Below are positions 1-64,000 of a stretch of 64,000 bases of DNA, piece by piece (the stretch's first letter is position 1; every line of letters begins with the position of its first letter). This DNA comes from Saccharopolyspora gregorii (lineage in GTDB: Bacteria > Actinomycetota > Actinomycetes > Mycobacteriales > Pseudonocardiaceae): NCBI RefSeq assembly GCF_024734405.1, contig NZ_CP059556.1, positions 1,984,001 through 2,048,000 of the forward strand, written 5' to 3'. A program made the translations under genes and the position numbers. The notes below the pieces were generated by a model. That model worked only from the letters and a program-made list of their open reading frames with translations, was not told the DNA's origin and ran no database searches.

Positions 1-2059
1 CTTCGTAGGCGCGGCGGCTCGCGATCGGTGTGTCCATGAAGGCGTGCACCAGCTCGAACTCGACGGAGAAGATCGGCAGCGTGCTGGGCGAGGTACCCCA
101 GTCCTGGCTGACGGTGTCGCCGACCAGGAACCACTTGGCGTCGGGGAACACCTTGCGCAGCATCCGCATCGTTCCTGCCGGGTCACCGCTGCTCTCGAAC
201 AGGTCGTGCATCATGAGGAAGCTCGTGACCAGCTCGACGCCGGGGAACGTCCGCTCGTCGAGGACGTCGAGGACGTCGGCGCACACGACTTCCACGCGGT
301 GTCCCAGTCCCGCGTCGGCGACGCGTTTGACCGCCTTTTCGCAGGCTCCCCGGCTGGTGTCGATTCCGAGCCCGGTGCGGGCCTCGTTCGATCCGCACAG
401 CCGGATCAACCGGGAGGCATCACCGCACCCGAGGTCCGCGACGGTGCCGAAATCGACGTCCGCGACGACCTCGTGCTCGGTGCGCAGCATGAGTTCTTCG
501 CCGACCAGACCGGAGCCGACGGCGACCTTCCCGCCATCGCGGTCGACGTCCGTGCCGAAGGTGGCCCGGCCCGTGGCCAGGTCGGAGAGGTGGAGCAGCA
601 CGTCGCTGTACCCGCCGATTCCCCAGGTGAAGAAACCCCGGTGACGCGCCAGCACCCGTCCGGCGTCGGTCAGCGCGACCGTGCTCGCGGTCCCCGGATC
701 CGACGGAGTGACAGCGGAACTCACCTCGACGTAGCCGAGCAGCGCGGCGGCGCGCAGGAGCGCGAGCAGCTTCGACGGCTCCGCTCCGGTCAGCGGGGGG
801 AGAGCGTCGAACGGTCGCGCACCGTCCTGGAGGTGCTGCCAGACGTTCAGCTCGGTCAGGGCGAAGACCACGTTGGCGCCCACGTAGCCGTTGAACAGCG
901 CCGCCGGTTCGATCACGGGTCCGGTGGCCACCTGGATGCGGCCCTTCGGAGCGCCGAGTCCGGTGTTCAACTCGTCGTGCACTTCGGAGTCTTCGAGGAT
1001 GGTGGCCAGCGCAGCGCAGAACCGGTCCATCTGCTCCGTCGTACCGACGGTGACCCGCAGGTGGGCGGGCAGACCGAACATGCTCAGGTCCCGGACCAGG
1101 ATGTCGTGGTCCTGCTTCAGCCGCGCGGCGATCTCAGCGCTGTTGCCGGACGGCTTGACGAGCACGAAGTTCGTGGCAGAAGGCTGGAACGCCACGCCCA
1201 TCTCGGTCAGGCGCGCGCAGAAGTGCTCCCGCGCCGCGACCGTCTTCCGCCGTACCTCGTCGACGTAGTCGCGGGACTCCAGCGCCGCGGCCCCGGCCTG
1301 CTGGACGATTCGATTGACGCTGAACGGCAGCGGCTCCCGGGTCCGGCGGATGCGCTCGACCAGGTCCGCCGGACCGAGCGCACACCCGAGTCGCAGGGAT
1401 GCCAGCCCCCACGCCTTGGAGAACGTGCGGAGCACCAGCAGACGACGACCGGCGCGGACCGCGCTGATCGCGTATTCGTGGTCCGGCCCCGCGAACTCCA
1501 TGTACGCCTCGTCGAACACCGGGATCACGCCGGCGGCCTCGGCGGCCGTGAGGATCCGCTCGACGTCGGAGGGTTCGAGCACCGTTCCCGCCGGGTTGTG
1601 CGGGTTGCAGACGAACACCAGCGTGGGCGCTCCTGCCTCCGGCGCGGCCATCGCCTGCACCACGGCGTCGACCGGCACCCGGTAGTCGTCCAACGGCAGG
1701 CTGTGGACGCGGGCGCCGACCACGCGCGCGGAGGAGACGTATCCGGGGAACGTCGAATCGGTGACCAGAACCGCGTCGTCGGAGCCGAGGAAGGTCATCG
1801 AGGTCAGCAGCACGAGTTCGTCGGCTCCGTTGCCCACGACCACCATGTCGGACTTCAGGCCGTGGTACTCGGCGACCCGTTCGCGCAGTTCCGCGCAGTC
1901 GCTGTCCGGATAGGACGTGCAGGCGTTGTCGAGTTCCTCGGTCGCCGCGCCGAGCGCGGCGGGTGGTGGCGGATAGGCGCTCTCGTTGCAGTGCAGCCTG
2001 AGAACTCCGTCCTGTCGTGCCACTCGTGAGGACCCGGTCTCGGTCGGCATCCGGCCCAT
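1..2059 (-). CDS. Fused PLP aminotransferase / SAM-dependent methyltransferase, C-terminus beyond window
   Basis: An open frame of 686 codons runs from ATG at 2059, behind AAGGGG about 6 nt upstream, off the left edge. Residues about 15-355 are a class I/II aminotransferase like HisC: a CNPHNPAGT motif, a FDEAYMEF segment and the PLP lysine in TFSKAWG at K215. From about residue 375 a winged-helix dimerisation-type region (ALFNGYVGANVVFALTELNV) leads to a Rossmann methyltransferase with motif I VADLGCGDAS near residue 537. It is the third gene of a minus-strand set behind the VioB-like enzyme and the P450, 86 nt after the former. The likely role is to make or use an alpha-keto acid or imine and to methylate an intermediate; the substrate cannot be read from the sequence. 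Architecture is seen directly; pathway role is inferred. Confidence 0.85.
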   Translation of the reverse strand, partial: MGRMPTETGSSRVARQDGVLRLHCNESAYPPPPAALGAATEELDNACTSYPDSDCAELRERVAEYHGLKSDMVVVGNGADELVLLTSMTFLGSDDAVLVTDSTFPGYVSSARVVGARVHSLPLDDYRVPVDAVVQAMAAPEAGAPTLVFVCNPHNPAGTVLEPSDVERILTAAEAAGVIPVFDEAYMEFAGPDHEYAISAVRAGRRLLVLRTFSKAWGLASLRLGCALGPADLVERIRRTREPLPFSVNRIVQQAGAAALESRDYVDEVRRKTVAAREHFCARLTEMGVAFQPSATNFVLVKPSGNSAEIAARLKQDHDILVRDLSMFGLPAHLRVTVGTTEQMDRFCAALATILEDSEVHDELNTGLGAPKGRIQVATGPVIEPAALFNGYVGANVVFALTELNVWQHLQDGARPFDALPPLTGAEPSKLLALLRAAALLGYVEVSSAVTPSDPGTASTVALTDAGRVLARHRGFFTWGIGGYSDVLLHLSDLATGRATFGTDVDRDGGKVAVGSGLVGEELMLRTEHEVVADVDFGTVADLGCGDASRLIRLCGSNEARTGLGIDTSRGACEKAVKRVADAGLGHRVEVVCADVLDVLDERTFPGVELVTSFLMMHDLFESSGDPAGTMRMLRKVFPDAKWFLVGDTVSQDWGTSPSTLPIFSVEFELVHAFMDTPIASRRAYE

Positions 2060-2145
2060 GTGTACCCCTTCACGTGCGGATGAGTAGTTCCGGTGATTTC
2101 GTCCTCACTGGACAGTCGCGAGGGCGGAGTCGACGGCGGCCGGTG

Positions 2146-4881
2146 TCAGAACTCGACACCGGGGGACTGGAACGCGGGTCCGAGCACGGTGTCGCCGTCC
2201 CCGGACGGCATGTCGTGGAGCTTCTTGGCCTGCACCTGGAGCTGGTACATCAGCCCGACGGAGTCGTCGAGTTCGTCGGGATGGCCGTTGAACACGCGGT
2301 GCAACGCGGTGAGCATGTTCGTGTAGGACTCGTCGCAGGCCACCGATTCGCGCCTGCCGGGGGAGTCGGCCGGGAGGCGGTAGGTGTCCGCGTCGTCCAC
2401 GACCGGATGGACCCCGGCCGGGTCGAAGGGCACCTCGGCTCCCTCGAACACCCACGCACCGCGCTCGTTCCGGATGAGTCGGCGTCCCTCCACGATCTCC
2501 TGGAAGCGGTAGTAGTGGCCGAACTCGTCGGGGTCGAGGACGCCGTCACCGTCGAGGTCGTGCGGGCTCCCCTCGCCCTCCTCGATGATCTGGTAGATGG
2601 CCAGCAGCGCGGAGCGCTTGTCGGTGACCTTGTAGAGCGTGCCCGGCGCGTCCGGCCAACTCACCTGGCGGGCGGGATCACCGGTGAACAGCGACCCGCC
2701 GTCGTCGAGTTCGCAGATCGCCCGCGCGATCTGGTTGTAGAACCAACCGATCGTCTGCGGTGTGTACTCGGCTCGGTTGAACCAGTCCTCCAGAGCCCGC
2801 ATGGCGCCGTCGTCGGCCTCCAGCACGGAGCCGGAACGGTCCAGCCGCACGCTGTCCGGTGCGATGACGGAACCGCGGAACAGTGCACCGTCCACAGTGG
2901 GGTGATCCGGCTGCTCGATCGCCATGAACACGTCCTTGACGTGCTCGCGGGACAGCTTGCGCAGCCGTACGGTCAGATCGGGCAGCACCGGACCGGGAAG
3001 CTTGCCAGGATAGGTCGGGACCAAGCCGGGCCTGCCGATCTGCGGTGCCCCGCCCACGGCGTTGAGCAGGTTGCAGACCTGGGCCATGTGCTGCATCTCC
3101 TCGATGACCACCCCACGGATCGTCTCGGCGATCCGCACGTTGTGGCCTGCCTTGATCGAGAGCAGCGCCGCGAGGTACGGCGGCACCGTGGCCTGCTCGA
3201 CCAAGACGGCCTGCTGTAGCACGGCACGCAGTTCTTCGGGACTGCCGATCTCCATCACCGGGGGAGCGGGCTCGGTCCGCAGCCACTTCACGATCATGTC
3301 TCGCTTTCCTGGTGAGAGGTCTCGGGTGACGGGCATGTGGTTCGGCGATTCCAGCGGGGCCAGCATCGTGCGGCGGATGTAGGTCCCGTGCCGCGTGACG
3401 TGGTGGTAGTTGCCCAGGTCGAAGAGGTCGTGCATGACCGGGTAGAGGTTGGCGTACCGCTGGAAGATCGGCCGCACGTCGCGGTTCCAGGTGGGGCGCT
3501 CCGGGCCGGTGTAGCGGTCGAACACCCGCACGCTGAGATGGCCCGACGGCGCGTCCGGTCGTGCGGCGAACCGGTAGGGGATGCGCACGGTGAGCCCGTC
3601 GAGCATCGGGCGGGGATGGCCGGGGTCCCGGCCGGTGAGGGTGATGCGCGCACGCCCCTGCTCGTCGGTCGTCACGCTGCGCGGAAACTCCACGACGTCG
3701 GACTCTTCGCCGGTACCGAGCGCGATGTCGGTGTGGGCGGCAGGTTGCCCGAAGCGAAACGCGCGGAAGTCGACGGTCGCGGTGTCGTGCCCCTCCTCGG
3801 GGTGGAGCCGGAAGACGTACTTGTCGGCGTGGAGCGTCCCGCCGTCGTGGGGCTCGGCGAGCAGCACCTTCGGCGGTCGTGCGTCGTCCACCACTGCCAG
3901 CCGTCGACCGGCCACCGCCTCGTGCTGACCGGCGGCGGGCCGAGCGGTGACGATGGCGGCAGTGCGTTCGTAGAAGCCCTGGTCGATGCCGTCGAGCGGA
4001 GCGAGCACCTCCGGCGTGCCGTTCTCGTCGAGCGCGGCGAGGCTCAGCGCCGGGAGCTCGACGAGAGGCCCACCGCGTGTCGACGCCCTGATGCTGTTGC
4101 CCAGGTCCACGAAAACGATTCCCGAACCGTCCACTCTGCACGGCGCATGGTGGAACGGCGCGCCTTCGACGGGACTCAGGACACGGGCGCCTGCCCAGTG
4201 CTTCGGCTGCCCGCTCCGATAGGGCCCGATCGATCCCACCATGCGGCCGTAGGTGAGGTCGTCGCTCCACTCCTCGATCCCGTCCTCGACACCGTCCATG
4301 TTGAACTTGATCGAGAGCGTTCCGTCGTCGGTGGTGTCCCGGATCTCGCGCAGGATGGCCGATTCGAGCGGGTCCGCCCACTCCAGGTTGGTCAGCACCG
4401 AGTGGTACACCGCCGCCGGGTCGCCGCGGCCGGACGGCAGCGTCGCCCGCATCCACATCTCGTCCATAGCCGCTACGGCGTAGTCGGCTTTCAGGAGTTG
4501 GCCGCCCGCCGCGTCCAGGAGTCGCATCCGCAATCCGTAGATCTCGGAGACCAGCTGGTTCTCCGGGTCGAGATCGACGAACTTCCCGTTGGCGCGGAGG
4601 TCGTCGTCCCGCACCGTTCCTTCGAGAGCGGGGTCGTCGGCCTTCGACGTCAGGGTGCGGCCGTCGGCGTAGCAGGCGCTGGTGATGCGCAGGTCGTGCA
4701 ACCGCAGCGCGTTGGATCCGCCAGGGTTCCACAACCCGTTGACGTCCGGGAGCTTCATCCGCCAGTGGAAGCGCGGTTCGAACAGGTCGTTGTCGAAGTA
4801 CGGCTGGGCGTTGTTCACCGTGGCGGCGTCGGACTGGAACGTACCCGCGAAGTTCAGCCGCGGGTGTCCGAGGTAGGTCAC
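2146..4881 (-). CDS. VioB/RebD/StaD-like ferritin-like enzyme (imine-dimer synthase family)
   Basis: The 911-residue protein has the two-part layout of the chromopyrrolate/violacein dimer synthases: an N-terminal part opening with TYLGHPRLNFAGTF, like the start of VioB, and a C-terminal ferritin-like domain. Likely metal ligands are E562 (LVEQATVPPYL), E594/E595 and H598 (IEEMQHM), and the HYYRFQEIV segment. The tail MYQLQVQAKKLHDMPSGDG mirrors the VioB end. I chose GTG 4881 because GGGAGG lies 6 nt upstream and the protein then begins at the conserved block; a longer frame opens at 5007. Residues 775-786 form a canonical EF-hand loop (DLDGDGVLDPDE) just before the HYYRF helix. Family members join two aromatic imines; the substrate here is unknown. 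The P450 lies 221 nt upstream. Confidence 0.85.
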   Translation of the reverse strand: MTYLGHPRLNFAGTFQSDAATVNNAQPYFDNDLFEPRFHWRMKLPDVNGLWNPGGSNALRLHDLRITSACYADGRTLTSKADDPALEGTVRDDDLRANGKFVDLDPENQLVSEIYGLRMRLLDAAGGQLLKADYAVAAMDEMWMRATLPSGRGDPAAVYHSVLTNLEWADPLESAILREIRDTTDDGTLSIKFNMDGVEDGIEEWSDDLTYGRMVGSIGPYRSGQPKHWAGARVLSPVEGAPFHHAPCRVDGSGIVFVDLGNSIRASTRGGPLVELPALSLAALDENGTPEVLAPLDGIDQGFYERTAAIVTARPAAGQHEAVAGRRLAVVDDARPPKVLLAEPHDGGTLHADKYVFRLHPEEGHDTATVDFRAFRFGQPAAHTDIALGTGEESDVVEFPRSVTTDEQGRARITLTGRDPGHPRPMLDGLTVRIPYRFAARPDAPSGHLSVRVFDRYTGPERPTWNRDVRPIFQRYANLYPVMHDLFDLGNYHHVTRHGTYIRRTMLAPLESPNHMPVTRDLSPGKRDMIVKWLRTEPAPPVMEIGSPEELRAVLQQAVLVEQATVPPYLAALLSIKAGHNVRIAETIRGVVIEEMQHMAQVCNLLNAVGGAPQIGRPGLVPTYPGKLPGPVLPDLTVRLRKLSREHVKDVFMAIEQPDHPTVDGALFRGSVIAPDSVRLDRSGSVLEADDGAMRALEDWFNRAEYTPQTIGWFYNQIARAICELDDGGSLFTGDPARQVSWPDAPGTLYKVTDKRSALLAIYQIIEEGEGSPHDLDGDGVLDPDEFGHYYRFQEIVEGRRLIRNERGAWVFEGAEVPFDPAGVHPVVDDADTYRLPADSPGRRESVACDESYTNMLTALHRVFNGHPDELDDSVGLMYQLQVQAKKLHDMPSGDGDTVLGPAFQSPGVEF

Positions 4882-5102
4882 GGTGATCCTCCCACTGTCC
4901 GGTCGAGCGTCTGGCTTTCGTCGTGCAGCGGCCCGGCCGGATGCGCTCTGGGCCGCGAGGGACGTCGAGATGTCCCTGCCAACGACACGATCGGGACCTT
5001 CCGGCACCGGTGCAAGGCCCTGAAGCCAGGAATCCGTCCCGAGACGGCGCTTTCACCCTGGACTTAACCGTCCATCGTGGACGATGCGTCGAAGCGTGGG
5101 CG

Positions 5103-6308
5103 TCATGTGCCGAACTCGACCGGCAGTTCCTTGGCGAACCGGAAGTTGATGCTGTCGAGCCAGTCCAGGTCGTCGGTCCGCAGCCTGAGTTCGGTCGTCC
5201 GCTCCAGCAGGACGCGCAGCGCGATCTCGATTTCGGCGAGCGCGAGCGAGGCCCCGAGGCAGTAGTGGATGCCGTGTCCGAACGACAGGTGGTCGGTCGC
5301 TTTGCGGGTGATGTCGAGACGATCCGGGTCGTCGTAGCGGCGTGGGTCGCGGTTGCCCGCCCCGAGGACCAGGGTGACGGACTGGCCCTGCTCGACGTGC
5401 TGGTCGCCGACCTCCATGCCTTCCAGCGCGACACGGGTGGTGAACTGCACCGAGCTGTCGTACCGCATCAACTCGTGGACCGCGACCTGGCAGAGGTCGG
5501 GATCGGCCCGGAGCCGGGCGAGCTGATCGGGGTGGCGCAGCAGCGCCAGGACCGCGTTGCCGATGAGGTGGGTCGTGGTGGCCTGTCCGGCGTCGATGAG
5601 CAGCAGGAAGTTGGCGAAGACCTCGTCGTCGGTGTAGGTCTCGCGTTCGAGCTGTCCGGCGATCACCTGGCTGAAGAGGTCGTCGGCGGTACCCGCACGT
5701 CGCTTCGCGGCCTGCTCGTCGAAGGCGGCCCGCAGGGAGTTCACCCGGGGGACTTCCGCGCAGGACTGGGTGAAGAACTCGTGCAGCAGACCTTGCCAGT
5801 TCTCCAGCAGCGGGGTGGCGTGGCCGGGCACTCCGGCCAGGTGTGCGATCACGTTCCGGGACAGCGGCTCGGAGAAGTCGCCGATGACGTCCATGTGCCC
5901 CTGGTCGAGCACCGCGTCCACGAGTTCCGCCGCGCGCTCGGTGATCAGCGGGCGCATCTCCCGGATGAACCTCGGGGTCAGACCCGGTTTGATGATGCGG
6001 CGCAGGCGGGTGTGCTCCGGCGGCTCGTTGAACAGCATCATGTCCGACAGCGCGCCGGCGAGCGGCTCCACATCGGAGCGGACCGATGCCGGGAGCTGGG
6101 CGTGGAAGTCTTCGATGCGCGCACCGGAGAGCCGGTCGTCCTTGGAAAGCTGCGCGATCTCGGCGTGACCGAGGACGATCCAGCTCCGCATCCAGTCGTC
6201 CCACTGGACCGGGCCGTCCTCGCGCATCGCGTGGTACAGCGCGTAGGGATCAGCTGCCCAGTCCGGCTGGTAGAGGCTGAGCAGGCTGAGCTTGCTCGAG
6301 GGAGCCAT
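5103..6308 (-). CDS. Cytochrome P450
   Basis: The 401-residue soluble bacterial P450 shows the heme loop FGHGIHYCLG with thiolate Cys350, the ExxR of the K helix (HELMRYDS) and an I-helix oxygen-binding segment LLLIDAGQATTT with the usual acid replaced by Gln. The start is ATG 6308 with GGAAGGA about 9 nt upstream. It is the first gene of the minus-strand set P450 - VioB-like - aminotransferase/methyltransferase and probably oxidises or couples the dimer, as StaP/RebP do after StaD/RebD. No ferredoxin or reductase gene is in view. Family assignment is certain; the link to the neighbouring dimer synthase is inference from order and strand. Confidence 0.93.
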   Translation of the reverse strand: MAPSSKLSLLSLYQPDWAADPYALYHAMREDGPVQWDDWMRSWIVLGHAEIAQLSKDDRLSGARIEDFHAQLPASVRSDVEPLAGALSDMMLFNEPPEHTRLRRIIKPGLTPRFIREMRPLITERAAELVDAVLDQGHMDVIGDFSEPLSRNVIAHLAGVPGHATPLLENWQGLLHEFFTQSCAEVPRVNSLRAAFDEQAAKRRAGTADDLFSQVIAGQLERETYTDDEVFANFLLLIDAGQATTTHLIGNAVLALLRHPDQLARLRADPDLCQVAVHELMRYDSSVQFTTRVALEGMEVGDQHVEQGQSVTLVLGAGNRDPRRYDDPDRLDITRKATDHLSFGHGIHYCLGASLALAEIEIALRVLLERTTELRLRTDDLDWLDSINFRFAKELPVEFGT

Positions 6309-6540
6309 GCGCGTGAGGTCCTTCCCGCATCGGCAGCGAAGCGTCGTCGCGCGGATTCCCCGGAAAGGCGCGGGTGAGCGTGCTGCGCTGTGCGGCGAGT
6401 GTGTCAGCGGAGGTGCACCGGGACAACGGTTTCGGGTCGCTCAGGGGCATCCGTTAAGCGCCGGCGAAATCAGTCCTGTGTGGACTGCGGAGCGCACGCC
6501 GGCTGGGCGCTGTTCACCTGCCTCCGGACCCCGACGCGCA

Positions 6541-6570
6541 GGTTCCCTCCCGCTGGTACGGGAGGGAACC
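6541..6570 (-). terminator. Hairpin terminator after the ABC exporter operon
   Basis: A perfect 12-bp stem, GGTTCCCTCCCG with CGGGAGGGAACC around a 6-nt loop, lies 12 nt past the permease stop. It separates the exporter from the P450 operon. No U-tract follows, as is common in actinomycetes. Confidence 0.75.
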
Positions 6571-6582
6571 GGGCGGGGCGGG

Positions 6583-9090
6583 TCAGTCGGACCCGATCGC
6601 CTCCAGCATGTTGGTGCGTGCCGCCCGGTGGGCGGGCCATAGCGAGGCCAGCACACCGACGATGACGATCCCGACCAGGGCGAGCAGGATCAGCGTCCAC
6701 GGGAGCGTCGCCCGGGACAGCGCCTGCCCGAGCATCGCGTGCTGCATCACCGTCCCGGTACCGACTCCGACACCGACCCCGAGGATGCCGCCGAACAGGG
6801 AGATCACGATGCTCTCCACCCTGATCGTACGGCGGACGAGGGCGCGGCCGGCTCCGACCGCGCGGGTCACGCCGATCTCGCGGGACCGCTCCATCACCGA
6901 GAGCGCGAGCGTGTTGACGACGCCGAAGACGGCGATCACGATCGCGACGCCGAACATCGCGTACATGACCAGCAGGCCGTACCGGAACTCCTCCACCCGG
7001 TCGGCGATCACCCCGTCCCGATCGGTGATCGAGATCTCGGGACGGTCCTGGAAGGCGGTCGCGATGGCCTCGCGCGCGGCCTGCGGGTCGGGGCCGCCGG
7101 CGTAGACCGTCGTGACGTGGTCGCGCAGGTGCGGCGGTGCCAGGGCCTGGTCGAAGAAGATGCTCGCCTGTGCTTCGGTGGCGTCGTAGACGCCGACCAC
7201 CGCGGTCTTCACCGGCGTTCCCTCGACGACCAGCTCGAGCGGGTCGCCGACCTCGAGGCCGAGCATGTTCGCCTCGTTCTGCGCGATGATCGCACCGCGC
7301 GACACGTCGTCGGTCCCTTCGGTGATCTTCGGGGTGAGCACCTCGCCCAGCCCCTCGCGGTCGATCGCGGAGACGATGCGCTCGCTCGTGCCACCCTCGT
7401 GCCGGATTTCGGCGAAGGTGTCCCTGCTGGCGAGGACGGTGGAGACGGCGGGCAGCGACCTGAGTTCCCCGACCACGCCGGGGCCGAGGGTGGCGGCGCC
7501 ACCGGCGGCCGGTTCCAGCACCGTCGAGGTCACCGGGATGTTCAGCCGGATCGAGGCCGTCACCATCGTGGCCAGACTGGAGCTGAGCGTCGCGAAGGCG
7601 CACACGAGCCCGAGCCCGACCATCAGGGTGGTCGCGGTGGCGGCCGTACGCCGGGGGTCGCGGGCCGCGTTGCGCATCCCGAGCCGTGTCGCCGGGCCTC
7701 CCCAGCCCTGCGACCAGGTGGCGAGAGGGCGCAGCGCGCCGGCCGCGACCGGAGTCAGCAGCAGTACCCCGCCCGTGCACAGCACGGCACCGCCGATCGC
7801 GATCATCCGTTCGAGGGTGCCGAGACCGGGAGACGCGGTGGCCACGATCGCGACCAGGCCCGCGACCACGCAGATCCCGCCGGCGATGGACTGGCGGGTG
7901 TGCGGGCCTTTCGACGTCACCGCGTCGTTGCGCAGGGCGGCCATCGGGGAGACCGCCGCCGCGCGCCGGGCGGCACCGTAAGCCGCCGCGACGGTCACCA
8001 GGACCGCCACCAGGTAGCCCGACCCGACGCCGAGCAGCGGAACTCCGTAGCGGACCACGTCGCCCTCGGGCTGCATGAACCGGAACACGATCAGGCCGAG
8101 CCCGATCCCGAGCACCGTGCCGATCGTCGCCCCGACGCACGCGAGCGCGGTCGCCTCGACCACCACGCTCGACCGGACCTGCCTGCGATGGGCACCTACC
8201 GCGCGGAGCAGCGCGAACTGCCTCGTTCGCTGGGTGACCAGGAGGCTGAAGGTGTTGGTGATGACGAACATGCCGACCAACAGCGCGATCGCCGCGAAGG
8301 GCAGCAGTTGCGCGAGTGTGTCCGACGCCGTCTTGTCCGCGGCCTGCTCGGCGTTCGTGACCAGCTCGGCACCGGTGGACACGCTGTACTCATCGGTGGC
8401 GTGCCCGGCTCCGATGGTCTGCTCGGCGGCCTGGCGCAGCGTGCTGGGTTCGGTTCCGGGGGTGCCCGTGAGTTCGATGCGGTCGAAGCGGTCTCCGACG
8501 AGCGACGCCGCGGTCGCCCCGTCGTAGGCGATGGACGGGACGTGCTCGGAGCGGCCCGCGGCATCGGGCCCCAGCGCGGAGTACTGGAAGAGCCCGACGA
8601 CGACGGGTTCGTCGATGCGGCCGTCGCCGAGCACGATCCGGGCACGATCACCCAGGGCGAGCCGTGCCTCGCCGGCGCGCGACTCGGCGAGGGCCACCTC
8701 ACCCGGACGCTGCGGCCCTCGCCCGTCAACGAGGGTGAACCGGCCGGTCTCGTCCCAGTTCGTGCCCGCCAGGTCCGTGCCCGTCGAGACCAGCTTGCCG
8801 TCGGTGCCCACCACACCCGCACGTCCGGCGATCACGCCGTGCGCCTCGGCGACGCCGTTCGGGGCCGCCAACGCGTCGCGGTCGGCGAGCGTCAGATCCG
8901 GGTCCTGGGACGCGGTCTGCACCGACACGTCGACCCCACCCCGGGCGGTCTGCCCGGCGAGCGTCTTGGCCAGGGAGTCGGAGACGACGAAGCTCGCGAC
9001 GACGAACGCGACGCCGAGCGCGATCGCGACCAAGGTCATGGCCAGGCGGCCCCGGTGTGCGCGGAGATCGCGCAGCATTGCTCGCAGCAT
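6583..9090 (-). CDS. FtsX/MacB-type ABC exporter permease
   Basis: This 835-residue integral membrane protein starts with a membrane segment after LRDLRAHRGRLAMTL and carries two copies of the FtsX-like unit: soluble domain, then membrane bundle, each with PMAALRNDAV- or RSREIGVTRAVGA-type coupling segments. ATG 9090 shares its A with the stop of the ATPase gene (TGATG), so the two are translationally coupled. The pair is probably an antibiotic, lipid or lipoprotein export or stress system of the MacB/LolC kind, and the divergent histidine kinase suggests two-component control. A longer frame reaches 9369, but its first part lies inside the ATPase gene. Substrate unknown. Confidence 0.9.
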   Translation of the reverse strand: MLRAMLRDLRAHRGRLAMTLVAIALGVAFVVASFVVSDSLAKTLAGQTARGGVDVSVQTASQDPDLTLADRDALAAPNGVAEAHGVIAGRAGVVGTDGKLVSTGTDLAGTNWDETGRFTLVDGRGPQRPGEVALAESRAGEARLALGDRARIVLGDGRIDEPVVVGLFQYSALGPDAAGRSEHVPSIAYDGATAASLVGDRFDRIELTGTPGTEPSTLRQAAEQTIGAGHATDEYSVSTGAELVTNAEQAADKTASDTLAQLLPFAAIALLVGMFVITNTFSLLVTQRTRQFALLRAVGAHRRQVRSSVVVEATALACVGATIGTVLGIGLGLIVFRFMQPEGDVVRYGVPLLGVGSGYLVAVLVTVAAAYGAARRAAAVSPMAALRNDAVTSKGPHTRQSIAGGICVVAGLVAIVATASPGLGTLERMIAIGGAVLCTGGVLLLTPVAAGALRPLATWSQGWGGPATRLGMRNAARDPRRTAATATTLMVGLGLVCAFATLSSSLATMVTASIRLNIPVTSTVLEPAAGGAATLGPGVVGELRSLPAVSTVLASRDTFAEIRHEGGTSERIVSAIDREGLGEVLTPKITEGTDDVSRGAIIAQNEANMLGLEVGDPLELVVEGTPVKTAVVGVYDATEAQASIFFDQALAPPHLRDHVTTVYAGGPDPQAAREAIATAFQDRPEISITDRDGVIADRVEEFRYGLLVMYAMFGVAIVIAVFGVVNTLALSVMERSREIGVTRAVGAGRALVRRTIRVESIVISLFGGILGVGVGVGTGTVMQHAMLGQALSRATLPWTLILLALVGIVIVGVLASLWPAHRAARTNMLEAIGSD

Positions 9091-9833
9091 CAGAGACCGA
9101 CCTTCTCCAGGGACTTCATCTTGTCCAGCACGCCTTCGGCGGTCGGTGCGTACATCTCGTCCACCAGGCGGCCGTCGGCGAGGAACAACACCCGGTCCGC
9201 GTAGGTAGCGGCCATCGGCTCGTGGGTCACCATGACCACGGTGCGGTCGAAGTCGTCCACGCTGCGGCGGAGGAACGACAGGATGTCCGACGACGACCTG
9301 GAGTCGAGCGCACCGGTCGGTTCGTCGGCGAACACCACGTCCGGCTGGGTGATGAGGGCACGGGCGCATGCCACTCGCTGTTGCTGGCCGCCGGAGAGTT
9401 CGCTCGGCCGGTGGCTGAGCCGGTCCCGCAAGCCGATCGCCTCGATGATCGATTCGGCCACCTGCGGGTCGGGCTTGCGCCCGGCGAGGTCCAGCGGGAG
9501 CGTGATGTTCTCCCAGGCGGTCAGCGTGGGGAGCAGGTTGAACGCCTGGAACACGAACCCGATCCGGTCCCGGCGCAGCTCGGTGAGGGCGACGTCGTCG
9601 AGGCCGGTCAGGGCGGTGCCGCCGACGAAGACCTCACCGTCGCTGGGGGCGTCGAGTCCCGCGACGCAGTGCATCAGCGTCGACTTGCCCGACCCGGACG
9701 GTCCCATGATGGCGGTGAACTGCTCGCTGCGGAACTCGACGTCGACGCTGTCGAGAGCCACGACGCGCGCCTCGGCATGGCCGTACACCTTGGTCAATCC
9801 GGCTGCACGGACGGCAGCGGTCGTTTGAGTCAT
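9090..9833 (-). CDS. MacB/LolD-type ABC transporter ATPase
   Basis: The protein of 247 residues has Walker A GPSGSGKST, Q-loop VFQAFNLLPTLT, signature LSGGQQQRVACARAL, Walker B VVFADEP and switch His in MVTHEP, all intact. It partners the FtsX-type permease that overlaps its stop. ATG 9833 is taken as the start; a GTG two codons upstream (9839) is equally possible because no clear ribosome binding site decides. The gene is divergent from the sensor kinase gene at 9946, with about 110 nt between them for both promoters. Confidence 0.93.
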   Translation of the reverse strand: MTQTTAAVRAAGLTKVYGHAEARVVALDSVDVEFRSEQFTAIMGPSGSGKSTLMHCVAGLDAPSDGEVFVGGTALTGLDDVALTELRRDRIGFVFQAFNLLPTLTAWENITLPLDLAGRKPDPQVAESIIEAIGLRDRLSHRPSELSGGQQQRVACARALITQPDVVFADEPTGALDSRSSSDILSFLRRSVDDFDRTVVMVTHEPMAATYADRVLFLADGRLVDEMYAPTAEGVLDKMKSLEKVGL

Positions 9834-9945
9834 CCGCACAGCGTCGTGCCCGGGAGAGTTCGCTGCCGTCGGCCGATCGGATAGACGATCTGCAACTAAA
9901 GTCGCGCCTCGAAAGGGGACGTCGAACGGCCGTTACGCTCGGCGC

Positions 9946-11169
9946 GTGGACCCCAAGGCGCGCTCGGAATCCCAGCAGCTCGATGCGAAGGACCGGTCGT
10001 GGTCGACGGCCGACCGCGTGCTCGCCGTGGCGGTGTGCCTTGCGGTGTTCGTCGCGACCTTCCTCCCCGCCGGAGCTCTGGTAGCCGAACCGGCCGCGTT
10101 CACCTCGATTCCGGGCCTCGCCCTGACCCTGCTGATCGCCACCCTCTCGGCGGTCGTGACCTGGCTGGCGCCTCGCTGGTCGTGGCCGTTGTACGCACTC
10201 GCGTTCGGTACTTGGTTGATCGCCTCGCTCTGGCCGTTGCTCTGCGTCGCGTCGTTCCGGGCGGCGTTGCGCCTGCGCTCGTTCGTCCTCGCGACCTACG
10301 CGGTCGCGGCGACGGCAGCGGTCATGGCGCCCACTCTCGTGCGCGTGGGGCGGCCGGACGTCGGGTGGGACTCGGTCCAGAGTTCCTTCGGCGGGGTGGC
10401 CCTGTTCGTCGTGCTGCCGTTGTTCATCGGACTGTGGGTGAAAGCGCGACGGCAGGTCGTCGAGGGGCTGCGGGAACGCACCCAGCAGCTTCTGCGGTCG
10501 CAGGAGGCCCGCGCGGAGCAAGCCCGCGCGCAGGAGCGCTCTCGCATCGCCCGCGAGATGCACGACGTGGTGGCGCACCGGGTGTCGCTGATGGTGCTCC
10601 ACGCGGGCGCGATCGAGGCGAACTCGCCGAACGAACTGCTGGCGGACGAGGCCGCGCTGATCCGCCGCACCGGCCGGGAGGCGCTGGGGCAGCTCCGCGA
10701 GGTGCTCGGCGTGCTGCGACTCCACCCGTCGGAGGTCCAGCTGCAGCCGCAGGCCACCGTGGCGGACATCGAGGATCTGGTGGAACGGTCTCGCTCCGCC
10801 GGCCTCGACGTTCGCTATCGGTGTGAAGGCACGCCTGTGGCGTTGCCCGCGATGGTCGACCACACCGCCTACCGGCTCGCGCAAGAAGCGCTCACCAACG
10901 TGCACAAGCACGCCGGAACCGCCAGGACCGAGGTGACGGTGCGGTACCTGACGTCCGCGGTGGAGGTCGGTGTCAGCAACGCGGCTCCGGAACGGGTATC
11001 GGAGGGGCTGCCGGGCAGCGGTCTCGGACTGGTCGGCCTGCACGAGCGGGTGGGACTGCTGCACGGCACGCTCACCACCGGGCCGACCCCGGACGGCGGG
11101 TTCTCCGTCCAGGCGACGTTGCCGACCACTCCGGTGGAGTCCGGCGGGTCCACTCGGGGATCGGAGTGA
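9946..11169 (+). CDS. NarL-family sensor histidine kinase
   Basis: The kinase of 407 residues has several membrane segments in residues about 25-165, a HisKA_3 dimerisation helix with the phospho-acceptor His206 in IAREMHDVVAHRVS, and a HATPase domain with N box (AQEALTNVHKH) and GSGLGLVGLHERV. The start is GTG 9946. It faces away from the ABC exporter it probably controls. Its expected partner regulator begins only at 11982, after 812 nt of decayed DNA; usually these genes overlap or are a few bases apart. Ligand unknown. Confidence 0.92.
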   Translation: MDPKARSESQQLDAKDRSWSTADRVLAVAVCLAVFVATFLPAGALVAEPAAFTSIPGLALTLLIATLSAVVTWLAPRWSWPLYALAFGTWLIASLWPLLCVASFRAALRLRSFVLATYAVAATAAVMAPTLVRVGRPDVGWDSVQSSFGGVALFVVLPLFIGLWVKARRQVVEGLRERTQQLLRSQEARAEQARAQERSRIAREMHDVVAHRVSLMVLHAGAIEANSPNELLADEAALIRRTGREALGQLREVLGVLRLHPSEVQLQPQATVADIEDLVERSRSAGLDVRYRCEGTPVALPAMVDHTAYRLAQEALTNVHKHAGTARTEVTVRYLTSAVEVGVSNAAPERVSEGLPGSGLGLVGLHERVGLLHGTLTTGPTPDGGFSVQATLPTTPVESGGSTRGSE

Positions 11170-11212
11170 TGAGCCGCCGTACCGATCACCCACCCGCCCG
11201 GCCGGCGGGGTC

Positions 11213-11590
11213 ACGCCGGTAGCGCCCCGGATCCCCGGCACCGTCGACCATGCGGCGATGCGAGCGGCACTGTCCGATGTGGTCGAACGCCACGAGTCGT
11301 TGAGAACGGTCTTCAGGGAAGACGAGGAGGGGCCGTTCCAGGTCGTGCTGGCACCAGAGTCGGTACGACTCGGTTGCACCACGGTCGAGGTGCCCGAGAG
11401 CGACTTGCGAGGCGAACTCGTCTCGGACGGGCAGGTCAGATTCGATCTCGCGATCGACATTCCCGTGCGCCCCACTCCTTTCGTCGTGCATTCCGACGAC
11501 AAGCCGAATGACGTGACCGAGCATGTGTTGTTGTTGGTGCATCACGTGGTGTCGGATGGTTGGTCGCTCTCGCGCAGCGGATCGCGCAGC
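11213..11590 (+). pseudogene. NRPS condensation-domain fragment
   Basis: About 125 codons read as the N-terminal half of an LCL-type condensation domain: DVVERHESLRTVF, then FDLAIDIPVRPTPF, then the catalytic motif as LVHHVVSDGWS. There is no start codon context, no first 40 residues, and similarity stops right after DGWS, where a minus-strand ABC ATPase fragment begins. It is a relic, not a working NRPS gene. It lies between a sensor kinase and its regulator and marks a rearrangement that once involved a peptide biosynthetic locus. Confidence 0.8.
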
Positions 11591-11790
11591 GCGGCGTAGG
11601 TGCTGCCGTTGATCCGGGTCTCGCCGGAAGTCGGCCGGTCCAAGCCGAGGATCATCCGCATGGTGGTCGACTTGCCGGCCCCGTTCGGGCCGAGGAACCC
11701 GGTGACCTGCCCTGGACTTACCTCGAAGGTCAGGTCTTGGACAGCGGTCGTGCTCCCGTAACGCTTCGTCACGTCGTGCACCGTGATCAT
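11560..11790 (-). pseudogene. Truncated ABC transporter ATPase (N-terminal part only)
   Basis: ATG 11790 opens a frame giving MITVHDVTKRYGSTTAV and an intact Walker A GFLGPNGAGKSTTMRMIL, typical of drug-resistance ABC2 ATPases (DrrA type). After about 75 residues (TYAALRDPLRE) the similarity ends at the junction with the plus-strand condensation fragment. Q-loop, signature and Walker B are missing, so it cannot work. It could still be translated as an 82-residue peptide. Confidence 0.8.
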
Positions 11791-11981
11791 GGAATCTCCG
11801 TGCTGTGTCGTCGGATCGGACAGGGCTGGGCGAGCGGATGGCGTCAGGTGGAGGGATCGGATTCGTGGCGTGGTACACGGCGGTCAGGGCGTGGATGGGA
11901 TGATGACGAGGTGACCTCGCCGCGTACGTGACGGGATACCCTCGGTGTTCGGACGCGGGGCGAAGTGGCTGAGGGGGTTGC

Positions 11982-12629
11982 GTGATTCGGGTCCTGCTCG
12001 TCGACGACGAGACGCTGGTGCGTACCGGCCTGCGCTTGATCCTCAATCCGGCCGAGGACGTCGAGGTGGTCGGCGAGGCCGGTGACGGCAGGGAAGCCGT
12101 GGACGCCGTCGCCAGGCACCGGCCGGACGTCGTGCTCATGGACGTCCGCATGCCGACCATGGACGGACTCGCCGCGTCGGAGGAACTCCAGCGCCGCGCC
12201 GATCCGCCCAAGATCATCATGCTCACGACCTTCGCCCTGGACGACTACGTGCACCGGGCCCTGCGGGCGGGCGCGGTCGGATTCCTGCTCAAGGACACCG
12301 AGCCGCGGGACCTGCTCGGTGCGGTGCGCACCGTCGCGGCCGGGAGCGCGATGCTCTCGCCCACGGTGACCAAGAGGCTGCTGACGACCTTCGCCGAAAC
12401 CGAGCAGTCGGAGGTCGAGAAGTTCCGCCGGCGGCTGGACGTGCTCACGGCCCGTGAACACGACGTGATCCGCGCTGTGGCACGAGGGCTGTCGAACGCC
12501 GAGATCGCCCGGGAGCTGTTCATGAGCGAGGCGACCGTGAAGGCGCACGTGAGCCGGTCGCTGTCCAAGCTCGGCTTCCGCAACCGGGTCCAAGCGGCGA
12601 TCCTGGTGCACGACGCGGGTTTGGACTGA
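11982..12629 (+). CDS. LuxR/NarL-family response regulator
   Basis: The 215-residue protein has a receiver domain (LLVDDETLVRTG, phospho-acceptor Asp54 in VVLMDVRMPTMDG, Lys in FLLKDTEP) and a C-terminal LuxR helix-turn-helix (LTAREHDVIRAVARGLSNA, ATVKAHVSR). The start is GTG 11982 behind GAGGGGG. It is the natural partner of the kinase ending at 11169 despite the debris between them. It ends 2 nt from the convergent DedA gene. Confidence 0.92.
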   Translation: MIRVLLVDDETLVRTGLRLILNPAEDVEVVGEAGDGREAVDAVARHRPDVVLMDVRMPTMDGLAASEELQRRADPPKIIMLTTFALDDYVHRALRAGAVGFLLKDTEPRDLLGAVRTVAAGSAMLSPTVTKRLLTTFAETEQSEVEKFRRRLDVLTAREHDVIRAVARGLSNAEIARELFMSEATVKAHVSRSLSKLGFRNRVQAAILVHDAGLD

Positions 12630-12631
12630 TT

Positions 12632-13285
12632 TCACCGGGAGGACGTCACCGGGTCGGAGTTCTCGGGTTCCGCCTCGTCCGACTCGGGGCGGCGGCGCCG
12701 GTAGAGCCACCGTCCTGCCTCGACCAGGACCGTGACCGACAGGGCGAGTCCCAAGCCGAACAGCAGACCCAGGATCGGGTTGCGCTCGAAGGCGATGCCG
12801 CCCGAGTAGCCGATCAGTCCTGAGTAGACACCCCAGCTCACGCCCGCGAGCAGGTCGAAGCAGGTGAAGCGGTACAGCGGATAACCGACCATCCCGGCGG
12901 TCAGCGTGGTGACGGTGCGGCCGCCGGGGATGTACCGGGCGATGACGAGGATCAACCCGCCGCGCTCCGCGAGAGTGCTGCTGGCCCAGTCGAACGCGGC
13001 TCGGCGTCGAGGGGCGGTCCGGAGGTGCCTGAGCAGCTTGGCCCCGGCGAACCGCCCGACGAAGTACGAGACGTGGTCGCCGAGAACGGCACCCGCAGCC
13101 GACACGGCGATGACCAGGGCGAGGTTCGTCGTCCCGTTCGCGGCGAACACGCCGGCCGTGATGACGAGGCTTTCGCTGGGTACCACGGGGAAGAAGCCGT
13201 CGATCGCCGAGAAGGAGAACAAGGCGACGTACCACCACGGCGAGGCGAGGAGCGTGGTCAGGACGTCGAGTACCGCTTCCTTCAT
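12632..13285 (-). CDS. DedA/SNARE-associated family membrane protein
   Basis: The protein has 217 residues and the DedA pattern: reentrant segment with FFPVVPSESLVITAG, then GAVLGDHVSYFVGR, the conserved RYIPGGRT motif with catalytic-type Arg, and a final membrane helix before a charged tail. DedA proteins act in lipid flippase or membrane-potential homeostasis at the inner membrane. The start is ATG 13285. It is a single gene convergent with the response regulator, so its role is unlikely to be tied to that system. Confidence 0.92.
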   Translation of the reverse strand: MKEAVLDVLTTLLASPWWYVALFSFSAIDGFFPVVPSESLVITAGVFAANGTTNLALVIAVSAAGAVLGDHVSYFVGRFAGAKLLRHLRTAPRRRAAFDWASSTLAERGGLILVIARYIPGGRTVTTLTAGMVGYPLYRFTCFDLLAGVSWGVYSGLIGYSGGIAFERNPILGLLFGLGLALSVTVLVEAGRWLYRRRRPESDEAEPENSDPVTSSR

Positions 13286-13489
13286 GCGGCGCTCGATGTC
13301 GTGGTGCCGACGTCACGACGGGCGCGACCGTTCATGATGGGAAACCTTCCGGTGGTCCAACGTGTTTCCCGAAGTCTGCGGAGGACGGGTCGCCGACGCA
13401 TTAGCCGAAAGGATCCTGTTGACCCCTACTTTGGAAACGTCGCGGGACATCATCGTGTACGTCACCGGGTGATGTGCAGGCGCGAGCCG

Positions 13490-14010
13490 TCGTGTGCTCT
13501 CCGCCGCTCCGGTTCAGCACTCCCCACGTCGACGCGCGACTCGGATCCGCCACGTGCGGCGTGCAGCCGGACTCGGCGCGTTCGTGCTCGCCGTCGCGGG
13601 CGTGCTTCTCGATCTGCGGCGTGCCGTCGCCGCGGGTGCGGCCGCAGTTCGCTGTAGGAGCTCTCCAGCATCCGCGCACTGATCTTGTTGACCGCTGTCC
13701 CGCCGAGCGCGGGGAGGATGGTGCGCCGGAGGTAGCCCTCTGGTGCGTCGGAGGTAGCCCTCGTACGTGTGGCGCGTGCTCTCTTCCAGTTCGCTGGCGC
13801 GCAGCCACTCGCTCAGTGCGTAGGACAGCGCGGCGGTCGACGGCGCCGAGTTCTGCTCGTTGACCTGGTTGAGCAACTTCGTCAGGACCTTCTCGGCGCG
13901 CTCGCGCGCGGCGTCGTTCGTGCCCTTGATCGTCTCGCGCAGGTAGACCCGCTTGCCGGTGACCGGTTCGACGCCCGCGCGCGACCACCCGGAAGCCAGC
14001 AGCTCGCGCC
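13490..14010 (-). pseudogene. Decayed tyrosine integrase (relic of an older element)
   Basis: In three minus-strand frames one can read the N-terminal arm and SAM-like domain of an actinomycete phage-type integrase: PVTGKRVYLRETIKGT, KVLTKLLNQVNEQNS, LSYALSEWLRASELEEST, then after a frameshift ARMLESSYSELR, then DGTPQIEKHARDGEH. A 22-bp tandem duplication at 13719-13762 causes the first shift. The catalytic domain is absent. The relic lies just left of attL, outside the present element, and differs from that element's own integrase. It suggests the same region hosted an earlier element. Confidence 0.8.
13719..13762. repeat. 22-bp tandem duplication inside the integrase relic
   Basis: Two adjacent 22-nt units starting TGGTGCG and ending TAGCCCTC differ at one base. 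On the minus strand they repeat the codons for GYLRRT. Since 22 is not a multiple of 3, the duplication breaks the integrase frame. Confidence 0.9.
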
Positions 14011-14111
14011 TGGACCGCGCTCGCGGGACTTCGAGCGCGCAGCAATACGGCCTTGAGCATGCTCGCCCAAGGCCACACCCAGCGGACCAGACCATGATCC
14101 AGATCTTCGGT

Positions 14112-14210
14112 TGTTTCCGCTGGTGAGCGGTGGTGCCCCCGGTCAGAGTCGAACTGACACTGTACGGATTTTGAGTGGTTCCACTGAACCAGCTTTCACC
14201 AGCGGAAACA
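14112..14210. repeat. Perfect inverted repeats around attL
   Basis: TGTTTCCGCTGGTGA at 14112-14126 faces its exact complement at 14196-14210, with attL between. A second small inverted repeat, TGGTTC-CACT-GAACCA (14176-14191), adjoins attL. A related decamer, CTGGTGAAAG, lies at 28144-28153 near attR. These may be arm-type binding sites for integrase or excisionase; that function is inferred. Confidence 0.7.
14131..14176 (+). other. attL: attL attachment site
   Basis: These 46 nt are identical to 28176-28221. They equal the 3' part of the tRNA gene, CCA end to anticodon loop, but without the 5' half, so this copy is no tRNA gene. It is the left limit of the element. Confidence 0.93.
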
Positions 14211-14325
14211 CCCTGGCAAATGCCCGCGTGTCCGTAAATGGCACGTGGGGAGCCCATTTCGCCGGCCACTCGAAGGCCTGACCGGTCCCCGGCCACCGAG
14301 CCGGGGACCGCTTCGCCAGCTCCGG

Positions 14326-14922
14326 CTACCTACCGACGGCGCGGGCGAACGAACCCCACCATTCCCCCGGCGGAACGTCCATCGCAGCGGCGGCGAGTGC
14401 CTTGCCCGTCGCGGTGCTCACGGCTTCAGCACTGGAGCGCACCCACTCATCGAGCTCGGTGTAGCCCTCCCGCTGGTACTCCCGGGCTTGCAGCAGGCAT
14501 TCGAGCTTGTCCGCGTCCCGGCTGCACCGGGATTCCGGCGTTGCCTCAGCGGTTTTGGCGGACTCGTGTTCGTCCACCGCGGACACGATCCGGTCTCGGA
14601 GGTCCGCGGGCAAGTCCGCTACCTGGTCGCTGACGATGTCGTGCGGGCTGGCCGTGCTCACGTACTTCTTCCCGACGCTCGGGACATCGCCGATGCGAGT
14701 CTCGGGCAGATCGTGGAAAAGACCGAGTGTCGCGGCGCGCTCCGGATTCGCCCCCTCACACGCCGCGATGACGTACGCGAGCACGGCCACCCGGTACGAG
14801 TGCTCTGCCACGCTTTCGCCATTGCGGACTCCCCCGAGCAGCCAGCCGGTGCGCGGGGTGTGCTTGAGGTGCCCAGCTTCGTGGGCGAACGCGATGATCT
14901 CGGCGAACCGCTGGTCAGGCAT
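14326..14922 (-). CDS. HD-domain phosphohydrolase (YfbR/HDDC2-like)
   Basis: The 198-residue protein carries the HD signature: VAEHSYRVAVLAYV, the central LFHDLPETRIGDVP with the HD pair, and a distal RDADKLECLLQA Asp, as in YfbR 5'-deoxynucleotidases. This family removes phosphate from dNMPs with a divalent metal. ATG 14922 has GAGGAGC upstream and overlaps the stop of the HTH gene at 14915 by 8 nt, so the two are co-translated. It is the leftmost gene of the AICE. It could modulate nucleotide pools for element replication or restrict phage; neither is shown. Confidence 0.85.
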   Translation of the reverse strand: MPDQRFAEIIAFAHEAGHLKHTPRTGWLLGGVRNGESVAEHSYRVAVLAYVIAACEGANPERAATLGLFHDLPETRIGDVPSVGKKYVSTASPHDIVSDQVADLPADLRDRIVSAVDEHESAKTAEATPESRCSRDADKLECLLQAREYQREGYTELDEWVRSSAEAVSTATGKALAAAAMDVPPGEWWGSFARAVGR

Positions 14923-15991
14923 GGGTGCTCCTCAAGGCGTAGGAGAGCTGATCGAGTTTTCGTAGGGAATCACGGGCGAAGTCGTGCGCCGCCGTCGCCC
15001 GGTCGATCGCGTCGAGCACTCGTCGCCGATGATCAGGGCGATCCAGCCCGCGGCGGAACGGGATCAGGGCGTTCAGTGCGTGCGCGCACAGATCCCGGTA
15101 CGGGGCGTTCTCCAGCCCGTCCAGGAGGGAATTGAGCAGCAGCTCGCCTGACCAGGGTTGGTCATCGGCGAGCATGTCGGCATCGCTGGTCCAGGGCTCG
15201 GGGATCTCGCCTACCCAGTAGGCCCAGTACGCCAGGTTGGCCTTCACCGCAGCCTCCGTGCCGAGCCCGTGCTCGATGAACCTTGACAGGGGTTCCAGGT
15301 CGCCCGCAGCGGCCGAGCTGATCGCCCGCGACCTGGTGACCGCCCACTCCGGCGACCATTCGCGAATGTCCCGAGCCGCCCGCACGTCTTCGGCCCGCAT
15401 CTGCGCGACCCAGTCCGCCGACTTCGCGTGCTCGGCGACGAGGTATTGCGCTTGCCTGCGGAGCATCGCTCCTTCGACTCCTCGATCGGCCCGGCTCGCG
15501 ACGGTGCGCAGGGCGGTGGCGAGCTGATCCCGTTCACCCTTCGCGACGTCCAAGCGGGCTTTCGTCCCAGCGAGCTGGCGGGGCGGAACACCCGTCATCG
15601 GCCACGTGAGCAGTTCGGTCTGCAGCCGAGTGGGCACTACGAGCGCGAGTGGGTGGGTAGCTGGGTCTTCGCTGCCGATCTCGGACAAGATCTCGTCCGC
15701 CTGCATGGCCTCGGAGAGAACCGTCAGGCGTGCCGACGTGACCGTCGATAGCTGGAGCACGCGGCGGAGCTTCCCAAAGCGCGCCATCGGCAGGTTGATC
15801 AGCGGCCGCCTACCGGACTCCCACCCCTGCACCGTCGCCAGCGACACCTGCATGGCCTCCGCAAGACCTTGCTGGGTCAACCTCACCTCGCCTCGAATGG
15901 CGGCCAGAACAGCCCCGGCGACCCTGCCTGCGACGGGGGACTCACTGGCAGTCAGACCTGTATCGCCACTCTGCCCGCGCAGCTCCTCCAC
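14915..15991 (-). CDS. XRE-family HTH protein with large C-terminal helical domain
   Basis: The protein of 358 residues has a helix-turn-helix at residues about 25-60 (RLTQQGLAEAMQVSLATVQGW, with the motif continuing ESGRRPL). The rest is alpha-helical without a motif I recognise. The GTG start at 15991 sits directly behind AAGGGG, so a slightly different start is possible. It is co-directional with the HD gene and probably regulates the element or senses a signal; function unknown. Confidence 0.75.
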   Translation of the reverse strand: MEELRGQSGDTGLTASESPVAGRVAGAVLAAIRGEVRLTQQGLAEAMQVSLATVQGWESGRRPLINLPMARFGKLRRVLQLSTVTSARLTVLSEAMQADEILSEIGSEDPATHPLALVVPTRLQTELLTWPMTGVPPRQLAGTKARLDVAKGERDQLATALRTVASRADRGVEGAMLRRQAQYLVAEHAKSADWVAQMRAEDVRAARDIREWSPEWAVTRSRAISSAAAGDLEPLSRFIEHGLGTEAAVKANLAYWAYWVGEIPEPWTSDADMLADDQPWSGELLLNSLLDGLENAPYRDLCAHALNALIPFRRGLDRPDHRRRVLDAIDRATAAHDFARDSLRKLDQLSYALRSTHA

Positions 15992-16071
15992 CCCCTTCGA
16001 GACTCGTACTCGCAGTCAGTCCACATCGCGCTGACCTGCACATACCTTTTTCTCATGCGCACCACACCGGT

Positions 16072-16389
16072 TCAGCGATCTTCCAACCGACTGACCACCT
16101 CGGCGAGCGTGGCCTCAAGCGCGGACACCCGCTCTTCGAGGGTCGGCTCGACGCTCTCGGGGTTGCCCCGCGCAATCGCCGCGATCTTGCCTGACGGCCA
16201 GCCCAGCGCGTTGGAAATCGCCATGAGCGTCTTGGGGTTGCGCTCCCGCCGTTTGCCGTTCGCGAGTTCCTGGACGGTCGATAGACCGACATCCGCCTTG
16301 TCTGCGACGTCCCGCTGCCGCAGGCCGAGTTGCTTCATGCGCTCCGAGACTGCCTTGCCAACCGCGGTCCAGTCCAAGTCCTGATCCAT
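16072..16389 (-). CDS. Small XRE-family repressor of the AICE
   Basis: The 105-residue protein has a Cro/CI-like HTH (MKQLGLRQRDVADKADVGLST, then VQELANGKR) and a C-terminal leucine-zipper-like helix (LEERVSALEATLAEVVSRL) suited to dimerisation. ATG 16389 has GAGGGG 5 nt upstream. It is divergent from the transfer operon; the intervening 160 bp carry two matching 11-bp palindromes. It is the likely master repressor, in the role of KorSA, though of another family. Confidence 0.85.
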   Translation of the reverse strand: MDQDLDWTAVGKAVSERMKQLGLRQRDVADKADVGLSTVQELANGKRRERNPKTLMAISNALGWPSGKIAAIARGNPESVEPTLEERVSALEATLAEVVSRLEDR

Positions 16390-16411
16390 ACACCCCTCGC
16401 TTGAAATCGGG

Positions 16412-16506
16412 CCTGTTTCAGGAGTGTAGCCAAGCGCGAGGCACGAGGGAAACCTGACGACAGGTCTGTTTTGCGCTTGACATCAGTCTTGTTTCAAGTC
16501 CAGTAT
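16412..16506 (+). promoter_or_regulatory. Divergent promoter region with paired operator-like palindromes
   Basis: CCTGTTTCAGG (16412-16422) and CTTGTTTCAAG (16488-16498) share the pattern CYTGTTTCARG with dyad arms around TTT; a half-match TCTGTTTTG lies at about 16465. A sigma-70-like promoter for the plus-strand operon reads TTGACA (16477-16482), 18 nt, CAGTAT (16501-16506). The second palindrome lies inside the spacer, where a bound repressor would block polymerase. The first covers the likely promoter of the XRE gene. Confidence 0.7.
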
Positions 16507-16548
16507 CAACTCACCCGGTGCTCAGGCACCCCGACAGAGGAGAGATTC

Positions 16549-17010
16549 ATGCACGACATCGGTTCAACCGCAGCGAACAAGCCCGGAGCGAAGCAGCTGA
16601 TGCAGCAGGTAGACCCCGAGTACTTCTCGCTGAAGGTGCGTCAGGCGTTCGGTGAGCACGACGTCGAGCCGGACCCGTATCCGGTGGACTTCCTGGAGGG
16701 TCTGTCCGGTCCGAGCCCGGAGGATCTGCTGCTGGCCGGGCACGGTGAGCTGTCGGAGCACCCGGACGTGGCGGAGGCCGACGAGCGGGTGTTGGCGGCT
16801 GAGATCGCGGTGCTGGACGCGGAGGACGCGGGACGGTCGGACGAGCTGGCGCAGCGGCGGCTCGACAAGGCCCGTTCGCAGCGCCGGTCGGTGCTGGTGC
16901 GGTTGCAGAAGAAGCGCACCGCCGTCCACACCCACCGTTCGCAGACGCGTCCGGCTCAGGTGCTGCCGCTGCGTCCGTTCCGGGTGGTCCGGGGTGGTGA
17001 GGCGGCATGA
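16549..17010 (+). CDS. AICE hypothetical protein, first gene of transfer operon
   Basis: The 153-residue protein starts at ATG 16549 behind GAGGAGAG. It has an acidic middle with a helical, Ala/Arg-rich stretch (residues about 80-130) and a basic tail. I recognise no family. It opens the operon under the TTGACA promoter and its stop overlaps the next gene (ATGA). Such leading genes in AICEs often are small spread or regulatory proteins. Confidence 0.75.
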   Translation: MHDIGSTAANKPGAKQLMQQVDPEYFSLKVRQAFGEHDVEPDPYPVDFLEGLSGPSPEDLLLAGHGELSEHPDVAEADERVLAAEIAVLDAEDAGRSDELAQRRLDKARSQRRSVLVRLQKKRTAVHTHRSQTRPAQVLPLRPFRVVRGGEAA

Positions 17011-17285
17011 GCGCGGCGGTGGATGTGGCGCTGCTGCCGATCCGGATGGGGTGGCGGCTGGTGAAGTTGCTGCTGTTGCCGGTGCTGTTCGGTGCCGGGT
17101 CGCTCGGCCTGGTGGCGATGGGGCTGGGCTGGATGCTCGGAGTCACGGCGCTGTGCGCGTTGTGGGGGCTGGTCATGGGCCGGTTGTGGTGGTTGCAGGT
17201 CGTCGGTGAGTTGCGCTCGCTGGGCCGCGGCACGGTGCGCATCAGCACCGGGGGCACCGGCCGGGGCAAAGGGGCGCGGCGATGA
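17007..17285 (+). CDS. Small membrane protein of the spread module
   Basis: The protein of 92 residues has two hydrophobic segments (LVKLLLLPVLFGAGSLGLVA and LGVTALCALWGLVMG) and a basic glycine-rich tail. ATGA overlaps join it to genes on both sides. Its position between the operon leader and the DUF2637-like protein fits an Spd (plasmid spread) function in the mycelium; that is inferred. Confidence 0.7.
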   Translation: MSAAVDVALLPIRMGWRLVKLLLLPVLFGAGSLGLVAMGLGWMLGVTALCALWGLVMGRLWWLQVVGELRSLGRGTVRISTGGTGRGKGARR

Positions 17286-18115
17286 TCCGCAAATCGGGCC
17301 TGTTCCTGGTGATGCTCGGTGCGCTGGCGCTCTCGTTTGCCGGGCAGAAGGACGCGGTGGCCCCGCTGCTGGGTGAGCATCTGGCGGTGGTGTTCGCTTC
17401 GACGAACGACCTGGCGACCCTGCTGGCGCTCAACGAGGTCACGACTGCCAGGAGCGCGAAGATCCGCCGGTGGGCGTGGTCGGTGCTGCTGCTGGCAGGT
17501 GGTTCCGGGCTCGGGTTGAACACGTGGGACGCACTGCGGGGCGGGGAGCTGCCGGACCCTGCGGCGGTGGCGGTCGGCGCGGGACCGGTAGTGCTGGCGT
17601 GGCTGCTGTCGCACCTGATGGCCTTGGTGCTCACCGAGCGGCGGGAAGCGGACGCGGCCAGCACTGAGGATGCTTCCCAGCAGGTCTCCGAGCCTGTCCC
17701 GGCCGTTCCTGCTGAGCCCGTGGATCAAGCGACCAGCCCGGCACTCGGCCAGCCCGAGCAGGAAGCGCCGGTGAGCGACCAGACAGCCGCTTCCGTGGCT
17801 GCTCAGCCCGTCGAGCTGTCCTCGTCCACCGAGGCGGCGGGGATTGGTGCCGGGTCGGAGCGGGAAGCGGCTCCCGCGGAGGCGGGAAGCACCGCGGAAG
17901 CGGCTGCCGCGAGTGGGGGTGTGGCGCTGCCGATCGAGCTGATCGACCGGGCCGAGCGCCTGGATCGCAAGCGTCGCGCCGAGACCGGCGGGAAGCGCGG
18001 CTTGCCGTATCGGGAAGCGCCCCGGCGGCTCGGGGTCCGGTACGAGACCGCGCGTGCGGCGCTGATCGCCGCACGGGCCCGGATGGCCACCGAGTCCACC
18101 GAGATCGCCGCCTGA
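17282..18115 (+). CDS. DUF2637/SpdB-like membrane protein
   Basis: The 277-residue protein has four membrane-like segments in residues 1-120 in the DUF2637 pattern (LALSFAGQKDAVAPLLGEHL, SVLLLAGGSGLGLNTWDAL), a long Glu/Ala/Pro linker (about 125-215) and a C-terminal HTH-like segment (YREAPRRLGVRYETARAAL). ATG 17282 follows AAAGGGG. SpdB proteins help spread mobile DNA through hyphal septa. The possible DNA-contacting tail joined to a membrane anchor would suit septal DNA transfer. Confidence 0.7.
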   Translation: MIRKSGLFLVMLGALALSFAGQKDAVAPLLGEHLAVVFASTNDLATLLALNEVTTARSAKIRRWAWSVLLLAGGSGLGLNTWDALRGGELPDPAAVAVGAGPVVLAWLLSHLMALVLTERREADAASTEDASQQVSEPVPAVPAEPVDQATSPALGQPEQEAPVSDQTAASVAAQPVELSSSTEAAGIGAGSEREAAPAEAGSTAEAAAASGGVALPIELIDRAERLDRKRRAETGGKRGLPYREAPRRLGVRYETARAALIAARARMATESTEIAA

Positions 18116-18169
18116 GCACCGGCTCGGCGGAGTGTCCGAAGTAGTCACGCAAGAGAAGGGTTTTCCCTG

Positions 18170-18523
18170 ATGAGCAAGGAAATCTTGGGTTCGCCGGAGT
18201 TCGTGTCCTCGTCGTCGATCCGCCAGTACTGCGAGAACGCGCGGCGGTTGTTCCACCCGCTGTACCACGAGCTGCACGTCTCGGCCGAGGAGTTGGAAGC
18301 GGCGCTGCGGTACGTGAAGACGGCCGACCCGAAGTTCGGCGGGATGGACTCGCGGGTGCGGTCGAAGCTGGTGGCCCGTCAGCTCAAGCAGGCTGCGGCG
18401 GCGATCGAGGTCGCGTCGAAGTCGACGGTGGCGACCTACATGTCCTTCCTCAAGCACTACTCGCCGGAGGTGTCCGCGGCCCGGGAGAAGCAGCGGGCGC
18501 GGCGCTTCGAGTTCGACGAGTGA
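18170..18523 (+). CDS. AICE conserved hypothetical, upstream of translocase
   Basis: The 117-residue, mostly helical protein starts at ATG 18170 about 10 nt after AGAAGGG. It has no membrane segment and many charged residues. It sits 53 nt before the FtsK-type gene, so a role as accessory factor of transfer is plausible. I do not recognise a family. Confidence 0.75.
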   Translation: MSKEILGSPEFVSSSSIRQYCENARRLFHPLYHELHVSAEELEAALRYVKTADPKFGGMDSRVRSKLVARQLKQAAAAIEVASKSTVATYMSFLKHYSPEVSAAREKQRARRFEFDE

Positions 18524-18576
18524 CCGGGTGAGACGACGTTCGGCGACCGAGAAGGCCACCGGGAGAGGAGAAGACG

Positions 18577-20601
18577 ATGGCTGGCAAGAGCAACCGCAAC
18601 GGTGACCTTCAGGTCTCCGAGCAGATGCAGGGGCTCGGCTACTACACCCCGAAGAAGCATTGGCCGTCGCGGCTGGCGCCGTACGCGCCGGAGTGGGCCG
18701 GGTACGCGGCGGTGTGGCCGGTGACCTACGGCGTGCACGAGTGGCTGGCGACCGACCCGGCCGTGGCGCCGTGGGCGTCGGCGGGGCTGTCGCTGCTGGG
18801 CGTGGGGCTCACTGCGGTGACCTGGCAGTGCGCTCGTGCCCGTGCGGCATTGACGCGGAAGTTCGCCACCGCCACCAGCGGGATCACCGCCGCCTGGATG
18901 ACCGCGGGCACGATCGCCGGTCCGGGCGAAACGCCGCTGCTGGAGCTGTGGGCCGTCGGCGGTGCCGGTGTGGCGCTGTCGTGGTCGATCTACAAGGCCC
19001 TCAAGCGCGGCGGCGACGGCGAAGAGGGTGAGAACGGGCTGTTCGAGCAGGTCAAGTTGGCGGGGGTGAAGCCCGCGGCCACGCAGGTGGAGCCCAACCG
19101 GGTCACCACCCGCTTGCAGCTTCCCCGGGGAGAGATGGAGGTGAGCGAGGTGCAGAAGGCCACCGGCCGGATCGCCAGCTTGTTCGGGCTCGGCAAGGGT
19201 GCGGTGCGGGTGACCGAGAATCCTGACGACTCCTCGCAGGCGACGATGACGATCGTGCCGCGCGACGTGCTCAAGAACCCGTCGCCGTGGCCGGGTCCGT
19301 CCGCGCCGGGCGGCTCGATCATGGAGCCGATCCGGGTCGGCCTCTACGAGGACACCGAACCGCAGGTCATCCTGTTTCCCGGTGACAAGAGCGAGGGCCG
19401 CAACGCCACGCACTACGGCGTGCAGGGCATGAACGGCTCCGGGAAATCCCACGGTGCCAAGGAAGCCTGGACCGACATCCTCACCCGCCGCGACGCCGGG
19501 CTGATCGTGATGGACCCGTCCAAGGGGGAGCAGACGGTTGGCTTCCTCGGCGACGCCCCGTACCAGGTGGTGACCGGGGAGAAGGCCTGCAAGAAGGCGG
19601 TCAAGCGCTTGCCCGGCCTGATCACCGATCGTGCCTCGCAGCTCGGGCAGTGGGGCTACGACCAGTGGGTGCCCGCCGCGTTCGAGCAGCACGGGCTGCC
19701 CTACCTGGTGGTGTGGATCGAGGAGTCCCCGCGGGTGCTCGACGACGCCAAGACCGTGATCCGGATCGCGCAGGAAGCCCGCTCGGCCGGGATCAGCCTG
19801 GTGCTGTCGTTGCAGAAGGCGACCTTCCGCAACATGCCGACCGACGTGCGCTCCCAGCTCGGCGGGGTGTGGTGCTTCGGGGTCAACGACATCGAAGACG
19901 CCGGGTACCTGCTCTCCGAGGACACCATCGAGGGCGGAGCGCGCCCGGACCGGTGGAAGAACCGCCGGCCGGGGTGCAACTACCTCGAAGGACCCGGCAT
20001 CGACGAAGCCCGCTACACCACCCCGGGCCGGACCCACGACCACACCGACGACCAGCTTCGCGCGGCGATCGACGCCCATGCCGGCATCCGGCCCGCGATG
20101 CACTCGATCGACGCCCGCCACCTCGACCTGACTGCCCCGGCCACCGACCAGCCCACGATGGTCGCCGGCGCTGACGGCGTGGAGCCGACTCCCGACTTCG
20201 AGTCCCTGGACAACCTGGACCCGTCCGACGCCGCCGACTTCGACGACGAACCGATCGCCCTCCCCGAACTCGCCGACCCCGAGCTAACCGTCGACGACGA
20301 GCACGAACTGCCCGCCGACACCACGACCCTGGACTTCCCCGGAGGCCGTCCGACGCGCAAGGAAGCCGTGGCGCTGCTGCGCAGCCACATCGAGCAGATG
20401 GCCGCCGCGGGCCGCACCCAGCTCACCGTCCGGGACTTCCCGGACCCCGAGGCCACCTACGGCCGCGGCCGTTCGTGGGTCTCCGGAGAACTCGACAAGC
20501 TCACCGGCACCCTCCTGCACCGGGTCGGCAAGGACGGCCGCGCCGACATCTACCGGCTCGCCACCCCGCACGAGGACACCGACACGCCTCACGCAGCGTG
20601 A
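18577..20601 (+). CDS. FtsK/SpoIIIE-type conjugal DNA translocase (TraB/TraSA class)
   Basis: The protein of 674 residues has membrane helices at residues about 25-145, a linker, then an FtsK-like ATPase with Walker A GMNGSGKS (Lys290), LIVMDPSKGEQ, Walker B YLVVWIEESPRVL, and an arginine-finger-like region. After an acidic linker, residues about 590-665 form a winged-helix-like DNA-binding end (FPDPEATYGRGRSWVSGELD). This is the one-protein machine that moves double-stranded DNA between hyphae in AICEs. ATG 18577 has GGAGAGGAG upstream. It ends the transfer operon. Confidence 0.92.
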   Translation: MAGKSNRNGDLQVSEQMQGLGYYTPKKHWPSRLAPYAPEWAGYAAVWPVTYGVHEWLATDPAVAPWASAGLSLLGVGLTAVTWQCARARAALTRKFATATSGITAAWMTAGTIAGPGETPLLELWAVGGAGVALSWSIYKALKRGGDGEEGENGLFEQVKLAGVKPAATQVEPNRVTTRLQLPRGEMEVSEVQKATGRIASLFGLGKGAVRVTENPDDSSQATMTIVPRDVLKNPSPWPGPSAPGGSIMEPIRVGLYEDTEPQVILFPGDKSEGRNATHYGVQGMNGSGKSHGAKEAWTDILTRRDAGLIVMDPSKGEQTVGFLGDAPYQVVTGEKACKKAVKRLPGLITDRASQLGQWGYDQWVPAAFEQHGLPYLVVWIEESPRVLDDAKTVIRIAQEARSAGISLVLSLQKATFRNMPTDVRSQLGGVWCFGVNDIEDAGYLLSEDTIEGGARPDRWKNRRPGCNYLEGPGIDEARYTTPGRTHDHTDDQLRAAIDAHAGIRPAMHSIDARHLDLTAPATDQPTMVAGADGVEPTPDFESLDNLDPSDAADFDDEPIALPELADPELTVDDEHELPADTTTLDFPGGRPTRKEAVALLRSHIEQMAAAGRTQLTVRDFPDPEATYGRGRSWVSGELDKLTGTLLHRVGKDGRADIYRLATPHEDTDTPHAA

Positions 20602-20612
20602 CAGGCGGCTGT

Positions 20613-20713
20613 GTCTGACGTCAGACGTCAGGCACAGGCCCGCACTCCCGCCCAACGTGCGAGCGCGCGCGTGCGCGCGCGAAATCCCCTTAGTTGATCT
20701 TGATTGACGTCAG
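20613..20713. promoter_or_regulatory. TGACGTCA palindromes and alternating GC tract after the translocase gene
   Basis: GTCTGACGTCAGAC (20613-20626) is a perfect 14-bp palindrome, followed by an overlapping GACGTCAG (20624-20631) and a third TGACGTCAG at 20705-20713. Between them lies GCGCGCGCGTGCGCGCGCG (20663-20681), strictly alternating purine-pyrimidine and able to form Z-DNA. The stretch from 20602 to 20777 has no gene. It may be an operator for the next operon or the cis-acting transfer locus bound by the translocase. Confidence 0.6.
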
Positions 20714-20777
20714 ATCCGTGACCCCGCGCGCCCATTTGTCAATACAGAGAGTAATCGGAATCGAAGGGATGGAACCG

Positions 20778-21269
20778 ATGAAGACCGAGTACATCGCCGC
20801 CACTGCCGACAGGACGAAGATCGCCGCCCGGGTCACCGACGCCAAGACGAGCGTCAGCGCAGAGCTGCAGCGCGGCGACGCTAAAGCCTCCTACCTGCTC
20901 GGGTTGTTCGGCGCGGTGCTGGCCGGCGTCGTCGCCCTGATGCGCAGCGAGGTCTCCACCGCCGCGATGGTGCTGCTGACGATGGCCGCGATCCCCACCG
21001 CCGCCGCGGTCGTGCTGCTGCTGTGGGTGCTGCGTCCGAACCTCAACGGCCAGGGCTGCCGATCCGGGTTCCTGCGCTGGGCCGCGTTCCTGCAAGACCC
21101 CGCGGCCCTGGCCAACGACTTCGACCGGCCCCGCCGCGCCAACGACGAAGCCCACCACCTCGCCGTGCTCTCCGTGCTGGCCATCACCAAGTACCAGCGC
21201 ATCGCCATCGCCATCTACTGCCTGCTCACCGGCCTGACGCTCACCGCGCTCGCCCTCATCGCCGCCTGA
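20778..21269 (+). CDS. PycTM-like (DUF5706) three-helix membrane protein, putative effector
   Basis: The 163-residue protein fits the Pycsar TM-effector family: an amphipathic N-terminal helix with ELQRGDAKASYLLGLFGAVL, two adjoining membrane helices (about 40-60 and 65-95), a soluble stretch with RRANDEAHHLAVLSVLAITKY, and a last membrane helix (about 142-163). ATG 20778 has AAGGG 9 nt upstream; other starts lie further 5'. In Pycsar such proteins disrupt the membrane when a cyclase makes cCMP or cUMP. No class III cyclase lies nearby, but a GGDEF protein is encoded 1.3 kb downstream on the same strand. Family call is from pattern; function is inferred. Confidence 0.75.
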   Translation: MKTEYIAATADRTKIAARVTDAKTSVSAELQRGDAKASYLLGLFGAVLAGVVALMRSEVSTAAMVLLTMAAIPTAAAVVLLLWVLRPNLNGQGCRSGFLRWAAFLQDPAALANDFDRPRRANDEAHHLAVLSVLAITKYQRIAIAIYCLLTGLTLTALALIAA

Positions 21270-21302
21270 CCACGCCTGAGCTGAACGAGAGGGACACCCG
21301 CT

Positions 21303-21773
21303 ATGGCCACGGTTACCGACGACGACATCGCCTTCGCCGTACTGGCCGCCGCTGTGCACGAAGCCGGGCACGCCGTGCTCCACACAGTCGCCGGAATGCA
21401 GGTCACAGCCCTGCACGTGTGGCACCACGGCGGCAACGTCACCAGCGGCCGAGTGGACATCGCCGAAGCCGAGATCGACGACGACCAGGTCGACGGCTAC
21501 CTGACCGCCGTCGCCGCCGGCGGCGAAGCCGAAGCGCTGTGGCTCTCCGAGCAGAGCGGCCAGAGGCTCGGCCGCTCCCGCCGCCAGGTCTACGCCTCGT
21601 GCGGGAGCGACCGGCTCAACTACCGCCAGGTCCACCGCCATACGCCCGGCAGCCTCACCGAAACCGCCGCCCGAACCCGGGCGCACACCCTGCTCATCCG
21701 CCACTGGGACCGGGTCGAGCGCCTCGCCGTTCGGCTCGCCGACTCCCGCCACCTCACCCGCACCGCGCTCTGA
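21303..21773 (+). CDS. Stand-alone M41/FtsH-type zinc metalloprotease-like protein
   Basis: The protein of 156 residues contains HEAGH at residues 19-23 (VHEAGHAVLHTVAGM), the zinc site of M41 peptidases, and a later AAGGEAEALWLSE segment resembling the FtsH protease helix. There is no AAA domain and no membrane segment, so it is a detached protease domain or a relative. ATG 21303 follows GAGAGGG. It lies in the AICE accessory block, 33 nt after the PycTM-like gene. Possible partners are its neighbours. Confidence 0.75.
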   Translation: MATVTDDDIAFAVLAAAVHEAGHAVLHTVAGMQVTALHVWHHGGNVTSGRVDIAEAEIDDDQVDGYLTAVAAGGEAEALWLSEQSGQRLGRSRRQVYASCGSDRLNYRQVHRHTPGSLTETAARTRAHTLLIRHWDRVERLAVRLADSRHLTRTAL

Positions 21774-21796
21774 CCCCGTACGAGAGGACACCGCAC

Positions 21797-22150
21797 ATGG
21801 CCGCCTTGATCACCACCATGCACGACCTGATCACCGCCACGAAGGCGCTCAAGGCCGCTCGCCACGCGCCTGCCTCGCCGCAGGAGGCGAAGGAGGCGTT
21901 TCGCGACTCGATCGACGTCGGAATCAACCTCAACCGCTTCGCGGACACGCTGCACAAGCGCGTCGACCGGGTGCTCGACGACCCGGAGGTGGAGATGACC
22001 TCGCAGCAGCGTGACGCCTACCAGGACCTCCGCGAGCAGCTCCACCAGCTGGTGAGAGGTTGCATCTACCTGACCGGCGGGTTCTACCGCGTCGACAAGG
22101 CACTGCACCAGCTCAGCGCCACGACGCAGCGCAGCGGCCACCGCTTCTGA
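21797..22150 (+). CDS. AICE hypothetical helical protein
   Basis: The 117-residue protein starts at ATG 21797 behind GAGAGGA. It is almost wholly helical with alternating charges (LHKRVDRVLDDPEVEM, QQRDAYQDLREQLHQL) and no membrane segment. No family recognised. The gene is 23 nt after the HEAGH protein gene and is probably in the same operon. Confidence 0.7.
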   Translation: MAALITTMHDLITATKALKAARHAPASPQEAKEAFRDSIDVGINLNRFADTLHKRVDRVLDDPEVEMTSQQRDAYQDLREQLHQLVRGCIYLTGGFYRVDKALHQLSATTQRSGHRF

Positions 22151-22211
22151 ACGACCAGATCTGGCCGTCCTCCATCCGTCAATTTCTCCACCGTTGCAAG
22201 GAGAACCCGCG

Positions 22212-22466
22212 ATGTCTCGTCACGAGCTCCCCGCCCGTAGCCCCGAGTACGACGTGATCGTCGGCTGGGACGCGCCCCTGTCGACCTTCTTCGGGCTCGT
22301 CCTCGACGCCGAAGGCACCCCGGTCGTGGACCGCGGCGACTTGACCGACCGCATCGCCACGCCCGGCGTGGTCCTCGACGCCGTCCGCGACTACGCGGTC
22401 ATCCCGCCCGGCCTCGAACACGAGCTGCTGGCCACGGCCCGCGACGACGGCCACATCACCACCTGA
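22212..22466 (+). CDS. AICE small hypothetical protein
   Basis: ATG 22212 with AAGGAGA 7 nt upstream opens an 84-residue protein, MSRHELPARSPEYDVIVGWD onward. It is acidic and has no membrane segment or motif I know. The pattern VGWDAPLSTFFGLVLD is common in small proteins of actinomycete mobile elements, but no function is attached to it here. Confidence 0.7.
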   Translation: MSRHELPARSPEYDVIVGWDAPLSTFFGLVLDAEGTPVVDRGDLTDRIATPGVVLDAVRDYAVIPPGLEHELLATARDDGHITT

Positions 22467-22556
22467 GGCTTTGTCCCCCACGTAGCGGTGCGGCCCCGCC
22501 ATCGCCCTGAGAAAGCGCCGGGGCCGCCCCTACCCCCTCACCAGGAGGTACCTGCC

Positions 22557-23171
22557 ATGTTCGCAGAACTCGCCCTGATGGCTACCGCCACCGGTGGCAC
22601 CGCCGCCGCGGCCTACGCCCACCGCCTGCACCACCAGCTGCACACCGACCCGCTCACGAAGCTCGGAAACCGCGCCGCGCTCAACCGCGTGTTCCGGCGG
22701 GTGCAGCGCCGCGCCGGACGCGGCGGGCTCGCCGGACTGCTGCTGCTCGACGTCGACCGGTTCAAGCTGATCAACGACACCCACGGCCACCGCACCGGCG
22801 ACACCGTGCTCACCGCGATCGCCGCCGACCTCGCCGACGCGTGCAGGCCCGGTGAAGTGCCGATCCGGCTGCACGGCGACGAATTCGCCGTGCTGCTGAC
22901 GAACCTGGACGAGGTCCGCGACGCCGAACTCCGCGCCCGCGAGCTGCGCCGCCACCTCACCGCCACCCACGTGATCGACGGGCTGCCGCTGGCGGTGTCG
23001 GTCTCCATCGGCGCAGCCGTCGACACCGCCCGCACCAGCAGCCTGCCCGCGCTGCTCGGGCACGCCGACACCCGCATGTACAGCGACAAGCGCCACGCAC
23101 GCGTGACCACCCTGCCCACCATCCCCGTCGTGCCCGCGCGGCAGCGGGACCTGCCCAAGGAGGCCGCGTGA
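22557..23171 (+). CDS. GGDEF-domain protein (diguanylate cyclase-like)
   Basis: The 204-residue protein starts at ATG 22557 behind AGGAGG. After a short hydrophobic N-terminus comes one GGDEF domain: DPLTKLGNRAAL, LLLDVDRFKLINDTHGHRTGD, the signature as RLHGDEF (residues 106-110 are HGDEF, first Gly replaced by His), SVSIGAA and ADTRMYSDK. The metal-binding Asp and the Glu of the signature are kept, so catalysis is possible; no EAL domain or sensor is attached. The stop overlaps the primase gene start (GTGA). A cyclic nucleotide product that acts on the PycTM-like protein is a testable idea, not a known pairing. Confidence 0.88.
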   Translation: MFAELALMATATGGTAAAAYAHRLHHQLHTDPLTKLGNRAALNRVFRRVQRRAGRGGLAGLLLLDVDRFKLINDTHGHRTGDTVLTAIAADLADACRPGEVPIRLHGDEFAVLLTNLDEVRDAELRARELRRHLTATHVIDGLPLAVSVSIGAAVDTARTSSLPALLGHADTRMYSDKRHARVTTLPTIPVVPARQRDLPKEAA

Positions 23172-24118
23172 GCACCCAGACGACGCAGCTTCGCGCGTGG
23201 GCGTTGTGCCTGGCCGAACTCGGCTGGCACGTCTTCCCCCTCCAGCCGGGCCGGAAGGTCCCCGCCCTGCACGGGTTGAAGTCCTGTCCTCGCACCGGCC
23301 TCTGCGCTGAGCAGCACCAGGGGTGGGAACAGCGAGCCACGACCGACCCGGACCGCATTGCTCGCTGCTGGGCCGAGACCCCGTACAACGTCGGCCTCGC
23401 CACGGGACGATCCGGGCTCTTGGTCGTCGACTGCGACCAGCCCGGGCACGCACACCGGATGCCTGACGGCTGGAACACGCTGGGGATCACCACCGGCGCG
23501 GGCGTGCTCGCCAGCCTCATACGCCGCTCCGGCGAACCCTGGCCGGAGACCTACACCGTGGCCACCCCCTCCGGCGGGACACACCACTACTTCCGTGCTC
23601 CCGCCGGATTCCGCAACACCGCGGGCACGCTCGGGCCGCTCGTCGACACCCGCGCCGGTGGCGGCTACGTCGTCGCGCCCGGTTCGATCACCCCGGAAGG
23701 GTTCTACAACCTGCTCGACGACACCACACCGGCCGATCCGCCGGTGTGGTTGCGCCGGGCCGCCGCTCCGCGTCCGTCTCCGGCGCTCTCAGCGCCCCGT
23801 GAGATCGCCCCTGGCCGCCTGTCCGGGTACGTGGCAGCAGCGCTTCGGGCTGAGACCGCGCGAGTCGCAGCGGCGGAGTCAGGGCGTCAGAACCGCACCC
23901 TCTACGAAGCCGCGCTCGCGCTCGGCCGCCTGGTCGCCGGAGGCGCAGTCGACGACGCCACAGTGCGCACCGCCCTGCACCTCGCCATGTCCCGGCTGCC
24001 TCTGACGAGACCCCACGAGCCGTGGACCGCTGAGCAGATCGACGCCACCGTCGACTCCGCCTTCCGCGCCGCCGCCCACAACCCCCGCACGCTCACCCAG
24101 CGAGGCACCGCCGCATGA
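23168..24118 (+). CDS. Bifunctional primase/polymerase (Prim-Pol), AICE replication
   Basis: The 316-residue protein has the archaeo-eukaryotic primase fold of the Prim-Pol family: GWHVFPLQPGRKVPALHG, the acidic LLVVDCDQPGH pair, and TPSGGTHHYFRAP, then a helical end. GTG 23168 follows AAGGAGG and overlaps the GGDEF stop; its own stop overlaps an ATG at 24115. In AICEs this protein with the DUF3987-type protein replaces RepSA as replication initiator. Confidence 0.92.
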   Translation: MSTQTTQLRAWALCLAELGWHVFPLQPGRKVPALHGLKSCPRTGLCAEQHQGWEQRATTDPDRIARCWAETPYNVGLATGRSGLLVVDCDQPGHAHRMPDGWNTLGITTGAGVLASLIRRSGEPWPETYTVATPSGGTHHYFRAPAGFRNTAGTLGPLVDTRAGGGYVVAPGSITPEGFYNLLDDTTPADPPVWLRRAAAPRPSPALSAPREIAPGRLSGYVAAALRAETARVAAAESGRQNRTLYEAALALGRLVAGGAVDDATVRTALHLAMSRLPLTRPHEPWTAEQIDATVDSAFRAAAHNPRTLTQRGTAA

Positions 24119-24198
24119 GCACACCACAGCCCCAAAGCCCCGGTATCGGACGCATCCAGCGCCCGGACCATCCCGCCCGCACCGGAGAGGAGGAACCC

Positions 24199-25719
24199 GT
24201 GACCACCCACCTGCACGCCGTCCCCGACACCGCAGGCCAGCACGCCGCGCGGTGGGAGGATGCGCCGATCCCGCTGGACAGCGTGCGTGATCTGCCCGCG
24301 TTCCCGGTCGACGCGCTGCCCGGCTGGCTGGCCGACATGGTCGGTGCGGTCGCCGAGTTCACCCAGACCCCGGCGGACCTGGCCGGAAGCGTCGCGCTCG
24401 CGGCGATGTCGACCGCGATCGGCGGCCGCGCCTCGATCCGTATCCGCCGCGGCTACAGCGAGCCCGCGAACCTGTTCCTGATCGCCGCCCTGCCACCCGG
24501 CGCCCGCAAGTCCGAGGTGTTCCGGGTCATGACCGCCCCGGTCTACGCCGTCGAGCAGCACCTCATCGAGCAGGCCATGCCCAAGATCGAAGCCGCCCAG
24601 CTCGCCAAGCGCATCGCCGAACGCGAAGCCCGCGACGCTGAAGAGAAAGCCGCCAGCGACGACCCGTCCTCGGTCGACGACGCCACCGACGCCGCACTCC
24701 GCGCACAGAGCCTGTCGGTGCCGCCGAAGCCGAAGTTGGCGGTCAACAACATCACCCCGGAAAAGGCCACCGCCCGCCTGATCGAGCAGGGCGGCAGACT
24801 CGCCGTTCTCGCCCCGGAAGGCGGCATCATCTCGATCGTCGGCGGGCGCTACTCCGGCACCCCGAACTTCGACGTGTTCCTGTCCGGGCACGCCGGAGAA
24901 CCCCTCGACGTCGAGCGCCAAGGCCGCGACGAAATCCGCGTCGCCGCCGCGCACCTCACGCTCGGGCTGGTCGTGCAGCCGATCGTGCTCAAGAACCTCG
25001 CAGGCATCACCGACGCCCGCGACAAAGGGCTTCTCGGCCGGTTCCTGTACTCGCTGCCGAGATCCACGCTCGGGTTCCGCGAAACCCGCGCCGCCGCCCC
25101 GATCCCGGACGAGGTCGCCACCGCCTACGACACCCGCGTGCGCACCCTGGTCCACCACTACGCGGGCCTGTCCAAGCCGGTGCCGTTCGTGTTCAGCAGC
25201 GACGCGAACGAGGCCATGTACGAACTCCAAGCGGAGATCGAACCGCACCTGCGCCCCGGAGCGGCCTACGGGCACATGACCGACTGGGCCGGGAAATACC
25301 CCGGCGCCGTCGCCCGCCTGGCCGGGAACCTCCACGCCGCCCGCCACCTCGACACCGCGGGCGAGCACGAAATCACCGCCGCAACCTTCGCCGCGGCCCG
25401 GCGGCTCGGCGAGTACTTCCTCGCCCACGCCCTGGCCACCTACGACCACATGGGCACCGACGCCACCCTCGACGACGCCCGCACCATCCTCGCCTGGATC
25501 GAACGCACCCGGCCCACCTGCTTCACCCGCCGGGACATCCTCAACAACCACCGCCGCCACTTCGGCACCGCCGCCGCGATCGACCCCGCCCTGAGCGTCC
25601 TCGAAGACCGCGGCCACATCGCGCGCGTCGACCCACCCGCCCGCACCGGACCCGGCCGCAAACCGAGCCCGACCTACTGGCCCCACCCCACCTACCGCGC
25701 CCCCGACGACCGCCCCTGA
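24199..25719 (+). CDS. DUF3987-type replication protein
   Basis: From GTG 24199 the protein has 506 residues and begins MTTHLHAVPDTAG; GAGAGGAGGA lies 4-5 nt upstream. An ATG at 24115 overlapping the primase stop would add 28 low-complexity residues. The body matches the DUF3987 / YfjI family: QTPADLAGSVALAAMSTAIG, a P-loop-like AALPPGARKSEVF, a coiled central segment, LVVQPIVLKNLAG and ARDKGLLGRFLY. C-terminal residues (DILNNHRRHFGTAAAIDPAL) look like a winged helix. It probably works with the primase at the AICE origin. Confidence 0.88.
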   Translation: MTTHLHAVPDTAGQHAARWEDAPIPLDSVRDLPAFPVDALPGWLADMVGAVAEFTQTPADLAGSVALAAMSTAIGGRASIRIRRGYSEPANLFLIAALPPGARKSEVFRVMTAPVYAVEQHLIEQAMPKIEAAQLAKRIAEREARDAEEKAASDDPSSVDDATDAALRAQSLSVPPKPKLAVNNITPEKATARLIEQGGRLAVLAPEGGIISIVGGRYSGTPNFDVFLSGHAGEPLDVERQGRDEIRVAAAHLTLGLVVQPIVLKNLAGITDARDKGLLGRFLYSLPRSTLGFRETRAAAPIPDEVATAYDTRVRTLVHHYAGLSKPVPFVFSSDANEAMYELQAEIEPHLRPGAAYGHMTDWAGKYPGAVARLAGNLHAARHLDTAGEHEITAATFAAARRLGEYFLAHALATYDHMGTDATLDDARTILAWIERTRPTCFTRRDILNNHRRHFGTAAAIDPALSVLEDRGHIARVDPPARTGPGRKPSPTYWPHPTYRAPDDRP

Positions 25720-25723
25720 CCCC

Positions 25724-25989
25724 GTACGCAGAATCCGCACAATCCGCAAAAACCCGTTCCCGCAGGTCACAGAACTACAGGCGCGTACGCAAAATGTACG
25801 CAGAATGTACGCAGAAATCTTCCCAGCTCAGACACAGTCCACTGCGGACATAAGCCGCTGACCTGCACATATTTTTGCAGTCATTTTGCGTACATTCTGC
25901 GTACACCCACCAAGATCACTACACAGGGTCTTGACCAGCAGAAACGATCCCCGCGGCTTAATTCTGCGTATTTTGCGGATTCTGCGTAC
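25724..25989. repeat. Iteron cluster GTACGCAGAAT, candidate replication origin
   Basis: Four plus-strand copies of the 11-mer GTACGCARAAT-type unit lie at 25724-25734, 25785-25795, 25796-25806 and 25807-25817 (the last three in tandem), and four minus-strand copies at 25883-25893, 25894-25904, 25961-25971 and 25979-25989, some with one change. Related CCGCAAAA and TTTTGCGGAT pieces lie between. The gene-free 25720-26022 stretch between the replication genes and the RRQRL-type gene is A+T-richer than its surroundings. It fits an iteron origin or a multi-site operator. Confidence 0.8.
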
Positions 25990-26022
25990 ACCCCTCCACC
26001 CCTCACCCCCCGGGAGACACCC

Positions 26023-26433
26023 ATGTCCGAACGCCGCTACCGCACCAGCCTCGACTGCTACGACCCGAACGCCGACCGCCACCCCCTCCCGACCTACCCC
26101 TGGGGCGAGGCGCCCGAGCACCTGTTCACCCGCCGCCAACTCCGCGAAGCCGGACTTTGCCCCGGCCGACAACCCGCCGTCGCCCAAATGCTCCGACCAC
26201 GACAGCGCCGACCGACCGACCCACTCCGCGCCTGGCTCTACGACGGACACCACGCCACCGAGAAACGCACCCCCACCCTTGCCCAGCACCGCGCCATCCG
26301 AGCGATGAACCGCGCCCACCGCATCTGCGACACCTGCGACCGCGACGTCGGCTACCGCATCCCCAAAACCCCACCACTCCACGGCGAATGCCTCGACTGC
26401 CACGACACCCGTACCCAACCGGCCGCGGCCTGA
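26023..26433 (+). CDS. RRQRL-motif zinc-binding protein
   Basis: The protein of 136 residues has LPTYPWGEAPEHLFTRRQLR, the hallmark region of the small AICE family named after an RRQRL motif (here RRQLR), and two Cys pairs near the end (CDTCDRDVGY and ECLDCHD) that would bind zinc. ATG 26023 follows CGGGAGA. It lies between the replication genes and xis, as usual in this element class. Function unknown; DNA binding near the iterons is possible. Confidence 0.85.
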   Translation: MSERRYRTSLDCYDPNADRHPLPTYPWGEAPEHLFTRRQLREAGLCPGRQPAVAQMLRPRQRRPTDPLRAWLYDGHHATEKRTPTLAQHRAIRAMNRAHRICDTCDRDVGYRIPKTPPLHGECLDCHDTRTQPAAA

Positions 26434-26445
26434 ACGGGAGGAACC

Positions 26446-26643
26446 ATGCCCACTCGACGAAGCGGCACCTGGATGACCGTCCCCGAGTTCTGCACCGAGA
26501 TGGCCATCTCCCGATCGACCTTCGACGACTGGCGCGCCAAAGGACGAAGCCCGAAATGCATCCGGCTTCCCAATGGCTCCCTGCGCATCAAGCGCACCGA
26601 CTTCGACACCTGGCTCAACACCCTGGAGGCCGACGCCGCATGA
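26446..26643 (+). CDS. xis: Excisionase (Xis), MerR/AlpA-type HTH
   Basis: The 65-residue protein is one winged HTH (WMTVPEFCTEMAISRSTFDD followed by WRAKGRSPKCIRLPNG). ATG 26446 has GGGAGGA upstream, and the stop overlaps the integrase start in ATGA. It sets the direction of Int toward excision. Confidence 0.9.
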   Translation: MPTRRSGTWMTVPEFCTEMAISRSTFDDWRAKGRSPKCIRLPNGSLRIKRTDFDTWLNTLEADAA

Positions 26644-28061
26644 CCGAGACCAGCTACAGCGTCCACATCTGGCGAATCACCGCCCGCAAGAACGCTCAGG
26701 GCAAGATCACGAGCTACCGGGTCCGATGGCGTGTCGGCACACACGAACACCACGAATCGTTCAAAGGGAAGACGCTCGCGAGCAGCTTCCACGCCCAGCT
26801 CGTGACCGCGGCGAGCAGAGGAGAGGCGTTCCTCGTCGACGCACCGGGGCTTCCGGTGTCGATGGCCCGGAAGTCTGCGAACCAGATGAGCTGGTTCGAA
26901 TTCTCGCAGCAGTATGTCGATCTCAAGTGGACCCGCGCGGCGGCGAAGTCGAGGGCGGGCATCGCGGACACCTTGGCGACGGTGACCCCGGTGCTACTGA
27001 CGAGCGACCGCGGCAAGCCAGACGACCAGGTGTTGCGCCGGACGTTGACGCGATGGCTGTTCAACACCAAGCAACGCGACGACGCGAAGCCGGTGGAGAT
27101 CGCTCGGGCATTGCGCTGGTTGGAGGCCAACACCGTCGCGATGTCGAAGTTGGACGACCCGGCGCTGATGCGGCGCGTGCTGGAGCAACTGGCCCGGCGC
27201 ATGGACGGGAAACCCGCCGGTGCCAAGACGTTCGCGCGCAAGCGTGCGGTCTTCCACAACGCGCTTGAGTACGCCGTCGAGCTCGGGGTGTTGCAGAACA
27301 ACGTGCTTCCGCGGATCAAGTGGACACCGCCGAAGGAGGTGAAAGCGATCGACAAGCGCGTCGTGATCAACCCGCGTCAGGCGCGGCAGCTGCTGGCGAA
27401 GGTAGGAGAACAGCGAGTCGACGGGCAGCCGCGCCGGTCGGCTGGACCGGGGTTGGTGGCGTTCTTCGGGGTCATGTACTACTCGGCGCTGCGCCCGGAA
27501 GAAGCCGCGATGCTGCGCAAGTCAGATCTGCGCCTCCCGGGCAGTGGTTGGGGCGAGCTGCTGGTATCGCAGACTGCGCCGACCGCGGGCGGGGCGTGGA
27601 CGGACTCCGGGCAGCGGCGCGACCGGCGCCACCTCAAGCAGCGTGGGGCCGGAGAGGTGCGGCCGGTTCCGTGCCCGCCTGAACTGACCGAGCTGCTGCA
27701 CGAACACCTGGCGCGGTTCGGCACGACCGCAGACGGACGGCTGTTCCGCAGCTTGACGGGCGGCGACCTCGCTGAGTCGACCGCGGCCAGGGTGTGGGAC
27801 AAAGCACGGCAGAAGGTGTTCACCGCCGAGGAGTACGCCTCAGTGCTGGCTCGTCGCCCGTACGACTTGCGGCACGCGTGCGTGTCGACGTGGCTCGGCA
27901 GCGGGGTGCCGTCGACTCAGGTGGCCGAGTGGGCTGGGCATTCGGTCGCCGTACTACACCAGGTCTACGCGAAGGTGCTCGCCGGGCAGGAGGACAGTGC
28001 CCGGCGCCGCATCGAGGAAGCCCTGAGCTTCGGTATGCAGCAGGGGCGGCCGTGTCCGTGA
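26640..28061 (+). CDS. int: Tyrosine recombinase integrase of the AICE
   Basis: The 473-residue protein has an N-terminal arm-binding part, a SAM-like core-binding domain (about 75-230) and a catalytic domain with Arg285 (ALRPEEAAML), the YDLRH box (Arg411), His434 in EWAGHS and the nucleophile Tyr443 in HQVYAKVL. ATG 26640 overlaps the xis stop. Its stop is 115 nt from attR, the usual AICE position. It recombines the 46-bp att core in the tRNA gene. It shows no decay. Confidence 0.95.
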   Translation: MTETSYSVHIWRITARKNAQGKITSYRVRWRVGTHEHHESFKGKTLASSFHAQLVTAASRGEAFLVDAPGLPVSMARKSANQMSWFEFSQQYVDLKWTRAAAKSRAGIADTLATVTPVLLTSDRGKPDDQVLRRTLTRWLFNTKQRDDAKPVEIARALRWLEANTVAMSKLDDPALMRRVLEQLARRMDGKPAGAKTFARKRAVFHNALEYAVELGVLQNNVLPRIKWTPPKEVKAIDKRVVINPRQARQLLAKVGEQRVDGQPRRSAGPGLVAFFGVMYYSALRPEEAAMLRKSDLRLPGSGWGELLVSQTAPTAGGAWTDSGQRRDRRHLKQRGAGEVRPVPCPPELTELLHEHLARFGTTADGRLFRSLTGGDLAESTAARVWDKARQKVFTAEEYASVLARRPYDLRHACVSTWLGSGVPSTQVAEWAGHSVAVLHQVYAKVLAGQEDSARRRIEEALSFGMQQGRPCP

Positions 28062-28175
28062 ATCGTCCGTAGCTAGACGCAGACAGCCGTAGCAGCCGGG
28101 GACAACCGCACATCAGGCCCGCATGGCCTCTCGCGCAAAACACCTGGTGAAAGGCCTTGCGGGCCTGGTCAGGCT

Positions 28176-28221
28176 TGGTGCCCCCGGTCAGAGTCGAACT
28201 GACACTGTACGGATTTTGAGT
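28176..28221 (+). other. attR: attR attachment site within the tRNA gene
   Basis: These 46 nt are identical to attL and span tRNA CCA to the anticodon loop. Crossover here leaves an intact tRNA gene to the right of the element. Confidence 0.93.
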
Positions 28222-28252
28222 CCGCCGCCTCTGCCGATTGGGCTACGGGGGC
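28176..28252 (-). tRNA. tRNA with anticodon CAA (Leu), short variable arm
   Basis: The reverse strand folds as a cloverleaf: acceptor GCCCCCG with CGGGGGC, a 3-bp D stem GCC/GGC, anticodon stem GCGGA/TCCGT with loop CTCAAAA (anticodon CAA at 28216-28218), variable region of 5 nt (ACAGT), T arm GTCAG-TTCGACT-CTGAC, discriminator A and encoded CCA at 28176-28178. CAA reads Leu TTG codons, yet bacterial tRNA-Leu normally has a long variable arm. The 3' part is attR. The gene remains whole after integration. Confidence 0.85.
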
Positions 28253-28544
28253 CGAGCGGGCCGAAGTTTACCGGACCGGTGATCACTGCGCGGCGGCGGG
28301 GCGGTCCGGGCGGGCGTCTTCAACTGCCCTGTCCGCTGGTGCCGACGCCTCAGGGGTGCCGTTCGGTTCGCCTGGCCGGCAGCCCGCCCGCCATGTGGGC
28401 GTCGCGCCGATGTGACCTGCCGGAAACGGGTGTCGGGATGGTCACCCTCCCTGGTCATCTCAGCTGGAGGGCCCGGCCGGTAAGCTGGTTTTTCCCGGTG
28501 CGGCACCGCACTGGACCGTGTCAGAACTACCCCAGGAGGACCCG

Positions 28545-29156
28545 GTGACCACGCCGGCTGCCGAGGACCCAAGCGAGGCCAAGCCCGTCGAACGTCGCGT
28601 GCTCGTGGCAGAGGACGAGGCGCTGATCAGGCTCGACCTGGTGGAGATGCTCAAAGAAGAGGGGTACCAGGTCGTCGGTGAGGCCGGGGACGGGCAAGAG
28701 GCCGTGCGGCTGGCCGAGGAGCTGCGGCCCGATCTGGTGATCCTGGACATCAAGATGCCGAAGATGGACGGCATCGAAGCGGCGTCGAACATCGCGGGCG
28801 AGCGCATCGCGCCCGTGGTGATCTTGACCGCGTTCAGCCAGCGCGACCTGGTGGAGCGGGCGCGCGACGCGGGGGCGATGGCCTACCTGGTCAAGCCGTT
28901 CGCGAAGCGCGACCTGGTGCCCGCGGTCGAGCTGGCGGTGTCCCGCTTCACCGAGGTGCAGGCGCTGGAGGCCGAGGTCGCCGACCTCAGCGAGCGCCTC
29001 GAGGCGCGCAAAACGATCGAGCGCGCCAAGGGCCTGCTGATGAGCAAGCACAACCTCTCCGAACCCGAGTCGTTCCGCTGGTTGCAGCGGACCGCGATGG
29101 ACCGCCGGACCACGATGAAGGCCGTGGCCCAGGCGGTGCTCGAGAACCTGGAGTGA
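28545..29156 (+). CDS. pdtaR: ANTAR-domain response regulator PdtaR
   Basis: The protein of 203 residues has a receiver (VLVAEDEALIRLDLVEML, phospho-acceptor Asp68 in VILDIKMPKMDG, YLVKPFAK) and a C-terminal ANTAR RNA-binding domain (ARKTIERAKGLLMSKHNLSE). GTG 28545 has AGGAGG 5 nt upstream; the GTG at 28518 lacks one. In mycobacteria PdtaR partners the kinase PdtaS and acts as a transcription antiterminator. Upstream 28253-28544 holds no gene I can see. The stop is 1 nt from the convergent thioesterase gene. Confidence 0.93.
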   Translation: MTTPAAEDPSEAKPVERRVLVAEDEALIRLDLVEMLKEEGYQVVGEAGDGQEAVRLAEELRPDLVILDIKMPKMDGIEAASNIAGERIAPVVILTAFSQRDLVERARDAGAMAYLVKPFAKRDLVPAVELAVSRFTEVQALEAEVADLSERLEARKTIERAKGLLMSKHNLSEPESFRWLQRTAMDRRTTMKAVAQAVLENLE

Positions 29157-29157
29157 C

Positions 29158-29595
29158 TCAGCCCGCGGGCTGATCGCGGATGACGCAGGTCAGGCGTGCC
29201 GTGCAGGTGCGCCTGCCCTGCTCATCGGTGATGACGATCTCGTAGGTCGCCGTGCTGCGGCCCCGGTGCAACGGGGTGGCGACACCGGTGACGACGCCTT
29301 CCGTGGCCGAGCGGTGGTGCGTGCAGGACAGCTCCAGCCCCACCGCGATCCGGCCTTCTCCCGCGTGCAGCGCCGAGGCGATGGAACCGACCGATTCGGC
29401 CAGCACCGCGTTCGCGCCCCCGTGCAGCAGTCCGTAGGGCTGCTTGTTGCCCTCGACCGGCATCGTCGCGACTACACGTTCGGGTGAGTATTCGAGGTAT
29501 TCGATGCCCATCCGGTGCTGCAACTGGCCCGGTTCCGGGTTCAGCACCAGCGCCATCGAGTCGTTCGCGGGCTGCTCGTTCTCGGTCGCCGTCAC
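29158..29595 (-). CDS. PaaI-type hotdog thioesterase
   Basis: The 145-residue single hotdog domain has the PaaI-type active-site stretch YGLLHGGANAVLAESVGSIA and the later GLELSCTHHRSA strand. It hydrolyses acyl-CoA thioesters; the acyl group cannot be told. GTG 29595 has GGAGGGG 6 nt upstream. It is a single gene convergent with pdtaR and divergent from polA. Confidence 0.9.
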   Translation of the reverse strand: MTATENEQPANDSMALVLNPEPGQLQHRMGIEYLEYSPERVVATMPVEGNKQPYGLLHGGANAVLAESVGSIASALHAGEGRIAVGLELSCTHHRSATEGVVTGVATPLHRGRSTATYEIVITDEQGRRTCTARLTCVIRDQPAG

Positions 29596-29661
29596 GGTCC
29601 ACCCCTCCTCGTGCCTCGCCGCACGCGCTGTCGGTGGCTCAGCCTAGACTCCCGCGACGTG

Positions 29662-32352
29662 ATGGCTTCCGAAGACCGACGTCTGCTGTTGATCGACGGC
29701 CATTCCATGGCCTACCGAGCGTTCTACGCCCTGCCGAAGGAGAACTTCCAGACCGGCACGGGCCAGCACACGAATGCGGTCTACGGCTTCACCTCGATGC
29801 TGATCAACCTGCTGCGCGACGAGCAGCCGACCCACTTCGCGGTCGCGTTCGACGTGTCCCGCAAGACCTTCCGCAGCGAGAAGTTCGCCGACTACAAGGC
29901 GAACCGCAGCGCCAGTCCCGACGAGTTCAAGGGCCAGGTCAGCCTGATCCAGGACGTGCTGGGCGCGCTGTCGGTGCCGGTGCTGAGCAAGGACAACTAC
30001 GAGGCCGACGACGTCATCGCCACCCTCACCACCCAGGCCACCGGCGAAGGCTTCTCGGTGGCCATCTGCACCGGCGACCGCGACGCGCTCCAGCTGGTGA
30101 CCGACCGGGTCACGGTGCTGTACCCGACGAAGGGCGTTTCCGAGCTCACCCGGTTCACGCCGCAGGCCGTCGAGGACAAGTACGGCCTCTCGCCCGAGCA
30201 GTACCCGGACTTCGCGGCGCTGCGCGGCGACCCGTCGGACAACCTGCCGAAGATCCCGGGCGTCGGCGAGAAGACCGTCACGAAGTGGATCCAGCAGTTC
30301 GGTTCGCTGGCGGGGCTCATCGACCGCGCCGACGAGGTGAAGGGCAAGGCGGGCGAGGCGCTGCGGACCAACCTCGCGTCCGTGCAGCTGAACCGGGAGC
30401 TGACCCAGCTGGAGCACGACGTGCCGCTCGGGGTCACCCCGGACGACCTGGTGCTGGCCCAGTGGGACCGGGACGCGGTGCACAAGCTGTTCGACGACCT
30501 GGAGTTCCGGGTGCTGCGGGAGCGGCTGTTCAGCACGCTGTCCGCCGCCGAACCCGAGGTGGAGGACGGTTTCGAGGTCTCCGGCGGCGCGCTGGACACC
30601 GGTGAGCTCGCCGGGTGGCTCGACCGGCACGCCCGGGACGGCCGCCGCGTCGGGCTCGCGTTCAGCGGCACCTGGACGACCGGCGCCGGTGACCTGGCCG
30701 GCATCGCGTTGGCCGACGCCGACGGCGCCGGGGCCTTCGTGGACGTGACCGAGCTCAACGCGGACGACGACAAGGCGCTGGGGGAGTGGCTGGCCGACCC
30801 GGCGCTGCCGAAGGCCGCGCACGACGTGAAGGGCCCGCTGCACGCGCTGCGCGGCCGCGGCTGGACGCTCGCCGGGCTGACCAGCGACACCGCGCTCGCC
30901 GCCTACCTGGTGCGCCCCGGCCAGCGGTCCTTCGACCTGCCGGACCTGGTGGTGCGCTACCTGCAGCGGGAGCTGCGCGCCGAGGACGAGGGCGGCGACG
31001 GCCAGCTGTCGCTGCTCGCCGACGAGGAGCAGGACAAGGCCGACGCCGCCAACGCCGAGCTCGTGAAGGCCCGCGCGGTCGGTGAGCTCGCGGACGCGCT
31101 GGACGCCGAGCTGGGGCGCATCGACAGCCGCGGCCTGCTCACCGACCTGGAGCTGCCGCTGCTGGCCGTCATCGACGAGCTGGAGGCCGCGGGCATCGCC
31201 GTGGACGCCGACCTGCTCGACGAGCTCGGCGCGCACTTCGCGGGCCGGGTCAAGCAGGCAGCGCAGGAGGCCTACGACGTCATCGGCAAGGAGATCAACC
31301 TCGGGTCGCCGAAGCAGTTGCAGGTGGTGCTGTTCGACGAGCTGGGCATGCCGAAGACGAAGCGCACCAAGACCGGCTACACCACCGACGCCGACGCGCT
31401 GCAGGGCCTGTTCGAGAAGACGCAGCACCCGTTCCTGCAGCACCTGCTGGAGCACCGCGACGCGACCCGGCTCAAGACCACGGTGGAGGGCCTGGTGAAG
31501 TCCGTCGCCGACGACGGGCGCATCCACACCACGCTGAACCAGACCATCGCCGCCACCGGCCGGTTGTCCTCGACGGACCCGAACCTGCAGAACATCCCGA
31601 TCCGCACCGAGGAGGGGCGCCGGATCCGCGAGGTGTTCGTGGTCGGCTCCGGGTACTCGGAGCTGCTGACCGCCGACTACAGCCAGATCGAGATGCGCAT
31701 CATGGCGCACCTGTCCGGCGACGAAGGGCTCATCGAGGCGTTCCGCTCCGGTGAGGACCTGCACAACTTCGTGGCCTCGCAGGCGTTCGGGGTGCCGATC
31801 GGCGAGGTGGACCAGGAGCTGCGGCGCCGGGTGAAGGCCATGTCCTACGGGCTGGCGTACGGGCTGTCCGCGTTCGGGCTGGCCCAGCAGCTGCGGATCT
31901 CCGCGGAAGAGGCGAAGGCGCAGATGGACGCCTACTTCGCCCGCTTCGGCCGGGTGCGGGACTACCTGCACGAGGTGGTGTCGCAGGCGCGGGAGGACGG
32001 CTACACCTCGACGATCCTCGGCCGCCGCCGCTACCTGCCGGACCTGCTCAGCGACAACCGGCAGCGCCGCGAGATGGCGGAGCGGATGGCGTTGAACGCG
32101 CCCATCCAGGGCAGCGCCGCCGACATCATCAAGGTGGCGATGCTGGGCGTGCACCGCTCCCTCGCCGAGGCGGGGCTGCGGTCGCGGATGCTGCTGCAGG
32201 TGCACGACGAACTGATCATCGAACTGGTCGACGGGGAACGCGCCGAGGTGGAGCGGATCGTGCGGGAGCAGATGGGCTCGGCCTACCCGCTGGAGGTACC
32301 GCTGGAAGTGTCGGTGGGCGCGGGCCGTTCCTGGGACTCGGCCGCACACTGA
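29662..32352 (+). CDS. polA: DNA polymerase I
   Basis: The 896-residue protein has the 5' nuclease domain (LLLIDGHSMAYRAFYAL, DNYEADDVIATL, LRGDPSDNLPKIPGVGEKT), a middle 3'-5' exonuclease-like domain and the family A polymerase domain (ADYSQIEMRIMAHLSGD, RRRVKAMSYGLAYGLSAFG, LLQVHDEL). The middle domain lacks the proofreading acidic set (LAFSGTW replaces the DxE strand), as in other actinobacterial PolI. ATG 29662 is preceded by an in-frame GTG (29659); either could start. Length and context match mycobacterial polA. Confidence 0.97.
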   Translation: MASEDRRLLLIDGHSMAYRAFYALPKENFQTGTGQHTNAVYGFTSMLINLLRDEQPTHFAVAFDVSRKTFRSEKFADYKANRSASPDEFKGQVSLIQDVLGALSVPVLSKDNYEADDVIATLTTQATGEGFSVAICTGDRDALQLVTDRVTVLYPTKGVSELTRFTPQAVEDKYGLSPEQYPDFAALRGDPSDNLPKIPGVGEKTVTKWIQQFGSLAGLIDRADEVKGKAGEALRTNLASVQLNRELTQLEHDVPLGVTPDDLVLAQWDRDAVHKLFDDLEFRVLRERLFSTLSAAEPEVEDGFEVSGGALDTGELAGWLDRHARDGRRVGLAFSGTWTTGAGDLAGIALADADGAGAFVDVTELNADDDKALGEWLADPALPKAAHDVKGPLHALRGRGWTLAGLTSDTALAAYLVRPGQRSFDLPDLVVRYLQRELRAEDEGGDGQLSLLADEEQDKADAANAELVKARAVGELADALDAELGRIDSRGLLTDLELPLLAVIDELEAAGIAVDADLLDELGAHFAGRVKQAAQEAYDVIGKEINLGSPKQLQVVLFDELGMPKTKRTKTGYTTDADALQGLFEKTQHPFLQHLLEHRDATRLKTTVEGLVKSVADDGRIHTTLNQTIAATGRLSSTDPNLQNIPIRTEEGRRIREVFVVGSGYSELLTADYSQIEMRIMAHLSGDEGLIEAFRSGEDLHNFVASQAFGVPIGEVDQELRRRVKAMSYGLAYGLSAFGLAQQLRISAEEAKAQMDAYFARFGRVRDYLHEVVSQAREDGYTSTILGRRRYLPDLLSDNRQRREMAERMALNAPIQGSAADIIKVAMLGVHRSLAEAGLRSRMLLQVHDELIIELVDGERAEVERIVREQMGSAYPLEVPLEVSVGAGRSWDSAAH

Positions 32353-32646
32353 ATGCACGGCGGGAGGCGTCGGCCGTCGCGCGGCGGGCGACGCCCTCAC
32401 CGTTGGCATATGCCGGTGGCATGGTCTCCGAGCTGCGGAGATTGCGGCTCGGTCACGAAACGATCATTCTCCGGCGCCGCGGGCGTCTCAGTCACTGAGA
32501 TGGCCGGAACGTGAACGAGGCGGGCCCCTGTTGGACCTTTCGGGTGACAGCCGGGATAGCCTGCCTACTTCGCGGAACAGCGGATGCCGACGAGCCGGCG
32601 CGCGGCGCGCACGGCGGACCCGGGGCGGAGTTCCCGGAGGAGGAAA

Positions 32647-33060
32647 ATGATCAACATCGACAGAGTGGACCACTTGGTGCTCACCGTGGCCGATGTCGAT
32701 CGGGCGGCAGAGTTCTACGAGCGCATCCTCGGGATGCGCACGGTGACCTTCCCCGGTGACCGGCGTGCGGTGAGCTTCGGTCAGCAGACCATCAAGCTGC
32801 ACGCCGCCAGCGAGCTGGTCGAGCCCACCGCGACGCACCCGGTGCCCGGCTCGGCCAACCTCTGCTTCGTCACCGAGCAGCCCATCAGCGAAGTGCAGGA
32901 GCACCTGCGGGCCAACGACGTGCGCATCGAGGAGGGCCCGGTCGGGCGCACCGGAACATCCGGCCCGATCACCTCGCTGTACCTGCGCGACCCCGACGGC
33001 AACCTGATCGAGATCGCCCGGTACGACGAAGAAGCCGAGGCCGCTTCCGGCGCGGAGTGA
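32647..33060 (+). CDS. VOC-family (glyoxalase-like) protein
   Basis: The 137-residue protein has two beta-alpha-beta modules: IDRVDHLVLTVADVDRAAEF with FYERILGMR, and ITSLYLRDPDGNLIEIARYD. His near the start and Glu in the last strand are usual metal ligands. ATG 32647 has AGGAGGA 3 nt upstream. It ends before a strong terminator and stands alone. Upstream 32353-32646 shows no gene, only a weak GGCGTCG/CGACGCC hairpin after polA. Substrate unknown. Confidence 0.9.
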   Translation: MINIDRVDHLVLTVADVDRAAEFYERILGMRTVTFPGDRRAVSFGQQTIKLHAASELVEPTATHPVPGSANLCFVTEQPISEVQEHLRANDVRIEEGPVGRTGTSGPITSLYLRDPDGNLIEIARYDEEAEAASGAE

Positions 33061-33073
33061 GCACCCGGAACGA

Positions 33074-33110
33074 GGAGGGGCCGTCGAGCGCACTGCTCGA
33101 CGGCCCCTCC
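33074..33110. terminator. Bidirectional 16-bp hairpin terminator
   Basis: GGAGGGGCCGTCGAGC pairs perfectly with GCTCGACGGCCCCTCC around a 5-nt loop, between the convergent VOC and YhgE/Pip genes. Confidence 0.9.
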
Positions 33111-33123
33111 GCTCACCCTCGGG

Positions 33124-35190
33124 TCACAACGACAGCTCCGGCTTCAGCCGGCCGGGCGTCCACACCCGCTGCCGCCAGGCGGCGATCGTGCTCAGCAGCA
33201 GCCCCGCCACCAGGTAGGCGATCAGCACCAGCGCGGACGTGCCCGCGGCCTCCAGGCCCGGCCCGCCGTAGAGCAGGTGCCGCAGCGCGGTGACCACGTA
33301 GCTCAGCGGCAGCACCTGGTGCAGCGGGTGCAGCGGCGCCGGGATCGTCTGCCACGGGAACGTGCCGCCCGCGGTGACCAGCTGCAGCACCAGCACGATC
33401 AGCGCGATGAACTTGCCCTTCGGCCCGAACGCCGCGTTCAGGGCGTGCACCACGGCGGTGAACGCGAACGAGGTCAGCACCAGGAACCCGAGCGTCAGCC
33501 ACGGGTGCGCCGGGCTCACCCCGACGCCGAACACCACGACCAGGTACAGCAGCACGGCCTGCGCGATGCCCACGATCCCGGCGGGCAGCCACCCGCCGAC
33601 CGCGATCTTCCACGGCGCCACCCCGGAGGCCAGCGCGCGCTGGGACAGCGGCCGCATGATCAGGAACAGCACGAACCCGCCGATCCACAGCGCGAGCCCC
33701 ATGAAGAACGGGGCGAGCCCCGCGCCGTAGGTGGCGGCCTTGACCTGCGCGTCGTTGTTCACCGCCACCGGATCGCCGATGGTGCGCGCGGTGTCCTCCC
33801 TGGTGGCGTCGTCCAGGTCGGGGATGTCCTGCGCGCCCTTGCCGAGCTCGTCGGCCAGGGTGTGCGATCCGTCGACGAGCTGCCCGGAACCGTCGGCGAG
33901 CTGGTGCGAGCCGTCGGCGAGCCGGTCGGCGCCGTCGGTGAGCTGCTCGGTGCCGGTGACGGCCTGCTGCTCGCCCTGGTGCAGCTGCCGGGCGCCGGAG
34001 TCGAGTTCGCCGACGCCGCCGACGAGGGTGCCCGCGCCGTCGTTGAGCTGGCCGATGGCACCGGTCAGCGCGGGCGTGGAGTCGGCGAGCTTCCGGTTCC
34101 CGTCGGCGACCTGCCGCGATCCGTCGGCGAGCTGGTCGATCTGCCCGATCTGGGCCTGCACCTTGTCGTTGGCGTCGGTGATGGGCTGGTTCAGCTCGTC
34201 GAGGTGGGCGAGCACGCGCTGCACGGTCTGCTCGTCGGCGCCGGTGGCGCGCAGCTGCTCGGCGATGCGGCTCTTGGTCTGCTCCAGGTCGTCGACGAAG
34301 CCCTGCGAGACGTCGCCGAGCCTGCCCGCGGTGTCGGCGAGCTTCTCGTTGCCCTGGGCGACCTGCTCGGCGCCGTCGGCGAGCTTCGCGGACTGCTCGG
34401 GCAGCGGTGCGGTGCGCTCCTGCAGCTGCTGGAGTCCGCCGCGCAGCTGCTGGGCGCCGTCAGCGAGCCGCCCGGTCCCGTCGGCGAGCCTGCCGGAGCC
34501 GTCCAGCAGCTGCCGCTGCCCGTCGAGCAGCTGGTGCGCGCCGGAGGACAGCTGCCCGGTGCCTTCCTCCGCGGTGCCGAGCCCGTCCTGCAGCCGCCCG
34601 GCGCCGTCGGCGAGCTTCCCCGCGCCGTCGGCGGCCTCCAGCGTCTTGTCGTGCACCGTGCCGTAGCCGAGCAGCAGCTGGTCGGCGGCTTCGGTGCCCG
34701 CGTCGGCGGCGACGGCCTTGCGCACCTCGCCTGCGACCTTGTCGGCGATCGTGGAGATCAAGTAGTTGTTGGTGTCGTTGGTGACCAGCCGCAGCTGCGC
34801 CTGCCGGGGTTCGAAGTCGCCGGGCGACATCAGCGCCGCGGAGAAGTCGCGCGGCACGACGAGCGCGAACGTGTAGCGGCCCTGGGCGACGCCCTGCTCG
34901 GCGTCCTCGGCGCCGGTGCGCTGCCAGTCGAAGGAGCCGGAGTCCTCCAGCTCGTCGTAGACCTTGTCCCCGGCGTCGAGCCTGCTGCCGTCCTCCCGGG
35001 TGGCGCCCGCGTCGTCGATGACGACGGCCGCGGGCACGTCGCCGAGCCGGTTGTACGGGTCCCAGTTCGCGTACAGGTACATCGCCCCGTACAGCAGCGG
35101 AACCAGCGTGATGGCGACCAGCGCGAGCCGCGGCAGCTTGCCGGAGGTGAGCCTGCGCAGTTCGGTCAGGGCGAGGCGGAACGTGGTCAT
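33124..35190 (-). CDS. YhgE/Pip-family membrane protein with long DG-repeat stalk
   Basis: The 688-residue protein starts at ATG 35190 (MTTFRLALTELRRLTSGKLP) with one membrane helix, then an extracytoplasmic region (about 45-470) built largely of short helical repeats such as LADGAGRLQDGL and QLADGSGQLVDGS, and ends with five or six ABC2-type membrane helices. This is the YhgE/Pip pattern, related to ABC2 permeases and phage-infection protein. ATGA overlap with the upstream ABC-like gene argues for one complex. Role: cell-envelope export or surface receptor, not resolved. Confidence 0.9.
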   Translation of the reverse strand: MTTFRLALTELRRLTSGKLPRLALVAITLVPLLYGAMYLYANWDPYNRLGDVPAAVVIDDAGATREDGSRLDAGDKVYDELEDSGSFDWQRTGAEDAEQGVAQGRYTFALVVPRDFSAALMSPGDFEPRQAQLRLVTNDTNNYLISTIADKVAGEVRKAVAADAGTEAADQLLLGYGTVHDKTLEAADGAGKLADGAGRLQDGLGTAEEGTGQLSSGAHQLLDGQRQLLDGSGRLADGTGRLADGAQQLRGGLQQLQERTAPLPEQSAKLADGAEQVAQGNEKLADTAGRLGDVSQGFVDDLEQTKSRIAEQLRATGADEQTVQRVLAHLDELNQPITDANDKVQAQIGQIDQLADGSRQVADGNRKLADSTPALTGAIGQLNDGAGTLVGGVGELDSGARQLHQGEQQAVTGTEQLTDGADRLADGSHQLADGSGQLVDGSHTLADELGKGAQDIPDLDDATREDTARTIGDPVAVNNDAQVKAATYGAGLAPFFMGLALWIGGFVLFLIMRPLSQRALASGVAPWKIAVGGWLPAGIVGIAQAVLLYLVVVFGVGVSPAHPWLTLGFLVLTSFAFTAVVHALNAAFGPKGKFIALIVLVLQLVTAGGTFPWQTIPAPLHPLHQVLPLSYVVTALRHLLYGGPGLEAAGTSALVLIAYLVAGLLLSTIAAWRQRVWTPGRLKPELSL

Positions 35191-35825
35191 CGGGCACCTT
35201 CTTCGGCGCGGTTGTCCGCGCCCACTCGGGCATGGGGGACGGCGAGCCGGTCGGCGGTGTGCGGGGAGCAGAGCACGACGACCGCGCGCTGCCTGCGGGC
35301 CTCCCGCTTCGCCAGCTCGTACCAGGAGCGGGGGTCGCCGCCGTGCCGGTCGGGCGTGTCGAGGACCAGCGCGTCGGTGGTCTTCGCCGCGCACGCCAGG
35401 TCGACGAGCAGCCGGGTCCGCTCGGCGGCGGGCAGGTTCTCCACCCGGGTGCCCGCGTGCTCGGTGAGGTCGTGGGCGGCGAGCCAGGTCCGGACGGCGG
35501 ACCGGCCGGAGCGGCGGCCCGCGATGCTGAGGCCTTCGGCGACGGCGGTGCTCACGGGCACGCTCGGTTCGGGCTCGGTGATCTCCGGTCCGTCGACGAT
35601 CGCGACCCGGCGGCGCAGCGCCCTCGGGTCGTCGGCACCGTCGACGAGGACGCGGCCGCGGCTCGGCTTGAGCCGGCCGGACAGGGCGAGGGCCAGGGCG
35701 GTGTGGCCGGAGTGGGGTTCTCCGGTGACCACCAGCAGGTCTCCGCTGTTCACGTGCAGCGAGGTGGGGGCGAGCAGCGTGCTGTGCGCCCCGGTGACCT
35801 CGACTGCGTCAGCGACGATCTCCAC
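35187..35825 (-). CDS. Degenerate ABC ATPase-like partner of YhgE
   Basis: The protein of about 212 residues keeps the ABC fold order (LLAPTSLHVNSGDLLVVTG, GRVLVDGADDPRALRRRVAI) but the Walker A is GEPHSGHT (residues 35-42), with His in place of the catalytic Lys, no LSGGQ signature, and a Walker B ending LVLDTPD without the Glu. It probably does not hydrolyse ATP normally. GTG 35825 has AAGGAG 12 nt upstream; GTG 35846 is the alternative. It overlaps the YhgE gene start, so it likely serves as its cytoplasmic subunit. Confidence 0.75.
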   Translation of the reverse strand: MEIVADAVEVTGAHSTLLAPTSLHVNSGDLLVVTGEPHSGHTALALALSGRLKPSRGRVLVDGADDPRALRRRVAIVDGPEITEPEPSVPVSTAVAEGLSIAGRRSGRSAVRTWLAAHDLTEHAGTRVENLPAAERTRLLVDLACAAKTTDALVLDTPDRHGGDPRSWYELAKREARRQRAVVVLCSPHTADRLAVPHARVGADNRAEEGAR

Positions 35826-35857
35826 GCGTCGTCTCGACTCCTTCACAGCGGTGGGGG

Positions 35858-36808
35858 TCAGCGCAGCGCCGTTGCCGGGCGCACCTCCCACATCGTCCAC
35901 AGCGGCCGGTAGCCCTGGCGGGGCCAGAACACCGACGACAGCGGGTTGGGCGGGTTGTAGTGCAGGAAGCTGCCGACGACCCCGGCGCGGGCGAACTCCG
36001 CGTGCGCTTCGGCCATCAACTGCTGTCCCACGCCGCCGCCGCGGGCCCGTTCGTGCACCGACACGCAGTTCACGTAGGCCCACCGGCCGGATCTGAGCCG
36101 GTGGCCGCCGGAGTGGCGGTCGGGGTCGATCCAGCCGCATTCGGCGAGTGCGACCGGTGCGCCGTCCTGTTCGGCCAGCCACACCGGGTCGCCTCCGGGT
36201 CCGCTTCCGGCGGCGAGCCGCAGGCGCGCTGCGTTGCGCTTGAGCTCGGCCGTCCGGGGGCGGTGCACCGATGCGCCGACGAGGGCGGCGTAGGCGTGCT
36301 CGGCGAGAGCGAGCTCGACCACGGCGTCCAGGTCGGCCGGTTCGGCGCGGCGCACCTTTACGGTACCAGACAGTTTCGTATCTAGTGCGGCAGGCGGGGC
36401 GGGCGGTCGGATCGCCAGGCAGGACAGCGGGACGAAGCCGTGGTCCAGCAGCGCGCGCGACGCCTCCGCGTCCCGGCTCGGCCAGGTCACCACGCACGAC
36501 GAGTCCTCGGCCGGGGCCCCGTGCGCGGCCAAGCGGCTCCGCCACTCCGCCAGGAGGGCGGCCATCCCCGCGCCCGGGTGCCCGCCGAGCAGCGGGAACA
36601 GCTCGAACGAATCGGTGGCCTGCCACAGGCTCTGCGCCGACCCCGGCGGGTTCCGGGTGTGCGCGACCAGCCCGGCGACCGCCGTCCCGTCCGGCAGCCG
36701 CGCCAGCAGCGGATCGCCCTTCGGCAGCAGGTACCGCCCCGGTAGCCGGTGGTCCAGCGCGGCGAACCGCGCGCACTGCCGGTCGAGCAGGTCCTGCGCG
36801 TCACCCAT
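35858..36808 (-). CDS. GNAT-family N-acetyltransferase
   Basis: The 316-residue protein has a C-terminal GNAT domain from about residue 150: VKVRRAEPADLDAVVELAL, NCVSVHERARGGGVGQQLM (acetyl-CoA pyrophosphate loop R-x-x-G-x-G type) and FWPRQGYRPL. The N-terminal half resembles a second, degenerate GNAT lobe. ATG 36808 is chosen because GAAGGGG lies 11 nt upstream; GTG 36820 would overlap it. Substrate unknown. It lies 32 nt before the ABC-like gene and may share a transcript. Confidence 0.85.
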   Translation of the reverse strand: MGDAQDLLDRQCARFAALDHRLPGRYLLPKGDPLLARLPDGTAVAGLVAHTRNPPGSAQSLWQATDSFELFPLLGGHPGAGMAALLAEWRSRLAAHGAPAEDSSCVVTWPSRDAEASRALLDHGFVPLSCLAIRPPAPPAALDTKLSGTVKVRRAEPADLDAVVELALAEHAYAALVGASVHRPRTAELKRNAARLRLAAGSGPGGDPVWLAEQDGAPVALAECGWIDPDRHSGGHRLRSGRWAYVNCVSVHERARGGGVGQQLMAEAHAEFARAGVVGSFLHYNPPNPLSSVFWPRQGYRPLWTMWEVRPATALR

Positions 36809-36913
36809 GTGCGCCGCCACCCCTTCGCCTAGCCGCCGGGCGACCAGGATTCTGGCAGCCCGCGACGATCACCGCGCCCGAACGGCGCGACGGGGGCGTG
36901 TCGCCCGCGGAGA

Positions 36914-37810
36914 TCAGGCCAGTTCGCAGCAGAAGATCGACGTACCGGGGAAGAGCTTCCCGCGCAGGCTGCTCCACTGCCCCCAGGTGTGCGTGGCGCC
37001 GGCGGGCCACTCCGGCTCCACGACGTCGAGCAGCCGCAGGCCCGCCGCGTTCAGCTCCCGCACGTAGTCGCCGAGCGTCCGGTGGTGCTCCACGTACGTG
37101 GCGCGCCCGTCCCCGTCGATCTCCACGTAGGGCGTCCGGTCGAAGTAGGACTGCGCGACGGTGAGCCCGCCCGGCCCCGGATCGTCCGGGAAGATCCAGC
37201 GCATCGGGTGCGTCACCGCGAACACCCAGCGCCCGCCCGGGCGCACCACGCGCGCGACCTCGCGGAAGACCGCGCCGACGTCGGCGACGAACGGCACGCC
37301 GCCGAACGCCGAGCAGGCCAGGTCGAAGCTGTCCGCGGCGAAGGGCAGCGCGTCGGCGCTGGCCTGGACGAGGGGCACCTCGATGCCGCTGTCGGCGGCG
37401 CCGCGCCGCGCGTGCCGCAGCATCCCGGCGGAGATGTCCAGCGCCACCGGGTGCGCGCCCTGCGCGGCCAGCCAGCGCGAGCAGGGGGCGGAACCCGCCC
37501 CGACCTCCAGCACCCGCTCGCCCGCGACGTCGCCGAGCAGCCGGGCGTCGGCCTCCCGGACCCGCTCGGGGCACCACACGAAGTCGCTGGTGCCCAGGAA
37601 CTCGCCGTGCTCGGCCTGGTAGTCGTCGGCGTCCGCGTCCCACCACAGCCGGCTCGCCCGCCGGGACTCGGCCGCGTCGGCAGTGCGCTTGCTCACACCC
37701 GCGGTGCCCAGCGCCAGCTCCGCGGAGGCGTGCGCGGAACCGCCGTCCGGCTGGTCTTCCGTCGCCGGATCGAGTGAAATTTCGGGGGTGGCCGAATCGT
37801 CGTGCGGCAT
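36914..37810 (-). CDS. Class I SAM-dependent methyltransferase (type 11)
   Basis: The 298-residue protein has a disordered first 45 residues and a Methyltransf_11 domain: motif I RVLEVGAGSAPCSRWLA, HPVALDISAGMLRHAR, then FDLACSAFGGVPFV. ATG 37810 has AGGA 7 nt upstream; a frame opens at 37843 without a site. It is divergent from rpsA. Substrate unknown; the family is conserved beside rpsA/polA in several actinomycetes, which I recall only loosely. Confidence 0.88.
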   Translation of the reverse strand: MPHDDSATPEISLDPATEDQPDGGSAHASAELALGTAGVSKRTADAAESRRASRLWWDADADDYQAEHGEFLGTSDFVWCPERVREADARLLGDVAGERVLEVGAGSAPCSRWLAAQGAHPVALDISAGMLRHARRGAADSGIEVPLVQASADALPFAADSFDLACSAFGGVPFVADVGAVFREVARVVRPGGRWVFAVTHPMRWIFPDDPGPGGLTVAQSYFDRTPYVEIDGDGRATYVEHHRTLGDYVRELNAAGLRLLDVVEPEWPAGATHTWGQWSSLRGKLFPGTSIFCCELA

Positions 37811-38340
37811 GAGAAGTCCTGTGGTTCGGTGTTTCGCCGACAAGTGGTTTGCTCCGCGATCGCGCGAACGCGTACGATACCGCCCGCGCCGTGGGTCTTA
37901 ACGCGTCCGTGCATTCAGGCTGGGGAAAGACGCCCGGGACCGGCTCCGCCGGTCGGCTCCGCCGACCGCCGCTGCCGGAGCCGAGCTTCCCGGCAGGTTG
38001 CGTGCCCCGATCGGGATTAACGACGGGGGGTCCGGCGTTCGACTGTGGAGCGGTTCCGCCGGGTCCGAGGACGTGGCGGGCCGCACCGGCCGGGGAAGCA
38101 GCGGGTGACCGCTCGAACCCGATCCGGGAGTCGAACACCGCCGGGCCGAGAGCGGACGGACCTGTTCCGCCGGTTCCGCCCGCAGAGGTGTCGGTCCCGG
38201 GGGCTAAGATCCAAGGTGCAACCCCCAGCGGGTCGTGCGCGGATGCGTGCTGGTAGGTCTGCCAGCCCGGTCCGCCACCGCCGAGGCGGGGGACAACCGC
38301 AGGCAACCGACAAACTATCCGTACCGGAGCAACCCACCTG
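37811..38340 (+). promoter_or_regulatory. Gene-free 530 bp upstream of rpsA
   Basis: No coding frame with a start and ribosome site is visible. A TAAGAT hexamer at 38205-38210 is a candidate -10 for rpsA with a leader of about 125 nt. GC-rich direct and inverted pieces (CGGCTCCGCC and similar) occur around 37940-38060. A leader of this size before rpsA suggests autoregulation, which is not demonstrated. Confidence 0.4.
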
Positions 38341-39843
38341 ATGTCCACCGACACCACCACCGTTCCGACCACCGCCGCCACCAAGCCGCAGGTCGCGGTC
38401 AACGACGTCGGGACGGAGGAGGACTTCCTCGCCGCCGTCGACCTAACCATCAAGTACTTCAACGACGGCGACATCGTTGAGGGCACCATCGTCAAGGTCG
38501 ACCGCGACGAGGTGCTGCTTGACATCGGTTACAAGACCGAGGGCGTCATCCCGTCCCGGGAGCTGTCCATCAAGCACGATGTCGACCCGGCTGAGGTCGT
38601 CACCGTCGGCGACTTCGTCGAGGCCCTGGTCCTCCAGAAGGAGGACAAGGAAGGCCGGCTGATCCTGTCCAAGAAGCGCGCCCAGTACGAGCGCGCCTGG
38701 GGCACCATCGAGGAGCTCAAGGACAAGGACGAGCCCGTCAAGGGCACCGTCATCGAGGTCGTCAAGGGCGGCCTCATCCTCGACATCGGCCTGCGCGGCT
38801 TCCTGCCCGCGTCGCTGGTCGAGATGCGCCGCGTCCGCGACCTGCAGCCCTACGTCGGCCGCGAGCTCGAGGCGAAGATCATCGAGCTGGACAAGAACCG
38901 CAACAACGTGGTCCTGTCCCGCCGCGCCTGGCTGGAGCAGACCCAGTCCGAGGTCCGCAGCGAGTTCCTCAACCAGCTGCAGAACGGCCAGGTCCGCAAG
39001 GGCGTCGTCTCCTCGATCGTCAACTTCGGTGCGTTCGTGGACCTCGGTGGCGTCGACGGCCTGGTGCACGTCTCCGAGCTGTCCTGGAAGCACATCGACC
39101 ACCCGAGCGAGGTCGTCGAGGTCGGCCAGGAGGTCACGGTCGAGGTCCTCAACGTCGAGATGGACCGCGAGCGCGTCTCGCTGTCGCTGAAGGCGACGCA
39201 GGAAGACCCGTGGCGCCAGTTCGCCCGCACCCACGCGATCGGCCAGATCGTGCCGGGCAAGGTCACCAAGCTGGTGCCGTTCGGTGCGTTCGTCCGGGTC
39301 GACGAGGGCATCGAGGGCCTGGTGCACATCTCCGAGCTGGCCGAGCGCCACGTGGAGATCCCGGAGCAGGTCGTCCAGGTCGGCGACGACGTGATGATCA
39401 AGGTCATCGACATCGACCTCGAGCGTCGCCGGATCTCGCTGTCGCTGAAGCAGGCCAACGAGGGCTTCACGCCGGACTCCGAGTTCGACCCCACCCAGTA
39501 CGGGATGGCCGCCGAGTACGACAACAACGGCGACTACATCTACCCGGAGGGCTTCGACCCGGAGACCCAGGAGTGGCAGGAAGGCTACGAGACCCAGCGC
39601 GAGGAGTGGGAGCGCCAGTACGCCGACGCGCTGTCCCGCTACGAGCAGCACATGAAGCAGGTCGCGAAGGCCGCCGAGGCCGACGCCGAGGCCGCTGCCG
39701 CGGGTGCTTCCGGTGCGGGTTCCGAGCAGGGCGGCGGGAACTACTCGTCCTCCGGCTCGTCCGAGCAGCAGGACGACGCGGGCTCCCTGGCCAGCGACGC
39801 CCAGCTGGCCGCGCTGCGGGAGAAGCTCTCCGGCGGTGCGTGA
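38341..39843 (+). CDS. rpsA: 30S ribosomal protein S1
   Basis: The 500-residue protein has four S1 RNA-binding domains at about 40-110, 125-195, 210-285 and 295-370 (each with a V.GxVxxivxFGAFVDLGG-like start), and a long acidic, Gln/Glu/Ser-rich tail. Actinobacterial S1 has four domains, fewer than the six of E. coli. ATG 38341 begins MSTDTTTVPTTAATKPQVAV. It is placed between polA and coaE as in mycobacteria and ends at a strong terminator. Confidence 0.97.
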   Translation: MSTDTTTVPTTAATKPQVAVNDVGTEEDFLAAVDLTIKYFNDGDIVEGTIVKVDRDEVLLDIGYKTEGVIPSRELSIKHDVDPAEVVTVGDFVEALVLQKEDKEGRLILSKKRAQYERAWGTIEELKDKDEPVKGTVIEVVKGGLILDIGLRGFLPASLVEMRRVRDLQPYVGRELEAKIIELDKNRNNVVLSRRAWLEQTQSEVRSEFLNQLQNGQVRKGVVSSIVNFGAFVDLGGVDGLVHVSELSWKHIDHPSEVVEVGQEVTVEVLNVEMDRERVSLSLKATQEDPWRQFARTHAIGQIVPGKVTKLVPFGAFVRVDEGIEGLVHISELAERHVEIPEQVVQVGDDVMIKVIDIDLERRRISLSLKQANEGFTPDSEFDPTQYGMAAEYDNNGDYIYPEGFDPETQEWQEGYETQREEWERQYADALSRYEQHMKQVAKAAEADAEAAAAGASGAGSEQGGGNYSSSGSSEQQDDAGSLASDAQLAALREKLSGGA

Positions 39844-39880
39844 TCTGACGGTCTCCGTCTGATCCGGAACGGATGGGCAC

Positions 39881-39916
39881 GACGGCCCCGCACCTGTTCG
39901 CAGGTGCGGGGCCGTC
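39881..39916 (+). terminator. 16-bp hairpin with TTCG loop after rpsA
   Basis: GACGGCCCCGCACCTG pairs with CAGGTGCGGGGCCGTC around a UUCG tetraloop. It lies 38 nt past rpsA and before coaE, which therefore needs its own start of transcription or read-through. Confidence 0.92.
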
Positions 39917-39946
39917 GCACGTCCGGGGGCTGGCAGGATGAAGCGC

Positions 39947-41137
39947 ATGTTGCGCGTGGGCCTCAGCGGCGGGATCGGGTCGGGCAAGTCGACGGTGGCG
40001 GCGCGGCTCGTGGAGCTGGGCGCGGTGCTGATCGACGCGGACCGGCTGGCCCGCGAGGTCGTCGAACCGGGCAGCCCGGGGCTGGCGGAACTGGTCGAGC
40101 GGTTCGGGCCGCAGATCCGCACCGCGGACGGCGCGCTGGACCGCCCCGCGCTGGCCCGCGTCGCGTTCGCCGACGAGCAGGCCCGCGCCGACCTCAACGC
40201 CATCACCCACCCGAAGATCGGCGAGCTCACCGCGCAGCGCATGGCGCAGGCCCCGGCGGACGCGGTCGTGGTGCACGACGTCCCGCTGCTGGTGGAGAAC
40301 GACTACGCGGCGAACTACCACCTGGTGATCATCGTGGACGCTCCGGAGGAGGAGCGGGTGCGGCGGCTGACCGGGCGCGGCCTCGACGCGGCGGACGCGC
40401 GAGCGCGGATCCGCGCGCAGGCCACCGACGAGCAGCGCCGGGAGGCCGCCGATGTGTGGCTGGACAACACGGGCCCGGTCGAGGACCTGATCGCCGAGGT
40501 GGACCGGCTGTGGTTCGACCGGTTGGTGCCCTACGAGCGCGGGGTGCGCGAACGGCAGCGGCCGCCGCGGAAGCCGCCGGTGCTCGCCGAACCCGACCCG
40601 GAGTGGCCGCGCACCGCGCGCCGGCTCGGCGCCCGGGTGCTGCGCGCGGCGGGTGCGGCCGGGCTGCGGATCGACCACGTCGGTTCGACCTCGGTGCCCG
40701 GGTTCCCGGCGAAGGACGTCATCGACCTGCAGCTGTCGGTGCGGTCGCTGGCCGAGGCCGATGCGATCGCGGAGGCGCTGGCCGACGCCGGTTTCCCGGC
40801 CGACGACGGGATCCAGCGGGACAACCCGCACCCCTTCGACCCGGAGCCGGAGCACTGGCTCAAGCGCTACCACAACTCGGCGGACCCGGGACGTCCGGTG
40901 AACTTGCACGTGCGGGTGCACGGCGGGCCGGGTTGGCGGGTGGCGCTGCTGCTGCGGGACTGGTTGCGGGCGGAGCCGGAGGCGCGCGCGGACTACCTGG
41001 CCGTGAAGCGCGAGCTCGCGGCCCGCCACGACACCCCCGAGGCCTACGCGGCGGCCAAGGAACCGTGGTTCCCCGCAGCACTTCCGAAAGCCCAGGAATG
41101 GGCGGACCGAACCAACTGGACCCCACCCCAGGACTGA
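39947..41137 (+). CDS. coaE: Dephospho-CoA kinase fused to GrpB/UPF0157 domain
   Basis: Residues 1-200 are CoaE, last step of CoA synthesis: P-loop GLSGGIGSGKST, IDADRLAREVV, VHDVPLLVEN and VIIVDAPEEERVRRL. Residues about 215-390 are a GrpB-like nucleotidyltransferase-fold domain (IDHVGSTSVPGFPAKDVIDL, HPFDPEPEHWLKRYH). The same fusion occurs in mycobacterial CoaE, where the C-terminal part is reported to aid folding or activity. ATG 39947 has AGGA 8 nt upstream and gives the conserved MLRVGLSGG start; ATG 39938 is three codons earlier. Confidence 0.95.
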   Translation: MLRVGLSGGIGSGKSTVAARLVELGAVLIDADRLAREVVEPGSPGLAELVERFGPQIRTADGALDRPALARVAFADEQARADLNAITHPKIGELTAQRMAQAPADAVVVHDVPLLVENDYAANYHLVIIVDAPEEERVRRLTGRGLDAADARARIRAQATDEQRREAADVWLDNTGPVEDLIAEVDRLWFDRLVPYERGVRERQRPPRKPPVLAEPDPEWPRTARRLGARVLRAAGAAGLRIDHVGSTSVPGFPAKDVIDLQLSVRSLAEADAIAEALADAGFPADDGIQRDNPHPFDPEPEHWLKRYHNSADPGRPVNLHVRVHGGPGWRVALLLRDWLRAEPEARADYLAVKRELAARHDTPEAYAAAKEPWFPAALPKAQEWADRTNWTPPQD

Positions 41138-41152
41138 AACCAGATCTTCCTC

Positions 41153-41321
41153 CTGTCAGCGGCGTAGCCGCTGAGCGGCGACCCAGCACGCAACGGAACC
41201 ACCAGCGGGTTCTCAGCGGTTCCCTCGCGAGGACAGCGTTTTCTCCTGTGGCGGAGCCACCGGTGAAAACGATCCCGCAGCGAGGGAACCGCTGAGGTTC
41301 CGCCACCCACCCCGATAGCAA
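41153..41321. repeat. Palindromic dispersed repeat, copy 1
   Basis: This unit of about 170 bp recurs in reverse orientation at 54104-54273. It has a small hairpin (TCAGCGGC-GTA-GCCGCTGA, 41156-41174) and a long one with perfect 17-bp arms CTCAGCGGTTCCCTCGC (41212-41228) and its complement (41280-41296), enclosing GTTTTC...GAAAAC. It holds no gene and lies after coaE, between convergent genes. Confidence 0.85.
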
Positions 41322-41340
41322 GAAGACCACGAAAAGCAAC

Positions 41341-41847
41341 TCACCAGAGTTCGAAGATGCCTCGGTGGGCGAGCCACTGGTTGATGTCCCGGTGCCTGCT
41401 GATCTCCTCGAAGGTCCGGTGCACGGTGCGCAGCGCGTAGTCGGCTTCGCTGAGCCGAATCATGCCGGCGGAGATGGCGGTGGCGAACTCCTCGGCCTGC
41501 ACGATGCGCGCGGAGCCGTGGTCCGGGACCTGCAGGCCGAGCAGCAGATCGGTCACCGTCCACGATCGGGTGTCGCGTTCGACGTGGACGACGGTGAGCA
41601 TGCTCGGTTCCCGCCGGGAGTGCCTGCGCCGGGACCGGCGGCGGGTGAGCCGCAGGCCGAGGTCCGGCATCAGCCAGGTGACCTCGCCTTCGTGCGCGGG
41701 ATCCTCGGGCGTCGCGCATTCGAGGGAGAGCCCCCAGTGCTCGACCTGGCATCGATCCAAGGGCACGACGGCGCCCGAAGAATGCGAACGCTGCGCAGCG
41801 AACAGATCGATGGTGTCCACCAGCTGAGGAGTGATTACGGCGCCCAC
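41341..41847 (-). CDS. Conserved actinobacterial hypothetical protein
   Basis: GTG 41847 opens a 168-residue protein. It has a basic loop (LTRRRSRRRHSRRE) in the middle and an otherwise mixed alpha/beta composition, ending AHRGIFELW. I recognise no domain. It sits between coaE and the DUF402 gene, convergent with coaE. There is no clear ribosome site, so the start is uncertain. Confidence 0.6.
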   Translation of the reverse strand: MGAVITPQLVDTIDLFAAQRSHSSGAVVPLDRCQVEHWGLSLECATPEDPAHEGEVTWLMPDLGLRLTRRRSRRRHSRREPSMLTVVHVERDTRSWTVTDLLLGLQVPDHGSARIVQAEEFATAISAGMIRLSEADYALRTVHRTFEEISRHRDINQWLAHRGIFELW

Positions 41848-41953
41848 GACTTCAGACAGTAGCGCCGTTTTCGAGGCCCGCGATCGTCAGCACCGTTCTT
41901 TAACATAACTTTCCCGTCCTCGTCGGATATCGATTCGGCCCGTGCGCGGGCCA

Positions 41954-42550
41954 TCACCGATTCGGCGGTACGAGCGATGGCCGGGCCACGGGATCGTGGG
42001 TGGATTGCCCGGACCAGGACAGCTCGATGCCGAGTTCCCGCATCCAGTCGTCCAGCCGGTTCCCGTGCCTGGCGAGCCCTTCCAACGCGGTGCAGGCGGC
42101 GCGCATGGCTCGTTCCGCGGTCCGCTCGTCGAGCAGTTCCGACCGCACGGCCAGCAGGAACTCGTCGACGTCGATCAACTGCGCTTCGCGGCCGTCGGCG
42201 ACGAGCAGGTCGAGGTAGTGGTCCTCGGAGCGCCACCACCGCGGTCCGGGTTCGATGCGGGCGACGTCCACGTAGTAGTCCCAGCCGTCCGCGCGGCCCG
42301 GGTGGTGTTCCCAGCGGGTGATGCGGAGGTCGTGCTCGGGCAGCAACCAGGATTGCAGCGCCCGCAGTTTCGGGTGGGCGGGCATTCCGCGGCGGAGGTA
42401 GAGGCCGAACGGTTCGAGCCGGTATTCGTCTACGTCCCGGACGATGCTCTTGGGATCGGTGTTGGTCCCCGCTTCGACGTCGAACAGTTCGACCTTCGGC
42501 GGGTGCACGGGCAGTCCGAGGCGCTCTGCGATCTCGCGTTGCGTGGTCAC
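41954..42550 (-). CDS. DUF402-family protein
   Basis: The 198-residue protein fits the DUF402 group near uvrB in mycobacteria (Rv1632c position): HPPKVELFDVEAGTNTDPKS, VDEYRLEPFGLYLRRG, then WDYYVDVARIEPGPRWW and DHYLDLLVADG. Relatives of this fold are nucleoside di/triphosphate phosphatases, but this subgroup is uncharacterised. GTG 42550 is the start with GGCGGGG near. It is divergent from uvrB across 115 nt. Confidence 0.85.
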   Translation of the reverse strand: MTTQREIAERLGLPVHPPKVELFDVEAGTNTDPKSIVRDVDEYRLEPFGLYLRRGMPAHPKLRALQSWLLPEHDLRITRWEHHPGRADGWDYYVDVARIEPGPRWWRSEDHYLDLLVADGREAQLIDVDEFLLAVRSELLDERTAERAMRAACTALEGLARHGNRLDDWMRELGIELSWSGQSTHDPVARPSLVPPNR

Positions 42551-42665
42551 CCCGCCACTGTAGGTCGGGTCCGGGGTGTGGCGGCAGGGTTGAAATCCGG
42601 GGCGGGAGGTGGTGCGCGCCTCGGCCGGCGGCACGGTGTCGGTGGGGGCTCGTACCCTCGGGGAC

Positions 42666-44822
<2,157 letters not shown>

Positions 44823-44854
44823 GACCCGCCGCCCGCGCCGGAGCGGGCGGGGTC
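44823..44854 (+). terminator. Hairpin after uvrB
   Basis: CCGCCCGC and GCGGGCGG (8 bp, 6-nt loop) extended by GACCC/GGGTC with a bulge directly follow the uvrB stop. Confidence 0.7.
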
Positions 44855-45449
44855 AGGGCAAGCGGCGATCCGTCGCCGAGCCCTTGGCCGTCGGTGGTGT
44901 CCGGCGGCGCGCGTTCGCAGCGGGCTCGTCGTGGAACAGGGCGGCTCCGACCGGGGATCGGCGCGGGCGCTCGGCATCGTGACGTGTCGTTCGAGGGGGA
45001 AGTGGCGCTCCGCGGCGGCGCGGAACGCCGGTTCGACGGGGCTGTCATATCGACTGGTTCGCCGGCCAGGGACACCGGGGATGAGAGCGTCGCTGCGCTC
45101 GCTTTCGGCGCTTTCGTCCGGCGGGTCGTTCTCGTCGTTCGTGTTCGTGGAATATGACCGTCGTGAATGTGCGCGCATTCGGCGGCGGCAATTTCCGATC
45201 TTGATGACGTTGTAGATCTTTCCCCTTCGGGGTGGTCGAATTGTGCGCGCGGGCGGGTTCTCGCTGCTCCGCCGGTGGTCCGGGTGACTGCGCATTGGCC
45301 CGATCGGGTTTCACCGCCCGGCGGTATCGTCTTTCCGATAAAAGAGCGTTGACCGCTCGGTCCGGATCTTTGTAATCTCCTTTTCTCGCTCTTCCGGGTG
45401 CGGTGGGGAATTGACCGGGGGAGTCGTGCAGCGCGGATCGGGGGATCTC
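44855..45449. other. Gene-free stretch before the NTPase gene
   Basis: About 600 bp with lower G+C around 45130-45410 and no frame that carries a start, ribosome site and actinomycete codon bias. A small hairpin CCCC-TTC-GGGG lies near 45220. It probably contains the promoter of the NTPase - sensor pair; I cannot assign the hexamers safely. Confidence 0.4.
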
Positions 45450-47351
45450 ATGGTGCGGCACGCGAGCGGATCGTTGTGCGGACGCGAGCGGGAACTGCGG
45501 TTGGTCCGGGAATTCCTGGTGCGCCCGGAACGCGGCGGCATCCCGGTGAGCCGGCCGGTTCCCGTCCTCGTCTTCTGCGGTACCAGCGGTACCGGGAAGA
45601 CGGCGCTGCTCGACGAGCTCGCGGCCCGGATGGACGGCAACGTGCCGTGCGCCCGGCTGGACTGCGCGCGGATCGACGGTGCACCGGTGCCGCGGGTGCT
45701 GGCGGACCTCGCCGCTCAGCTGAGCAGGCCCTGCAAGGGCTACGGGATGCTGGAGTTCCCCCGATTCATCGCGGGGCACCTCGCGCTCGGGCCGCGCTTG
45801 GACCCCACCAGCCGGCCCGCGGCGCGCAGGCAGGTCGAGGAGTCGCTGGCCACCTACCCGAAGATCAGCGATCCGCCGGGATTCCTGGCCTCGCTCGCCG
45901 GCGGGACGGCCGCCGCGGTGGGCGGGAACCTGCCGGACCTGGTGCTGACCGGCATCAACGCGCTGCGGCGCGCCCGGTGGCAGTGGGGCGACGAACGGGC
46001 CTGGTACGGGCACCAGGACCGGGGCTTGGACCGCGATCCGGTGGACGTGCTGGTCGACCTCAACCGCAAGGCCCGCGCGGACGGGCCGGACGTCGCGCAG
46101 GAAGTGGGCGAAGTGCTGTGGGCCGCGTTCCTGGCGGACCTGCGGGACGGGTTCCGCAGCGGGTGGACGGCCGATCGCCGCATGCTGAACTGCGCCGTGC
46201 TGCTCGACGATGCGGACGCCGCACCGGAACTGCTGCGGGGACTGGAAGCCGCGCGCCGGCGGCGCGGGACGGCCGCGGCCGAGGACCCGGATCCGCTGAC
46301 CGCGGTGGCCACCGCGCACGTCGACCCGCTCGCGCGCGGCGGGCCGGTACCGATCGACGGCGCGGGCTACGCCGACCACCTCGCGCGCTCGGCGCAGCAC
46401 CGCAGGCACGGTTCGTACCCGGTGCTGCTCGGCGACCTCAGCGCGGACGCGGTCGCCGACATGGCGGCGCCGCTGAGCCCGGTGCTGGACAACTTCCGGC
46501 GCGCGGTCGCGATGCTGCACGGCTTCGCGCACGGGCACGCGCGCACCACCCGGATGCTGCTGGACGCCATCGCGGAGCAGGGCGCGGACCCGGCCGACCT
46601 GCACGGGTTGCTCGTGGGGCCGCTGCCTGCCGGGGCCGGTGCGGACCGGGTGGAGTCCCTCGCGCTGAAGGCGTTCCTGCGCGGCGTTCCGCTGACCGGC
46701 CTGGAAGATCTGATCACCTGCTCCGCGGCGCGGAACTTCGCGGAGGGGCAGCTGCTGGCGGAGTACCGGCCGATGCTGGCCTCGGCGGACCCGCGGCCGG
46801 TGGTGCTCGAAGCGGCGTGGTGGCCGTGCTCCGTCGACGCGGACCAGGTGATGGTCCCGGTGCTGCGCAGGCTGCTGCTGCGCAGGCTCGCCGCCCGCGG
46901 CCCGGGCGAGCGCGCCGATTGGGAGTCGGTGCACCGCTGGCTGCGCAGCCGCTGCGAGCAGGATCAGGACCTGGCCGGGGAGTTGCACTTCGCCTTGGCT
47001 CTCGGCGAGGTCGAGCAGGTGACGCGGCGGCTCGCGGACCAGCTGGACCAGCTGGACGCCGTGGCTTGGCTGGCCCTCCTGGGATCGGTGTGCTCGGCGC
47101 CCAGCCGGAGCACGAGCGCGCAAGCCCCCGGCGAGCGCGTCCGCGACCTGACCAGGTGGGTCACGCCGCGCGACCTGCCGGTGGCCCCGCTGGCCCGGCT
47201 CGTCGCCGCGAAGTGGGTGGCGGCCGACCCGCTCGGCGGCGCCCGCAAGCACGAGCTGAACAGCGAGATCGCAGTCGACCTCGACGACGTCGCGCCGTAC
47301 GCGCGCGACGGCCTCCCGGTGCTGCGGGCCGAGGCGGACAGGTACCGGTGA
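45450..47351 (+). CDS. Large P-loop NTPase (AAA/STAND-like), partner of the sensor protein
   Basis: From ATG 45450 the protein has 633 residues. It starts CGRERELRLVREFLV, the usual entry of STAND/AAA regulators, followed by Walker A GTSGTGKTALLDEL (Lys50), a hydrophobic ILLD-like strand (MLNCAVLLDDADAAPELLRG) as Walker B with LLDDAD, and a helical C-terminal half without repeats I can name. GTG 45426 and TTG 45411 are other starts. It lies 22 nt before a membrane-anchored binding-protein gene and is probably co-expressed. Role unknown: signalling or defence NTPase is inferred from fold alone. Confidence 0.75.
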   Translation: MVRHASGSLCGRERELRLVREFLVRPERGGIPVSRPVPVLVFCGTSGTGKTALLDELAARMDGNVPCARLDCARIDGAPVPRVLADLAAQLSRPCKGYGMLEFPRFIAGHLALGPRLDPTSRPAARRQVEESLATYPKISDPPGFLASLAGGTAAAVGGNLPDLVLTGINALRRARWQWGDERAWYGHQDRGLDRDPVDVLVDLNRKARADGPDVAQEVGEVLWAAFLADLRDGFRSGWTADRRMLNCAVLLDDADAAPELLRGLEAARRRRGTAAAEDPDPLTAVATAHVDPLARGGPVPIDGAGYADHLARSAQHRRHGSYPVLLGDLSADAVADMAAPLSPVLDNFRRAVAMLHGFAHGHARTTRMLLDAIAEQGADPADLHGLLVGPLPAGAGADRVESLALKAFLRGVPLTGLEDLITCSAARNFAEGQLLAEYRPMLASADPRPVVLEAAWWPCSVDADQVMVPVLRRLLLRRLAARGPGERADWESVHRWLRSRCEQDQDLAGELHFALALGEVEQVTRRLADQLDQLDAVAWLALLGSVCSAPSRSTSAQAPGERVRDLTRWVTPRDLPVAPLARLVAAKWVAADPLGGARKHELNSEIAVDLDDVAPYARDGLPVLRAEADRYR

Positions 47352-47373
47352 ACACCGGGGTGCAGGAGGAGCT

Positions 47374-48924
47374 GTGAACGCGGTGCTGGATACGAGCTTC
47401 ACCCGGCCGCCGTCGCACCGGGAGTCCACCCGACGGCGGTGGTGGCGCCGGCTGGCCGCGCTCCTGGCGGCCGCGTTGGTGTGCGGCGTGGTGGTGGCGG
47501 TCTACCAGAACGGGTGGCGAGCGGTGTCGTACGCGCACTGCGGCTCGGGCGACTGGGTGGGCCCGGCCGAGCTGCGCGCGGCCGGCGTCCCCGAGGACGA
47601 GGCGGGCGCCGCGGAGTGCATGGGCGTGTCGGCGTCGTCGAACTTCGGCGTCGACGCGCTGAGCCTGGTGATGACCAGGATCGACCGGCAGAACCGGGAG
47701 GCCGCGGCCGACCCGAACCGCGCCACGGTGACGGTGGGGGTCCTGACGCCGGTGCCGAAGCAAGCCTTCGGGGCCGCGTCCGAAGACCAGGTGCGCGACC
47801 TGCTCGAAGGCGCGGCCCAAGCGCAGCAGGACGTCAACGACGACCCCAAGGGCCCTGCCCTGCAGGTCGTGGTCGCCAACGAGGGATCCGGCGAGCAGGG
47901 GTGGGCGCCGGTCGTCGATCAGCTGAAGCGGCGCACCGCGGCGGAGTCCCCGCTGGTCGCGGTCACCGGGCTCGGGGTGAGCACCAAGGAGACCCTGCTG
48001 GGGGCGCACTCGCTCGCGGACGCCGAGATCCCGATGGTGGGCGCGGTGCTCACCGCCAACGGGTTGAACGCGCGCGGGGTGGTGGAGGGGTTCGACGCCG
48101 GGGAGGACGTGCCGAGCGGTCGGATCGACGGGTTCTTCCTCGTCAGCCCGAACAACCGGCGGGAGGCGGAAGCGCTGGCGGACCAGCTCGCGGACGAGCG
48201 GGGGACGTCGTCCTACCAGCTGGTCAAGGATCTCAACCGGGACGACTTCTACACGGTCGGCCTGGCGAACGCCCTGCAGGACGCGTTCAGGGACGGGGTG
48301 GACCGGTTCCCGATCACGTTCGCCGGGGACGCCGGCGAGGGCGAGATCGCGTTCTCGTTGGAGGATGCGGCCAAGCGCGCGTGCTCGAACAAGGGTGACG
48401 CGGTGCTGTACGGGGGGCGGTCCTCGCAACTGCTGCCGTTCCTGAAGCAGCTGGCGGCGGACTGCCCGCGCCACACCACGGTGATCACCGGTTCGGACGC
48501 CGCGAGTCTGGACCCGGCGGACGTGCCCGCCGACGTCCGGGTGGTCTACGCGGCGCTGGCCGACCCGGATGCGCTCGGGTCACCTGGGTTCAACCCGCAG
48601 GCCGCGAAGCGGTTCGGCGAGTTCCGGGAGAGGTTCGCCGACCCGGCACGTCTCGCCAACGGCTGGGCGATCATGGAGTACGACGCGATGAAGGTCGCGG
48701 CCGCGGGCATCGCGGAGGCCGTCCAGGGCGATCAGCAGGCGGTCCCGACGCCGAACTCGGTGCGCGGGCGGATCGGCGGCCACATCAGCCCGAACTACCA
48801 GATCGACGGCGCGGGTGATTCCTTCTACTTCGACGAGGACACCGGTGAGCCGCGCGGCCGGGCGATCCAGATCGTGGAGATCGAGGACCAGAAACGAACA
48901 CCCGTGCGCAACTACCCGGGCTGA
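47374..48924 (+). CDS. Membrane-anchored type 1 periplasmic-binding-like protein
   Basis: The 516-residue protein has a basic cytoplasmic start, one membrane helix (LAALLAAALVCGVVVAVYQ, residues about 28-47) and an extracytoplasmic part of the branched-chain amino-acid receptor type (TVTVGVLTPVPKQ, VVANEGSGEQGWAP, VAVTGLGVSTKETLLGA, IPMVGAVLTANGL, then TTVITGSDAASL). It is not a lipoprotein: no lipobox. GTG 47374 has GGAGGAG upstream. No ABC permease is nearby; the partner is the cytosolic NTPase, so sensing rather than transport is likely. Confidence 0.8.
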   Translation: MNAVLDTSFTRPPSHRESTRRRWWRRLAALLAAALVCGVVVAVYQNGWRAVSYAHCGSGDWVGPAELRAAGVPEDEAGAAECMGVSASSNFGVDALSLVMTRIDRQNREAAADPNRATVTVGVLTPVPKQAFGAASEDQVRDLLEGAAQAQQDVNDDPKGPALQVVVANEGSGEQGWAPVVDQLKRRTAAESPLVAVTGLGVSTKETLLGAHSLADAEIPMVGAVLTANGLNARGVVEGFDAGEDVPSGRIDGFFLVSPNNRREAEALADQLADERGTSSYQLVKDLNRDDFYTVGLANALQDAFRDGVDRFPITFAGDAGEGEIAFSLEDAAKRACSNKGDAVLYGGRSSQLLPFLKQLAADCPRHTTVITGSDAASLDPADVPADVRVVYAALADPDALGSPGFNPQAAKRFGEFRERFADPARLANGWAIMEYDAMKVAAAGIAEAVQGDQQAVPTPNSVRGRIGGHISPNYQIDGAGDSFYFDEDTGEPRGRAIQIVEIEDQKRTPVRNYPG

Positions 48925-48941
48925 CCCGAGTCGCACGCGAA

Positions 48942-48965
48942 CGCCCGGGGCCGCAGCCCCGGGCG
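48942..48965. terminator. GC hairpin terminator
   Basis: CGCCCGGGGC and GCCCCGGGCG (10 bp) around CGCA lie between the convergent sensor and acyl-CoA dehydrogenase genes. Confidence 0.8.
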
Positions 48966-48980
48966 CCGCGCCGCACCACC

Positions 48981-50165
48981 TCACGCGAAGGCGCTGAGCC
49001 CGGTGATGGACTTGCCGACGATGAGGGTGTTCATCTCCCGGCTGCCCTCGAAGGAGTAGACTGCTTCGGCGTCGGCGAAGAACTTCGCGACCTCGTAGTC
49101 GAGGACGATGCCGTTGCCGCCGAACAGCTCCCGCGCCCAGGCGACGACCTCGCGCATCCGGGTGGTGGTGAACGCCTTGGCCAGCGCGGCCTGCTCGGCG
49201 CCCGCCTGGCCCTGCTCGGTGAGCTGGTTGAGCCGGACCACCATGCCGAACATGGCGGTGATGTTGCCGAGCATCTTCACCAGCAGGTCCTGGATCATCT
49301 GGAACCCGCCGATGGGCTTGCCGAACTGCTCGCGGCTCACCGCGTACTCGCGGGCGAGCTCGTAGGCGCGCATCGCCAGCCCGAGCGCCTGCCAGGCGAC
49401 GCCGCCGCGGGTGCGGGCGAGGACCTTCGCGGTGTCCCGGAAGCTGTTGATGTTCTGCAGCCGGTCGGCCTCCGGCACCCGCGCGTCCGCGAAGACGATG
49501 TCGGCGTTCTGCACGGTGCGCAGCGCGATCTTGCCTTCGATCTTGGTGGCGGTGACGCCGGGTGTGTCCTTGCCGACGACGAAGCCCTTCACCTGGCCGT
49601 CGGCCTCGTCGCGGGCCCACACCACGATGAGGTCGGCGAAGGTGCCGTTGCCGATCCAGCGCTTGGCGCCGTTGAGCACCCACTCGTCGCCTTCGCGCCG
49701 CGCGGTGGTGCGCATGCCGCCCGCGACGTCGGAGCCGCCCTCGGGTTCGGTGAGCGCGAACGCGCCGATCTTGCGCATGGCGACCATGTCCGGCATCCAG
49801 CGGTCCCGCTGCTCTTGGTCGCCGCCGCCCTGGATGCTGCCCATCGCGAGTCCGGTGTGGACACCGGAGAACACGGCCAGCGACGGGTCGATGCGGTTGA
49901 GCTCGATGCTGAGGAAACCGGGGAACAGGGAGCTGCGCTCCTTGCCGTCGCCGTGCTCGGGGTACTGGTAACCGGCGAGGCCGAGCTTGGCGAACTTCTC
50001 GATGGCCTCGAACGGGAATTCCGCCTTGTCCCAGGCCGGGTTGGCCAGCGGGGCGATCTCGCGCTGCAAGTAATCGCGGATCTCGGCGAGTTCGGCGCGC
50101 TCGGAGTCGCTGAGCAGCTCGGCGTAGCCGAAGAAGTCCGGGTCGGTGCTGATCTTCTTGGGCAT
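48981..50165 (-). CDS. Acyl-CoA dehydrogenase (glutaryl-CoA dehydrogenase-like)
   Basis: The 394-residue flavoenzyme has FALTEPEGGSDVAGG, WVLNGAKRWIGNGTFADL, the REQFGKPIGGFQMIQ helix and a C-terminal EVAKFFADAEAVYSFEGSRE, in which the Glu of YSFEGSREMNT is the usual base of the glutaryl/isovaleryl type. ATG 50165 starts at MPKKISTDPDF. It is the last gene of a four-gene minus-strand operon with a CoA transferase, an acetoacetate decarboxylase-like protein and a hydroxyacyl-CoA dehydrogenase. Substrate unproven. Confidence 0.93.
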   Translation of the reverse strand: MPKKISTDPDFFGYAELLSDSERAELAEIRDYLQREIAPLANPAWDKAEFPFEAIEKFAKLGLAGYQYPEHGDGKERSSLFPGFLSIELNRIDPSLAVFSGVHTGLAMGSIQGGGDQEQRDRWMPDMVAMRKIGAFALTEPEGGSDVAGGMRTTARREGDEWVLNGAKRWIGNGTFADLIVVWARDEADGQVKGFVVGKDTPGVTATKIEGKIALRTVQNADIVFADARVPEADRLQNINSFRDTAKVLARTRGGVAWQALGLAMRAYELAREYAVSREQFGKPIGGFQMIQDLLVKMLGNITAMFGMVVRLNQLTEQGQAGAEQAALAKAFTTTRMREVVAWARELFGGNGIVLDYEVAKFFADAEAVYSFEGSREMNTLIVGKSITGLSAFA

Positions 50166-50212
50166 CGTGGCCCTCTCTCTGCGAGTGGCGGGGCGGCGTG
50201 CGCCCCGGCCGG

Positions 50213-51178
50213 TCAGTTCTGTTCCGCGCCGTCCGCTTCCGCGGCCAGCGCGGCGTTGATGGCGTTGTGCTTGCGGTCGCGGGTTTCGGAGCGCTCCAGG
50301 TAGGCGTGCGGGCCGGATCCGTAGGCGGATTCGATCTGGCCGACGAGCTCCTCGACGGCGGCGGGCGTCAGCTCGGGGCGTCCCAGCCCCTTCCACTGCT
50401 CGGCCATCCGCAGCCCGAGGTGGCCCATCATGTGCCGGATCCCGCCGGGACCGCCGCCGAGGTGGAAGCTTTCGAACGGGCCGATCGTGGCGTAGCGGCC
50501 GCCGAGCGACGCCTTCATCACGGTGTCCAGTTCGGACGCCGAGACGACGCCGTCCAGCACCAGGCTGATGGCCTCCTGCATGATCGCGCCCTGCAACCGG
50601 TTCGCGGCGAAGCCGGGGACCTCCTTGTGCAACCGCACTGGGGTCTTGCCGAGCTCGCGGTAGAACTCGACCGTCGCCCGCACCACGTCCTCGCCGGTGC
50701 GCTCGCCCGGCACCACCTCGACCAGCGGCACCACGTGCGGCGGGTTGAACGGGTGCGCGATGAGCACCCGCGCCGCCACCTCGGCGGGCAGCTGCTCGGC
50801 GATGTCGGTGGCCACGATGCCGGAGCTCGACGAGGCCAGCACCGCGCAGGAGGGGGCGTGCTCGGCGATCTCGGCGAACAGCTCCTGCTTGAAGTCCAGC
50901 CGCTCCGGGCCGTTCTCCTGCACCAGGTCGACGTCCCGCACCGCCTCCGGCATCGAGGACGTCACCTCGATGCGGGTCAGCAGGTCGGCGGCCGCAGCGC
51001 CCGGGATGCCCGCGGCGATCGACGGCATGGCCTCGCCGAGCACCGCCGCCAGGTCCTCGCGCGGGTCGGTCAGCCGCACCCGCATGCCGCGGGCGGCGAA
51101 CAGCGCGGCCCAGGACAGGCCGATGGTGCCCGCGCCGACCACCGCGACCGACTTCCCCCGGAGGTCGTTGCTCGTCAT
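50213..51178 (-). CDS. 3-hydroxyacyl-CoA dehydrogenase family protein
   Basis: The 321-residue protein has the NAD site VAVVGAGTIGLSWAALFAAR, the catalytic-type SSSSGI and AHPFNPPHVVPLVEVVPG stretch with His, and GFAANRLQGAIMQEA in the helical C-terminal half. It resembles L-carnitine/3-hydroxybutyryl dehydrogenases of this length. ATG 51178 lies 14 nt after the decarboxylase-like gene. It oxidises a 3-hydroxyacyl substrate in the operon's pathway. Confidence 0.92.
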   Translation of the reverse strand: MTSNDLRGKSVAVVGAGTIGLSWAALFAARGMRVRLTDPREDLAAVLGEAMPSIAAGIPGAAAADLLTRIEVTSSMPEAVRDVDLVQENGPERLDFKQELFAEIAEHAPSCAVLASSSSGIVATDIAEQLPAEVAARVLIAHPFNPPHVVPLVEVVPGERTGEDVVRATVEFYRELGKTPVRLHKEVPGFAANRLQGAIMQEAISLVLDGVVSASELDTVMKASLGGRYATIGPFESFHLGGGPGGIRHMMGHLGLRMAEQWKGLGRPELTPAAVEELVGQIESAYGSGPHAYLERSETRDRKHNAINAALAAEADGAEQN

Positions 51179-51192
51179 GGGATTTCGCTCCT

Positions 51193-51930
51193 TCACTCGG
51201 CGAGGTAATCGTGGACCGGGGTCGCGGCGCCGAGCGTCAGGTCGGTGACGACGTGGCTGGCGGAGACGACCTCGCGCACCGGCAGGTCCGCCAGCGGCGC
51301 CAGCACGTGCTCGAACAGCTGGAGCCGGGCCGGGCCGGTGTGGGCTTCCTTGACGGTGATGTCGGTGATCTGCGAGCGGATCAGCTCGCACACCCGGGGT
51401 TCCCGCCCGTAGCCGGGGACGATCTTGAGCATGAACGAGGGCACCGTGATCTCGGCCTTCGCCCGCTCCAGGTCCATCGGGTGGTGCTTGTAGCCCATGG
51501 TCGCGGTGGCGACCCGCTGCGTGCCGTAGTCCAGGGTGCCCACCAGCGCCCCCTGGTCGGGGAACAGCGCGGGCGAGCCCAGCACCTTCGGGTAGGCGCT
51601 GGCCTCGCGGCCGGCGGCGGTGGCGGCGAAGTTGTCCAGGTACATGGCGTGCAGGTACTCGCCGCGCTCGGCGCCGAGGCGCACCGGGATCGCCTGGCCG
51701 CACTCCACGTACGGGCCGAACGAGGTGACCTCGCCCATCTTCATGATCTCGAACCGCACCAGCGGCTCATCGATCTCCAGCGGCTCCGGCACCACGGCGC
51801 GCAGCGCCTCCGGGTCGGTCCGGTACACGACGTTGAGGTATTCGCGGTCGGTGAACCGGGGGACCGCCGCGGCGTAGGCGGGCGCGGTGAGCGGAGTGGT
51901 GGGGCTCTGCAGGATCTGCTCGCGGTTCAA
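51193..51930 (-). CDS. Acetoacetate decarboxylase-family protein
   Basis: The 245-residue protein follows the ADC pattern: FTDREYLNVVYRTDPEALRA, VPEPLEIDEPLVRFEIMKM, YLHAMYLDNFAATAAGREA and YPKVLGSPALF with a Lys-type Schiff-base region. TTG 51930 is chosen since GAAGGAG lies 8 nt upstream; longer in-frame starts overlap that site. In many operons such proteins act on other keto acids or as hydratase/aldolases, so true acetoacetate activity is uncertain. Confidence 0.85.
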   Translation of the reverse strand: MNREQILQSPTTPLTAPAYAAAVPRFTDREYLNVVYRTDPEALRAVVPEPLEIDEPLVRFEIMKMGEVTSFGPYVECGQAIPVRLGAERGEYLHAMYLDNFAATAAGREASAYPKVLGSPALFPDQGALVGTLDYGTQRVATATMGYKHHPMDLERAKAEITVPSFMLKIVPGYGREPRVCELIRSQITDITVKEAHTGPARLQLFEHVLAPLADLPVREVVSASHVVTDLTLGAATPVHDYLAE

Positions 51931-51994
51931 CGACCGGTCTCCTTCGTGCACGGGTGGTGGAGGTGGAATTCCCCGGTGGGTGCTGCGGCAAAGC

Positions 51995-53182
51995 TCACCG
52001 ATGGTCGAGCTCGCGCAGCACCTCGTCGGTGTGCTGGCCGGGCAGCGGCGCGTGGCTGCGGATCGAGGCGGGGGTGGCCGAGAAGTTCACCGGCACCCCG
52101 ATGGCCCGGTAGGCGCCTTCGCTGGGGTGCTCGGCCAGGTCGAGCAGGTGGCCGCCGCGGACGTAGTCGTCGGCTGCCGCGTCGTCGAGCTTGAGCACCG
52201 GCCCGACCGGGATGCTGTGCTTGGTGCACACGTCGATCCACTCGGCGGTGGTCAGGTTCGGGGTGACCGACTCGATCATCTCGGCGAGCGCCTCGCCGTC
52301 GCTGATGGCGTCCAGGATCTCGCCGTTGACCCGCGGGTCCTCCGCGAGGTCGGAGCGCCCGGCCGCGTGGAACAGGTCGCGGCAGTTCTGCGGGCTGTAG
52401 GGGATGATCATCGCGTGGCCGTCCTTGGTGGGACGGGCCCGGTGCCCCTTGTTCATCGAGGGGGCGAACCCGGTGGGGCCCATCGGCGGCTCGAACGCGG
52501 CGCCCTGCAGATGCTCGACCAGGTTGAACGCGAGCAGCGTGTCGGCCATCGGCACCTCGACCAGCTGACCCTCGCCGGTGGCGCGCTGGTGGTGCAGCGC
52601 GGCGAGCGCGGTGTAGACGATGGTCAGCGCCGCGACCTTGTCGGCGAAGATGCTGGGCAGCACGACGGGGGCACCGATGTCCCCGGACCGCGCGGCGAGG
52701 TCCAGCAGCCCGGACGCGGCCTGCACGGTCTCGTCGTAGGCGGCGAGGTCGGCGCGGTCGGAGTCGGGGCGGAAGCCCTGCGCGTGCGCGTAGATGAGGT
52801 GCGGGAACTCCTCGGCGAGGCTCTGGTGGTCCATGCCGAGCCTGCGCAGCGCACCGATCCGCATGTTGGTGATGAGGATGTCCGCGCCGCCGATGAGCTC
52901 CAGCGCCGTGGCGTGGTCGGCCTCGTCCTTCAGGTTCAGCGCCACGCTGCGCTTGTTGCGGTTGACGTTGAGGTTCAGCGGTGTCATGCCCGGGGTGCGG
53001 TGCAGGGTGCCGTTGCGGACGGTGTCCTTCGGCGACTCGATCTTGATGACGTCGGCGCCGAGGTCGCCGAGAATCTGGGCCGCGTACGGGCCCATCACCA
53101 CGGTGGCCATGTCGATGACCCGGACACCTGCCAGCGGGCCGGTCCGGCCCGAGGTGGCGGGTGCGTCGGCGGGGGCTGTCAT
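51995..53182 (-). CDS. CaiB/BaiF-type (class III) CoA transferase
   Basis: The 395-residue protein starts its domain with GVRVIDMATVVMGPYAAQIL and has GADVIKIESP, NRNKRSVALNLKD, the catalytic-type Asp region YDETVQAASGLLDL and MADTLLAFNL. It activates a carboxylic acid to its CoA ester using another acyl-CoA. ATG 53182 (GAGAGGAAG upstream) opens the operon CoA transferase - decarboxylase-like - hydroxyacyl dehydrogenase - acyl-CoA dehydrogenase. The promoter must lie in 53183-53428, opposite the DUF6461 gene. Confidence 0.93.
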   Translation of the reverse strand: MTAPADAPATSGRTGPLAGVRVIDMATVVMGPYAAQILGDLGADVIKIESPKDTVRNGTLHRTPGMTPLNLNVNRNKRSVALNLKDEADHATALELIGGADILITNMRIGALRRLGMDHQSLAEEFPHLIYAHAQGFRPDSDRADLAAYDETVQAASGLLDLAARSGDIGAPVVLPSIFADKVAALTIVYTALAALHHQRATGEGQLVEVPMADTLLAFNLVEHLQGAAFEPPMGPTGFAPSMNKGHRARPTKDGHAMIIPYSPQNCRDLFHAAGRSDLAEDPRVNGEILDAISDGEALAEMIESVTPNLTTAEWIDVCTKHSIPVGPVLKLDDAAADDYVRGGHLLDLAEHPSEGAYRAIGVPVNFSATPASIRSHAPLPGQHTDEVLRELDHR

Positions 53183-53428
53183 GGCTGCGGACTTCCTCTC
53201 GCGCGGTTTCATTAGCTTCACTAACGACGCTACGAGCGGGTTCCGGGAGGGGCAATCGATCGGTGCGCCCGATCGGAGAACAACGGCGTGACCGCGGCGG
53301 TCACGCCATTGCGGGGCGCTGACCAGCGGTTTCGCCGGAGCGGTCCGCCCGTGCGGTCCCGCCGGACGATCCGCTGTCGGTGGTGGCGACCACAATGATC
53401 GGCACACCGCTCGAACCGAGGAGGCGCA

Positions 53429-54103
53429 GTGCTGACCACGCCGGGATTCCCCGCCGGAACGCTGGACGACGAGGGCTGTCCGGTCTGGACGACCTCGCTG
53501 TACGGGCCCGACCACCTGATGTTCTACCTGGTGCGGGACCTCGAACCCGCCGCCGCGCTGGAAGTGCTCGGCGCCGACCCGGCACGTGCCGTGCCCTGCG
53601 CGCTCCCCGCCGAAGCCTCGGCCGGACTCGACGCCCGCTCGCTGCCCGCCACCGTGCTCGACTCCGAAGCGGAGACCGTGCTGCTGGCCGGGCGGGTGCG
53701 CGGCTGGACCTTCGTCATGGACGACGCGAACACCACCGAAGACCTCGGCGACGACCCCGCCGCGGCGCTCTCCGCCGCGGCGGGCGGACCGGCGGTGTCG
53801 CTGCACATCGACATCAACGCCCTCAACCGGCTCCGCTACGCCGAGGACGGGGTGCCGGTGTTCGAGACCGACTTCGACAACGTGGAGAGCGACGTGGCCG
53901 AACTGCCCGCCGGCGCGCCCGCGGTCGTGCGCGCCGCGATCGACGCCGCCGGGAACCTCGACGAGCTCATCGAGGACGACGAGGACGACCCGGACCGCCG
54001 CGACCACGCGTTCCTCGACCGCCTGGCCTGCGCCTTGGCCGGAGCGAACTGGACCTACGACGAACTGCGCGCAGCGGACTTGATCGCTGTTGAGCTGGAC
54101 TGA
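53429..54103 (+). CDS. DUF6461-like actinobacterial protein
   Basis: GTG 53429 behind GAGGAGG opens a 224-residue acidic protein with GWTFVMDDANTTEDLG and an acidic run near residue 180. The pattern matches small single-domain proteins annotated DUF6461 in actinomycetes; that name is from memory. No membrane segment, no catalytic motif visible. It stands alone, divergent from the CoA operon and followed by the dispersed repeat. Confidence 0.7.
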   Translation: MLTTPGFPAGTLDDEGCPVWTTSLYGPDHLMFYLVRDLEPAAALEVLGADPARAVPCALPAEASAGLDARSLPATVLDSEAETVLLAGRVRGWTFVMDDANTTEDLGDDPAAALSAAAGGPAVSLHIDINALNRLRYAEDGVPVFETDFDNVESDVAELPAGAPAVVRAAIDAAGNLDELIEDDEDDPDRRDHAFLDRLACALAGANWTYDELRAADLIAVELD

Positions 54104-54273
54104 CCGTTGCTCGGGGGTGGGGTGGCGGAACCTCAGCCGTTCCCTCGCTGCGGGATCGTTCTCACCGGTGGCTCCACAGGAGAAAACGCTGTCCTCGCGG
54201 GAAACGGCTGAGAACCCGCGGGTGGTCCTGTTGCTCGGGTGGTCGCCGGCTCAGCGGCTTCGCCGCTGACAGG
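54104..54273. repeat. Palindromic dispersed repeat, copy 2 (inverted relative to copy 1)
   Basis: It matches 41153-41321 on the opposite strand, with the long stem CTCAGCCGTTCCCTCGC (54132-54148) against GCGGGAAACGGCTGAG (54197-54212) and the small hairpin TCAGCGGC-TTC-GCCGCTGA (54251-54269). The G to C change in one arm is matched in the other. It lies between the convergent DUF6461 and LysR genes. Confidence 0.85.
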
Positions 54274-54318
54274 AAAGCGATGCGGGGCCGTCCCGCCGGG
54301 GTGGCTCCAGCTCCCCGG

Positions 54319-55212
54319 TCACGAGAGGGCTTCGACGGCTCCTGCTACCAGGTCTGCGAGTTCGCCGCCCGGTTCGGCGCGGTCCGCGCGCCAGATCAGC
54401 CCGGTCGCCAGCACCGGGTCGATGTCCGCGAACGGGAGCACCACCACCCGGTCGTGCTCCCACGGGCGGCCCATCTGGTTCTGCGGGTCGAGCATCGAGA
54501 TCGCGAACGCGCCGCCGTTCGCCACGAACTCGCCGGTGCCCGAGTAGTCCCTGGTGCTCAGCGTGGTGCGGCGGTGGATGCCCGCCGCCGCCAGCTGCAC
54601 CTCCAGCTGGTCGAAGTACGTCGGGGACAGGCCCGAACCGGGCCGGGCGTAGACGTGGCCGGTCAGCTCGGCGAGCGACACCGACTCGCGGCCCGCGAAC
54701 TCGGCGGCGGGCAGCACCGCGCCCAGCGGCTCCCGCATCACCTCCCGCACCTCCACGCCCTCCGCGTGCGCGGGCAGGTGCACCAGGGCCAGCTCCAGCT
54801 CGCGGCGCCGCACCTGGTCCACCAGGTCCAGGCTGCCGCCCGGCCAGCGCCGCACCTCGCAGCCCGCCGTGCGGTCGAACTCGCGCAGCCGGTCCCGCAA
54901 CCGCGGGTGCAGGCCCGGCGGCACGCCCACGTGCACGATGCGCTGCTGCGTCCCCAATTCCTGGCGCAGCCGCCCCGGGATGTCGTCGAACCGGGTCAGC
55001 ACCTCGGTGGCCAGCGGCAGCAGCGCGCTGCCCGCGGGAGTCAGGTTCACGCTGTGCGAATCGCGGTCGAACAGCCGCACGCCCAGCTCGCGCTCCAGGT
55101 CCCGGACCCGCCTGCTCAGCGGCGACACCGCCATGTGCAGCTGGCGCGCCGCCTTCGAGAAGCTCAGGTTCTCGGCGACGGCCGCGAAGTAGCGCAGGTG
55201 GAACACCTCCAT
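54319..55212 (-). CDS. LysR-family transcriptional regulator
   Basis: The 297-residue protein begins with the LysR HTH (MEVFHLRYFAAVAENLSFSK and AARQLHMAVSPLSRRVRDLE) followed by a periplasmic-binding-like effector domain (QRIVHVGVPPGLHP, ELALVHLPAHAEG). ATG 55212 is the start. It lies 46 nt after the ABC permease gene on the same strand, so it may be at the end of that operon; its target is unknown. It could also serve the nearby CoA operon. Confidence 0.92.
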   Translation of the reverse strand: MEVFHLRYFAAVAENLSFSKAARQLHMAVSPLSRRVRDLERELGVRLFDRDSHSVNLTPAGSALLPLATEVLTRFDDIPGRLRQELGTQQRIVHVGVPPGLHPRLRDRLREFDRTAGCEVRRWPGGSLDLVDQVRRRELELALVHLPAHAEGVEVREVMREPLGAVLPAAEFAGRESVSLAELTGHVYARPGSGLSPTYFDQLEVQLAAAGIHRRTTLSTRDYSGTGEFVANGGAFAISMLDPQNQMGRPWEHDRVVVLPFADIDPVLATGLIWRADRAEPGGELADLVAGAVEALS

Positions 55213-55258
55213 GCGTCGCAGCCTATTACCCCGTTCGGCCACGCCCCGCGCCGCCCGA

Positions 55259-56860
55259 TCAGCTGGTGATGTCCTTGCGCCGGAAGCTCCAGTGCGCCAG
55301 CAGCACGAACACCGCCGCGTACACCAGCGACGAGCACGCCCCGTTGGCCATGCCCGTCCAATCGACCTCCTCGGCCAGCAGGTCCCCCCACGCGTACGCG
55401 TAGTGCGTTGGCAGGAACGAACGCAGCCCGCCCAGCGCCGAGATCTGGTCCAGGATCTGCGACAGGATCGAGGCCAGCACCGCGCCGCCCACCGCGCCCA
55501 ACGGCGCATCGGTGTTCACGCTCAACCACAGCGCCACCCCCGCGACCCAGCTCAGCTGCACCGCCAGGTACAGCACCGCCAGCACCACGGTCAGCAGGCC
55601 CACCGGGAACGGCAGCACGCTCCCGCTCGGCGTCACCAGCTCCCCGGTGCCGTACCAGAACACGCCCGCCGCCAGCGCCACCGCGGGCAGCAGCGCGATC
55701 CCCAGCAGCGACAGCACCGCCGCCACCACCGCCTTCTGCCGCAGCAGCCGCCCGCGCGGCACCGGAGCGGCCAGCAGGTAGCGCAGGCTCGACCAGGAGG
55801 CCTCGCTGGCCACCGTGTCGCCGAAGAACAACGCCACCACCACGACCAGCAGGAACCCCGCCGAGGAGGACATCGCGAACGCGGTGAAGTTCAACCCGCT
55901 GGAGGTGGCCATCCCCGCTAGGTCCGCGGTCCGCGGCACCGAGCCGTCGTCGCCGATCTCGAACGCGGCGAGCAGCAGCAGCGGCAGCAGCACCAGGAAG
56001 CCCAGTGCGAGCCGCGTCCGCCGCCGGCCCGCCTGCCGGGCCAGTTCCACCCGCACCGGCAGCGTCCGGCGCACCTGGTAGCCCTGCACGCTGCCGTCCG
56101 GCTGGGTGGGGTCCTGCGCGCTGACCGGCAGCGCGGCCGCCGTCTCCCCGCTCGCCGCCGTCTCCCCGCTCGCCGCGGGCGCCTCGGGCACCGCGGCCGG
56201 GATGCTCTCGACGACACCGGCGCGCGGGTGCTTCCCGGTGACCCGGCCGGTGCCGCCACCCGTCGCGCTCGGTCCGGTGGTGCCGGTCAGGTCCGGTCCG
56301 GTCGCGCCCGGGCCGGTGTCCCTTCCCGGTGTGCCCGAGCCGGTCGCGCTCCCGGTCGTGCCCGGTCCGGTGGTGCCCCCCGCCGGGGCCGACCCGGCGG
56401 CGCTCGTCGCCGTGCCCGGACCGGACGCGTCCCGCGCGGCCGGGTCCGGCCCGGTCGTCTTCGGTTCGTCCGGTTCCCAGGTGGGGCTGGTCCAGTCCCG
56501 TTCCGGGAGGGGAGCGGCCGCGCCGTCGTCCGGCTCGGTACCGGGTTCGGCGGATCCGCCGCGGCCGATCTCCGGGAAGTCCAGGTCGTCGCGCTCCACC
56601 GGGCCGGACCGCTCGTCCGGCTCCGGGTCGTCCGGTAGCAGCGCGTCCGAACCCCACAGCTGCCCGCGCGGCTCCGCGGAGTCCCCGCCGAGCAGGCCGC
56701 CGGACTCCAGGGCGCGGGCGATCGCCGCCCGGTGCCGCTCGGACTCCGACGACAGCGGCTCGGTCTCCCGGCCGCCGCGCGCCGCGTCGGCCGCCCACGG
56801 CTCCTCCGCCGAGGAGTCCGGGGCCGCGGGCCCGGTACCGCCCGTGGACCGCTCCGCCAT
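55259..56860 (-). CDS. ABC2-type permease with long disordered N-terminus
   Basis: The 533-residue protein has about 260 disordered residues first, rich in Gly/Thr/Pro with short repeats such as GTTGPGTTGSATGSG, then six membrane helices of the ABC-2 type (LALGFLVLLPLLLLAAF, GFLLVVVVALFFGDTVASEA and others). ATG 56860 overlaps the ATPase-fusion stop by ATGA, so both form one exporter. The tail's function is unknown. Substrate unknown. Confidence 0.88.
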   Translation of the reverse strand: MAERSTGGTGPAAPDSSAEEPWAADAARGGRETEPLSSESERHRAAIARALESGGLLGGDSAEPRGQLWGSDALLPDDPEPDERSGPVERDDLDFPEIGRGGSAEPGTEPDDGAAAPLPERDWTSPTWEPDEPKTTGPDPAARDASGPGTATSAAGSAPAGGTTGPGTTGSATGSGTPGRDTGPGATGPDLTGTTGPSATGGGTGRVTGKHPRAGVVESIPAAVPEAPAASGETAASGETAAALPVSAQDPTQPDGSVQGYQVRRTLPVRVELARQAGRRRTRLALGFLVLLPLLLLAAFEIGDDGSVPRTADLAGMATSSGLNFTAFAMSSSAGFLLVVVVALFFGDTVASEASWSSLRYLLAAPVPRGRLLRQKAVVAAVLSLLGIALLPAVALAAGVFWYGTGELVTPSGSVLPFPVGLLTVVLAVLYLAVQLSWVAGVALWLSVNTDAPLGAVGGAVLASILSQILDQISALGGLRSFLPTHYAYAWGDLLAEEVDWTGMANGACSSLVYAAVFVLLAHWSFRRKDITS

Positions 56861-59625
56861 CAGCGCTGCTCCTCTCCGACCAGGTTCAGGAATGCGTCCT
56901 CCAGCCTGCGCCGCGGACCCACCTGGTCCACCGACACCCCCGAGACCACCAGCGCGTTCACCGCGGTGGACCGGTCGTGCCCGCGCAGGTCGGCGTGCAC
57001 CAGGTCGCCGTCCACCTCCACCGCGCCGAGCCCTTCCAGCGCCCGCAGCGCCGCCGCGGCCCGCGCGGGGTCGTCGACGCGGAAGGTCGCCTGCCCGTCC
57101 ACGGACACGATCTCGGCCACGCTGCCCGAGGTGATCACCTCGCCGCGGTGCATCACGATCACGTGCGTGCAGGTCTGCTCCACCTCGGACAGCAGGTGGC
57201 TGGACAGCAGCACGCAGCGGCCGGTCGCCGCGTAGCGGCGCAGGATCTCGCGCATCTGGTGGATCTGCGGCGGGTCCAGCCGGTTCGTCGGCTCGTCCAG
57301 CACCAGCAGGTCGGGCAGCCCCAGCATGGCCTGCGCGATCGCCAGCCGCTGCTGGGTGCCCTGGCTGAACGTGGCGGTGCGCCGGTGCGCGTGCTCGCCG
57401 AGGCCCGCGATGTGCACCACCTCGTCGAACCGCGCTTGCAGCATCGGCCTGCCGGTCGCCGCCCAGTAGTGCTTCAGGCTCTCCAGCCCGGTCAGGTGCG
57501 GCGGGAACCCGGGCGATTCGACCAGCGCACCGATCCGGGACAGCACGGGGGCGCCCGGCTCGACCCGGTGCCCGAAGACGCGGACCTCCCCGGACGTCGG
57601 GTGCAGCAGTCCCAGCAGCAGCCGCAGCGTCGTCGTCTTGCCCGCGCCGTTCGGGCCGAGCAACCCGACGATCTGCCCGCGCTCCACCCGCATCGACGCA
57701 CCGCGCAGCGCGGTGACCTTGCGCGGGAAGGTCTTGGTGAGCTCGGTGATCTCCAGCGGCGGCCCGGTCACCTCGGCCTCCGTCGCCGGCGCGTAGCGGC
57801 GGCGCAGCCGGGTGATCAACCAGCCGAGGCCGCCCAGCAGGGCGATCCCGGCGATCCCGGCGACCGGGGCGGCGGGGAACGCGCCGTCGCTGGTGCTGGT
57901 GCCCTTCACCGAGGGCACCGACAGCGCGCGCGGCCCCGCCAGGTCCACCCGGTGCACCGCGGTCGCCGTCGGCACCGCGTAGGCCTGGTCGGTGGTGCTC
58001 ACGGCGAGCTCCAGCCGGTGCCCGGTCTCGACCGAGTGCACCACCCCGGGCAGCGCCACGTTCACCTCCACCGGCGTGCCGTCCGGGCGCAGGCCGGTCA
58101 CGTGCATCGGGGCGACCGCGTCGCCCAGCAGCTCGCGGCGGCCCTCGCGGTCCACGTCGTAGAGCTTCGCGAACAGCACCGCGTCCCGGGTGGTGGGCTG
58201 GCCGGGTTCGGCGGCGACCGACAGCCGGGTCTGCGGTACCCCGGAGATCAGCATCCGGGAGGACATCGGCTCGGTGCCGAACACCGCGACCTGCCGCGGC
58301 AGGTCGTAGGGCTCGGCCCGGCGGCCCTGCTTCCCGGGCAACGAGCTCAGCGCGCCCGGAGCACCGCCGGGCGGGTTCAGCACCGAGGTGGCCCGCCCGT
58401 GCAGGTCCAGCGAGAACCGCGGGGTGCGGTCCGCGCGCACCCCCGGGTAGTCGGGGGCGGACGCGGTGCGCACCGGCACCTCGCCGTCCGCGCGGGAGTT
58501 GCCCGCGATGTCGAAGCGGAACCGGTCACCGGGGTCGGCCGCCTCGCCGACGCCCAGGTGGAAGGCGAACCAGTCGGCGATCCGGGCCTCCACGCGCGGC
58601 CCGGGCGGGGCGCCGTCGTGCCCTCCGGCGAACCACAGCACGCTCACGTCACCGCCGGCGGCGGCGATCTGGCGGGCGTTCGCGTCGGCCTGGTCCAGGC
58701 CGAACAGGGTGTCCTGGGTGCCTTGGGCGAGCAGCGTCGGGATGCGGATGTCGCGGGTCACCGAGCTCGGCGAGACCGAGGCGAGCAGTTGCCGGGTGGC
58801 CGCGGAGGCGCGGCCGGTGCGGGCCAGCTCGCCGTACGCCGCGCACACGTCCGGGGCGAAGTTCCCGCAGGCCACCGAGGACCCGTCGGCGGGCGCCGGC
58901 CCACCGGGGGAGAACAGCTGCCCCGCCCAGGCGCGCCGGAACACGCCCTGCGGCCCGGCGGTGCCGTGCGCCGGGGTGTCCGCGGACGGGGGCGCGCCGC
59001 CCGCCGCGTTCGGCAGCAGCGCCTGGCCGAGGTCGTTGTAGGTCATCACCGGTGCGATGGCGTCCACCCGGGGGTCGCTGCCCGCCACCAGCAGGCTCAG
59101 CGCGCCGCCGTAGGAGACGCCGGTGAAGCCGACCCGCGGGTCGCTCTCGCCGTCGCGCTGCACCTCCGGCTGCCGGGCCAGCCAGTCCACGATCTGGTGG
59201 GCGTCGGAGACCTCGTACTCCGGTGCGTTGAGCCGGATCCGCCCGCTGCTGCCGCCGAAGCCCCGCGCCGAGTAGGTCAGCACCGCGAACCCGCGCCGCA
59301 CCAGCTCCCGCGCCTGCGCGTCCGCGTCGGTCTTGTCGCCGCCGAGGCCGTGCGCGATCACCACCGCCGGGGCCGGGGTCGCGGCGGGTGCGTAGAGGGT
59401 CGAATCGATCTGGATGCGCTCCTGGCCGCCCGGGCCGTCCTGCACGTCGATCAGCGCCTGGCGCGGCTCCGGAGCGGCGGGAGTGGGGGGCTCGCCGGAC
59501 CAGAGCGCCGCCAGCCCTGCGATCAGCAGCACGACGATCACGATGAGCAGCAGGAACGGCCTGCTGCGGCGGGGGAGCGGGGGCACGGGCCCGACAGTAG
59601 GGGAAAGAGGCGGCAACGGTTTCAT
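56860..59625 (-). CDS. Fusion of extracytoplasmic alpha/beta hydrolase and ABC ATPase
   Basis: The 921-residue protein has a membrane helix (about 22-43), an X-Pro dipeptidyl-peptidase/S15-like alpha/beta hydrolase (VVIAHGLGGDKTDADA, nucleophile in GFTGVSYGGALS, QGTQDTLF, FAGGHDG), a jelly-roll-like C-terminal lobe, a second membrane helix (IAGIALLGGLGWLITRL, about 600) and a full ABC ATPase (LLGPNGAGKTTTLRLLLG, FSQGTQQRLAIAQAML, LLVLDEPTNRLD). A hydrolase outside and an ATPase inside on one chain implies coupled cleavage and export or signalling. ATG 59625 has a weak CAGG site, so the start is uncertain. Confidence 0.9.
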   Translation of the reverse strand: MKPLPPLSPTVGPVPPLPRRSRPFLLLIVIVVLLIAGLAALWSGEPPTPAAPEPRQALIDVQDGPGGQERIQIDSTLYAPAATPAPAVVIAHGLGGDKTDADAQARELVRRGFAVLTYSARGFGGSSGRIRLNAPEYEVSDAHQIVDWLARQPEVQRDGESDPRVGFTGVSYGGALSLLVAGSDPRVDAIAPVMTYNDLGQALLPNAAGGAPPSADTPAHGTAGPQGVFRRAWAGQLFSPGGPAPADGSSVACGNFAPDVCAAYGELARTGRASAATRQLLASVSPSSVTRDIRIPTLLAQGTQDTLFGLDQADANARQIAAAGGDVSVLWFAGGHDGAPPGPRVEARIADWFAFHLGVGEAADPGDRFRFDIAGNSRADGEVPVRTASAPDYPGVRADRTPRFSLDLHGRATSVLNPPGGAPGALSSLPGKQGRRAEPYDLPRQVAVFGTEPMSSRMLISGVPQTRLSVAAEPGQPTTRDAVLFAKLYDVDREGRRELLGDAVAPMHVTGLRPDGTPVEVNVALPGVVHSVETGHRLELAVSTTDQAYAVPTATAVHRVDLAGPRALSVPSVKGTSTSDGAFPAAPVAGIAGIALLGGLGWLITRLRRRYAPATEAEVTGPPLEITELTKTFPRKVTALRGASMRVERGQIVGLLGPNGAGKTTTLRLLLGLLHPTSGEVRVFGHRVEPGAPVLSRIGALVESPGFPPHLTGLESLKHYWAATGRPMLQARFDEVVHIAGLGEHAHRRTATFSQGTQQRLAIAQAMLGLPDLLVLDEPTNRLDPPQIHQMREILRRYAATGRCVLLSSHLLSEVEQTCTHVIVMHRGEVITSGSVAEIVSVDGQATFRVDDPARAAAALRALEGLGAVEVDGDLVHADLRGHDRSTAVNALVVSGVSVDQVGPRRRLEDAFLNLVGEEQR

Positions 59626-59981
59626 CCTGAGGCGGGCCAGGGCGAAGACGCTATGAAGCAGCAACCGAACAGAAATCCGGCCGTCCGCCGCGGCGTCACC
59701 CTCGCGATCGTCGTGTCGTTCGGTGCGCTGCCGCATCCCCGAGTGCGGGCGCGGCGATCATAACCGCGCCGTGGGCCACGGCCATCGCCCGTTCGTTCGA
59801 GTCGAGCTGCTGCAGCCGATGGCCTTGCTCACACGCCGGCACCGGTACCCCGGTTCGGGTGATGCTGTGACCAGGGCATTGCTGTCCTAGGTAGCTCGCC
59901 GTAGCCTTCCGGCTGCATTCGGGGCGATCAACCCGGGCTGGTGTTCGAAGCAGTGCATAAGTGACAATCTTGGCAACGTTG
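59626..59981. other. Gene-free stretch between ABC operon and riboswitch
   Basis: No supported gene. It must contain the divergent promoters of the ABC operon and of the terC leader. I see no hexamer pair that stands out. Confidence 0.4.
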
Positions 59982-60102
59982 TGGAGGGGAGTATTCCTTC
60001 GCGGCGGCATCGTCATCACGGCCCCACCGGTTGCCCCGAAAGCTCCCGTTGGGACCCGGTGCCGTCGACCGGCTCGTTTTCGCCGGTGGAAGAGACCTCC
60101 GG
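59982..60102 (+). ncRNA. yybP-ykoY-type manganese riboswitch before terC
   Basis: The leader has the conserved blocks of this class in order: GGAGGGGAGTATTCC (59983 on), CGTCATCAC near 60011, a GC-rich helical middle, and GGAAGAGACCTCC up to 60100. GGAGG and CCTCC can close the P1 stem. It ends about 30 nt before terC, and TerC-family genes are the classic target of Mn2+-sensing yybP-ykoY RNAs. A covariance-model search would settle it. Confidence 0.78.
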
Positions 60103-60134
60103 TCCCGGCGCACGCCCTGAACCGGAGGTAATCG

Positions 60135-61169
60135 ATGGGTGCCGAGCTGACCTTGGTGGCGCAGCAGGCTCAAGAAGCGGCCGATTCCATGCACGTGCCC
60201 TGGTGGATCTGGGCGGCCACGCTGGGCGGTCTCGCCCTGCTGCTGCTGATCGACCTGGTGATCGTCGACCGCAAGCCGCACGAGGTGACCACCGGCGAGG
60301 CGGCTCGGTGGGTCACCTTCTACATCGCCTGCGCGATCGTCTTCGGCATCGGCGTGTGGATCTTCGGCGACCAGCACTTCGCGATCGAGTACTTCACCGG
60401 TTACATCACCGAGTACTCGCTCAGCGTCGACAACCTGTTCATCTTCATGGTGATCATGTCGAGCTTCGCGGTGCCGACGATCCACCAGCACCGGGTGCTG
60501 CTGATCGGCATCCTGCTGGCGCTGGTGATGCGCGGCGCGTTCATCGCCGTCGGCGCCGCGCTGATCGAGCGCTTCGTGTGGGTGTTCTTCGTCTTCGGCG
60601 CGTTCCTGATCTGGACCGCGATCGGCATGATCCGGAACAAGGACGAGGACGAGGAGTACAAGGAGAACATCGTCGTCCGCTGGGTCCGGAAGGTCTTCCC
60701 GGTCACCGACGACTACCACGAGACCAAGTCCGTGGTGAAGATCGACGGCAAGCGGTTCCTCACCCCGATGTTCGTGGTGATCGTCGCCATCGGCAGCGCC
60801 GACCTGCTGTTCGCGGTCGACTCCATCCCGGCGATCTTTGGCATCACCCAGGACCCGTTCCTGGTGTTCACCGCGAACGCGTTCGCGCTGATGGGCCTGC
60901 GGCAGCTGTACTTCCTGCTGGGCGGGCTGGTCGACAAGCTGGTCTACCTCAACGTCGGGCTGTCGATCATCCTCGGCTTCATCGGCATCAAGCTGGTGGT
61001 GCACGCGCTGCACGAGTACCACGCGGTGCCCGAGTGGCTGGACATCAACAACTGGATGTCGCTGGGCGTCATCATCGGCGTGCTGGTGATCACCACGGTG
61101 GCCAGCCTGGCGAAGGCCCGCAAGGACGAGGCGGCCGCGCAGCCGGCGGAGCCGGAGGCCAAGCCCTGA
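60135..61169 (+). CDS. TerC-family membrane protein (Mn exporter type)
   Basis: The 344-residue protein has nine or so membrane helices with the TerC hallmarks EYSLSVDNLFIFMVIMSSF and ADLLFAVDSIPAIFGIT, whose acidic residues bind metal. ATG 60135 follows GGAGG at 60124-60128. With a manganese riboswitch in its leader it most likely exports Mn2+ or protects the cell from excess. It ends at a hairpin shared with trmL. Confidence 0.95.
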   Translation: MGAELTLVAQQAQEAADSMHVPWWIWAATLGGLALLLLIDLVIVDRKPHEVTTGEAARWVTFYIACAIVFGIGVWIFGDQHFAIEYFTGYITEYSLSVDNLFIFMVIMSSFAVPTIHQHRVLLIGILLALVMRGAFIAVGAALIERFVWVFFVFGAFLIWTAIGMIRNKDEDEEYKENIVVRWVRKVFPVTDDYHETKSVVKIDGKRFLTPMFVVIVAIGSADLLFAVDSIPAIFGITQDPFLVFTANAFALMGLRQLYFLLGGLVDKLVYLNVGLSIILGFIGIKLVVHALHEYHAVPEWLDINNWMSLGVIIGVLVITTVASLAKARKDEAAAQPAEPEAKP

Positions 61170-61210
61170 TCCCGCCTCGGCGGCCGCGCCGCCGACGAGA
61201 TCGAGACCGC

Positions 61211-61249
61211 GAACCGCGCGGCATCCGACGACCGGGTGCCGCGCGGTTC
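61211..61249. terminator. 13-bp hairpin between terC and trmL
   Basis: GAACCGCGCGGCA (61211-61223) pairs exactly with TGCCGCGCGGTTC (61237-61249). It serves both convergent genes. Confidence 0.85.
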
Positions 61250-61271
61250 CGCGTCCGGGCCGGTTCGCCGA

Positions 61272-61739
61272 TCAGTCCGCGGGCATCGCGTAGCCCTGCT
61301 GGCGCCACGCCTCGTACACCGCCACCGCCGCCGAGTTCGCCAGGTTCATCGATCGGATCCCCGGCAGCATCGGGATCCGCACCCGGTCGGTGATCCGGTC
61401 CGAACCGGACACCTCCGCGGGCAGGCCCGTCGACTCCGGGCCGAACAGCAGCACGTCGCCCGGCCGGTAGCGGACCTCCTCCAGCGAGGTCGTCGCGCCC
61501 GTGGTGAACGCGAATACCCGCTGCGGATCCAGCTCCGCCAGCAGCGACTCCCAGTCGTCGTGCACCCGCAGCACCGCCCGCTCCCGGTAGTCCAGGCCCG
61601 CCCGGCGCAGCCGCGCGTCCGCCACGTCGAACCCCAGCGGCCGCACCAGGTGCAACGCGCAGCCGGAACCGGCGGCCATCCTGATCGCGTTGCCCGTGTT
61701 GCCGGGGATCTCGGGGTGGTAGAAGACGACGTCGAACAC
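61272..61739 (-). CDS. trmL: tRNA (cytidine/uridine-34-2'-O)-methyltransferase
   Basis: The 155-residue SPOUT methyltransferase has FDVVFYHPEIPGNTGNAIRM at the start and the knot motifs LLFGPESTGLP and IPMLPGIRSMNLANSAAVAV. TrmL methylates the wobble ribose of tRNA-Leu isoacceptors with CAA and UAA-type anticodons. GTG 61739 has AAAGGA 6 nt upstream; an upstream ATG lacks a site. Length equals E. coli TrmL. Confidence 0.93.
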   Translation of the reverse strand: MFDVVFYHPEIPGNTGNAIRMAAGSGCALHLVRPLGFDVADARLRRAGLDYRERAVLRVHDDWESLLAELDPQRVFAFTTGATTSLEEVRYRPGDVLLFGPESTGLPAEVSGSDRITDRVRIPMLPGIRSMNLANSAAVAVYEAWRQQGYAMPAD

Positions 61740-61851
61740 GCGGGGTCCTTTCACGTTCGCTGCCCGCCGCATCGTAGTGACCCCCTCGGCGCCGCCCGGA
61801 TCGCCGACCAGGTGCGCGGGCCCGTCGCCGCGCTCTGGTAGAGAAGTGCGC

Positions 61852-63873
61852 ATGGCGGGGCGCGGGACCAACACGACGACGAAGGCCGAGCGCACGGCCG
61901 CACCCGCGCTGCCGGTGGCGAGCGTGCTGGTGGAGGTGTCGCTGCCCGCGCACCTGGACCGCACCTTCGACTACCTGGTCCCGGACCGGCTGCACGAGGC
62001 CGCCGTCGTCGGCTGCCGGGTGCGGGTGCGGTTCCGCGGCAAGCTCGTCGACGGGTACCTGCTGGAGCGCAAGGAGAACTCGGACTTCACCGGCACCCTG
62101 CAGTGGGTGGACCGGGTGATCTCCTCCGAGGTGGTGCTGCCGCCGCGGCTGCTGGAGCTGTGCCGCGCCGTCGCCGCCCGCTACGGCGGGATGCTCGCCG
62201 ACGTGGTGCGGCTCGCCGTGCCGCCCCGGCACGCGCGCGCCGAGAAGCAGGTCGCCGAACCCGCGCCCGTCCCGGAACGGCCGGACACCGCGGCGTGGCA
62301 GCGCTACCAGCGCGGACCGGCGCTGCTGGACGCCGTGCACGCGGGCAAACCGGCCCGCGCGGTGTGGCAGGCGCTGCCCGGCGAGCAGTGGACCGACCGG
62401 CTCGCCGAAGCCGCCGCCACCGCCGCGTCGGCCGGGCGCGGCGCGCTGGTCGTGGTGCCCGACCACCGCGACGTCACCCGGCTGCACGCCGCCTGCGCCC
62501 GCGCGGTCGGCGAGGACGGGGTCGTCGCGCTCACCTCGGAGCTCGGCCCGGGGGAGCGGTACAAGCGGTGGCTGAAGGTGCTGCGCGGCGCGGTGCGGGT
62601 GGTCGTCGGCACCCGCGCGGCCATGTTCGCCCCGGTCCACGACCTCGGGCTGGCCGTGGTGTGGGACGACGGGGACGCGATGCACAGCTACCCGCAGATG
62701 CCGTACCCGCACGCGCGGGACGTGCTCACCCACCGGGCGCACGCCGCCGGGGCCGCGGTGCTCGTCGCCGGGTTCGCCCGCACCGCGGAGGCCGCGCTGC
62801 TGGTGGAGACCGGCTGGGCGCAGCAGGTCGTCGGCAGCCGCGACCAGGTGCGGGCCGCCGCGCCGCGGGTGGTGGCGATCGGCGCCGACGACACCCAGCT
62901 GGCCCGCGATCCGGCGGCCCGCGCGGCCCGGCTGCCGTCGGTGGCGTTCGACGCGGCCCGCGCGGCGCTGCGCGACGGCGCCCCGGTGCTGGTGCAGGTC
63001 CCGCGCCGCGGCTACGTGCCCGCGCTGGCCTGCGGGGACTGCCGGGAGCAGGCGCGCTGCCGCCGCTGCGCGGGACCGCTGGGGTTGCCCGGCGGCACCG
63101 AGGACGGAGCGCCGAAACCGGCCGCGTGCCGCTGGTGCGGGGCGGCCGAGGCCGCGTTCCGCTGCGGGTCCTGCGGTTCGCGGCGGCTGCGGGCGATCGC
63201 CATCGGCGCGGGTCGCACCGCCGAGGAGCTCGGGCGGGCGTTCAGCGGCGTGGCGGTCCGCACCTCCGGCGGCGGGGAGATCCTCTCCAGCGTGCCCGCG
63301 GGACCGGCGTTGATCGTGTGCACGCCCGGTGCGGAACCCGTCGCCGAGGGCGGCTACGGCGCGGCGCTGCTGCTGGACGGGCGCACCCTGCTGTCCCGCC
63401 CGGAGCTGCGCGCCACCGAGGAGGCGCTGCGCCTGTGGTTCGCGGCGGCGGCGATGGTGCGCCCCGCGCAGGACGGCGGCCGGGTGGTGGTGATGGCCGA
63501 TTCCACGCTGCAACCGGTGCAGGCGCTGGTGCGCTGGGACCCGGCCTGGCACGCGTCGATCGAACTGGCCGGGCGCGCCGAGCTCGGCTTCCCGCCCGCG
63601 ATGCGGGTCGCCGCGGTGGACGGCTCGCCGGAGGCGGTGAACGACCTGCTGGACCACCTGGAACTGCCCGGCACCGGCGAGGTCCTGGGGCCGGTGCCGC
63701 TGGGCGAGGTCGATGAGGAGGGCGGCTCCGAGCAGGAGCGCGCACTGGTGCGGGTCACCCGCCCGGCGGGGCGCGAGCTCGCCACCGCGCTGCACGCGGC
63801 GCAGGCGGTCCGCGCCTCCCGCAGACCGGCCGAGCGGGTCAAGGTCCGGGTCGACCCGCTCGAACTCCTCTGA
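61852..63873 (+). CDS. priA: PriA-like primosomal protein, helicase motifs degenerate
   Basis: The 673-residue protein has the PriA 3'-BD start (VLVEVSLPAHLDRTFDYLVP, VGCRVRVRFRGKLVDGYLL) and a zinc region with paired Cys (CGDCREQARCRRC, CRWCG, CGSCGS). The helicase Walker A is absent and the DEEH box reads VVWDDGD, so it cannot be an active helicase; actinobacterial PriA proteins share this. It probably acts as replication-restart loader. ATG 61852 begins MAGRGTN, 46 nt inside a longer frame. Confidence 0.93.
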   Translation: MAGRGTNTTTKAERTAAPALPVASVLVEVSLPAHLDRTFDYLVPDRLHEAAVVGCRVRVRFRGKLVDGYLLERKENSDFTGTLQWVDRVISSEVVLPPRLLELCRAVAARYGGMLADVVRLAVPPRHARAEKQVAEPAPVPERPDTAAWQRYQRGPALLDAVHAGKPARAVWQALPGEQWTDRLAEAAATAASAGRGALVVVPDHRDVTRLHAACARAVGEDGVVALTSELGPGERYKRWLKVLRGAVRVVVGTRAAMFAPVHDLGLAVVWDDGDAMHSYPQMPYPHARDVLTHRAHAAGAAVLVAGFARTAEAALLVETGWAQQVVGSRDQVRAAAPRVVAIGADDTQLARDPAARAARLPSVAFDAARAALRDGAPVLVQVPRRGYVPALACGDCREQARCRRCAGPLGLPGGTEDGAPKPAACRWCGAAEAAFRCGSCGSRRLRAIAIGAGRTAEELGRAFSGVAVRTSGGGEILSSVPAGPALIVCTPGAEPVAEGGYGAALLLDGRTLLSRPELRATEEALRLWFAAAAMVRPAQDGGRVVVMADSTLQPVQALVRWDPAWHASIELAGRAELGFPPAMRVAAVDGSPEAVNDLLDHLELPGTGEVLGPVPLGEVDEEGGSEQERALVRVTRPAGRELATALHAAQAVRASRRPAERVKVRVDPLELL

Positions 63874-63893
63874 TCACCCGACCCGCCCGAGGT

Positions 63894-63936
63894 GAGTGGC
63901 CCGCTCGCCCGGTTCCGCCGCGCGGACGGGCCACTC
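63894..63936. terminator. Hairpin between priA and the next minus-strand gene
   Basis: GAGTGGCCCG (63894-63903) pairs with CGGGCCACTC (63927-63936). It lies between convergent stops. Confidence 0.75.
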
Positions 63937-63943
63937 ATCCGGG

Positions 63944-64000
63944 TCAGTAGCGGTAGAGGCCGGGCAGGCCGGGGGCCGGGTCCGCGGACGCGGAGTTCGG
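63944..64000 (-). CDS. C-terminal end of a gene continuing beyond the window
   Basis: A TGA at 63944-63946 on the minus strand closes a frame reading PNSASADPAPGLPGLYRY. Only 18 codons are visible, so no family can be given; its place after a terminator supports a real gene end. Confidence 0.4.
   Translation of the reverse strand, partial: PNSASADPAPGLPGLYRY

Follow-up and report, generated by a model that had tools for sequence, protein, structure and literature searches.

An operon with a VioB-like protein, a P450 and an aminotransferase-methyltransferase fusion that may be what remains of a lost peptide-antibiotic pathway

Closest described systems

To our knowledge, RebD, StaD and VioB are known only as partners of amino-acid oxidases in two-indole pathways. 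The FAD-dependent tryptophan oxidase (RebO or StaO) belongs to indolocarbazole clusters, as set out in PMC10851217, and the coupling of indolepyruvic acid by StaD is named in the title of a reference within that article. The window (the whole 64-kb stretch of DNA analysed here) encodes a protein that resembles RebD/StaD/RedD and VioB, as judged against genome-derived RebD-type proteins, in its homology over both halves, its PF12902 domain and its Glu/His positions, but differs in its low identity (24% to a RebD-type protein), in falling in a separate clade, in lacking a RebO-like partner and in the NRPS context of its relatives. If our reading is correct, these full-length relatives in oxidase-free NRPS clusters represent a second job for the RebD/VioB enzyme family.

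The gene order stnQ1-stnK3-stnR is described as a beta-methyltryptophan cassette in PMC4742848, and in the same source StnQ1 and StnR alone form beta-methyltryptophan from L-Trp with no added amino donor. Both halves of the window's aminotransferase-methyltransferase fusion are homologous to unfused cassettes of that order, which for this reason we liken to StnQ1-StnK3-StnR and MarI-MarH-MarG; unlike these, the window enzymes are in one chain, aminotransferase first, with no such cupin. MppJ is given as one of the alpha-keto-acid C-methyltransferases in PMC10502145, where a metal enolate mechanism is described for SgvM. The fusion methyltransferase keeps the metal-binding His-Asp ... His of MppJ, MrsA and SgvM but is joined to an aminotransferase and is 28-31% identical to the MppJ segment.

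The third comparison is with telomycin-type clusters (for the composition of telomycin see PMC6331918). How the dehydrotryptophan of telomycin is formed is treated as unanswered in a 2023 review (PMC10880069). The VioB-like clade provides a testable kind of candidate for this chemistry. Its clusters are like telomycin-type ones in having an acylase, a fatty-acyl-AMP-ligase-like gene (S. hirsuta) and 11 modules in Mangrovihabitans with codes that we read as Asp1, Gly6, Pro7 and Pro-like 11, but differ in the tryptophan-like module 8, an epimerase-type motif after module 4 and glycosyltransferases. Telomycin itself was not identified.

The operon and its surroundings

Open reading frames and Pfam domains confirm the original prediction that a P450, a relative of VioB, RebD and StaD and an aminotransferase-methyltransferase fusion lie together on the minus strand (Table 1). 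That the last gene is a fusion also stands, but it continues past position 1 to a stop codon 88 nt beyond the left edge of the window; the complete frame is found in L003. The frame of the VioB-like gene reaches 5007 (953 aa); the GTG at 4881 is most likely the true start, since for most relatives the alignment begins at residues 36-43 of this longer frame (for one, L007, at residue 25).

Table 1. Features of the operon and its surroundings, by position in the window
Feature	Position	Strand	Details
Aminotransferase-methyltransferase fusion	1..2059	-	686 aa in window, 715 aa in all; PF00155, PF13649
VioB/RebD-like ferritin-like protein	2146..4881	-	911 aa from likely start GTG 4881; PF12902, E 1.6e-54
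Cytochrome P450	5103..6308	-	401 aa; haem-thiolate loop FGHGIHYCLG; PF00067, E 1.5e-23
MacB/FtsX-type ABC permease of the cluster	6583..9093	-	PF02687, PF12704; 53-61% homologues in three other stretches
ABC ATP-binding protein, permease partner	9090..9839	-	70-75% homologues in S. hirsuta, Mangrovihabitans, S. griseomycini
Sensor histidine kinase, oriented divergently to the ABC genes	9946..11169	+	HisKA_3; 53-57% homologues in three other stretches
NRPS condensation-domain remnant, between kinase and regulator	11219..11596	+	About 120 aa; 48% to S. hirsuta cluster NRPS
Truncated ABC ATP-binding gene, remnant	11542..11790	-	82 aa; 67% over 79 aa to S. griseomycini cluster ABC gene
LuxR-type response regulator	11982..12629	+	Response_reg, GerE; Mangrovihabitans and S. 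griseomycini have 65-73% homologues next to their kinase genes

The operon is more than a chance arrangement because its gene content and order recur in relatives from other genera and because, when the three genes are compared with those of S. hirsuta, differences at third codon positions outnumber those at first or second positions 1.6- to 2.5-fold. Differences at third, first and second positions number 145, 74 and 66 for the P450 (399 codons), 373, 182 and 152 for the VioB-like gene (910 codons) and 301, 183 and 165 for the fusion (711 codons).

No NRPS modules or fatty-acyl-AMP ligase adjoin the operon in the window genome; the NRPS of this copy has been lost, and only remnants are present. 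The search for a cognate NRPS elsewhere in the genome gave a best match of 38% with an S. hirsuta didomain as query. With a 1000-aa piece of the S. hirsuta NRPS the nearest match was 53% identical and was rejected, as it lies among genes that by eye are of siderophore type; a second NRPS, 48% identical to the piece, lies at 2.25 Mb.

Is the operon then still at work? It may have no product in this genome and be left over, not yet mutated, from a cluster that has decayed, a reading compatible with the tryptophan-tailoring role proposed below and one that we take seriously while leaning against it. Besides the condensation-domain piece, the truncated ABC gene and the siderophore-type surroundings of the nearest NRPS (53% identical), it would fit the absence of the VioB-like gene from all five same-genus genomes searched (E 1e-30). 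Against it, all three frames are open, the aminotransferase and methyltransferase motifs are kept, the 2.25-Mb NRPS exists and the codon-position pattern indicates constraint, though constraint may predate the loss.

The fusion and the peptide clusters of relatives

The fusion has PF00155 at residues 19-351 (E 5.5e-62) followed by the SAM methyltransferase domain PF13649 (E 1.8e-6), and scores below the curated cut-off of the best 25 of 67 NCBIfam families matched. Its first domain contains a TFSKAWGL motif with the catalytic Lys and qualifies as a PLP aminotransferase. MppJ (4kib, E 4e-21) is the top PDB match of the second, and the MppJ-type metal ligands (HD, H) are kept in MppJ, all five fused and all three unfused methyltransferases. 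The methyltransferase domain suggests that the aminotransferase serves beta-methylation, although it may, as originally proposed, feed a dimer synthase. The unfused cassettes, in three genomes, have the order methyltransferase-cupin-aminotransferase, which equals that of stnQ1-stnK3-stnR; their aminotransferases are 39-44% and their methyltransferases 33-41% identical to the fusion halves. The cupin of one (G186) matches 6j4b (E 4e-65) and 7eqk (E 6e-65). A StnK3-like cupin epimerase is present in all three cassettes and was found by tblastn in none of the 15 VioB-like stretches. (A different, 377-aa cupin protein sits 6 kb left of the fusion.) That the fusion makes another beta-methylated aromatic amino acid, for instance beta-methylphenylalanine, a product to which an abstract links MppJ, the closest solved structure to its methyltransferase, is very doubtful given the higher identity to the cassette methyltransferases than to MppJ and the tryptophan halogenase in the gene run of one fusion (L006).

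The fusion is present in five of the 14 VioB-like stretches read, directly after the VioB-like gene in the window, L005, L006 and L011 and 5.5 kb downstream in L004. Multi-module NRPSs adjoin the VioB-like gene in seven of the 14, MbtH-like genes were seen by eye in five, and a PvdQ-like penicillin amidase (PF01804) is among the clusters. S. hirsuta has NRPS modules and the fatty-acyl-AMP-ligase-like gene, which at 376 bits is below the curated cut-off. The Mangrovihabitans NRPS has its 11 modules in a row, with adenylation-domain codes that we read as Asp (module 1), Gly (6), Pro (7), presumably tryptophan-like (8 and 9) and Pro-like (11). The code DAG[AT]LGVVLK, presumably one for tryptophan, occurs in all four fusion clusters whose NRPS was read, and these A domains are 62-70% identical to one another. 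Tryptophan halogenases are found in L008 (889 bits to 2wet) and in L006 (834 bits to 8fov), where the run is flavin reductase, halogenase, VioB-like gene, fusion.

From these comparisons we propose, at about even confidence, that the three genes served precursor supply and tailoring in a cluster for an NRPS lipopeptide, with the fusion making beta-methyltryptophan and the other two enzymes oxidizing a tryptophan unit of the lipopeptide. The fusion, acting as StnR and StnQ1 in one chain, would deaminate L-tryptophan to indole-3-pyruvate, methylate C-beta on a metal-bound enolate and return the amino group. The (2S,3R) isomer of beta-methyltryptophan is expected because the cluster has no StnK3-like epimerase. 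The P450 and the VioB-like enzyme would then oxidize a tryptophan unit, probably halogenated in some species, that is used by the two tryptophan-like NRPS modules. The original prediction had left room for an amino acid other than tryptophan; the halogenases of two relatives, the StnQ1/StnR-like fusion and the tryptophan-like modules argue against this, and it is probably tryptophan on which the fusion acts, and likely the VioB-like enzyme and P450 as well. If so, the fusion offers a single-gene route to beta-methyltryptophan that would be useful for its production.

What might the VioB-like enzyme do? The substrate of RebD and StaD is the imine of indolepyruvate, whose enamine form is dehydrotryptophan, and for this reason alpha,beta-desaturation is in our view the most likely step. 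It is a bolder suggestion, and an unlikely one, that the protein is a new kind of RebD-superfamily tryptophan oxidase recruited to nonribosomal peptides, which forms dehydrotryptophan from a tryptophan unit or couples the two neighbouring tryptophan-type residues in the peptide; if so, it would be a candidate for the unexplained dehydrotryptophan chemistry of these peptides.

Several observations speak against the tryptophan-tailoring proposal. L009, L010 and L012 have a glutamate-mutase-like pair in place of the fusion, so that beta-methyltryptophan is not a requirement for the VioB-like protein and P450, and with only about 40% identity to the cassette enzymes the substrate of the fusion could have changed. 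In addition, halogenases of the free-tryptophan type occur in only two of 14 stretches, and the P450 that precedes the VioB-like gene in Streptomyces griseomycini is just 30% identical to that of the window. G088, G186 and G384 have no fusion, mutase, P450 orthologue or multi-module NRPS in the DNA covered, and TRM68367 (L013), the sister of a fusion cluster, lacks the fusion in its assembly and has a mutase gene on another contig; its VioB-like contig stops 59 nt past the match.

The mutase clusters raise the question of whether the fusion could be a B12-independent source of 3-methylaspartate that replaces glutamate mutase, with the VioB-like protein and P450 acting on the beta-methyl amino acid. 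Fusion and mutase (five and three stretches, each adjoining the VioB-like gene or 5.5 kb from it) were not found together in any stretch, and Asp-type codes occur in both kinds of cluster. However, the mutase members form one clade (100/100), and the exchange may thus have happened just once; their mutase genes are above Pfam cut-offs but below NCBIfam equivalog cut-offs; the fusion is related to a cassette with a cupin whose gene order suggests the StnK3/MarH type; and in all four clusters read the fusion is accompanied by the DAG code. Having considered methylaspartate because of this exclusivity, we demoted it after the halogenase and cassette findings and now hold it to be improbable. In a sample of 387 genomes, six have a module-9-like A domain, two of these being the clusters already known. 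In the other four, the 60-80 kb examined contain no VioB-like match; a gene with 31-32% identity to the mutase E chain is present in two of them.

The VioB-like protein and the bisindole reading

The VioB-like protein is full length and 51-71% identical to 13 relatives. Its PF12902 match spans residues 597-839 and scores 185.6 bits against a cut-off of 22.3. Residues E562, E594, E595, H598, E656, E767 and E770 are invariant in 11 clade members and six RebD-like proteins and, given the ferritin-like fold, probably bind metal. A structure model of the 911-aa form (mean pLDDT 75.5, pTM 0.62) has as its top Foldseek match the ferritin-like 3hl1 (E 8e-7), and no other match among the 50 listed exceeds a query TM-score of 0.12. 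Three genomes in a sample of 392 Streptomyces have a VioB-like match, which in two lies in a previously known cluster and in the third is a split gene. We recognized no paper in the open-licence PMC literature that describes this clade or the fusion.

The original prediction was of a bisindole-like operon with a dimer synthase. On this reading the aminotransferase would supply the keto or imino acid, the VioB-like enzyme dimerize it and the methyltransferase and P450 tailor the dimer. In line with this, the VioB-like protein is homologous to RebD-type proteins in both halves and keeps the Glu/His positions, and an aminotransferase can make indolepyruvate. Rebeccamycin clusters contain a P450, a tryptophan halogenase and a flavin reductase, and besides the P450 the latter two are present in L006 and L008. 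Nevertheless, phylogeny separates the VioB-like clade from three RebD-type proteins by a 100/100 branch, and NRPSs, as noted, lie beside half its members. As originally stated, a RebO-like oxidase is missing from the window; it is also missing from the adjoining 20 kb on the left and from all 15 stretches of the clade, compared with 17 of 19 RebD-type loci with a RebO-like gene (tblastn of a single RebO-like query at E 1e-8, with matches over half the query length). Three clusters lack any fusion, and beta-methylation would be expected to block the C-beta that RebD couples. We therefore rejected membership of the bisindole group on clade, partner genes and context, and regard a bisindole product as distinctly improbable. 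A PF01593 protein of just 61 bits lies 2 kb from the VioB-like gene in L008.

The P450 is likewise not matched to the RebP/StaP type: it is 34% identical to a RebP-like enzyme (L117), and 2z3t, which we take to be StaP, ranks 29th among the 60 PDB matches listed. Its top PDB match is the P450BioI-like 3ejb (243 bits). No P450 was seen in the 16.5 kb of L008; orthologues 61-73% identical to the window P450 are present in seven of the 13 other stretches.

Relation to bisindole clusters

The P450, the VioB-like protein (PF12902, a ferritin-like relative of RebD, StaD and VioB) and the aminotransferase-methyltransferase fusion make up a set that, as originally predicted, is real and unusual. It is best read as an orphan, a tryptophan-tailoring operon that belongs to a family of lipopeptide clusters.

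Genes and gene remnants in and around the three-gene set (window positions)
Feature	Position	Strand	Remarks
P450	5103-6308	minus	
VioB-like PF12902 protein	open frame 2146-5007, most likely 2146-4881	minus	
Aminotransferase-methyltransferase fusion	from 2059	minus	715 aa; end 88 nt left of window
MacB/FtsX-type ABC transporter	6583-9839		upstream of three-gene set
Two-component system	9946-11169 and 11982-12629		divergent from ABC transporter
NRPS condensation-domain piece and truncated ABC ATP-binding gene	11219-11790	opposite strands	between histidine kinase and response regulator

When one genome per species was scanned, 10 relatives of the VioB-like protein turned up (54-71% identity); among 390 genomes of the same taxonomic family 19 had a match, full length in seven including the window's own. 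PF12902 is common in this family (103 of 386 genomes). RebD-type proteins were found at 19 (L115-L133) of 20 long-frame loci picked from these genomes. At 17 of the 19 the 14 kb read includes a RebO-like amine oxidase, and at two the combination of oxidase, RebD-like protein and P450 was confirmed by Pfam. The same search detected no RebO-like gene in any of the 15 stretches with members of the window clade (three are shortened by contig ends and one, G848, has a split gene); the predicted absence of an oxidase holds. In Streptomyces acidipaludis an amine-oxidoreductase-like protein lies 2 kb from the VioB-like gene, but scores 61 bits as against 200 bits for RebO-like proteins. The ferritin-like part keeps the same glutamates and histidine in both clades. 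The further proposal of a bisindole dimer-synthase operon is not supported: the VioB-like protein shares 24% identity with a RebD-type protein, is separated from the RebD-type side by a fully supported branch, and belongs to a clade without RebO-like neighbors in these stretches.

Three early-branching full-length clade members (G186:C1:743211-746039, G384:C5:250053-252806 and G088:C144:21538-25296) lacked a multi-module NRPS, an orthologue of the P450 and the fusion in the DNA examined around them. In another stretch (L145:8558-11418) two adjacent genes, of 609 and 344 aa, match the N-terminal and the C-terminal half of the VioB-like protein, so the halves may be separable units. In a further genome (L135:3724-5868 and 6841-9174) an N-terminal-half homolog (34%) has a PF12902-containing frame close by on the other strand.

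NRPS clusters and the evidence for tryptophan

We read 14 stretches: the window's, 10 from the one-genome-per-species scan and three from the 390-genome scan, three being shortened by contig ends. Seven contain multi-module NRPSs. The two read furthest, Saccharopolyspora hirsuta (where the search pattern missed two A domains) and Mangrovihabitans endophyticus (with three more A domains upstream), have 11 modules in a row with a thioesterase-type motif last; in Streptomyces LUP47B at least 11 A domains were counted. The S. hirsuta cluster includes a fatty-acyl-AMP-ligase-like gene, and several stretches also hold MGT-like glycosyltransferases, a GH95-like protein, a PvdQ-like penicillin amidase and MbtH-like proteins (the last recognized by eye). 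A stand-alone adenylation-carrier didomain (code DIWQSTADDK, L004:12753-15155) was observed only in S. hirsuta, where it separates the VioB-like gene from the fusion.

Several features point to tryptophan. The NRPS was read in four fusion clusters, and in all of them the A domain of module 9 has the code DAG[AT]LGVVLK; the module 8 code is D[AV]A[ML][IMV]GAV (the LUP47B numbering may be off by one). Codes of these kinds probably specify tryptophan. In Plantactinospora, modules 8 and 9 share 66% identity and are next slightly nearer to module-8 than to other A domains (22 compared in all). Halogenases occur in two of the 14 stretches: in S. acidipaludis the GH95-like and VioB-like genes have as neighbors a flavin reductase and a halogenase that matches tryptophan 5-halogenase (2wet) with 889 bits, and in Mangrovihabitans reductase, halogenase (834 bits to 8fov), VioB-like gene and fusion form one minus-strand run. 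The NCBIfam matches of the P450 include 4-nitrotryptophan synthase, with scores (window 161 bits, LUP47B 185) far under the cut-off of 500; S. griseomycini has a different P450 (30%) in the same place.

Telomycin, described as an undecapeptide that contains both beta-methyltryptophan and dehydrotryptophan (PMC6331918), shows that peptides with both residues exist, and a 2023 paper calls the question of its dehydrotryptophan-forming enzyme unanswered (PMC10880069). No Streptomyces canus locus was listed in the exact-peptide scan of one genome per species, which counts mildly against the telomycin cluster having a member of the VioB-like clade.

The fusion and its distribution

The closest solved structure to the methyltransferase half is MppJ, followed by 2-ketoarginine methyltransferase. 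A His-Asp pair and a further His, the positions that bind metal in MppJ, are kept in all five fused and all three unfused methyltransferases; H244 and H296 are the corresponding metal-site residues reported for SgvM (PMC10502145). With the unfused pairs, from three genomes, the fusion shares 39-44% identity in the aminotransferase half and 33-41% in the methyltransferase half. In all three a cupin gene lies between the two, the same order as that reported for stnQ1-stnK3-stnR and marI-marH-marG, and StnQ1 and StnR alone are reported to convert L-tryptophan to (2S,3R)-beta-methyltryptophan (PMC4742848). What ties the fusion to these enzymes is the gene order together with the protein family. 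A VioB-like NRPS cluster is present as well, at a different location, in two of the three genomes.

The fusion is present in five stretches (the window, S. hirsuta, S. griseomycini, Mangrovihabitans and LUP47B), and a genome-wide search of the set found the full fusion in these five alone. In three others (Plantactinospora, Actinoplanes utahensis and Sciscionella) the P450 and VioB-like genes instead flank a glutamate-mutase-like pair, which scores above Pfam but below NCBIfam equivalog cut-offs. Fusion and mutase pair never occur together in the 14 stretches; three members have neither, and three stretches end too early to judge. A mutase E chain is also encoded, at another location, in three more genomes of the set. 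The mutase clusters form one clade, and the distribution therefore represents at most a few events. Of 396 genomes sampled from the phylum, with two candidates scored per genome, only the window's had the fusion; the matches at E 1e-50 in 43 others were to the aminotransferase half.

Probable loss of the NRPS in the window genome

No NRPS was found in the window stretch. The condensation-domain piece is 48% identical to the S. hirsuta NRPS, and it and the truncated ABC gene are probably a scar of cluster loss; unlike in the window, kinase and regulator are adjacent in Mangrovihabitans and S. griseomycini. The genome is a single contig of 6.34 Mb. The set ends at the fusion; further left follow a 241-aa gene without Pfam match, a gene judged by eye to be amylase-like, and one for an MFS transporter. 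Also left of the operon are two histidinol-dehydrogenase-like genes (L002:5653-7182 and L002:10826-12133), one of them near a two-domain cupin protein.
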